From Chloroflexota bacterium (GTDB lineage: Bacteria; Chloroflexota; UBA5177): 32,813 bases of DNA. Below the pieces are notes generated by a model that was not told where the DNA came from, searched no databases, and saw only the letters and a list, made by a program, of their open reading frames with translations. Numbering within the stretch: the stretch's first letter is position 1; each line of letters opens with the position of its first letter. The position numbers and the translations under genes were made by a program. Positions 1-32,813 of this stretch are shown one piece after another. The stretch is taken from NCBI GenBank assembly GCA_003244175.1, contig QHBP01000366.1, positions 1-32,813 on the forward strand, written 5' to 3'.

Positions 1-573
1 GAAGACGCGGGTGTAGGGCGTCACCTGGAACAAACCCGGCTTTGGTCGTCGGCGCATCGAGTCGTGACAAAGCTTCGACGAGGTCAAGGTCGCGGATCGC
101 CGTGCGATATGCCTCGGAGTAGCGATTCACGCTGATGATCGAGATCAGCCCTCCGGGACGCAGCGGCCGGCAGAGCGACTCTACGGTCGCATCGACATCA
201 TCGACGTACTGAAGCAGGTTGTGAGCCAGGACGACATCGAAAGCCGGCTCGGGAAAGAGCTTCGGAAGCGAGGACGCCTCTGCGCGCATCGTCTTCACCC
301 GATCGAGCACACCCGCGATTTCGGCGTTACGCTCCGCTTCCGCCAGCATCTCATCGGCAAAATCCACGAGCGTGACGGCGTGTCCCTGGGACGCGAAGGG
401 AATCGCATCAAGACCGTTCCCGCCACCCACGTCGAGGACCTGAAGGGGGCCCGCTCGCACGTGACGACGTATGTTCGCCCTGCCCGACCGTGTAGCGCAG
501 ACGCCCCCCACGGCGTCTCTTGCCACTCCTTCCATGCCGGCAGGTTGTCATCAAACGTGTCTGGAAGCGTCAT
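1..573 (-). pseudogene. SAM-dependent class I methyltransferase, frameshifted, 3' end outside window
   Basis: The ATG at 573 lies 19 nt after the permease stop, so this is the third gene of the minus-strand ABC operon. The protein begins MTLPDTFDDNLPAWKEW, then a WGRLRY-type segment. After that comes the SAM-binding motif I, LDVGGGNGLDAIPFA, near 400-440, followed by an acidic post-I strand (TLVDFADEML) and AHNLLQYVDD near 205-230. These match the Rossmann-fold methyltransferase family (SmtA/CmoM-like). The parts lie in three reading frames. One extra G in the G6 run near 510-515 and one extra G in a GGG near 485 would restore a single frame. Either the gene is broken or the assembly has two homopolymer errors. 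A further shift close to position 1 is possible. The substrate is unknown; the linkage to an exporter would fit self-protection or tailoring of an exported compound, which is inference. Confidence 0.7.
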
Positions 574-592
574 CGCCAAACAGCTCGCCGCT

Positions 593-1423
593 CTAGGCGG
601 TCACGTCCCGGCTGCGGACGGCTGCCATGGTGATGGCGAGAAAGATAGCCATGTAGATGCCCAGGGCAAGGATCGAGATCCCGGCACTCGGAGCGCTCGA
701 ATCCACCGACGCTAGGTTGCTTCCGGCTATAAGTCCCGACGAGGCCACCCGCGTGGCAACATCGTTGGAATAGACGACGGGGAAGTGACTGGCCACGTCG
801 TTCCAGTGCCCTCCCAGACGGTCGAAGATCCCGCGCAAAACGAACTCGGCGAGGGTCGACCCAATCCCAACGCCGATTCCCACCGCCGCCGACCGGAAGA
901 TAGTGGCGGCTGCGTACGCCAGGACGAGGTAGAACGCGGCGACAAACCACGCAGTGAGGAAGCACTTGACCACGGTGCCGATAAAGGCCGCGCTCACGAC
1001 GCCGGAGAGAAAGACGTCGTTCCCGGTTAAAAGTGCGACGACGGTCCCGGCGATGCCCCCCACGACCACGACCGCCACGAGCGCGATTCCGACACCGGCC
1101 AGGAGGACTCCCAGCGCGGAGAAAACATGCTGGATGCGGTAGGGACGCCGGCTTAGAACCATTCGGATCGTTCCCCATCCGTACTCGCTGCCCGCCCAGC
1201 TGCCACCCAGGACGGGCCAGAAAAAGGGCGCGAAGAAAGAGCCGTAGATGAGCGCCGCGAGAGCCGCGCGCGGGAGGGCCAGGTTCGGCTCATCGCCGCC
1301 TCTGAGGTGAGTGCCCTGTCCCCAGAACGCGAGCACGAGCAGGGTGAGGAGCAGCAGCAAAATCACACGCGGCATCCACCGCTTGGACAACTTCAGCCAT
1401 TCGAACGACATATATGCGGTCAT
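593..1423 (-). CDS. ABC-2 type transporter permease
   Basis: This is a 276-residue integral membrane protein, the membrane partner of the ATPase encoded just upstream. I chose the ATG at 1423 (MTAYMSFEWLKL), which overlaps the ATPase stop codon as ATGA, the usual sign of translational coupling. A longer in-frame start at 1597 would run through the ATPase gene and adds a basic, unconserved-looking stretch. About six hydrophobic segments are visible: one at residues 19-36 (VILLLLLTLLVLAFW), then others around the LALPRAALAALIYG, VLLAGVGIALVAVVVVGG, AWFVAAFYLVLAYAAA and ILALGIYMAIFLAI stretches. This is the topology of DrrB/BcrB/NatB-like exporters. The substrate cannot be read from the sequence. 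Confidence 0.85.
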   Translation of the reverse strand: MTAYMSFEWLKLSKRWMPRVILLLLLTLLVLAFWGQGTHLRGGDEPNLALPRAALAALIYGSFFAPFFWPVLGGSWAGSEYGWGTIRMVLSRRPYRIQHVFSALGVLLAGVGIALVAVVVVGGIAGTVVALLTGNDVFLSGVVSAAFIGTVVKCFLTAWFVAAFYLVLAYAAATIFRSAAVGIGVGIGSTLAEFVLRGIFDRLGGHWNDVASHFPVVYSNDVATRVASSGLIAGSNLASVDSSAPSAGISILALGIYMAIFLAITMAAVRSRDVTA

Positions 1424-2334
1424 TGCCCGTTCCCTCCGGTCACGTCCAGGAAGTATTGTTCGAGGCTGCGCTCCTGCGGACGCATCCCTGAGAGATAGAG
1501 TCCTTGCTCCGCAAGGACCTGTGTCACGTCGCTCGCGCACTCCGGCGGCGCGTCCAGCAACAGCCGGCCTGAGTCGCGCCGGATCCCACGCACCCAAGGA
1601 ACCGCCTCCAGAATGCGTTGCGCCTCGTCGATCTGCGCGATGCGCACTTCCAGCGCCTCACTCGCGCCCAGTAAATCGGACACGCGGCCCTGGACGACCA
1701 CGCGACCTCTGTTCAAAATGACAATGCGGTCGCAGATCTGCTCGATCTCGTGCAGCACGTGGCTGGAGATAAGGACCGTGCGTCCCTCCCCCCGCAGACG
1801 CTTCATCAGGTCTCGCATCTCCACGATGCCGGCGGGATCCAGACCGTTCGCCGGCTCATCGAGGATCAGCAGGTCCGGCCCGTGCAGCATTGCGGCCCCC
1901 ACGGCCAGGCGCTGCTTCATGCCTAAAGAGTACGTCTTGAACTTCCGGCCGGCGGATGAGGTGAGGTCGACAAGATCGAGGATTGGCGGGATGCGGTCGT
2001 ACGGGGTGCCGGTGAGGCGCGCGATCGCCCGCAGATTGTCACGGCCGGACAGGTACGGATAGAACGTGGGGTTTTCGATGATGGAGCCGGTCCGGTCCAG
2101 GATCTTTGGGAGATCGGTCTTGATGTCCATTTCCAGCACTCGCGCGTTGCCCGATGTGGGCCGGACCAGACCCAGAAGCATGCGCATGGTCGTGGTCTTG
2201 CCGGCGCCGTTTGGACCGAGGAATCCGAATATCTCTCCCGACTGGACCCGCAAGCTCAGGTGATCCACGGCCAGCGTGTTGCCGTAGGCCTTGCTCAGAT
2301 CGCTGATGTCAATCGCAGGGGCATCTGTACTCAA
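1420..2334 (-). CDS. ABC transporter ATP-binding protein, DrrA/BcrA-like
   Basis: This 304-residue ATPase is predicted to energise an ABC-2 exporter. It has a Walker A motif GPNGAGKT at residues 40-47, a signature motif YSLGMKQ at 135-141 (a common variant in the CcmA/DrrA branch), a Walker B motif LLILDE at 155-160 and a switch histidine in SSHVLHE near 190-196. The C-terminal ~90 residues form the extra domain typical of drug, bacitracin or Na+ export ATPases. The start is a TTG at 2334 with an AGGAG Shine-Dalgarno at 2340-2344. It leads a three-gene operon (ATPase, permease, methyltransferase) transcribed away from the YtrA-type repressor. Confidence 0.93.
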   Translation of the reverse strand: MSTDAPAIDISDLSKAYGNTLAVDHLSLRVQSGEIFGFLGPNGAGKTTTMRMLLGLVRPTSGNARVLEMDIKTDLPKILDRTGSIIENPTFYPYLSGRDNLRAIARLTGTPYDRIPPILDLVDLTSSAGRKFKTYSLGMKQRLAVGAAMLHGPDLLILDEPANGLDPAGIVEMRDLMKRLRGEGRTVLISSHVLHEIEQICDRIVILNRGRVVVQGRVSDLLGASEALEVRIAQIDEAQRILEAVPWVRGIRRDSGRLLLDAPPECASDVTQVLAEQGLYLSGMRPQERSLEQYFLDVTGGNGQ

Positions 2335-2740
2335 TTTGTCTCCTGCTCTCTGTGACGTCGTGTCCGCCCTCGCGGGGCGGCAACTTCAGGCGAATACGTA
2401 TGGCCTCCTTGTCGCTGCCAGCATACCGGCCCGATGCGTCGAAAGTGTGCCGATCGTGTGGCGATTCGTGTGGCGATTCCGGTTGGACGGTGGCGAAGAT
2501 CGCACACCCTTCCCACCTAGAGCACCACGAACAGCGATATTGTGACAGAGGCAGAGTTGCAGCGCGAGCAGCTAATCCCCTTACCTCCCGACCCCCTCCC
2601 GTACTCACTCCCGGACTGGAGCGAGGGAGTGTCCCAGGAGAGGTGTTTGTGACCCGTCCCCCCATCCTTGACGGGTTGGCGCGGGGAGATGTTGCCAACG
2701 AACGCGCAACAGCGACGTTAAACTGGCGCTCATCCGCCGC
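2335..2740. other. Divergent intergenic region
   Basis: This gap lies between the minus-strand ABC operon and the promoter of the YtrA-type operon. I see no protein gene in it; ORFs on both strands lack a ribosome-binding site and recognisable motifs. It holds a perfect 7-bp inverted repeat, CACTCCC at 2606-2612 and GGGAGTG at 2625-2631, inside a longer imperfect purine/pyrimidine repeat. No clear promoter for the minus-strand operon could be picked. The repeat could be a regulator site or a leader hairpin. Confidence 0.4.
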
Positions 2741-2769
2741 TTGACACGCTCGACGCGATGATATATCAT
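2741..2769 (+). promoter_or_regulatory. Sigma-70-type promoter of the YtrA-like operon
   Basis: A perfect -35 box TTGACA (2741-2746), a 17-bp spacer and a -10 box TATCAT (2764-2769, 5 of 6) lie 33 bp upstream of the GntR start codon. The predicted transcript would begin near 2776 and leave a leader of about 26 nt. Confidence 0.75.
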
Positions 2770-2803
2770 CAATCTATCTCCATAGATAAATAGGTAGATA
2801 GAT
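2757..2803. promoter_or_regulatory. Candidate operators for autoregulation by the GntR/YtrA protein
   Basis: A perfect 14-bp palindrome GATGATATATCATC at 2757-2770 covers the -10 box. A second inverted repeat follows, ATCTATCT at 2772-2779 and AGATAGAT at 2796-2803, and its right arm includes the first two bases of the start codon. YtrA-subfamily repressors commonly bind an operator in their own promoter. That this protein binds here is inference from position. Confidence 0.6.
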
Positions 2804-3194
2804 GATTGAATTCCGGTTGGACCAGAGGTCAGGAGTGTCGACGTATCTTCAGATCGCCCAGCAGGTTAGGCAAGCACTGCGCCTTGGCCTGCTCGAGCCC
2901 GGAGATCAGCTGCCCACGGTGAAGGAGGTTGTGGCTCACCTCGCCATCAACCCAAACACGGTGCTCAAAGCGTATCGGGAGCTGGAACGAGAAGGCCTCG
3001 CCGGCGGTCGGCCGGGGCAGGGAACATTCATCCTTCGCACCCTCGCCGGGAGCTCCTTGCGGAGTCACGCGGCCCTCCGCCGGGATCTCGGGCGATGGCT
3101 GGAAAAGGCGCGAGGCGCCGGGCTGGATGAGGAGAGCATAGTCGCTCTCTTCACGGACACATTTCACGATTCTTCAAAGGAAGGTGTGGCATGA
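2802..3194 (+). CDS. GntR-family transcriptional regulator, YtrA subfamily
   Basis: This is a 130-residue DNA-binding protein. Residues 1-75 form the GntR winged helix-turn-helix, with typical blocks STYLQIAQQVRQAL, LPTVKEVVAHLAINPNTV and AYRELEREGLAGGRPGQGTF. The C-terminal part is a short helical tail of about 55 residues rather than a large effector domain, which is the YtrA layout. The gene overlaps the next ATPase start by ATGA at 3191-3194, so regulator and transporter are translated together. Related YtrA proteins repress ABC transporter operons that respond to cell-envelope antibiotics. A role as autorepressor of this three-gene operon follows from family and context. Confidence 0.9.
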   Translation: MIEFRLDQRSGVSTYLQIAQQVRQALRLGLLEPGDQLPTVKEVVAHLAINPNTVLKAYRELEREGLAGGRPGQGTFILRTLAGSSLRSHAALRRDLGRWLEKARGAGLDEESIVALFTDTFHDSSKEGVA

Positions 3195-4096
3195 CACACG
3201 CGCTGCAAGCGATTGATCTGGGCAAGCGCTACGGCCGGCAATGGGCGCTGCAGGACTGCTCCTTGACTCTGCCCAAGGGCCGCGTGGCCGCGCTCGTTGG
3301 CCCGAATGGCGCTGGAAAGACAACGCTGTTGCACCTGGCCGTCGGCCTTGCCGTCCCCAGCAGCGGACACATCGAGGTCTTCGGATGGTCACCCCGACGG
3401 CAGGCGACGCTGGTGCTCCCCCGTGCCGGCTTTGTTGCTCAGGACCATCCCCTGTATCGCAACTTCACAGTGCACGAAATGCTGGGAATGGGTCGAAGAC
3501 TGAATCCACACTGGGACGACGACATGGCCAGGGGACGACTCAAGCGCCTCGGCATTCCGATCGAGCGTAAGGTCGGCAAGCTATCGGGAGGCCAGCAGGC
3601 TCAGGTGGCGCTGGTCATGACCCTGGCGAAGCGCCCGGAGCTGGTTCTGCTGGATGAACCGCTGGCGGCACTGGACCCGTTAGCGCGGCGCGAGTTCCTG
3701 CGGACGCTGATGGAGGCGGTAGCGGAGGATGGTCTGACGGTGCTGCTCTCGTCCCACATAATCGCCGAGCTCGAGCGAGTCTGCGACTACCTGATCATCC
3801 TGTCCTCCTCGCGCGTCCAGCTCACAGGGGACATCGAGGAGCTGGCAGCCAAGCACAAGCTCCTGGTTGGACCGCGGCGCGACGAGGACGCGGTGGCTCA
3901 CGTCCACAATGTGGTCCAGGTCAGTCACACCGAGCGCCAGACGACCTTACTGGTGCGGTTGAACGGACACATTTTCGACTCGTCCTGGGAGGTCCACGAC
4001 GTACCCCTCGAGGAGATCGTTCTGGCGTACCTCGGCCGGCCGGCGTACCAGGCGTGGGAAGTTCCCGAGCGAGATACCGAGGAGGTTCCGGCATGA
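3191..4096 (+). CDS. ABC transporter ATP-binding protein of the YtrA-like operon
   Basis: This 301-residue ATPase carries Walker A GPNGAGKT at residues 37-44, a classical signature LSGGQ at 131-135, Walker B LVLLDE at 151-156 and a switch histidine in SSHIIAE. The C-terminal third is variable, as is usual in YtrB/EcsA-type ATPases. Its start codon overlaps the regulator stop and its stop overlaps the permease start (both ATGA), so the three proteins are probably made in fixed proportion. The transported substrate is unknown. In characterised Ytr-type systems the target is linked to cell-wall stress. Confidence 0.93.
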   Translation: MTHALQAIDLGKRYGRQWALQDCSLTLPKGRVAALVGPNGAGKTTLLHLAVGLAVPSSGHIEVFGWSPRRQATLVLPRAGFVAQDHPLYRNFTVHEMLGMGRRLNPHWDDDMARGRLKRLGIPIERKVGKLSGGQQAQVALVMTLAKRPELVLLDEPLAALDPLARREFLRTLMEAVAEDGLTVLLSSHIIAELERVCDYLIILSSSRVQLTGDIEELAAKHKLLVGPRRDEDAVAHVHNVVQVSHTERQTTLLVRLNGHIFDSSWEVHDVPLEEIVLAYLGRPAYQAWEVPERDTEEVPA

Positions 4097-5055
4097 TCTG
4101 GCTGACATGGCGTCAACAGCGACTCGAGCTCATGGTGGCGGCCGCGGTCCTGGGCCTCGTCACACTCGTGTTACTCAAGACGGGCCTGGAGATGGCCTCG
4201 GCGTACCAACAAACAGGAGTCGGTCCCTGCATCTCGGCACAAGGCAAATCAAACTGTTTCCTGGTCGTGGAGGCTTTCCGCAATCGTTTCAGTAGCATCG
4301 TTGGACTCGCAAACTGGCTGAACTTCTTGCCTTTAGTCTTCGGGCTGCTTCTGGGCGCGCCTCTTGTGCTCGAGCTGGAGCAGGGCACGTATCGACTGGC
4401 ATGGACGCAGAGCATTACTCGGACCCGATGGATTGCGTTCAAGCTTGCTTTCGTCGTCGCCGCCGCGCTCCTTTTGTCTGTCATCTTTACGGCCATCATG
4501 ACATGGTGGCATGCTCCCTGGAATCATCTCGAAGGACGATTCGTCCCGAATGCGTATGACTTCGAAGGGGTGGCGCCACTGGCATACGCCGTGTTTGCCG
4601 TCTCGCTCGGCATCGCGCTCGGGACCATATTCCGCCGGACAGTTCCCGCGATGGCGCTCTCGCTCTTTGGATACCTGGCGTTGCGCCTCGGAATTGAGAA
4701 TATCGTGCGTCCGCACTTTGTCGCGCCCCTGACCGCCGTTGACATTCACAGTTTTCGAGGCTCATTGCCAACTCAAGCACATGGGGGTTGGATTATGCAG
4801 AGTGGTTGGAGCGACCGATTTGGCCATTCCCTCTCCGACAATTACGTCTTCCAGGTCTGTGATCCCCATTTGGTGGTTGGAGTCAAGTCGGCGATGACCG
4901 CGTGCTTCCGATCCCACGGCATCTTCGACTCCATCGTCTACCAGCCCGCCAATCGCTTCTGGCTCTTCCAGGGAATCGAGACGGCGATCTTCGGCGGCGT
5001 TTCCGCCGCGCTTCTCGCACTCACATTCGTGTGGATCAAGTACCGCGTCAGCTGA
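4093..5055 (+). CDS. ABC transporter permease of the YtrA-like operon
   Basis: This is a 320-residue membrane protein. I chose the ATG at 4093 (MIWLTWRQQRLELMV), which overlaps the ATPase stop as ATGA; an in-frame GTG at 4054 would lie inside the ATPase gene. About six hydrophobic segments are visible: VAAAVLGLVTLVLL near residue 13, FLPLVFGLLLGAPLVL near 90, LAFVVAAALLLSVIF near 120, a pair around residues 170-215, and GGVSAALLALTFVWI at the C-terminus. A loop of roughly 70 residues between the last two membrane segments is probably extracytoplasmic. No enzyme motif is present. Confidence 0.85.
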   Translation: MIWLTWRQQRLELMVAAAVLGLVTLVLLKTGLEMASAYQQTGVGPCISAQGKSNCFLVVEAFRNRFSSIVGLANWLNFLPLVFGLLLGAPLVLELEQGTYRLAWTQSITRTRWIAFKLAFVVAAALLLSVIFTAIMTWWHAPWNHLEGRFVPNAYDFEGVAPLAYAVFAVSLGIALGTIFRRTVPAMALSLFGYLALRLGIENIVRPHFVAPLTAVDIHSFRGSLPTQAHGGWIMQSGWSDRFGHSLSDNYVFQVCDPHLVVGVKSAMTACFRSHGIFDSIVYQPANRFWLFQGIETAIFGGVSAALLALTFVWIKYRVS

Positions 5056-5162
5056 ACGTCTTGCCGGATCGACGGCGCCGAGGCGGCGCTGAATCGGTCC
5101 TGTTACGAACCCCGATCTGTAGCGTTTCACTGAAGTGAGTGGTATTCGAGGATGGTGCCCCT

Positions 5163-5997
5163 ATGAGCTCGACCTTACAAAGAGACAGAGCCGCGTATTT
5201 TCGCGAGCTCCATCACGCGGGACCCGTGCTGGTCCTGCCAAATGTATGGGATGCTGCCGGCGCGCGTATTTGTGCACAAGCCGGATTCCGCGCTATCGCT
5301 ACCACCAGCTCGGGAGTTTCCGCCACTTTGGGCTACGGCGATGGCGAACAGATCACGAGGGACATGCTGATTGAGGCCGTCGAGCGTATCACGCGCGTGG
5401 TCGACTGTCCTGTCACGGCAGACATCGAGGCGGGGTTCGGGGACTCCATCGAAGACGTGCTCCAGACGGTCCAGGCTGTGATCGCGACCGGCGCTGTTGG
5501 CATCAACATCGAAGACTCGAAACGGGAGAAAGGCGCTGGTCGACATCTCGCATCAGGTCGAGCTGATCAAAAAGCTGCGCGAGCTGGGGACTTCGCTTGA
5601 CGTTCCGTTCGTGATCAATGCACGCGTCGATGTTTTTTTGCTGGCCTCCGGTGATCCGGAGAGCCGCCTCGCGCACGCCGTCCAGAGAGCCAATGCTTAT
5701 CGGAAGGCGGGCGCGGACTGCACCTACCCCATCGGGCGATTCGAGCTTGCCGTCATCGCGGACCTGGTCACGATGATCGAGGGACCGGTCAATATTCTTG
5801 GCGGCCCACCGGGGCCAACCATCCCAGAGCTTGCGAAGGCCGGCGTCGCACGTGTCAGTTTTGGCGGCCGGATGATGAGCTCGGTGCTTGGGCATTTGCG
5901 GGGTATCGCCTTCGAGATTCTCGAGCACGGCACCTACACCAAGATGAAGGCTGAGACCCTGTCAGGTGCGGAATTCGGCGCACTTTTCAGCAATTAG
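5163..5997 (+). pseudogene. Isocitrate lyase/PEP mutase-family protein, split by one frameshift
   Basis: The first half (ATG 5163, MSSTLQRDRAAYF) carries the family blocks LPNVWDAAGARI, TTSSGVSATLGYGDG, VTADIEAGFGDS and VGINIEDS. The second half continues in another frame from about 5535 with KALVDISHQVELI, VINARVDVFLL, GADCTYPIG and PVNILGGPPGPTIPELAKAGVARVS split over that frame, ending at the TAG at 5995-5997. One extra A in GAGAAAGGC near 5526-5533 accounts for the shift; reading GAGAAGGC gives a continuous family match of about 277 residues. Family members cleave or rearrange C-C and C-P bonds of 2-hydroxy or oxo acids; the exact reaction here is unknown. It is a pseudogene, a sequencing error, or less likely a programmed +1 site. 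Confidence 0.8.
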
Positions 5998-6252
5998 CAG
6001 GTGACGATCTTCGGGCGGCACGGCCCCCCTCACAGGCCCAACCGTCAAGGGTAGGTGCCGTTGGACACAACGGCCGGCCGGTCTTTTCCTTGGTCGTCGG
6101 ACAGCTCGTCTCAGGCCCAGATGTAGGCCTGGTGTTCCCGTCCGGCTGTCCCCTTGCATGTAGGTGCCTCTGGAGCTCGACGTTCCGGCCGGGCTTCCGG
6201 GATGCAGCGGAGGGACACTGCACCGGGGTTGCGTTCGCGCTTCTAAATATCA
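5998..6252. other. Intergenic region before the third ABC operon
   Basis: I see no gene in this stretch apart from the hairpin listed separately at 6057-6086. Base composition changes sharply to AT-rich after about 6240, where the next promoter lies. Confidence 0.5.
6057..6086 (+). terminator. Intrinsic terminator-like hairpin after the PEP mutase-like gene
   Basis: GCCGTTG at 6057-6063 pairs perfectly with CAACGGC at 6068-6074 around a GACA tetraloop. A TCTTTT tract lies at 6081-6086, separated by six GC bases, so termination strength is uncertain. Confidence 0.5.
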
Positions 6253-6280
6253 TTCACTACGAGCTTAATATTGTTATACT
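6253..6280 (+). promoter_or_regulatory. Candidate promoter of the third ABC exporter operon
   Basis: In a locally AT-rich stretch, TTCACT (6253-6258, 4 of 6 to -35) and TATACT (6275-6280, 5 of 6 to -10) are 16 bp apart. ATATT at 6268-6272 and AATAT at 6282-6286 form a short inverted repeat over the -10 box, a possible regulator site. The gene starts 85 bp further on. Confidence 0.45.
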
Positions 6281-6364
6281 GAATATGTATTTCTCGTCAT
6301 CACGCGATTGTTAGAACAACCGCATTCATGCCGAGGCCATACAAACTCGATCTAGGAGGGCACC

Positions 6365-7372
6365 GTGACGGCCGATCGCGAGTCATGCGCCATCGTCGCC
6401 GAGAACCTGCATCGCGTCTACGTCACGGGCCGCCGGTTCAGCCGGAAGCGCAAGCTTATAGTCGCCGTTCAGGACATCAGCTTTGTGGTACCCCGCGGTA
6501 CCATCTTCGGCATGCTGGGGCCGAACGGCGCCGGGAAGACCACGACGATCAAGATGCTGTCCACGCTCCTCATCCCAAGCGGTGGCTCCGCGTCGGTTAG
6601 CGGCTTCGATGTGGTGCGCGACGAGCGCATGGTGCGCCGCCAGCTCGGCGTCGTTCTGGGCGGGGATCGCGGCCTCTACGGGAAGCTGAGCGCGCGCGAC
6701 AACCTGATCTACTTTGGCAATTTGTACGGGATGAAGCGGGACATCCTGAGACGACGCGTCGAAGGGATGCTGGATCTGGTAACGCTACGAGACCGAGCGG
6801 GTGAGCGGGTCGAAGGTTTTTCACGCGGCATGAAGCAACGGCTGCATCTGGCCAAGGCGCTGCTTCACGATCCTCCCGTCCTGATTCTTGACGAACCGAC
6901 GATCGGCCTCGACCCAGCGGCGGCGGTGGATCTGCGTGCTGCCATCGCGGCCCTGGTCCCGGATCACACGGTGCTCTTGACAACACATGACATGGCCGAG
7001 GCGGATGCTCTGTGCGGCGAGATCGCCATCGTCGACAAGGGCCTGATCGTTGCTCAGGGCACGCCAGAGGAGCTCAAGTCGCGGGTCGCGGCGGAGCGGC
7101 GCATCGTCGTGTCCACGCGCGGGACCCTGGATGGGCACGCATCTCAGATCGCGGGCCGAGTGGCCGCGCTCAAGGACGTCAGCACCGTGAACCACAACGT
7201 TGTCGAGGGTGACCTCGTCGAGTGGACGATTCTCTGTGGCGACACCGCGGTAACCCTGGATGGAACTCTGGCGATTCTGCGCGGCTCTCAGGTACCGGTG
7301 CAGGCGGTCAAGGTCATCGAGCCGACTCTGGAAGACGCCTTTCTCGCCATCGCCGGGAGATCGTTCGAATGA
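6365..7372 (+). CDS. ABC-2 exporter ATP-binding protein (daunorubicin-resistance-like)
   Basis: This is a 335-residue ATPase. The GTG start at 6365 is preceded by AGGAGGG at 6354-6360. Walker A GPNGAGKT is at residues 52-59, signature FSRGMKQ at 152-158, Walker B VLILDE at 172-177 and the switch histidine in TTHDMAEA. The block LGVVLGGDRGLYGKLSARDNL is typical of the ABC-2 multidrug/lipid-linked exporter branch. The C-terminal domain of about 100 residues ends PTLEDAFLAIAG, the usual DrrA-type ending. The stop overlaps the next ATG (ATGA). It works with the two following permeases; the substrate is unknown. Confidence 0.93.
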   Translation: MTADRESCAIVAENLHRVYVTGRRFSRKRKLIVAVQDISFVVPRGTIFGMLGPNGAGKTTTIKMLSTLLIPSGGSASVSGFDVVRDERMVRRQLGVVLGGDRGLYGKLSARDNLIYFGNLYGMKRDILRRRVEGMLDLVTLRDRAGERVEGFSRGMKQRLHLAKALLHDPPVLILDEPTIGLDPAAAVDLRAAIAALVPDHTVLLTTHDMAEADALCGEIAIVDKGLIVAQGTPEELKSRVAAERRIVVSTRGTLDGHASQIAGRVAALKDVSTVNHNVVEGDLVEWTILCGDTAVTLDGTLAILRGSQVPVQAVKVIEPTLEDAFLAIAGRSFE

Positions 7373-8202
7373 ACGCAACCCGCGAGGCCTGGTTTCTCGG
7401 TCCAACATCCCACATCTGGGCGGTCACCATGGCCACCACGCGCGCCTACCTCAAACGATACAGCGCATACCTAATCCAGCTGATTCGCTGGCCCCTTGGT
7501 CCTCTGATCATGTTCGTCACATATCGCGTCACGTACGGAGCTTCGGGGAGGACACACGTCGGCGGCGCAACCATCTCCGGTTTCCTGCTGATCGGGATGG
7601 TCGGTCTCGTGACCTGGACGTCGACGGTCTGGGCCAGTGGGTATGCGCTCGAGTTCGAGCGCTACGAGGGGACGAGCGGCGCTCTCTTCCTCTCGCCAGC
7701 CAGTCGCGCGGCGGTGGTTGCCGGCTATGGTCTGGGCTCATTTCTCTGGTTTCTTCCCTCGTTCGCGGTTCTCGTGCTGCTCGGCGTCGTCACTGGTGCG
7801 CGCCTCCACGTGGCTGACCCACTTGCCCTGGGGCTCGCCGCACTTTCCCTCGTAGTATCGTCGTTGGCGGTTGGCTTCACCTTCGCCGGGCTCTTCATCC
7901 TGTCGCGCCGTGGCAACATGATCGCGAACTTTGTGCAGCAACCGATCTATCTCCTCGCGGGCTTCCTCGTCCCGTTGGACAGTTTGCCGCACTGGGTTCG
8001 TCCCATTTCAAACGCATTGCCGGTAACGCATGCGGTCGCCGCCCTGCGCCAGTCCGCGCTGGCCGGCGCGACGCTTCGACAGGCCGGTCCCCAGATCGGG
8101 CTGGCGCTGGTCACGGCCGCGGCCTATTGGGTTGTGGGACTGATAGCGCTACGGAGGGTAGAGCATGTGGCAAAGCGCGCTGGCCAGCTCGATCTCTACT
8201 AG
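7369..8202 (+). CDS. ABC-2 type permease, first of two
   Basis: This 277-residue membrane protein starts at the ATG overlapping the ATPase stop (MNATREAWFLG). After a short amphipathic start it has an elbow-helix segment (YLIQLIRWPLGPLIMFV) and about five further membrane segments, with the ABC-2 blocks FERYEGTSGALFLSP and IYLLAGFLVPLDSLPHWVRPIS. The latter is the conserved loop before the last transmembrane helices in DrrB/NodJ-type permeases. The C-terminus reads AGQLDLY, and the second permease ends with nearly the same residues. It overlaps the next gene by 38 bp. Confidence 0.88.
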   Translation: MNATREAWFLGPTSHIWAVTMATTRAYLKRYSAYLIQLIRWPLGPLIMFVTYRVTYGASGRTHVGGATISGFLLIGMVGLVTWTSTVWASGYALEFERYEGTSGALFLSPASRAAVVAGYGLGSFLWFLPSFAVLVLLGVVTGARLHVADPLALGLAALSLVVSSLAVGFTFAGLFILSRRGNMIANFVQQPIYLLAGFLVPLDSLPHWVRPISNALPVTHAVAALRQSALAGATLRQAGPQIGLALVTAAAYWVVGLIALRRVEHVAKRAGQLDLY

Positions 8203-9001
8203 CAGGGAGTGGCTGCGGGCCGTCCTGCAGTCAATACGCGCCTCCTGGTGGGCGGTGACCAAGCAGACGTATGGGAGAATCGGCACCGCCGGGTACGCCA
8301 CGGTTTGGGTGTCGTACCCGATCTTCCAGCTGTCGGTGGCGGGACTGATCTACCGCGGCGCGCGCGCGGACCTACTGGCATACGCCGTGGTGGGTGTCGC
8401 CGCCAGCACGTTTGTGTTCAACGCTCAGTACTACATCGGGCAAATCCTCGACGAGGAGCGTGAGGCTGGAACGCTGGCCGGGCTGTTTCTAGCGCCGTGT
8501 CCTCGTCTAAGCTGGCTGACGGGCTTTGCTCTGGGCGGGCTCACGGACACGGTGGTAGCGGCCAGCTTGGCCGTGGTCTTTGGCGCCCTGGCGTTTGGCG
8601 TCCGATTCCACCCCAACTACCCCGCCCTTGCCCTCAGCGCGCTGCTCTTCCTCGCGTCGCTCTGGGGACTCGGATTCGTGTTCTCCGCGATCGGGCTGGT
8701 CATCAAGAAGTCGAACGACCTTTCCAATCTACTCTCTCCGTTCCTGACGTTGCTCGGAGGCATCTTCTATCCGATCTCGCTGCTCCCGATTTGGCTGCAG
8801 ATTCCGGCGCATGCCCTCCCGATCGGCTATGGCGTCCAGGCCATGGCCAGCGCATCCTTGCATGGGGCGGGCATTGAAGCCCTGGCGCCCCAGCTCATAC
8901 CGTTGACAGTCTTCGCCGTCGTCCTTCCATGGCTGGGAATCCAGACCTTCGCCTGGCTCGAACGCGGCGTGCGCGAGAGGGGAGAGCTGGACCTGTACTA
9001 G
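8165..9001 (+). CDS. ABC-2 type permease, second of two
   Basis: This is a 278-residue paralogue-like partner of the preceding permease, presumably forming a heterodimer with it. It has the same plan: an N-terminal cytoplasmic helix, about six membrane segments, the loop LDEEREAGTLAGLFLAPC, the block LLGGIFYPISLLPIWLQIPA and the tail RGELDLY. The ATG at 8165 lies inside the 3' end of the first permease gene, giving a 38-bp overlap in a different frame, so expression is probably coupled. No ribosome-binding site stronger than GGAGGG just upstream (8153-8158) is seen. Confidence 0.88.
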   Translation: MWQSALASSISTSREWLRAVLQSIRASWWAVTKQTYGRIGTAGYATVWVSYPIFQLSVAGLIYRGARADLLAYAVVGVAASTFVFNAQYYIGQILDEEREAGTLAGLFLAPCPRLSWLTGFALGGLTDTVVAASLAVVFGALAFGVRFHPNYPALALSALLFLASLWGLGFVFSAIGLVIKKSNDLSNLLSPFLTLLGGIFYPISLLPIWLQIPAHALPIGYGVQAMASASLHGAGIEALAPQLIPLTVFAVVLPWLGIQTFAWLERGVRERGELDLY

Positions 9002-9055
9002 CGCTTGTCGCTCTCCGGCGGGAAGTGCCATAGTACCTCAACAGAGGAGGGTGAC

Positions 9056-9298
9056 GTGACAGCACAAAACGTTCAGGAAATCGTCGATTCTTTCACGCAG
9101 AAAGTCGCTGAAAGGCTGGATCAGAACAAACTCGACGGTCCGGTGCGTCTCGATCCCACGCGAACGGTGGTGATTATCCCGCTCAAGGACAAGGGACCGA
9201 TTCACGTTCACGTCCAACACGAGATCAACGATGCCGGTGTGGACAGCGTCATCAAACAGATCAACCTGACCCCGGGATTGAAGGGTTTGGCGATCTGA
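9056..9298 (+). CDS. Small conserved-looking hypothetical protein (80 aa)
   Basis: I chose the GTG at 9056 because GAGGAGG at 9044-9050 is ideally spaced; an upstream in-frame start at 9005 is less likely. The 80-residue product (MTAQNVQEIVDSF...) is soluble, with an N-terminal amphipathic helix, then alternating strand-like segments (TRTVVIIPLKDKGPIHVHV) and a final INLTPGLKGLAI. It has no signal peptide or cysteine. I do not recognise the family. It lies 54 bp behind the ABC permeases and could be co-transcribed with them. Confidence 0.65.
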   Translation: MTAQNVQEIVDSFTQKVAERLDQNKLDGPVRLDPTRTVVIIPLKDKGPIHVHVQHEINDAGVDSVIKQINLTPGLKGLAI

Positions 9299-9307
9299 GG
9301 GCTACGC

Positions 9308-9327
9308 GGGCCGGCTCGCTCCGGCCC
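9308..9327. terminator. GC-rich hairpin without T-tract
   Basis: GGGCCGG and CCGGCCC form a perfect 7-bp stem with a 6-nt loop, nine bases after a stop codon. There is no U-run, so it may be a transcript-end stabiliser rather than a true intrinsic terminator. Confidence 0.4.
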
Positions 9328-9392
9328 GATCGCCCTGAGGCGAGGCTGGTATGCTTTGTGCGACGTGAGAGGGCATCACGAGGAGGCCAGTC

Positions 9393-9674
9393 ATGGATCA
9401 GATGGACCGTGAGGACCTAGCCGACCAGGCTCGCGGCAGCGACGCGGCCGGGACGCACGAGGGCGACGGGCTGCTTGATCGCGCCCGCGAGGCCGCCGGA
9501 GGCGCCTTTGGCGGCGACAAGGGCGACGAACGAGGCCAGGACGGAGGTCAGGCCCCCGCCGAAGACAGCGGCGACCTCAGCGGTGGCACCGCCCCGTACA
9601 CCAGCTCCAGCTACACAGAGAGCGGGGGCGGAGACGAAGGAGATCTCGATCGCTCCAGGTCCATCTGCCGCTAG
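9393..9674 (+). CDS. Small acidic, low-complexity protein, probably disordered
   Basis: This is a 93-residue ORF starting at an ATG with AGGAGG a good distance upstream (in ACGAGGAGGCCAGTC) and an extended -10-like TGGTATGCT at 9347-9355. The product is rich in Gly, Asp, Glu, Ala and Ser (for example GDGLLDRAREAAGGAFGG, then GGGDEGDLDRS) and has no hydrophobic core. One amphipathic helix may lie at residues 27-38. I do not recognise it. A minus-strand ORF covers the same DNA (9417-9872) but lacks a sensible start signal. Confidence 0.5.
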   Translation: MDQMDREDLADQARGSDAAGTHEGDGLLDRAREAAGGAFGGDKGDERGQDGGQAPAEDSGDLSGGTAPYTSSSYTESGGGDEGDLDRSRSICR

Positions 9675-9713
9675 TCGGCGCTTTTCTGAACACCTGTCTC
9701 GAGGCCTACCCCC

Positions 9714-9747
9714 TTCAGGAGAGTCTTCAGGAGAGTCTTCAGGAGAG
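9714..9747. repeat. 12-bp tandem repeat, about 2.8 copies
   Basis: The unit TTCAGGAGAGTC occurs at 9714-9725 and 9726-9737, with a third partial copy at 9738-9747. It covers the stop codon and last codons of the minus-strand reductase gene, so slippage here would change its C-terminus. Confidence 0.85.
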
Positions 9748-10695
9748 GGACCGGGGCTGAGGGCCGGGGGACCAATCGATCGCCGGTCCCTTCGGCACGA
9801 TGCGTGTGGGATTGATCTGGCCGTGCGTGCAGTAGTAATGCCTCTTGATGTGGTCGAAACTGACAGTGTCACCGAATCCTAGGTGCTGGTACAGGTCCCG
9901 CGCATAGGCCCACAGGTTGGGATAGTCAACCAGACGTCGCAAGTTGCACTTGAAGTGGCCGTAATACACGGCGTCGAAGCGTGCCAGTGTCGTGAAGAGC
10001 CGGACATCCGCCTCGGTGACCTCGTCGCCCACCAAGAATCTCTGGCGTGACAGTCGCTCCTCGAGCCAATCGAGCCGTACAAAGAGAGCGTCAAAGGCCT
10101 CCTCGTACGATTGTTGGGTCGTGGCGAATCCTGCCTTATAGACGCCGTTATTGACATCCTCATAGACGACGGCGTTGACAAAATCGATTTCGTCACGGAG
10201 CTCGATGGGGTACAGGTCCGGTGGGTCCGTGCGTTGATAGGCCGTGAATTGCGTCTCGAAGTCGATTGTGATATCTGGATAGTTGTTGGTGACCAGTCGA
10301 TTGCCGACGCGATCCCAAATACAGGGGACGGTATAGCGGCCAGTGTAGTCTGGGTCGGTCGCGAGATAGGCCTCCGAGAGGAAGTGGAATCCGTTTACGG
10401 GATCGATCGAGTACCCGGGACCATCGCGAAAAGCCCACCCTCTCTCGTCGCGGATGGGGTCGACGACAGACATAGAGACGACGTCTTCCAGCCCTAACAG
10501 CCGGCGCACGATGACGGAACGATGCGCCCAGGGACAGGCCAGCGATACGTACAGGTGGTAACGGCCCGGCTCGGCGGGGAATCCGGAAGACCCGTCTGCC
10601 GTGATGCGGTCGCGGATGGTGTAAGCCTGGCGAACGAAAGCACCGTCCACATTGGTCTTGGCGGCGAACTGCGAAACCGACGTTGAGGTCGTCAT
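9739..10695 (-). CDS. Glutathionyl-hydroquinone reductase-like protein (Xi-class GST, YqjG/ECM4 family)
   Basis: This 318-residue protein is the normal length for the family. The thioredoxin-fold domain holds the active-site cysteine C54 in SLACPWAHRS, followed by the family blocks VPCIWDR, TNNYPDITIDFETQF and YPIELRDEIDFVN. The C-terminal helical GST domain carries YEDVNNGVYKAGFATTQ and FLVGDEVTEADVRLFTTLARFD, which are characteristic. Such enzymes reduce glutathionyl-hydroquinones; in a lineage that may use mycothiol or another thiol the partner thiol could differ, which is inference. The ATG overlaps the stop of the upstream small membrane protein (ATGA). Confidence 0.92.
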   Translation of the reverse strand: MTTSTSVSQFAAKTNVDGAFVRQAYTIRDRITADGSSGFPAEPGRYHLYVSLACPWAHRSVIVRRLLGLEDVVSMSVVDPIRDERGWAFRDGPGYSIDPVNGFHFLSEAYLATDPDYTGRYTVPCIWDRVGNRLVTNNYPDITIDFETQFTAYQRTDPPDLYPIELRDEIDFVNAVVYEDVNNGVYKAGFATTQQSYEEAFDALFVRLDWLEERLSRQRFLVGDEVTEADVRLFTTLARFDAVYYGHFKCNLRRLVDYPNLWAYARDLYQHLGFGDTVSFDHIKRHYYCTHGQINPTRIVPKGPAIDWSPGPQPRSLS

Positions 10696-11066
10696 CGCTG
10701 ACTGCTGTCGCTAAGAGCGCGGGCCTCGGACCACATGCTGCTCAGCTCCCGCCCGACGGGGCCGAGAGATACGCGATGGCTGCCCGGTGAGGGTTTAGGT
10801 GTGATTCTGATACTCGCCTCGCCGTCCCCTCCAACGGGTTTGGACGCGCCATCCATGACCTGCGAGAGGGCGCGTGCCGGCAGGGTCGACGTAGGGCGAT
10901 TGAGCATTTTGAAGAAGGGGACGGCCGCGATGAAGACCGCCAAAGGCGCCTCGATCATGCCGTAGGCGACCGCTAGGCCGATCCCGCCATAGTAACCGGC
11001 CGCACGCGCCCAATCGATCTCGACCGATCCGAATCGAGTGACGAGGCCTCGATCTGGGGATTCCAT
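10692..11066 (-). CDS. Small membrane protein of unknown function (124 aa)
   Basis: The ATG at 11066 follows a strong GGAGGAG site. Residues 22-53 (from AAGYYGGIGLAVAYG to FIAAVPFFKML) are hydrophobic and would form one long or two short membrane helices. The rest is a polar, probably cytoplasmic tail of about 70 residues. The gene is translationally coupled to the reductase that follows. I do not recognise the family; small membrane proteins of this general plan are common in Chloroflexota and Actinomycetota. Confidence 0.7.
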   Translation of the reverse strand: MESPDRGLVTRFGSVEIDWARAAGYYGGIGLAVAYGMIEAPLAVFIAAVPFFKMLNRPTSTLPARALSQVMDGASKPVGGDGEASIRITPKPSPGSHRVSLGPVGRELSSMWSEARALSDSSQR

Positions 11067-11204
11067 GATTGTTACTCCTCCGAAGCGCCGTGAGCGCGAT
11101 TCAACACGTGTCTCATGCTACTTCACTCAATGCGACCCGACTCGCGGACGATGGCATTTTTGGACTACGGCCCTAGTTGTGGCTCAGCGGAACCCAAGAC
11201 GAGG

Positions 11205-11354
11205 TCAGAGATACGCACGAAGTGACGGTGGTTTCGCGAAAGTCACGATGCTGATGGCTAAGCCGCGGGGAAGCAGAGAGTCGAGGAGTTCGACAGCGGC
11301 GGGACGTCCCTTGAGATAATCGGCGACCCGATCACTATCGACTACGTACCTCAT
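11205..11354 (-). pseudogene. Truncated VapC-like PIN-domain toxin
   Basis: The ATG at 11354 overlaps the antitoxin stop (ATGA), which is the standard order of an antitoxin-toxin pair. The 49-residue product begins MRYVVDSDRVADYLKG, the first PIN-domain strand and helix with the first acidic residue (D6 in VVDSD), and runs to AISIVTFAK. It then loses similarity and stops at 11205-11207. Normal VapC toxins are about 130 residues with further acidic residues in the second half, so this copy cannot be an active nuclease. No continuation is visible in other frames in the next 140 bp. Confidence 0.7.
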
Positions 11355-11638
11355 AAATCAACGGGTGGTCGGTCGCTCCTCTCACGATCAGCGTAAATAT
11401 CGGCAATCAGCCCGTCAGTATCGACGTCACTCCAACTGCCTGCCGCGGAGCGAAATGCAGCATAATCTGGCTCTGTTTTTCTGGCCTTAGCGTGATCCTT
11501 GGATACGGGCATGATAATGGCCACGTCTTCTCCGGCTTCGCGCAGAAGTCGCGGTTCACCCGTTGTCCGTACCTCCTCAACGATGTCTCGTAGGTCATGA
11601 GCACCGAGCATTTCGACAGGTTTAAGTTCTTCGCTCAT
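11351..11638 (-). CDS. Phd/YefM- or VapB-like antitoxin
   Basis: This is a 95-residue protein. Its N-terminal part (MLGAHDLRDIVEEVRTTGEP, then RLLREAGEDVAIIMPV) follows the Phd-type DNA-binding/dimerisation fold. Its C-terminal part (FRSAAGSWSDVDTDGLIADIYADRE) is the usual helical toxin-binding tail for VapC-type partners. It precedes a PIN-domain gene that is cut short. The antitoxin itself looks complete. It would bind DNA and repress its own promoter; no clear ribosome-binding site is seen. Confidence 0.75.
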   Translation of the reverse strand: MSEELKPVEMLGAHDLRDIVEEVRTTGEPRLLREAGEDVAIIMPVSKDHAKARKTEPDYAAFRSAAGSWSDVDTDGLIADIYADRERSDRPPVDL

Positions 11639-11656
11639 AGCACGCTCATCGTATCA

Positions 11657-11914
11657 TCAAAGCGCAGCAACCACGGGGCAAATGCCGGCGAGCACTGGAT
11701 AGACGAGAATGGTCAGCAGGCTCCGGCGATAAACCGACGAGCCGACAACGGCGATCGTGGCGACGGTCGTGGGGACGTTGTCCGAGGTGGCCGAAATCAT
11801 GCCCGGACCCAGAGCGCGAAAGTAATCGCGCCACGTTCTTCCGCCGCTAGGGTGTGCGCGGGGACCCTCCTCTGAGGCGGTGACAAGTTTTGATCCCGAG
11901 TCCTGTGCTGGCAC
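11657..11914 (-). pseudogene. Nramp-type metal transporter, N-terminal remnant
   Basis: This 85-residue ORF (GTG start at 11914) contains WRDYFRALGPGMISATSDNV followed by PTTVATIAVVGSS and a hydrophobic LLTILVYPVLAG. This matches the start of Nramp/MntH proteins, where the first helix carries the metal-binding D-x-x-x-N/T pattern (here ATSDNVP). Complete transporters have about 400 residues and 11 helices; here only about the first one and a half helices remain before the stop at 11657-11659. The antitoxin gene begins 18 bp downstream, so a deletion or insertion removed the rest. Confidence 0.65.
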
Positions 11915-12019
11915 GCGGTTCTCCGGCTGCGGAGATGGACAGCAGGTAGGCGTCTCGGATTTCTCGCGCTGTCATGCAATATCCATGCTGAAAACACACA
12001 TGTTGAGGAGAGGTTGCCC

Positions 12020-12679
12020 ATGTTCGGAGCTGTCTGGGATCTCGACGGCACGCTAGTCGACACGGAAATGCTCCACTATGGCGCGTGGCGTGTATTGATG
12101 CGGGAGCACGGTCGAGATCTCACCCACGCGCAGTTCCTGCCGACCTTTGGCCTGCGCAACGATGACACCCTTCGCGACCACTTCGGATTTTCCGATGATG
12201 ATGCCGGCATTGCTCGCATGAGCGAGCGCAAAGAGGTTCTCTTTCGCACGGTGCTGGAGCGTGAAGGCATCCAGATGATGTCCGGCGCGCGAGAGCTCGT
12301 CGAGCACCTTTTCGGTTTCGGATGGCCGCAGGCTATAGCGTCCTCGGCACCGCCGGAAAACATCGCGGCGCTGCGTCGGCTGATAAGCTTCCCATTCGAC
12401 ACCGTCGTCTCGAGTCAAGAGGTCTTGCGCGGCAAGCCGGCACCGGACATTGTCCTCCGCGCCGCCGAGCGACTGGATGTCCCACCCAGCCATTTGGCGG
12501 TTCTAGAGGATGCGCCGGCCGGGGTGGCCGCGGGGAAGGCGGCTGGTTGCCACGTCATAGCCATCGAGGGCTCGTTCCCCGCGGCACGCCTTGCGGAGGC
12601 CGACCTTGTGGTTCAATCGTTTGACGAGGTCCTGTGGCCTCGCGAGCGATGGGAGGCTTTCATCACTTCTGAGTGTTGA
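12020..12679 (+). CDS. HAD-superfamily phosphatase, beta-phosphoglucomutase-like
   Basis: This is a 219-residue protein. I chose the ATG at 12020 because GAGGAGAGG at 12005-12013 is correctly spaced; a TTG at 12014 is too close. The HAD motifs are all present: motif I DLDGT at residues 7-11 (nucleophile D7, acid D9), motif II in AIASSAP, the lysine in RGKPAPDIVL, and motif IV in VLEDAPAGVAAG. The helical cap lies between motif I and motif II (roughly residues 15-85), as in subfamily I phosphatases. The natural substrate is probably a small phosphorylated metabolite. Confidence 0.9.
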   Translation: MFGAVWDLDGTLVDTEMLHYGAWRVLMREHGRDLTHAQFLPTFGLRNDDTLRDHFGFSDDDAGIARMSERKEVLFRTVLEREGIQMMSGARELVEHLFGFGWPQAIASSAPPENIAALRRLISFPFDTVVSSQEVLRGKPAPDIVLRAAERLDVPPSHLAVLEDAPAGVAAGKAAGCHVIAIEGSFPAARLAEADLVVQSFDEVLWPRERWEAFITSEC

Positions 12680-12687
12680 GTCTCAAC
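12675..12687. promoter_or_regulatory. 13-nt palindrome between HAD and SixA-like genes
   Basis: GTTGAG-T-CTCAAC overlaps the HAD stop codon. It is too tight for a stable long hairpin (5 bp with a 3-nt loop) and could be a binding site; no function is known. Confidence 0.3.
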
Positions 12688-12707
12688 GCCGTGCTTTAAT
12701 CTAGGTC

Positions 12708-13160
12708 ATGAAGCTGTATTTGGTCCGCCACGGAAAGGCCGAGCCGGGGGGCGTCGACGAGGAACGGCTACTCACCTCCCGCGGCCGTGGTGCGGTGGAG
12801 CGAGTATCGACGAGTCTCATTGAGATGGGCGTGCAGATCGGTCGCATGGAGCACAGCGGCTTGGTTCGCGCCCGGCAGACCGCCGAGATCCTGGCACTGG
12901 CGGTGGGAGGCAGCCCTCTCGAGGTCCCCGATCTCGCGCCGGAAGCCGACGTCAAACGAATCGCTCGCCGAGTCACCGATGCGGGGGAGGACGTCATGCT
13001 CGTCGGCCACGTGCCGTTCATGAGCCGGCTGGCCTCGTACCTCCTGTCGGGGGATTCCGAGCCGCCGCTGCTTCACTTCAGGACGGCGTCGATAGCCTGC
13101 CTATCAAACGACGAGGACTCATGGATACTGGAGTGGTTCATCACCCCAAATGCTGGCTAG
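12708..13160 (+). CDS. SixA-like histidine phosphatase
   Basis: This 150-residue protein belongs to branch 1 of the histidine phosphatase superfamily. The catalytic RHG is at residues 7-9 in LYLVRHGKAEPGG. The second arginine is in LVRARQTAEILA and the second histidine in MLVGHVPFMSRLA. Length and the KAEPG variant fit SixA, which removes phosphate from phosphohistidine. It starts 28 bp after the HAD gene on the same strand, so the two may be co-transcribed. The substrate is not known. Confidence 0.9.
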   Translation: MKLYLVRHGKAEPGGVDEERLLTSRGRGAVERVSTSLIEMGVQIGRMEHSGLVRARQTAEILALAVGGSPLEVPDLAPEADVKRIARRVTDAGEDVMLVGHVPFMSRLASYLLSGDSEPPLLHFRTASIACLSNDEDSWILEWFITPNAG

Positions 13161-13165
13161 CTTGC

Positions 13166-13192
13166 GCAGCCACCAGCTGCCGAGCCGGCTGC
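13166..13192. terminator. Hairpin between convergent genes
   Basis: GCAGCC at 13166-13171 pairs with GGCTGC at 13187-13192 in the 62-bp gap between the SixA-like gene and the convergent peptide permease gene. No T-tract is present; it may serve both strands weakly. Confidence 0.35.
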
Positions 13193-13222
13193 TGCCGATA
13201 GACTCGACACCCACGATACCGT

Positions 13223-14152
13223 TTACAGGCGGGGGTTCATCGCGTCGGCGAGTCCGTCCCCAAAGAGGTTGATGCCGAGGACGGTGAGACAGACCGCAAG
13301 GCCAGGGAATGCAACCTCGCTCCATGCCTCGAACATGTTCTCGTAGCCCGAGTTGAGCAGACTACCCCAGTCGGCCGTCGGCGGCTGCACGCCGAGCCCA
13401 AGATAGCTGAGAGCCGAGGCCGCGATGATGGCTACCCCCAACCCAGTCGTGGCCTGAACGATCAACGGATCGAGGATGTTTGGTAGGACGTGACGCAGGA
13501 CGACATATCTGTTGCTCCGCCCGATGGCTCGCGCGGCCTCCATATACTCCTGCCGGCACACCTTCAGAGTCGTGCCGCGCGCCATCCGGGCGTAGCCGGG
13601 AGCGCCAGCGATGCCGAGGGCGAGGACCATCGACTTCATGCTCGGTCCGAGAACCGCGATCACGCCGAGCGGCAGCAGCAGACCCGGCAGCGCCAGCTTG
13701 ACGTCAACCAGACGCATGAGCAGCTCGTCGATCAGTTTCCCCGCGTAGCCGGCTACCAAACCCAGCGGCACGCCTATTACGAACTCGATGGCAACCACCC
13801 CCAGGCCGATCGGTAGCGATACCCGAGCGCCAAAGAGCACGCGCGACCAGAGGTCACGACCGAGGTAGTCGGTCCCGAACCAGTGGCCGCCCGAGGGTAG
13901 CTGATTGAGCGCCAGCGGGTTGATCGCGTCCGGGTTGTACCGGGCGATGAGCGGGGCGGCGGCGGCGAGAACGGTGACGGCCAGAAGCACCGTTAGGCCT
14001 GCCACAGCTCGGGGGTTGGTGACAAGGCGACCCGCGACCTGGCGTCCCCAGGAGCCGGACGAAACAGCGAGGTCGCCGGCCGGCGTATCCCAAACATTCG
14101 GAACAAGCTCCAGAGAAGGAGCATCGGCGGCCGTGCCTGGAAGGACGTTCAC
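13223..14152 (-). CDS. Peptide/nickel-type ABC importer permease (DppC/OppC-like)
   Basis: This is a 309-residue inner-membrane permease. It has a cytoplasmic N-terminus, a first helix AGLTVLLAVTVLAAAAPLIA near residue 50, the DppC hallmark HWFGTDYLGRDLWSRVLFGAR split across residues 90-110, and the permease EAA motif (EAARAIGRSNRYVVLRHV) that contacts the ATPases. It ends with GINLFGDGLADAMNPRL, the typical DppC ending. The ATG at 14152 overlaps the stop of the DppB-like gene. No ATPase genes follow; transcription would run into the convergent SixA-like gene. Confidence 0.95.
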   Translation of the reverse strand: MNVLPGTAADAPSLELVPNVWDTPAGDLAVSSGSWGRQVAGRLVTNPRAVAGLTVLLAVTVLAAAAPLIARYNPDAINPLALNQLPSGGHWFGTDYLGRDLWSRVLFGARVSLPIGLGVVAIEFVIGVPLGLVAGYAGKLIDELLMRLVDVKLALPGLLLPLGVIAVLGPSMKSMVLALGIAGAPGYARMARGTTLKVCRQEYMEAARAIGRSNRYVVLRHVLPNILDPLIVQATTGLGVAIIAASALSYLGLGVQPPTADWGSLLNSGYENMFEAWSEVAFPGLAVCLTVLGINLFGDGLADAMNPRL

Positions 14153-15090
14153 GAGTAGTCTATCCGCTTGTCGAGGAACGAATATGAGATGTCGACGAGG
14201 AGATTCGCACCGATAAAGACCAGGGCGATGAAGAACGTTGTCCCCTCGATGAGGGGGTAATCGCGTCCGTTGATCGCCTCCAAAACCATCGTCCCCAGCC
14301 CGGGCCAGGCAAAAACGTTCTCCACGATGATCGCCCCGTTGAGCAGTCCCGCGAACATCAGGCCCAAGATCGTCACCACCGGAACCAGGGCATTCCGTAA
14401 AGCGTGGCGCATGATCACGACACGCTCGGTCAACCCTTTGGCTCGGGCCGTCCGGACAAAGTCCTGTTGCAGGGTATCCAGCAGCGACGCGCGCACATAC
14501 CGCGTCAGAACGGCGCAGAGCCCGAACGCCAGCGTCACCGAGGGAAGGACAAGGTGACGGATACCCCCCGTTCCGGCAACGGGCAACCAGTGTAGCTGCA
14601 CGCCGAAAACGACCGCGAGCATTGTGCCGAGAAAGAAATTGGGGACGGAAATGCCCACCACGGCCAGCGCGGCGACAAGGGTTCCGGTTGCCGTTCGATG
14701 ACGAACCGCGGCCAGAACCCCCGCTGCAATCCCGAACAGTGTCGTCAGCACCAGCGCGCTCCCGGCTAGCTCGGCCGTATACGGCAGCCGTGACTCGATC
14801 TCCTCAAAAACCGGGCGGTTCGTGCTGAACGAGCGGCCAAAGTCAAGGCGCACCGCAGAACCGAGAAAGTCGAAGTACTGGACGGCCAGCGGTCGATCGA
14901 TGCCGAGCTGGTGCCGCAAACGCTGCACGTCTGAAGCACCGCCGGCGCCTGAGTGCTGCTGCGTGGCCTGTGCGATCATCGACTGCGCTGCGTCCCCCGG
15001 GACCAGCCGGAACCCAACGAACACCAGGGTCAGAACGACCCAGAGCGTGGGGACGGCGAGGAGGACGCGGCGAGCGATGTGCGCGGTCAT
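14149..15090 (-). CDS. Peptide/nickel-type ABC importer permease (DppB/OppB-like)
   Basis: This is a 313-residue permease. It starts with the standard IARRVLLAVPTLWVVLTLVF first helix, then FRLVPGDAA, LGIDRPLAVQYFDFL and a DFGRSFSTNRPV block. Further features are the EAA loop (RTARAKGLTERVVIMRHALRN split over the motif) and a terminal block with NGAIIVENVFAWPGLG and LVDISYSFLDKRIDY. All are diagnostic for DppB. It lies four bases after the binding-protein gene and overlaps the DppC-like gene, so the three form one operon. Confidence 0.95.
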   Translation of the reverse strand: MTAHIARRVLLAVPTLWVVLTLVFVGFRLVPGDAAQSMIAQATQQHSGAGGASDVQRLRHQLGIDRPLAVQYFDFLGSAVRLDFGRSFSTNRPVFEEIESRLPYTAELAGSALVLTTLFGIAAGVLAAVRHRTATGTLVAALAVVGISVPNFFLGTMLAVVFGVQLHWLPVAGTGGIRHLVLPSVTLAFGLCAVLTRYVRASLLDTLQQDFVRTARAKGLTERVVIMRHALRNALVPVVTILGLMFAGLLNGAIIVENVFAWPGLGTMVLEAINGRDYPLIEGTTFFIALVFIGANLLVDISYSFLDKRIDYS

Positions 15091-15094
15091 CGAC

Positions 15095-16513
15095 CTAGCG
15101 CTGAAGGTACAGCTCTTCGAACGGAGGCAACATCAAGCTGTTGCTACCGGGCACGTAATGATACCCTTTGACCCGACGCAACGGGCCGAAGTTGAGGCCC
15201 CCATGGTCCGGCGTCTGACTGGATTGGAAACGTGAGTACAGGTCGCCGGCATGGCCTTGGATACCGACGTACATGTCCATCTGTCCGCGTGCGAAATCCG
15301 CCTGCGCGTCCACGACACCTTTGATCGCGAGATGAACGTTGATACCCACCTGCGCCAGCTGAGCCTGGATGAATTGCGCCGTCGTTGCAAAGATGGGGAT
15401 GGAGAGGGTTTCCAGCGTGAACGGACCCGTGACGTGGTTAGCGGTGAGCATTTTCCGTGCGTCGTCCGTGTTGTACCGGATTGCGTAGCCCTTCGCTTTG
15501 GCGTCGTGGAACGGCGCGTGGCCGGCAATAGGACTATCGGCGGCTTTCGCGTAGCCATTGGCCGCAACCTTGATCAACGCCGAGCGGTCGATCGGCTCAC
15601 TGATTTCCCGGCGGACAGCCGGCTTGTCGAACGGCGTATGGGCGAAGTTGAACCCCAGAAAGAGCTCGCTCGTCTCGGTCGACGTGTGCAGCTTGATATC
15701 AGGGTTGTTTTGCACTCGAGAGACCTGCGTCGATGCCACTCGCGTCACGTCCAGATCGTTCGCCAAGAGCTCGTTGACGGCCGTCGTATCGTCGACGACG
15801 GTCTTGAACACGATCGACGACAGGTACGCGCGTCCGCGGTTGTAGAGCCACGGAGGCCCCCAGTTGTGCAGGGAATTGCGCATGACAGTGATGGTGTTAA
15901 AGCCCGGGCTCACGCTGTCGACCTTGAAGGCGGCGCTGCCGATCGGCGTCTGACACGATTTGTCGCCCAGCGCGTGGTCCGCTTTCACATCGACGATGGG
16001 GAAGTTAACCCAAAAATCAATCGCTCCACCAAACGCCTTGCTGTAGATGAACCGGATGGTTGTCTTGTTGATCGCTTGCACGCGCTGCAGCGGCTCGGCC
16101 GCTGGAAGCCACGGCACCGGGTGGGTGAGGATGGCGTCCATCTCGGCCTTGATTTCCCGCGCGCCCAGAGGGTCGCCGTTGGAGAACCGCACGCCGGGCC
16201 GCAATCGCATGGTGAGCCATCTGCTGCCATGGCTGAACGTCCAGCCAAGCGCGAGGCCCGGTCGAACATGACCGTGGTAGTCGGTTGAAACGAGGGAATC
16301 GAATATCACAAAGAGATTCGAGTTCGCCTTGAGCGGATCGAGGCAGCTGCTCTGAAAAATCAAGCGGGCGGAAATGCTACCGTCGTAGTGCGGGGCGCTC
16401 CGCTGCCGTGCGTATGTGAGGGGTGATGCGCCCAGAGCGACAAGGGCGATGCTCCCCACCAGGAACGACGCCATGCGCGGGACGCGCCATGTGAGCGCAA
16501 ATCGGAGGTTCAC
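15095..16513 (-). CDS. ABC importer substrate-binding protein, family 5 (DppA/OppA-like)
   Basis: This is a 472-residue extracytoplasmic protein. I chose the GTG at 16513 because AAGGAAG sits just upstream; an ORF extension to 16588 would run through the promoter. Residues 1-35 form a signal peptide with an arginine-containing n-region, the hydrophobic core FLVGSIALVALGA and an AxA-type site (LTYA) but no lipobox cysteine. SBP_bac_5 features follow: LRPGVRFSNGDPLGAREIKA, VDDTTAVNELLANDLDVT and DKPAVRREISEPIDRSALI. The protein probably binds oligopeptides or other small solutes. Without a lipid anchor its attachment to the cell is unclear. Confidence 0.92.
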   Translation of the reverse strand: MNLRFALTWRVPRMASFLVGSIALVALGASPLTYARQRSAPHYDGSISARLIFQSSCLDPLKANSNLFVIFDSLVSTDYHGHVRPGLALGWTFSHGSRWLTMRLRPGVRFSNGDPLGAREIKAEMDAILTHPVPWLPAAEPLQRVQAINKTTIRFIYSKAFGGAIDFWVNFPIVDVKADHALGDKSCQTPIGSAAFKVDSVSPGFNTITVMRNSLHNWGPPWLYNRGRAYLSSIVFKTVVDDTTAVNELLANDLDVTRVASTQVSRVQNNPDIKLHTSTETSELFLGFNFAHTPFDKPAVRREISEPIDRSALIKVAANGYAKAADSPIAGHAPFHDAKAKGYAIRYNTDDARKMLTANHVTGPFTLETLSIPIFATTAQFIQAQLAQVGINVHLAIKGVVDAQADFARGQMDMYVGIQGHAGDLYSRFQSSQTPDHGGLNFGPLRRVKGYHYVPGSNSLMLPPFEELYLQR

Positions 16514-16564
16514 GTTTCTTCCTTTCTGAGTGAACGCGGCGCTTCCGACTGATGGAGTGCCGCA

Positions 16565-16593
16565 ATCATACGTCCATACGTTGGTCACGTCAA
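16565..16593 (-). promoter_or_regulatory. Promoter of the peptide ABC importer operon
   Basis: On the minus strand TTGACG (16593-16588, 5 of 6) and TATGAT (16570-16565, 5 of 6) are exactly 17 bp apart. Transcription would begin near 16558, leaving a leader of about 45 nt. The spacer contains two direct copies of ACGTATG, eight bases apart, a possible regulator site. Confidence 0.7.
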
Positions 16594-16612
16594 GACATGC
16601 TCTATGCCATCT

Positions 16613-16900
16613 TCACCTCCATATGCCGCGAACTTTGCCGGTTGATGAGAACTCCACCACCCGGGGCACTCCCTCCCCGCCGATCTCCGTCACGAACACC
16701 CTTCCCCGGCGAGTCATGGCGACGGCCTGGACGTAGCCCGCGGCTCCCTCACGGAACCCCGGCGTGTGCCAGACGGCAAGCCAGGTCCCGTCCGGGGAAA
16801 GCTTGATGACGCGATTTCTCGGTTCGCTGTCCGCGACGTACACGTTTCCGTGAGCGTCGACGGCTATGCCTTCCGGGCACCGAAAATCTCCCTTCCACAC
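16613..16900 (-). pseudogene. NHL-repeat beta-propeller fragment
   Basis: The 95-residue product shows NHL repeat signatures: FRCPEGIAVDAHGNVYVADS, then NRVIKLSPDGTWLAVW, and VQAVAMTRRGRVFVTEIGG followed by RVVEFSSTGKVRGIW. These are about two and a half blades of a propeller that normally needs five to six. The upstream part is missing: at about 16900 the similarity ends and the opposite strand begins to read as an adenylate cyclase domain. The GTG at 16900 is only the first in-frame start-like codon. Confidence 0.75.
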
Positions 16901-16902
16901 GT

Positions 16903-17529
16903 GTCGGCATTGGACTCGACGCCGGTGAGGCCACGCCTATTCGGGACGGATATCGTGGCACGGCGCTAAACCTCGCGGCGCGGCTCTCCAGCATTGCCAA
17001 AGCGGGGGAGATACTGACGAGCGAGGGAGTCACCCATCTCACCCGGAAGACGGAGGGGATCGAGTACGTCGATCGGGGACGGGTGGAGATCAAGGGCTTC
17101 ACAGAGGCTGTCCACGTCGTGCAAGTGGTCCCACCCCACGCTTTGGAGGGCGGACGAGTAGAACAGAGTGGTGTTCCAGTGGCGCCTCGCGGAGGCTTCC
17201 TGGTCCAGGTTCTCGGCCCCATGCAATTGGCCTGGGACGGGGCCCCGCTCGACATAGCCGGGTGGCAGCCTCGTGCGCTCGCGCTCTTTCGCATCGTTGC
17301 CACCGCTCCCGGAAGGCGCCGCTCCAGGGACGAGCTAATCGACCTGCTCTGGCCGGATTCCATGCCGGAGGCAGGCGCGAGCAACCTCCGCTACACGCTG
17401 CATCTGTTGCGCCGCGCGTTCGGCCACCTGGACCCGGGGCCGCTCCTCCTGCAGAGCGGGTGGGTCGGCCTGAACTCGGCTTACACCTGGGAGATCGATA
17501 TCGAGCGTTTCGAGGAGCTGGACGTCTAG
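16903..17529 (+). pseudogene. Class III nucleotide cyclase C-terminal part fused to a SARP-type winged helix, 5'-truncated
   Basis: In one frame from about 16903 the DNA reads VGIGLDAGEATPIRDGYRG and ALNLAARLSSIAKAGEILTS. This is the C-terminal half of a class III adenylate/guanylate cyclase domain (the D-x-G-E and N-L-A-A-R blocks). After a linker comes FLVQVLGPMQLAWDG, then RALALFRIVATAPGR and DELIDLLWPDSMPEAGASN, which is the OmpR/SARP-type winged helix. No start codon or ribosome-binding site exists at the 5' side, and the catalytic N-terminal half of the cyclase is absent. The frame ends at a TAG (17527-17529); the AAA gene resumes in the same frame two codons later. The bacterial transcriptional activation (BTAD) domain that normally follows the helix is missing. 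Confidence 0.75.
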
Positions 17530-17532
17530 CCC

Positions 17533-18936
17533 ATGCCGGAGACGACGGCAATCGGCTCGCGGCTCAGGGAGGGGCGCACACCCAGCGCGGTCCCGATCGT
17601 TCCCCCCAAACTCACTGCCCCCAGTGTTCCCGTGCCGGTTACCCCCAGCTATCCACTTCCGGCTCCGGGCTCCCTGGTCGGGCGGCAGCGTGAGCTGGGT
17701 CTCATCCTGGCTGCCTTGCCGGACGAACTTTCCCAGCCGGTGAAATCGCGGTTGGTCCTGCTTGCCGCCGAAGCAGGCATGGGGAAGACCCGGCTGCTGG
17801 CCGAGGTCGCACGACACGCCGTCGAGCACGAAACGCTCGTCCTGGCCGGTGGATGTTACGAGGAGGAAGGTAGGCTGTCCTGGGGCCCAATTCACGACGC
17901 CCTCCTTGACTATGTTCGGGCGCAGCCGGACGACATGCTCTACGCCCAGCTCGGCGACCTGCTCCCGCAGCTCGTCCAGATCGTTCCCGAGCTCCAGCCA
18001 CGGCTCCCCCATGTTCCGGAGCTACCCTCGACGGATGCTGAAACTCAGCGCCTCCGCCTCTTCTCGACAGTCGCCCAAATCCTGGAGCGCATCTCATCGG
18101 ATCGACGTCTTCTCCTGCTGCTGGACGATCTGCATTGGGCCGATGAGGTCACGTTACAGGTTCTGCATTTCCTGCTCCGACAGCCCGGCCTGGAGCGGGT
18201 GCTCCTGCTCGGCGCCTACCGTTCGGACGAAATGGCGCCGGGGACGCAGCTGGCAAGGCTTGTCGACAAGGCGGGCGAAACGCTTTCGATCCCGACGGTG
18301 AGTGTGCAGGCGCTCTCCGCGGACGACACGAGCAAAGTGCTCGCCGAGAGAGTCGGAGGGAAGTGCGATATGGGCCTGATAAGCACCCTGCACGAGCGCT
18401 CCGCCGGAAACCCGTTCTTTGCCATGCAGATGTTTCGTCTGCTCGAACGGGAGGGCCGCGTGCGTCTAGACGGAGGCAGCTGGCGGCTGGCTCCCGGAGC
18501 GCAGGTCGATCTCCCTCCCGCCGTACGCGACACGATTGCCCGAAGGCTTCGCCTTGTCGAGCCGGCGGTCCGAACGACGCTTGGCCTCGGTGCGGTCCTC
18601 GGCCGTGAATTCCCGTTTGCCGCGCTGGAAGCCATGGCGGACGCGAGCGAAGACGTGCTGTTCGGCGAGCTGGATGCCGCGCGGGAGGCGCATCTGATCC
18701 GGGAGAGCGGCGATGGCTACGCCTTCGTCCACCCGCTTCTCTGGGAAGTAGCCTACGGCCGAGTTCCCGATCAACGTCGCCGGCGTCTCCATGAGGGCGC
18801 TACCCTCGCGCTGGAGCGTCTCTATGGCGACAGCAGCGAGGAGCACGTGGCGGAGCTTGCCTGGCACGCGGTTGAGGCGGGAAGCTCAGAGCGCAGCGTG
18901 CGCTACAGAATCCGGAGGCCGCCTTCGCCCGACTAA
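17533..18936 (+). pseudogene. AAA/NACHT-type ATPase part of a SARP/MalT-like regulator, 3'-truncated
   Basis: This is a 467-residue ORF. After a Pro-rich linker comes PGSLVGRQRELGLILAAL, a Walker A AAEAGMGKT at about residues 78-86, a Walker B LLLLLDDLHWAD near 195-206, and downstream AAA_16 blocks (SAGNPFFAMQMFRLL; LGAVLGREFPFAALEAMAD). It belongs to the STAND regulators that usually continue into 300 or more residues of TPR repeats. Here the frame is lost just after WHAVEAGSSERSVRY at about 18905 and ends at 18936. The ATG at 17533 has no Shine-Dalgarno and is in frame with the preceding SARP part, so it was probably once one protein. Confidence 0.8.
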
Positions 18937-19373
18937 CCCCCCACCTCGCCGACGCCCACGGCGATCCTGAGTTCTTGACGGCATGGGCCCGGGTCCACGC
19001 CAGTCTGCGTCAGGACGCCGAAGCCCTGGAATGGAGCACCAGAGCGGTGAACGTCGCAGCAACATCCTCCACCAGCGTCCCGGAAGTGCAGGACGCTTTG
19101 CGTGTCCGGGCGCTCGCCCTATCGCACGTGGGACGCATTGAGGAATCGGAGCAGATTCTGGAGCGGTCCATCCGCTCGAGCCATTCCATGCCCTACCCTC
19201 TTGCCGAAGCGCGTGCCCTCTCCGATCTGGGAGAGATACTCATGCGGAAAGGCGACTTCGGCCAGGGCCGGACAAGGCTTCAAGACGCGCTGGGCATCTT
19301 CCACCGCCTCGGCGCCAAGGTCTACATTGGTCAGGTGGAACAAAGCCTCGCGCACCTCAGCGACGAGACATAG
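18906..19373 (+). pseudogene. TPR-repeat C-terminal remnant of the SARP/AAA regulator
   Basis: In a different frame from the AAA part, the DNA from about 18906 reads NPEAAFARLTPHLADAHGD and then regular TPR-like helices: RVRALALSHVGRIEESEQIL, EARALSDLGEILMRKGDFGQ and RLQDALGIFHRLGAKV. It ends EQSLAHLSDET at 19373. Family proteins have several hundred residues between the AAA domain and this end, so an internal deletion combined with a frameshift joined the two pieces near 18905. Confidence 0.7.
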
Positions 19374-19401
19374 ACGGATCCGCTGTCTGCGCCGACTTCA
19401 C

Positions 19402-19423
19402 TAGCTTGAATATAGCTTGAATA
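19402..19423. repeat. 11-bp tandem duplication
   Basis: TAGCTTGAATA occurs twice head to tail in the gap between the TPR remnant and the convergent zinc-ribbon gene. It is AT-rich against a GC-rich background. Confidence 0.85.
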
Positions 19424-19446
19424 TGCTAACGACCGATCGACGGGGG

Positions 19447-19713
19447 CTACGCAGCGGTCAGCGGCGAGCCGTCACCATCGAGCATATTGCGGCCGAGATC
19501 GTCGCCCAGACGCCACTGGACGAATCGCAGCCTGTCGATCTCTCGCGCCGACAGGTTGAAGGGGAGAAGAGGCGGGTCCTCATCGTTGCGCGGACGCACC
19601 GCAACGACCCGCCCGCACGCGGAGCACACATGTGCATACGCTCTCCCACCTTCGATCGCCCGAAGGCGCGGCTCATCTTCTGTGATAGGGGTTTGACAGT
19701 GGGGACAGCTCAT
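19447..19713 (-). CDS. Small zinc-ribbon protein (88 aa)
   Basis: I chose the ATG at 19713 (MSCPHCQTPITEDEPRL); an upstream ATG-like start at 19767 adds residues without a ribosome-binding site. Two cysteine pairs, CPHC at residues 3-6 and CSAC near 30-33, are spaced as in a zinc ribbon. The C-terminal half (SAREIDRLRFVQWRLGDDL) is probably an alpha-helix. The function is unknown; such proteins often bind nucleic acids or act as adaptors. Confidence 0.65.
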   Translation of the reverse strand: MSCPHCQTPITEDEPRLRAIEGGRAYAHVCSACGRVVAVRPRNDEDPPLLPFNLSAREIDRLRFVQWRLGDDLGRNMLDGDGSPLTAA

Positions 19714-19833
19714 GAGACACCTCGTGGCAAGTAAACGACCTATGCTTCGAGTTTCGCCTACACACATTTCGTGCGGGTTACGTCTGCCTTACAAAACGAA
19801 GACAACCGGGAGTGTGTAACAGCCGGCACAAGA

Positions 19834-20520
19834 TTATTTTTCGCCGACGGCGTCTTCCAGCATCTGACGGAAGGGAGAGAGGCGGTCCCCGCCCTGCTCG
19901 GGCCAGACGATTTCCTTGATGGTTCGCCGGAGTCCCCACGTTACTCGGGCAGCGCCGGGATTCCAGACGTGTTTGCCAGAGGGCAAGACGAAGGTTGGGC
20001 TTCCCTGTACTTTCAGCTCCTCCCACCCGTGATGACTCTCCCGCAGGATGGTCTCCCGCATCTGGCCGCTGTCCCAATCCGCAAGAAACCGAGCGACGTC
20101 GAGCCCCGCGTCGCCCGCTACCCGGGCCAGCTCGAATCGCGTGCAGATGGTTCGACTCTTGGCGAAAAAGGCGTTCCGCACGGCCCATGCGAACTCCATG
20201 GCGGCCTCGTCTCCTTGTAGCGCCGCTGCCCTTTCCGCTTCAAAGGCCGGTAGGAGTGTTGGAACGTACTCCCAATCAGGCCGCTGCCATGGTTGAATCG
20301 GCAAATCGGGCTCTTGCAGGTTCATGAGCGTGGTCTCGATGTCGACGGTCGGCTTCGGTGTGGAGCGTTCATTCTTGAGCTCGAGGGAGAGTGCGCGAAA
20401 CGAGATACGAACACGTTCACGGTACTCCGGCCAGATCTTCCGCAGCCGGTACAGCGAAAGATACGCCCATGGGCAATGAATGTCGGAATACAGCTCAACG
20501 GTCGGAAGCTCGGTTGTCAC
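19834..20520 (-). CDS. DsbA-fold thiol protein, FrnE-like
   Basis: This is a 228-residue protein. I chose the GTG at 20520 because AGGAGGAG lies just upstream (20525-20532); the longer ORF start at 20607 has no such site. The N-terminal strand and active-site loop read VELYSDIHCPWAYLSLYRL, with a single active-site cysteine C16 in CPWA instead of CxxC. An all-helical insertion follows. The cis-proline loop VQGSPTFVLPSG and the GLRRTIKEIVW end complete the DsbA/FrnE fold. It could be a thiol-dependent isomerase or an oxidoreductase working with a small thiol; no signal peptide, so it is cytoplasmic. Confidence 0.85.
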   Translation of the reverse strand: MTTELPTVELYSDIHCPWAYLSLYRLRKIWPEYRERVRISFRALSLELKNERSTPKPTVDIETTLMNLQEPDLPIQPWQRPDWEYVPTLLPAFEAERAAALQGDEAAMEFAWAVRNAFFAKSRTICTRFELARVAGDAGLDVARFLADWDSGQMRETILRESHHGWEELKVQGSPTFVLPSGKHVWNPGAARVTWGLRRTIKEIVWPEQGGDRLSPFRQMLEDAVGEK

Positions 20521-20603
20521 TTTCTCTCCTCCTCTCAGGGTGAATGATGACGGGTGTGGGCTCGATCCTTGGGACTGACGGGCACGGAGGCCCGAGCTAC
20601 GCC

Positions 20604-21047
20604 TCACGCGCGAATTGTGCAGTGTGGATTGTCCAGAACGTGCCAGTCCGAGGCCTGGATCGACGCTCGGTCGGACACGACGATGGCATGCGGCCGGGGG
20701 AACGGGGCGAAGCGCAGAAACAGACGCCGTTTGGCATGCGCCGCGATCGCCGGAATCAATAGTCCCACAAAGTTGCGCTGAGTCCGGGACACCATCGCCG
20801 ACACCGGTGCCGGACCGAGAACAGGGCTCTGGTGCACAAGTAGGACAGCAAAATTCGGTCCGAAGACGAACGCGCGCTGAACCTTCTCCGTCTCATTACT
20901 CACGGTAACGAGCGCCCGGACATCCCCCGCCGTCAGCCGCTGGGTCGTGCACCGAAGCGCCAGTGGCGGAGCAGACGCGGCGCCGCAGCCGGCCATGGTA
21001 AGAGAGACGATGATCGCCGCCAGTATCGCTGCTCGTCCGCGCCTCAC
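20604..21047 (-). CDS. Putative lipoprotein of unknown function
   Basis: The GTG at 21047 (MRRGRAAILAAIIVSLTMAGC) gives a lipoprotein signal peptide with a lipobox LTMAGC and the lipidated cysteine at residue 21. The mature part (about 127 residues) is beta-rich, with TAGDVRALVTVSNETEKVQ and FVGLLIPAIAAHAKRRLFLRF, resembling an immunoglobulin-like extracytoplasmic domain. There is only a weak ribosome-binding site; a longer start at 21125 would overlap the divergent gene. I do not recognise the family. Confidence 0.6.
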   Translation of the reverse strand: MRRGRAAILAAIIVSLTMAGCGAASAPPLALRCTTQRLTAGDVRALVTVSNETEKVQRAFVFGPNFAVLLVHQSPVLGPAPVSAMVSRTQRNFVGLLIPAIAAHAKRRLFLRFAPFPRPHAIVVSDRASIQASDWHVLDNPHCTIRA

Positions 21048-21085
21048 ATGCCCAGTGTACAATCGGCCCACGGAGGGGACCGGGC

Positions 21086-21424
21086 ATGAGCACGAGGCGA
21101 ACGGTCGAGGAGGATCCCAACCCATGGCGTCGCTGGTTGCTGCCCGTTCTGCTGATCGTCATCATCCTGGCCGTGTTAGCCGGAGCCTACGTGGTCAAGC
21201 ACCCGCACCTCGTCGGCGGCTCCCCCACGAGCACGCCCACCGCTCAGCCATCGCCCACCGCCGCGCCCAGCAGCACGCCTGCGCCTTCCAGTCCAACTCC
21301 CACCGCTCAGGCGACCGGCACGCCCAACCCGTCGGCCACCCCAAATCCGACGGGCACGCCGGCCTCCACCCCCACGGCGACGAGTACCGGCACTCCAACA
21401 CCTACCGTTACCCCATTGCCGTAG
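21086..21424 (+). CDS. Membrane-anchored Thr/Pro/Ser-rich protein
   Basis: This is a 112-residue protein with an ATG at 21086 behind GGAGGGG at 21072-21078. Residues 1-16 are cytoplasmic and residues 17-38 (LLPVLLIVIILAVLAGAYVV) form one membrane anchor. The remaining 70 residues are almost entirely Thr, Pro, Ser and Ala in loose repeats (TPTAQPSPTAAPSSTP and similar). Such extracytoplasmic stalks are frequent in Chloroflexota surface proteins, where they link a domain to the membrane; here no domain follows. It may be glycosylated or act as a spacer. Confidence 0.7.
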   Translation: MSTRRTVEEDPNPWRRWLLPVLLIVIILAVLAGAYVVKHPHLVGGSPTSTPTAQPSPTAAPSSTPAPSSPTPTAQATGTPNPSATPNPTGTPASTPTATSTGTPTPTVTPLP

Positions 21425-21526
21425 CCAACAGTACGCGTAGCCGCTTTCGAGCAGTGTGAATTGGCGCCTGCAACGCTAGGTCTCGTGGCTTGGTATCCTT
21501 GATGCAGGCACAAGGAGGCCTTACGA

Positions 21527-21871
21527 ATGATAAACATCACTGTCTCGCCGCGAGCGGCAGACGAGCTGAAGAAGGCACTCGGAACCGCGGAGCCGGAGCA
21601 GACCGTCAACGGTGTCCGTGTCATGGTGCAGAGCGCCTGCGGATGCGGCACCGCGCACTTCGCCATGGGCTTCGATGATGCCCAGCCGGAAGATGACCGG
21701 ATCGATCTGGGTGGAGTGACACTTCTGATCGATCCCGACTCGGCTCCCTATCTGGAGAACGCCGAGGTCGACTACTCCGACGATCTCATGCAAAAGGGAT
21801 TTCGCATCAACGCGCCGCAGTCCAGCGGCGGTGGTGGATGCGGCTGCGGAGGGCACGGACACAGTCACTAG
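21527..21871 (+). CDS. HesB/IscA-like (A-type carrier-like) protein
   Basis: This 114-residue protein has an ATG at 21527 behind AAGGAGG. The fold blocks INITVSPRAADELKKAL, VRVMVQSACGCG, GVTLLIDPDSAPYLENAEVDY and GFRINAP follow the A-type Fe-S carrier family. Cysteines C38 and C40 lie where IscA has its first ligand, and C105-x-C107 in GGCGCGGHGHSH replaces the C-terminal CxC. The His-rich tail is unusual. It may bind or transfer Fe-S clusters. No other Fe-S assembly genes are near. Confidence 0.85.
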   Translation: MINITVSPRAADELKKALGTAEPEQTVNGVRVMVQSACGCGTAHFAMGFDDAQPEDDRIDLGGVTLLIDPDSAPYLENAEVDYSDDLMQKGFRINAPQSSGGGGCGCGGHGHSH

Positions 21872-22193
21872 CTCGCACTCACCTGGTCTAGCTCGGCAGC
21901 TCTAGCCGTCCGTCACCGGAATGATGTTCGTGTTGCCGTCGATCCTCGTCGAGGATGTCCTGGTAACGGGATGCGAGGCCCAGAGACGCTGGACGGCGAC
22001 ATGTCACCGTGCGCGTGAGGGGCATGCTACGCGAGGACAGGAGAGGGCGACGACAAGCGTACGCCCCTACAGATATATGTCAATAATTGACGTCGGTGGG
22101 GTCGATCGTGGGGCTGAATGGGGAACCCCGATCTCTCGCGCGTATTGCGGCACCACCTCGTGAATCAGTGACACCATCACGTGTGGCCCTATC
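21872..22193. other. Non-coding stretch with an operator-like palindrome
   Basis: No gene is recognised. It contains a perfect inverted repeat GTCAAT-A-ATTGAC at 22079-22091 next to an AT-rich -10-like stretch, and the region just before a candidate structured RNA. The +strand ORF at 21921-22163 has no ribosome-binding site or family match. Confidence 0.4.
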
Positions 22194-22267
22194 TATAAGA
22201 ATTCGCTCTTGATTTTCGATTGCCAAAGGAGTTCAATAGACATGTAGCACCTGTTAAGGAGGCTTAC

Positions 22268-22303
22268 ATGGCGGTCATGGGACAACTGCGTGCCGGCTGG
22301 TAG
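22268..22303 (+). CDS. Possible 11-residue leader peptide
   Basis: An ATG at 22268 follows AAGGAGG (22256-22262) at the ideal spacing and encodes MAVMGQLRAGW before a TAG at 22301. The stop lies two bases before the first hairpin of the structured region, as in attenuator leaders. The start codon sits in a 6-bp stem whose loop holds the Shine-Dalgarno. Upstream, AAAGGAG (22225-22231) precedes an ATG-TAG start-stop pair at 22242-22247. Both could be translated to control the RNA. There is no amino-acid bias pointing to a specific attenuation signal. Confidence 0.4.
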   Translation: MAVMGQLRAGW

Positions 22304-22431
22304 AGCCCCTCGCGACGCTCGTAGAGGGGCGGCGAGTGGACGACAGCTTCTTTAGCTGCCGTGAAAAGATGCTCCAGACATTTGCACGGAGCAGACTCGA
22401 AGAGAGTCAATTTTAGCGCGAAACATAGCGC

Positions 22432-22461
22432 GGGGTCGCACACGATGCGGCCCCTTTTTTT
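22432..22461 (+). terminator. Strong intrinsic terminator
   Basis: GGGGTCGCA pairs with TGCGGCCCC (one G-U pair) around a 5-nt loop, directly followed by seven T. This is the clearest rho-independent terminator in the window, and its T-tract orients it to the plus strand. Confidence 0.85.
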
Positions 22462-22890
22462 GCACCGGCTGGCCTCCACTATCTCGTACTTCCCCGCGTT
22501 TCTCGGGTGGAAACCTGACACTGGCACCGCGGATGGCGACTGCCGCCCACAAGTCGCCCATGCCGCGCCGCGGGAACACTCCGCATGAAAATAGGGCGGG
22601 GTGGTCTCGCACGTTCCAAGGGTGTTCCCGTTCGGACTCGTCTAGGAGAGCACGCGTGTGGCCATGGAGAGCCAGCGCCACACCAGATTGCGGACGATGC
22701 CGGCGTCGTTGTCGGCGGCAAGGATGAGGGCGGCGGTGTTTGGCGACAGGTCCCTGCTTGGATGCAGACGGACGCGGCCACGGAGGGCAGGGCCACATCG
22801 ACGCGTCAATGACCCTGAACATTGCAATCTCCAACGAGATCTCCGAGCCTGAATGGTATGCCGCCCTCAACTAGAGAAGGACGTATCGCC
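22462..22890. other. Stretch without a recognisable gene
   Basis: Several ORFs of 60-170 codons exist on both strands, but none has a ribosome-binding site, a conserved motif or plausible composition. It may be a fully decayed gene or the distal leader of metE. Confidence 0.4.
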
Positions 22891-22900
22891 ACGCGTCGGG

Positions 22901-22977
22901 AAAGGACTGCCTGAGCAAACAGGCCCGGTGCTACAATTCCGTAGCAATTGTCAATCAAGAGACAGACTCTCGTATCG
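22901..22977 (+). promoter_or_regulatory. S-box-like (SAM-I riboswitch-like) or operator element upstream of metE
   Basis: The segments GGACTG, GCAA and GGTGCTACAATTCC appear in the order and spacing trend of the 3' part of a SAM-I riboswitch core, whose consensus has GGGACTGGCCC, GGCAACC and GGTGCTAANTCC. GCCTG/CAGGC (22909-22913, 22920-22924) and GCTAC/GTAGC (22930-22934, 22941-22945) are perfect stems. The closing P1 stem and the kink-turn half were not found, so if real it is divergent or degraded. The same bases also form ACAATT/AATTGT (22933-22938, 22946-22951), and TTGTCA at 22948-22953 could instead be a -35 box. Confidence 0.3.
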
Positions 22978-23007
22978 AAGGGTTTGTCACATCCAGAGGG
23001 AGGGCGC

Positions 23008-25311
23008 ATGGCACGGTCACATAACTTGGGGTACCCGCGTATCGGGAAACGTCGCGAGCTGAAGCGCGCCACGGAAGGCTATTGGTCCGGCAAAATCAGC
23101 ACCGAGGACCTGCTTGGACAAGTCGCCACGATCCGCGAGACGAACTGGAAGACGCAGCGAGATGCGGGCATCGACCTGATTCCGTGCAATGACTTTTCTC
23201 TATACGATCAGGTGCTCGACACCGTCGCGCTCGCCGGTGCCGTTCCAGACCGCTATCACTGGAGTGAAGACGCCGTCGATCTCGACACGTACTTCGCCAT
23301 GGCGCGAGGCGCCCAGCGGGAGGGGTTGGATGTCACCGCGCTCGAGATGACCAAGTGGTTCGACACCAACTACCACTACCTTGTCCCGGAGCTGGTTCCT
23401 GGACAGACATTCCGCCTGGCGTCGACCAAACCCTTCGACGAGCTCGATCATGCCAGCTCGCTGGGCATTCATGCGAAGCCGGTCTTGATCGGACCGGTGA
23501 GCTTTCTGCTCCTGAGCAAGAGCCGGGATGAGCGGTTCGACCCTCTGTCTCTTCTAGATGCCCTCGTGCCGGTTTACCGGGAGGTCGTGTCCCGGTTGGC
23601 CGAGATGGGTGCGGAGTGGATCCAGCTCGACGAGCCCTGCTTCGTCCAGGATCGATCGGGTGACGAGCGCGCTGCTTTGACGCGCGCATACGGGGATCTC
23701 GCGGCCCACCGCGGCGCGGCGAAATTGCTTGTCCAGACGTACTTCGACAGCGTCGGGGATTCATATCGGACGCTGGCAGCACTTCCTGTTCAGGGTGTCG
23801 GGCTGGACTTCGTCCGCGGACCGCGAAATCTCGACCTTCTGAACTCGTTCGGCTTCCCTTCAGACAAAGTGCTGGCGGCGGGTATTGTGGATGGCCGCAA
23901 TGTGTGGCTGAACGACATGGAGCGCTCTCTCGGGCTCAGCGAACAGATCGGCAAGCATGTCTCCAGCGACCGATTGTTTCTCAACCCGTCCTGCTCGCTC
24001 TTGCACGTGCCATATGACGTCCATCTGGAGCAGGATCTCGATCCACGCCTGGTGGAGTGGCTCGCGTTCGCGGAGCAAAAGCTGGCGGAGGTTGTGACGC
24101 TGGCGCAAGCGGCCACGGACAGAGAGTCGGTGTCCGGTGTTCTGCAAGCGAATGCTGAGGCAGTGCAGCGCCGGCGCCAGTCCGAACGGGTGCACCGGTC
24201 AGAGGTCAAAGACCGCGTAGCGGCTGCGGGCGAGCAGGAAGCCAACCGCGGTATCGAGTACGTCGAGCGCAGGGAAGCTCAGCATCACGCGCTTGAACTC
24301 CCGCTCTTTCCAACGACGACCATCGGAAGCTTCCCGCAAACGCCCGAGGTACGCCGCAACCGGAATCGGCTGCAAAAGGGGGAGATTACTCAGGGGGAGC
24401 ACGACCGCTTCATCTCTGAAGAAATCCAGAAGCTCGTCGCCTTGCAGGAGGAGATGGGCATCGACGTGCTGGTACATGGCGAGTTCGAACGGAGCGACAT
24501 GGTCGAGTACTTTGGCGAACGCATGGACGGCTTTGCCTTCACACGCCATGGCTGGGTTCAGTCCTACGGGACCAGGTACATCCGGCCGCCGATTATCTTC
24601 GGCGATGTTGCTCGACCCCAGGCGATGACGGTGCGCTGGTCGACCTACGCGCAGTCGCTGACGGACAAACCGGTCAAGGGGATGCTCACCGGTCCTGTCA
24701 CCATACTCAACTGGTCCTTCGTTCGGGACGATCAAACACGGGCTGTGACCTGCAAGCAGATCGCCCTCGCCATACGGGACGAGGTTCGGGATCTCGAGAA
24801 CGCCGGGATTCGGATCATTCAGGTCGACGAGCCGGCCCTTCGCGAGGGACTGCCGCTCCATCACGGCGACCGGCAGGAATACTTGAACTGGGCAGTGATG
24901 TGTTTCCGTCTCGCTACCGCAGTCGCGAGCCCGGCCACGCAGGTCCATACGCACATGTGCTATAGCGAGTTCGACGACATCATCGAGGCCATCGCCGCGC
25001 TCGATGCCGACGTCATATCCATCGAGAACTCGCGGTCGAATCTCGAGCTGCTCGACACCTTTCGACGTTTTGATTATAAGCAGGAGATCGGTCCAGGCGT
25101 GTACGACATTCACTCGCCACGCGTTCCCACGAGCGACGAGATGCGTGGCAATCTCAGCGCCGCAAGCGACGTGCTGGACCGCGGCCAGCTCTGGATGAAT
25201 CCGGACTGTGGGCTCAAGACCCGCCGCTGGGAGGAAGTCCTCCCGGCGCTGCGGAACATGGTAGCCGCCGCCAGAGAGCTACGGGAGACGGAGGTCGCAC
25301 TCAGTCGTTAG
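23008..25311 (+). CDS. metE: Cobalamin-independent methionine synthase
   Basis: This 767-residue enzyme transfers the methyl group from 5-methyltetrahydrofolate (polyglutamate form) to homocysteine to make methionine. I chose the ATG at 23008 (MARSHNLGYPRIGKRREL) behind GAGGGAGGG; the ORF extends to 22948 without a start signal. The N-terminal domain starts with the conserved GYPRIGKRRELK. The catalytic C-terminal domain begins near residue 430 with LFPTTTIGSFPQT. All four zinc ligands are present: H649 and C651 in HTHMCYS, E673 in ISIENSRS, and C734 in NPDCGLKTR. Each is eight residues later than in E. coli MetE. It leads an operon with cdd and an MDMPI-like gene. Confidence 0.98.
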   Translation: MARSHNLGYPRIGKRRELKRATEGYWSGKISTEDLLGQVATIRETNWKTQRDAGIDLIPCNDFSLYDQVLDTVALAGAVPDRYHWSEDAVDLDTYFAMARGAQREGLDVTALEMTKWFDTNYHYLVPELVPGQTFRLASTKPFDELDHASSLGIHAKPVLIGPVSFLLLSKSRDERFDPLSLLDALVPVYREVVSRLAEMGAEWIQLDEPCFVQDRSGDERAALTRAYGDLAAHRGAAKLLVQTYFDSVGDSYRTLAALPVQGVGLDFVRGPRNLDLLNSFGFPSDKVLAAGIVDGRNVWLNDMERSLGLSEQIGKHVSSDRLFLNPSCSLLHVPYDVHLEQDLDPRLVEWLAFAEQKLAEVVTLAQAATDRESVSGVLQANAEAVQRRRQSERVHRSEVKDRVAAAGEQEANRGIEYVERREAQHHALELPLFPTTTIGSFPQTPEVRRNRNRLQKGEITQGEHDRFISEEIQKLVALQEEMGIDVLVHGEFERSDMVEYFGERMDGFAFTRHGWVQSYGTRYIRPPIIFGDVARPQAMTVRWSTYAQSLTDKPVKGMLTGPVTILNWSFVRDDQTRAVTCKQIALAIRDEVRDLENAGIRIIQVDEPALREGLPLHHGDRQEYLNWAVMCFRLATAVASPATQVHTHMCYSEFDDIIEAIAALDADVISIENSRSNLELLDTFRRFDYKQEIGPGVYDIHSPRVPTSDEMRGNLSAASDVLDRGQLWMNPDCGLKTRRWEEVLPALRNMVAAARELRETEVALSR

Positions 25312-25325
25312 GAGGGTACCACAAG

Positions 25326-25739
25326 ATGGATGAGGAACTGTTGCGCCAGGCCCGCTTTGCCGCCGTGTACGCGCACGTGCCGCACTCCGGTTTTCCGGTG
25401 GGAGCGGTGGTTGTCGGCCATGACGGTCAGGCTTATCGTGGGTGCAATGTCGAATCGGCGTCCTTTGGCCTGACGGTATGCGCGGAACGCGTGGCCATTT
25501 ACGCGGCCATCGCGTCCGGTGCGAAACCCGTCAGCATCGCGGTCTCCTGTACCGAAGGCGATCTGTCGGATTCGGCCTCGCTCATGCCCTGTGGTGCGTG
25601 CCGCCAGGTGATGATCGATCACATGGACCCCGACGCCGCGGTCTTTGTGGACGGAGTGGGGGAGTTTACGGTCAAGGATCTCATGCCGAAGGGGTTTCGC
25701 CTCCGTAGTCGCCGCGGAGAGGTCGCCGTCGAAGGCTGA
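25326..25739 (+). CDS. cdd: Cytidine deaminase
   Basis: This 137-residue enzyme hydrolyses cytidine and deoxycytidine to uridine forms in pyrimidine salvage. The ATG at 25326 follows AGGAGGG, 14 bp after metE. The active site is complete: C52 and E54 in VCAERVAI, and C89 and C92 in MPCGACRQ, which bind the catalytic zinc with E54 as proton shuttle. The N-terminal substrate block HSGFPVGAVVV and the Asn-Glu pair in GCNVESASFG are also present. Length fits the small tetrameric type. Confidence 0.96.
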   Translation: MDEELLRQARFAAVYAHVPHSGFPVGAVVVGHDGQAYRGCNVESASFGLTVCAERVAIYAAIASGAKPVSIAVSCTEGDLSDSASLMPCGACRQVMIDHMDPDAAVFVDGVGEFTVKDLMPKGFRLRSRRGEVAVEG

Positions 25740-25769
25740 TATCTTCTCTGTTCTATGGAGGCGGATGTC

Positions 25770-26585
25770 ATGAACCAGCTCGCTCCTGCTCCGGGTAAGG
25801 ATCAGTACATGGAGGCGGTGCGCGTCAACTCCGCTCTGCTGGAGGATGCGGCGCGATTGGGTCTGACGGAAGTCGTGTCCACCTGCCCTGGTTGGTATGT
25901 CGCCACTCTCGTTGCCCACATCGGCGAGGTCCAGCGCTTCTGGGCCCTTCAGATCAGATCGCGAGCCCAGGAAAAACAAGATCTGCCGCGTGCCGCCTTT
26001 GATTCATGTCCGGGACTGTTCGAATGGCTGGACGGGGTCGATGCGGGTGCTCCCGATCTGGAGGCCGTCCCCGACGGTCTCATCACGTGGTTCGAACGGG
26101 CCACCGTCGAGCTGCTCGCTGCGTTCCAGGACATCGACCCGGAGGAAGCGGTCTGGCACTGGTCGGGCGACAATCGGGCGATAGCACACATGCGCAACCA
26201 GGCGATGGAAGCGACGGTTCATCGGTGGGATGCTCAGAACGCCTATGGCGCCGTCACGCCGGTCGACCCGATCATCGCCCGGGATGGAATCGATCAGCAC
26301 TTTGAGGTTCAGATTGCCGCCGCCCGCCAGTGGGGCACGCCCATTCAGGGAAGCGGCGAGACGTACCACTTCCACCGAACTGACGGCGAGGGGGAGTGGA
26401 TGGTGCGCTTCGAGGGTGACGGCGTTGCGGTCCGGCACCAGCACGGGACCGGGGACGTCGCGCTCCGAGGTTCGGTCGAAGACATCTTTCTCTGGCTGTG
26501 GGGCCGCATCTCCGGCGAGCGCCTGGACGTCCGCGGCGACACTTCCCTGCTCGATCGGTACCGCACGTTGGTGCCCACGTCGTAG
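25770..26585 (+). CDS. Mycothiol-dependent maleylpyruvate isomerase-like protein (DinB fold)
   Basis: This is a 271-residue protein. I chose the ATG at 25770 (MNQLAPAPGKDQY), because GGAGG at 25757-25761 is correctly placed before it; the ATG at 25755 would itself lie in that site. The N-terminal DinB-like helical bundle carries VSTCPGWYVATLVAHIGEV and, near residue 150, MRNQAMEATVHRWDAQ. The two histidines and an acidic residue are the usual metal ligands. A C-terminal alpha/beta domain follows, ending DIFLWLWGRI and LDRYRTL. Members use mycothiol or act on unknown substrates; the true activity is unknown. It ends the metE-cdd operon. Confidence 0.88.
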   Translation: MNQLAPAPGKDQYMEAVRVNSALLEDAARLGLTEVVSTCPGWYVATLVAHIGEVQRFWALQIRSRAQEKQDLPRAAFDSCPGLFEWLDGVDAGAPDLEAVPDGLITWFERATVELLAAFQDIDPEEAVWHWSGDNRAIAHMRNQAMEATVHRWDAQNAYGAVTPVDPIIARDGIDQHFEVQIAAARQWGTPIQGSGETYHFHRTDGEGEWMVRFEGDGVAVRHQHGTGDVALRGSVEDIFLWLWGRISGERLDVRGDTSLLDRYRTLVPTS

Positions 26586-26654
26586 ACGCATTTTTTGCGG
26601 GAGACCACTTGCTACGCTTCGACTTCCATCCGAGACACCCTGGCTTGTCTGCTC

Positions 26655-26677
26655 CTTCTCCCGTCCGAGAGGAGAAG
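26655..26677. terminator. Hairpin between convergent genes
   Basis: CTTCTCC at 26655-26661 pairs perfectly with GGAGAAG at 26671-26677. It lies in the 194-bp gap between the MDMPI-like gene and the convergent surface-domain gene. No T-tract follows on either side. Confidence 0.4.
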
Positions 26678-26779
26678 AGGGGGCGGGCCTGCTTGACGCC
26701 GGCTCGCCGTCGTCGCTGTCCCGGTTAGCAGGTTGCAGAGTCGCGGACGGCGCCCGCGGATCATGACATCCGCCTTCGG

Positions 26780-27300
26780 TTATGGCTTGGGGAGCACGGG
26801 TTTCACCGGCGCCAGGGGTTGTGGCTGAGCCGGCCGTGCCGGAAGCACCTTGGGAGTTACCTGCTTGAGGCGCGGCGCCTCAATGTCTCTGCGCTTGGCC
26901 ACGATCCGATAGCTGAAGGGAAGGGTGCTCAATCCTTCCCGTTGCTCCTTTACGGTAAAGGCGCTGGGCGTCTTGTTGCTCAGATATAGCCCCTCCGAGT
27001 CCGCCTCCGGTGTCAGGAAGACATGGTAGTCGTCGGTGTGGACGGCCCCGGCAAAGCCCGCATCGAGCCGGACGGTGGCCGAGCCATGGACGAGATGGGC
27101 CGAGCCGAAGTCCTCGAACCAGGACTCCGGGCTCTCCACGCAGTAGAGCAAGTGATGCGTGCCATCGGGGAAAGGCACCATGGCGGACGTGCTTCCGGTG
27201 ACCGTCAAGTTGCCGTCGCAATAGACGCCCCAACCGAGCGGGCAGCCGTTGAAATTGATTGGTCCTCGATCCTTGGTTGGCTCTGCTGGTCACCGGTCAT
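26780..27300 (-). pseudogene. Surface/tail-associated domain protein with a frameshift near its start
   Basis: The ATG at 27300 has a proper AAGGGAG site and begins MTGDQQSQP. The protein then continues in another frame as KDRGPINFNG, WGVYCDGNLTVTGSTSAMV and FPDGTHHLLYCVESPES. It goes on with WFEDFGSAHL, the block AVHTDDYHVFLTPEADSEG and FSYRIVAKRRDIEA, and a Pro/Lys-rich tail. This C-terminal domain occurs in diverse bacterial surface or tail-fibre-like proteins. A single missing base in CCAAGG near 27272-27277 explains the split. A TTG at 27208 is the only start in the main frame. It is a pseudogene or a sequencing error; about 174 residues if repaired. Confidence 0.65.
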
Positions 27301-27625
27301 GCTTCGCTCCCTTCTGTATCGACGTTGTCTTCAAAGATCGCCGCTTCCATCCGTGTTCCCCTTCATCGGGGTTTTGAGGTACACCCTACGACCCCACCCA
27401 TTCGATGAACAGGCAGAGTCGGCAGAGTAACCCACGAACTTCGGGATGGCGCCACGAACCGACAGGTGACCCCGCTCCACCGAAGGGGAAAGCGGATCTC
27501 GGAAACGGCAAACCGAGGTCATGGGGTCTTCCTCGTTTGTGTGTGTCGTGCGGGCCCAATGTGGGAGGGCGAGGGCGAAGTCTGGCTAGCGGTTGAGCAT
27601 TGGCTCCGCTCGGTAATCATCTCCT
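27301..27625. other. Non-coding stretch between surface-domain gene and rhodanese remnant
   Basis: I see no gene. It holds a weak hairpin CCCC/GGGG followed by TTTT near 27359-27376 and a CTCGG/CCGAG stem near 27497-27516. A short minus-strand ORF at 27331-27522 has no start signal or family match. Confidence 0.4.
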
Positions 27626-27773
27626 TCACCTTTCGATCGGGGCCGCGACCGGGTTGCCCCACTCCATCCAGGAACCGTCGTAATTCTTGACGTTTGGGCA
27701 TCCGAACACCTGGATCAGGAGGTCCCAGGTGTGAGTGCGGGACTCTCCATGTCCGCGTGCTCGATGCCGGCTA
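27626..27773 (-). pseudogene. Rhodanese (thiosulfate sulfurtransferase) C-terminal remnant
   Basis: On the minus strand the DNA reads GHGESRTHTWDLL, then VFGCPNVKNYDGSWMEWGN and PVAAPIER followed by a TGA. This is the typical end of SseA/CysA-type rhodaneses (the NYDGSWxEWGN block). Everything upstream, including the N-terminal inactive domain and the catalytic cysteine loop, is missing and replaced by the end of the neighbouring ABM-like gene. Confidence 0.75.
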
Positions 27774-28091
27774 TTGCTTCAGGGGGGGTTCAGGCGTCAC
27801 CCCTGGTTCATGGGCCACAATCTCCTGGACCCTGATCATTTCCAACTGCGCTCTCGGGTGATCCTGGCCCTCCATGTGGCTCTCGATTGCGTCCTTGAGA
27901 TCGTACGCATGTTCGGCGGCGTCGAGGAGCATGAACCCGAAAGACTTGCCGTTAGAGCGCTCATGGGTCCAATAGCCCTCGACAAAGCCGGGCGACTGCC
28001 GAACAAATGGCACGATGGGGTGCTCCAGCTGAAGCATCAGCTCGCCGGAGTACGCGTCGGACAGTTGCCACAGGCTCACGAGCGCATACAT
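27771..28091 (-). CDS. Antibiotic-biosynthesis-monooxygenase-like small protein
   Basis: This is a 106-residue protein. The ATG at 28091 lies five bases after AGGAGGT. The pattern of a first strand (MYALVSLWQL), a helix, the strand PGFVEGYWTHERSNGKSFGFMLLD and then a long helix AAEHAYDLKDAIESHM fits the ferredoxin-like ABM/Dabb fold. The C-terminal 35 residues are charged and proline-rich. The enzyme activity, if any, is unknown; many ABM-like proteins are uncharacterised. The 3' end touches the rhodanese remnant. Confidence 0.7.
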   Translation of the reverse strand: MYALVSLWQLSDAYSGELMLQLEHPIVPFVRQSPGFVEGYWTHERSNGKSFGFMLLDAAEHAYDLKDAIESHMEGQDHPRAQLEMIRVQEIVAHEPGVTPEPPLKQ

Positions 28092-28165
28092 CAGCTACCT
28101 CCTGGCGGTGCGTATCGACCGAACCGCCCTTCCGAACAGTCTGCACGAGCAGCGCTCCGCTGCCC

Positions 28166-28202
28166 AGGACCGTAGGAGGTCCTATACCGGCACTTTGCCG
28201 GT
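28166..28202. terminator. Two adjacent hairpins between divergently placed gene ends
   Basis: AGGACC/GGTCCT (28166-28171, 28178-28183) and ACCGGCA/TGCCGGT (28186-28192, 28196-28202) are perfect stems. A third, CGCTTG/CAAGCG, lies at 28224-28241. They separate the STAND regulator remnant from the ABM-like gene on the minus strand and could end transcription, although no long T-tract is present. Confidence 0.45.
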
Positions 28203-28255
28203 ACTTTGGTAAGAGCTCATGAACGCTTGGTCAGACAAGCGCTCGGCGATTGACC

Positions 28256-29345
28256 CTACGCGCCGGCACGTCCTGCCGAGAGCTCGTCATGCGCATAGTC
28301 CATGACCTGCTCCAGGCTCATAGTTCGCCCTTCTGCGGCCGCTGCCGTGAACGCCTCGTTTTCCATCTGCCCACGGACCGCCGTCATTTCTTGGCCGTAT
28401 CTGACACGGGCGGCGGGCGCCATTGCCGACTTCATGGCCTCATGGAGTGCCGTGGCCGCTCCGTGCAGCCGTCCCGCCCGCTCCCCAAGACCTTGCGCAC
28501 ACGCCAGGCGAGCCATCCCTTCCAGGCACCGCGCAATTCCCGGCCGCGTGTTCAACCCGCAATGCAGCTCCAGGCTTTCCTCATAGAGCGCCAGTGCCTG
28601 CCGGTAGTCGTGCTGCTCGCGGGCCACGCCGGCCAGCTGTTCGAGGGCGAAGGCGATGCAGCGTCGATCCCCTATTTCCTGGAAGAGCGCAAGGCTTTGG
28701 GCAGTAAGCGCCTTGCCGCCCTCGAGATCGCCCATGCCGGAGGCTGCCTCCCCCTGGTTCAAGAGCACATAGGCCACCCCGTAGTTCGTCCCGAGCGAGC
28801 GGTAGAGCTCGAGACTTTGCTCACAAAAGACCACCGCGCCCGCATAGTCGCCCATTTGCGTGGCCGCTTCCCCCGAGCGAGACAGGACATCCGCAATGCC
28901 CGACGTGTCTCCCAGCTGATAATGAAGAGCGAGAGCCTCCTCATAGAGGGGCAGTGATTGGGAGGGGCTACCCTGTTCCGATGCCAGGTTGCCAAGTCTC
29001 GCCAGCACGTCCGCAACTCGCCTGACGTCTCCGCTGGCGCGACCGAGGGCCAAAGCTTCTCCGAACAGGGCGGTTGCTCCCTCATAGTCACCCTGGTACC
29101 GCCTGACCCCTGCCTTGACGCTGAGTACGGCACACACGCCCGGCCGATCCTCCAGCTGCCGGTAGATGACCAGGCTCTCGTCGAGCAGCCGTTCGGCCGG
29201 ATGGTAGTTGCCTCGACCACGCTCCGTCTCGCCCAGCAGCTGGAGCGTCTCAGCGGTGCATCGATCGTTCCCCGTCTGCCGCTCCAGTGCCAGGGCCTGG
29301 CGCAACATCACGACGGAGAGCTCATTATTACCCTGAGTGCCGGCA
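28256..29345 (-). pseudogene. TPR-repeat C-terminal part of the XRE/STAND regulator
   Basis: The minus-strand frame is open from about 29345 (GNNELSVVMLRQALALERQTG) to the stop at 28256. The usual first start-like codon is at 29311. It encodes about eight TPR units of 40 residues (LLGETERGRGNYHPAERLL, LGNLASEQGSPSQSLPLYEE, LNQGEAASGMGDLEGGKAL and others). The tail ends RYGQEMTAVRGQMENEAF and TMSLEQVMDYA, a common end of these regulators. It is in a different frame from the XRE/NB-ARC part and the NB-ARC second half is absent. It may still be translated from the overlapping ATG at 29311. Confidence 0.75.
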
Positions 29346-30111
29346 CAGCGGGAGAGCGGCCGATGTCGACCTCCCGCTCGGGGAGCGGCAAGGGAGCGAG
29401 CGTGTAGACGCGCTCCCCGCGCACTCGCAGCGCTTCCCGGCTCGTGATGAGAATGGAGGCACCCGGGCAGGCGCCGAGGAGGTCGAGCACGACGTCGCGC
29501 GAGTTCAGCAGGTGTTCCATGTTGTCAAGCACCAGAAGCACCCGACTCGACCGCAGCTCGTTCACAACCACGTCAAACAGAGATCGTGTCCCCTCCTCCC
29601 GGATGGACAACTGTGCAGCGATCGCGCCCAGGACGTTCTCGGGATCACGGAGGGGCGCCAGCTCCACAAAGACGATGCGATCGATGACGTCCGTCATCTG
29701 CTCAGCCACCGTGACAGCCAGACGGGTCTTGCCGACTCCACCCGTCCCGCTCACCGTCACCAGCCGGCGATCCGCCAGCAGCATCTTGACGATCGCGACA
29801 TCCTCCTCGCGACCGATGAGGGGAGTGAGGAAGCGAGGAAGTGACGGAGCGCGCGCCGGCACATCGTCGGCCGGGGAGCCCGGTCGAGCCGCCGCCAGCA
29901 GACCCGATTGTTCATGGCCGGCGAGATCAAGGGCCTGGGCCAGAAGTCGAACGGTCTGGAGACGTGGCGTGCGATCGCGATCATGCTCCAGGCGACGGAC
30001 GGCCCGCTCGCTGAGCTCTGCGCGCTCCGCCAGCTCCTCCTGTGTCAAGCCGGCCGCCAGACGCAGACGCAAGAGCAACGCCCCAAACGGGACCCGCTCC
30101 TCCGCCGTCAC
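29308..30111 (-). pseudogene. XRE helix-turn-helix plus NB-ARC-type ATPase, 3'-truncated regulator
   Basis: This is a 267-residue ORF with a GTG start at 30111. Residues 8-63 are an XRE-type HTH (LRLAAGLTQEELAERAELSE, then RAVRRLEHDRDRTP). After FLTPLIGREEDVAIVKMLL comes Walker A GTGGVGKT at 122-129 and Walker B VLLVLDNMEH at 191-200, then SILITSREALRVRGERVYTL. Normal members go on with about 200 residues of NB-ARC helical and winged-helix subdomains and then TPRs. Here the protein runs into an unrelated tail (GRSPAVPALRVIMSSPS) and stops at 29308, overlapping the TPR ORF. An internal deletion with frameshift is the simplest explanation. Confidence 0.8.
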
Positions 30112-30176
30112 ATGCCACCGCCCCCATAGCTCGGTCGTGTCGGGCCTTCTCTCCAGCCCCGCACGCCGGTGTGTCT

Positions 30177-30205
30177 ATAGTAGGATGCGATAGAGAATCT
30201 GTCAA
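30177..30205 (-). promoter_or_regulatory. Promoter of the XRE/STAND regulator at the IS66 end
   Basis: On the minus strand a perfect TTGACA (30205-30200) lies exactly 17 bp from TACTAT (30182-30177, 4 of 6). The -35 box overlaps the stop codon of the IS66 transposase gene, so the insertion may have supplied half of a promoter that now drives the regulator. Confidence 0.65.
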
Positions 30206-30828
30206 GGGTCAAAGGAAGAGAGTAAGTGCTCAGGAAGCGTGAGAGTGACCCGAGAGGTGCTCATCGTCGGCATGGGAACAGCCAGGGGCGACGGCACACC
30301 CGGTGGCGCGAGCAAGAGCTGCTGGCAGATGGCGGTGGGATCCGTGCCTTGGATGCGCGCCGTGGCACAGATCGAATAGAGGATCATGCGCGTTGTGCTC
30401 CCCGTTGCCGATCTCGTCCCGCCGCTAACCTTGCGCGCTATGACGAGTGGGCGCAGACTCCGCTCGGCGGCGTTGTTCGTGGCATCGACCAGGGGCTCGC
30501 GCACAAACGTAAAGAGCTCGGGTAGATGGGTCCGCAGCCGTTTGGCGAGAGTGGCGTACGGCAGGCGTGGATCGAGCACGCTCGGGCAGAGTAGGAGAAT
30601 GAGCGCCTCACACTGTCGTGCTCGCTCCTCCCGGGCGCGGATGGCCTGGGGCGTGCATCCCTCTTCCGGCGGCGGTCGCGCCCTGCTCGCCTGAGCGTAG
30701 ATCGACAGAATGCCTTCGGCCCAGGCACCCGTCTCGGTGGTGTCCGCGACATGCTCGTCCCGCAGCGCCTTCAGCTCCCGCACCAAATGCGCCCAACACC
30801 GTTGCTTGGCACCGAGGAAGTGGTTAAA
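30202..30828 (-). pseudogene. IS66-family transposase, 3' exon
   Basis: The minus-strand frame from about 30828 encodes NHFLGAKQRCWAHLVRELK, a helical insert, then PLVDATNNAAERSLRPLVIA followed by RKVSGGTRSATGSTTRMILYS. These are the C-terminal half of IS66 transposases (TnpC), including the last catalytic Glu of the DDE triad (in NNAAERSLR). The N-terminal 300 residues with the first two Asp are not in the window: the frame is broken by the 3' end of a group II intron. The upstream exon should lie beyond position 32813. No inverted terminal repeat was recognised downstream of the stop. Confidence 0.85.
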
Positions 30829-30864
30829 CTCAGCCACCGTCCTCGCGGAGGCGACTGGTCTCCA

Positions 30865-30898
30865 GAACCGGACGTGACGGTTTCCCATCATCCGGCTC
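30865..30898 (-). ncRNA. Group II intron domain V
   Basis: The 34-nt minus-strand hairpin starts GAGCCGGATGATGGG and ends CACGTCCGGTTC, with a GAAA tetraloop and the AGC-type catalytic triad in GAGCCG. This is the catalytic core of group II introns. It lies 53 bp after the RT/HNH stop codon, as expected. Confidence 0.85.
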
Positions 30899-30950
30899 CT
30901 CAGTGATGCAGTCTTTGACTCAGATACCGCCGGTCCGTCACTCTTGCGGA

Positions 30951-32706
30951 TCATGTTTCGCCTCTCCGGCGTCGATGGTCCTGGTTCTGGACCGTTTTTA
31001 CGTGGTGGCAATGCCGGTGGAGCGCCTGTTTGTTCCTGAGGTGATGACCACCGGCAGGATCGATGTGGTCCACCTCGATCACGTCGCTATCGCGGAAGTA
31101 CAATCCACAGCATGCGCATTTTCCCAGCTGTCTGCCCAGGAGAGTCCCGACCGTCGTTCGCGTGAGGGGATGATCGCGCAGTCGCTTGCTCCAGTAGACC
31201 AGGTTCCCGTCGAACGGTGACGCCATTCCTCGAACCTTGCAGTGGTTGAGGTGGAAAGTGTCCGTGTGGTGCCGGAGCCGGCTGCTATCCTTCGGCGACG
31301 CAAAGGTCCACGCCTGTGGCGGCCGCATCGTCCAGTACCGGCGAACGATCCACCTCATCCCTTTCCGCGGGTGACGGCGCTGGGCCCAACGAAGCAGTTG
31401 CTGGGTCAACACGTGATCGGACGCCGCGAACGAGCGGTTGCAGCGCTGGGCGATCCGGAAGTAGTTCGTCCAGCCCACGATGACGGGTGAGAGCTGTACA
31501 ATCAACTCCCGTTGGGGCGCGCCCGATGTACCCGGAGGATGCTCTTCGTGTGCGCCAGGTGCCGTTTGATGGACTCCTTGCTCACGGTGATCTGCGTCCG
31601 GAAGCCTAGAGGCTGACCATTAGTCCGCCGTGCAGTATGCGTCTTGCCTGCCGGCCACTGACGGATGGTGAAGCCCAGGAAGTCGAACCCGACCTGGCCG
31701 TTCACTGGCTGATAGGTATGGGTGATCCTGGTCTTGTCTTGGTTGAGCTCAAGTCCCATGCGAGCGAGGAAGTCCTCGATGGCCAGCTTGGCTACCTCTA
31801 TGCCTTCCCGGTGTTTGCACAGGACCACAAAGTCATCCGCGTACCGTACGAGCCGGGCCTTGATGGGCGTGTATCGTTCGCTCTTTCGCCGAGGGACATC
31901 GTACGAGTCGTAGACCACCTGCTCCAGCCCGTGGAGGGCCACGTTCATGAGGAAGGGGGAGATCACTCCACCCTGCGGTGTCCCCTGCGTGGTCGGGACA
32001 TGGTCGCCTCCCACCATGACCCCTGCTTTGAGCCACCCTTGGATGGCCTGCTGGATGACCCGCGGCGCCTTGAGCTTGCAGAGCAAGGCCGGGTGCGAGA
32101 TGTTGTCGAAGCATCCTTGGATGTCCGCATCGAGGACGTACTTATCCTCGGTGTGGATGTTGTTGTAGATCGCTCCGATCGCATCCCAGCAGGAGCGTCC
32201 TGGGCGGAACCCGTAGCTATTGGGCTCAAAGCGTGCTTCCCATTGCGGTTCGAGTGCCATCGCGACCAAAGGGCTTGGTGGGCCCGATCCAACATCGTCG
32301 GGATGCCCAATCGGCGTCCTTCCGGTTTGCCTGGCTTGGGAATGATCACCTGGCGCACCGGTTTCGGTCTGATGGTCCGCGGGTCTGCCAGACGAGTGAC
32401 CAGAGCGAACCGGTCTTTGGGTCGAACCGACCGAACGCCATCGACCCCGGCGGTCACCTTTCCCTGGTTCTCCTGGGTCACCCGGCGAACTCCCAGCATC
32501 CTGGTTGACCAGGACTTCAGCAGCAGACGTTGGAGGCTGTGGACTGCCTTCTTGTTGCCACGTTGTTCGGCTCGGTAGATGCGCCGTTGCTGGCGGAACA
32601 CGTGTTGCTCTAGCTTGCGCCAGTTGACCGCGCTCCAGTCTTCGATCGGTGCTGTCACCGTCGCTTCCGTTTCGGCCAACTCGGGTGCCTCTACCTTCCA
32701 CATCAC
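30951..32706 (-). pseudogene. Group II intron-encoded reverse transcriptase/maturase/HNH protein, split in three frames
   Basis: The start MMWKVEAPELAETEA lies at 32706 or close to it. The N-terminal part (NWRKLEQHVFRQQRRIY, TAGVDGVRSV, VIIPKPGKPEGRRLGIPTM) runs to about 32265. The RT palm then continues in a second frame with EPNSYGFRPGRSCWDAI, GTPQGGVISPFLMNVAL and the catalytic YADD at 31832-31843. From about 31515 a third frame carries the maturase segment (LIVQLSPVIVGWTNYF; RRHPRKGMRW) and a C-terminal HNH nuclease (CACCG, EVDHIDP, LHRHCHHVK). One missing base near 31520 (GCGCGCCCC for GCGGCGCCCC) and a one- or two-base change near 32265-32272 explain the splits. The length if repaired is about 585 residues. 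Confidence 0.85.
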
Positions 32707-32813
32707 CGTGCCTCCGTCAGCCTATCCGCGGCATTACCCGCGGCCTTTGCTTGTGAGGCAATCCTGCACTCGCAGGGCATCCGGCCTGGCCGCCTGCTCA
32801 TCGTATCGACCAC

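What the first reader, a model, noticed from the sequence alone, without database searches (positions are those of the whole stretch)
22241..22461. Unassigned, densely structured RNA with a strong terminator
Six perfect hairpins stand almost end to end, and the last is a near-ideal intrinsic terminator (9-bp stem, T7) on the plus strand. No protein gene lies just upstream to need it, so a separate transcript ending there is likely. It does not show landmarks of tmRNA, RNase P, SRP or 6S RNA. It is the best candidate in the window for an undescribed element: a small RNA, or an attenuator whose regulated gene was lost or is the distant metE.
Basis: partly seen in the sequence, partly recalled or inferred. 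Interest (0 to 1): 0.75.

Follow-up and report, generated by a model that had tools for sequence, protein, structure and literature searches.

The report
Free-standing small RNA encoding tiny peptide
The flagged stretch is a real, conserved ~220-nt RNA gene of an uncultured Chloroflexota group that folds into a chain of hairpins, ends in its own terminator and carries an overlooked 11-codon gene whose peptide ends in Arg-Ala-Gly-x just before the stop; what it regulates is not yet known.

Summary
In detail: window 22241-22461 (+) contains a run of hairpins ending in a strong intrinsic terminator, folds far better than shuffles (z -5.1) and matches no Rfam family, even at E<=5. It is conserved in three other genomes of the same order (two at 66-72% DNA identity, one found by covariance model, E 5.8e-8), each time with the same layout and a terminator, and fold z-scores from -3.3 to -6.4.

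It keeps its reading frame in the relatives through synonymous codon changes; the shared tail is G[Q/E]xRAGx-stop, followed 1-2 nt later by an invariant GCCCC/GGGGC hairpin. A fifth, probable member in another class of the phylum shares the peptide tail, hairpin, -10 box and a terminator.

No downstream gene is shared. In two genomes the next gene, metH, is convergent, and the terminator is predicted to form whether or not a ribosome sits at the stop codon. A plain metE attenuator is therefore unlikely. Best reading: an autonomous small RNA with a translated, possibly ribosome-pausing leader peptide. Expression, stalling and targets are untested.

The parts
22209..22237 (+). promoter-like boxes TTGATT (22209-22214) - 17 nt - TTCAAT (22232-22237)
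   Evidence: Same position and 17-nt spacing in G002 (TTGACA/GAGAAT) and G001 (TTGACT/AACAAT); TATAAT at the corresponding place in G005 and G072. The window copy is weak and below the consensus scan's threshold.
22256..22262 (+). Shine-Dalgarno AAGGAGG, in the loop region of a small hairpin
   Evidence: AAGGAGGCTT or AGGGAGGCTT in the four members of the order. The flanking stem varies compensatorily: GUAAG/CUUAC in G002, AAAG/CUUU in G005 (read from the sequence).
22268..22303 (+). mini-ORF of 11 codons, MAVMGQLRAGW*
   Evidence: Frame, start, stop and tail G[QE]xRAGx* kept in G001, G002 and G005, and in the probable member G072; synonymous changes dominate in the close pairs.
22305..22330 (+). 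hairpin P3, GCCCC...GGGGC, starting 1 nt after the stop codon
   Evidence: Present in all five members 1-2 nt after the stop; first five pairs invariant, inner pairs differ.
22344..22358 (+). hairpin P4 CAGC-UUCUUUA-GCUG (5 bp with the flanking pair)
   Evidence: Hairpins at the same place in G002 and G005, not in G001; weakest element.
22370..22393 (+). hairpin P5, GCUCC stem with 12-nt conserved loop (AGACAUUUGCAC)
   Evidence: Stem invariant and loop ACAUU core nearly invariant in the four order members.
22394..22408 (+). hairpin P6 GACUC-GAAGA-GAGUC
   Evidence: Pairs with changes on both sides across members.
22416..22431 (+). hairpin P7 GCGC...GCGC
   Evidence: Invariant in the four order members.
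22432..22461 (+). intrinsic terminator P8: 9-pair stem, 5-nt loop, T7
   Evidence: Found by the terminator scan; stem conserved in the four order members; predicted to form with mean pairing probability above 0.95 in all tested states.

Best explanation
The stretch is an autonomous small-RNA gene of about 220 nt with its own promoter and a constitutively folding terminator. It carries a translated 11-codon leader peptide near the 5' end, followed by a string of hairpins. Most likely the ribosome translates the mini-ORF and slows or pauses as the RAG-x tail reaches the peptidyl-transferase centre at the stop codon. This sets whether the stop-adjacent GCCCC/GGGGC hairpin and the downstream part of the RNA are free, so the RNA works as a standalone (dual-function) regulator rather than as the leader of one fixed gene. 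Shown by sequence: conservation, the ORF, the hairpins, the terminator, and the absence of a shared downstream gene. Inferred: transcription, translation, pausing and trans action.
For: Conserved unit in four genomes of two families. Fold z-scores -5.1, -3.3, -4.9, -6.4. Mini-ORF with synonymous substitution pattern and conserved tail GxxRAGx*, reaching a probable member in another class. Promoter-like box and terminator in every member. Downstream genes differ, and metH is convergent in two of five. No Rfam family.
Against: No expression data. Promoter match in the window is weak. Covariation is sparse with 3-4 sequences. No homologue in G003, G004 or G006, which are incomplete. A quick test of the conserved P5 loop against the start regions of neighbouring genes showed no pairing beyond shuffles. 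The RAG tail lacks the Pro that completes known RAGP/RAPP arrest motifs.
Confidence: 0.55

Rival explanations
1. Ribosome-dependent transcription attenuator: pausing at the mini-ORF releases the terminator and turns on the next gene in cis (metE in the window, rhodanese in G005, cupin-lysR in G072).
For: Layout (promoter, Shine-Dalgarno, short ORF ending at a hairpin, terminator) is that of leader-peptide attenuators. In three of five members a same-strand gene follows.
Against: No antiterminator is predicted: the terminator forms with mean probability above 0.95 whether or not the ORF and stop region are masked. In G001 and G002 the next gene is convergent. metE begins about 0.55 kb after the terminator. 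The downstream gene is not conserved.
Confidence: 0.2
2. The mini-ORF is the whole point: the RNA is a very short mRNA for a functional peptide, and the hairpins only stabilise it.
For: The peptide tail is the only part shared with the distant member G072, whose 3' half is otherwise different.
Against: Within the order, the 3' hairpins, including a 12-nt loop, are as conserved as the ORF. Only the last seven residues of the peptide are conserved, and its N-terminus and length vary (11 to 17 codons).
Confidence: 0.15
3. A cis-antisense or terminator element of the neighbouring methionine synthase gene (metH 3' end in G001/G002), retained by chance after metE took that place in the window.
For: In G001 and G002 the element abuts the 3' end of metH; metE lies at the corresponding place in the window, judged by one downstream syntenic gene.
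Against: G005 has the RNA away from any methionine synthase, G003 has metH without the RNA, and a conserved ORF and 5' boxes are not expected of a metH 3' end.
Confidence: 0.06

Closest known systems
Attenuator-derived sRNA rnTrpL with leader peptide peTrpL (Sinorhizobium meliloti; PMC7298713)
   Same: Short RNA with a leader peptide under 20 aa and a terminator, whose RNA and peptide act in trans
   Different: rnTrpL comes from attenuation in front of trpE(G) and is read as a leaderless mRNA; here there is a strong Shine-Dalgarno, no shared downstream gene and no predicted antiterminator
Dual-function sRNAs SR1/SR1P (PMC8152036, PMC8501984) and VcdRP (PMC8672173)
   Same: Autonomous sRNA that also encodes a small protein
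   Different: Those proteins are longer (29 aa for VcdP) and have known targets; this peptide is 11-17 codons with a stop-proximal RAG motif and has no known target
SecM and RAPP/RAGP-type arrest peptides (PMC12992588, PMC10951299)
   Same: C-terminal Arg-Ala-Gly preceded by a conserved Gly
   Different: No Pro after RAG, a stop codon after one more residue, no long N-terminal part, and neighbours that are not protein-export genes

Membership tests
Any Rfam 15 family | match to a covariance model | tested here: not met
   No match at gathering score or at E<=5 over 21860-23020
Ribosome-dependent transcription attenuator | short ORF with Shine-Dalgarno upstream of an intrinsic terminator | tested here: met
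   Mini-ORF 22268-22303 and terminator 22432-22461
Ribosome-dependent transcription attenuator | alternative fold that removes the terminator when the ribosome pauses | tested here: not met
   Mean terminator pairing 0.956 or more with the region up to 12 nt past the stop masked, in all five members
Ribosome-dependent transcription attenuator | regulated gene downstream on the same strand | tested here: not met
   metH is convergent in G001 and G002; downstream genes differ
Dual-function sRNA | own promoter and terminator | tested here: inconclusive
   Terminator clear; promoter boxes aligned across members but weak in the window
Dual-function sRNA | translated ORF | tested here: inconclusive
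   Coding-type substitutions over 12 codons; no ribosome data
Dual-function sRNA | base pairing with target mRNAs | tested here: inconclusive
   Only neighbouring gene starts tested against the P5 loop, no support; other targets not searched
SecM/RAPP-type arrest peptide | R-A-[P/G]-P core | tested here: not met
   Core is RAG followed by W, R, C, R or L, never Pro
SecM/RAPP-type arrest peptide | translation arrest | not testable with these tools
   Needs toeprinting or a reporter assay
tmRNA / tRNA | tRNA-like domain | tested here: not met
   ARAGORN finds none in the window

The most novel reading that the evidence does not exclude
A new class of nascent-chain sensor carried on a free-standing RNA: a very short peptide ending G[QE]xRAGx-stop pauses its ribosome in response to a metabolite or translation state, and the ribosome-occupied or ribosome-free RNA then acts in trans.
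Probability: 0.25. Interest if true: 0.75.

Novelty: new variant of a known kind. Interest (0 to 1): 0.5.

Why it matters
Small RNAs of the largely uncultured Chloroflexota are poorly known. This is a defined, testable RNA family with a conserved peptide of 11-17 codons. If the peptide pauses ribosomes, it would be an arrest-type motif with RAG next to the stop codon that is not tied to one downstream gene, unlike the attenuators it resembles.

Tried and rejected
Rfam at relaxed threshold: nothing. Genome-contig scan with the P5 pattern: 8 hits, of which only G001 and G002 are real; the other six are in unrelated sequence. A phylum-wide covariance search gave one extra weak hit (G352), which is an ordinary terminator. 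Viral contigs motif scan: four hits, none with the layout. Plasmid and phage blastn: no match, so no sign of a mobile element. Relaxed mini-ORF search in the class: no credible copy in G003, G004 or G006. The 3' flank of metH in G003 lacks the element. P5-loop pairing with neighbouring gene starts: no support. metE riboswitch idea: no Rfam riboswitch upstream of metE. A second relaxed motif scan of the phylum, which drew largely the same genomes, returned no further members. Literature searches for a described Chloroflexota RNA or leader peptide of this kind found none among the listed papers.

Full report
What was checked. The interval 22241-22461 folds to -98.1 kcal/mol against a shuffle mean of -75.8 (z -5.1, 0 of 200). 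Four perfect stems of 5-7 bp, one 4-bp stem and a 9-pair terminator (one G.U) with T7 stand nearly end to end. Hairpin number alone is only mildly above chance (39 of 500 shuffles reach it), so the case does not rest on that count. Rfam is silent here at gathering score and at E<=5.

Conservation. Blastn finds the element in two genomes of the same family: G002 (72% over 207 nt) and G001 (76% over the 3' 100 nt, 66% overall). A covariance model of the 3' half finds a fourth copy in G005, another family of the order (E 5.8e-8). Folding z-scores of the three relatives are -3.3, -4.9 and -6.4. G003, G004 and G006 (83-88% complete) gave nothing.

The mini-ORF. Alignment exposed AAGGAGG followed by ATG GCG GTC ATG GGA CAA CTG CGT GCC GGC TGG TAG at 22268-22303. 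The relatives read MAVMGQSRAGR*, MAVMGQTRAGC* and MEAFVVLGEYRAGR*. Among the three close genomes, differences by codon position are 4/1/5, 1/1/8 and 3/1/5, with 3-6 synonymous against 2 non-synonymous codons per pair; Arg is CGT, AGG or CGA, and the stop is TAG or TAA. This is a coding signature, though over only 12 codons.

A distant member. A degenerate pattern (Shine-Dalgarno, RAG-x-stop, GCCC) over 400 phylum genomes gave many chance hits but also G072, in another class, with MQNRFTWMVMGEWRAGL*. A stricter pattern without the hairpin hit only the three close members and G072; the reversed control pattern hit once in 400 genomes. G072 also has TATAAT upstream, GCCCCG/CGGGGC one base after the stop, and a strong terminator. 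Its 3' half is otherwise different and its overall fold is less striking (z -2.0). I count it as probable, not proven.

Architecture. All five have a -10-like box, a Shine-Dalgarno, a mini-ORF, P3 abutting the stop codon, further hairpins and a terminator. In the order, P5 (GCUCC, 12-nt loop, GGAGC) and P7 are invariant, and P6 shows both-side changes. With so few sequences the covariation test has little power: with three sequences, column shuffles reach the observed value in 144 of 500.

Context. Window: Fe-S biosynthesis gene, RNA, then metE about 0.55 kb downstream. G001 and G002: RNA convergent with metH. G005: RNA, then rhodanese and NifU-like genes. G002 and G005 share a divergent phosphodiesterase gene upstream of the RNA. 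G072: solute-binding protein gene, RNA, cupin, lysR. The window and G002 share a cytidine-deaminase gene beyond the methionine synthase, suggesting that metE sits where metH sits in relatives. G003 has metH without the RNA nearby. A fixed cis target is therefore unlikely.

Mechanism. Masking the ribosome footprint at the stop codon does not disturb the predicted terminator in any member (mean pairing above 0.95), which argues against simple attenuation. The peptide tail RAG matches the first three residues of SecM's RAGP, a motif reported to support arrest (PMC12992588), but Pro is absent, so pausing is a lead and not a finding. My commitment is to an autonomous small RNA with a translated leader peptide (0.55). 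Within that, action of the RNA is preferred over pure peptide action because, inside the order, the 3' half is as well conserved as the ORF. A first look for pairing between the P5 loop and neighbouring gene starts was negative.

Comparison. Nearest in kind are attenuator-derived or dual-function sRNAs such as rnTrpL/peTrpL (PMC7298713) and SR1/SR1P or VcdRP. It cannot be filed as an attenuator (no shared downstream gene, no antiterminator predicted) nor as a SecM-type peptide (no RAGP). It is a new RNA family of a known kind, with an unusual very short conserved peptide.

Noticed in passing
window 30202-32701 (-): Group II intron: reverse transcriptase ORF 31502-32701, maturase/HNH ORF 30951-31505 in another frame (possible frameshift), domain V at 30823-30901 (Rfam); the C-terminal part of an IS66 transposase starts just beyond, so the intron seems to sit inside an IS66 transposase gene.
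   Followed up: partly
window 22948-25739 against L004 6272-15537: metE occupies the place that metH has in a relative, next to the same cytidine-deaminase gene; no metH activation domain was found in the window's genome, which is 82% complete.
   Followed up: partly
window 28256-30111 (-): HTH plus NB-ARC/AAA ORF (29308-30111) and TPR ORF (28256-29311) in neighbouring frames; a relative next to metH in G002 (L004 9844-12210) is a single 788-aa protein, so the window gene may be split.
   Followed up: no
L067 5451-5505 (+): A viral-contig match to the mini-ORF motif lies in a longer frame reading VMGEVRAGAW, which resembles the self-cleavage site region of phage S24/LexA-like repressors (resemblance from memory); any link to the mini-peptide is probably coincidence.
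   Followed up: no
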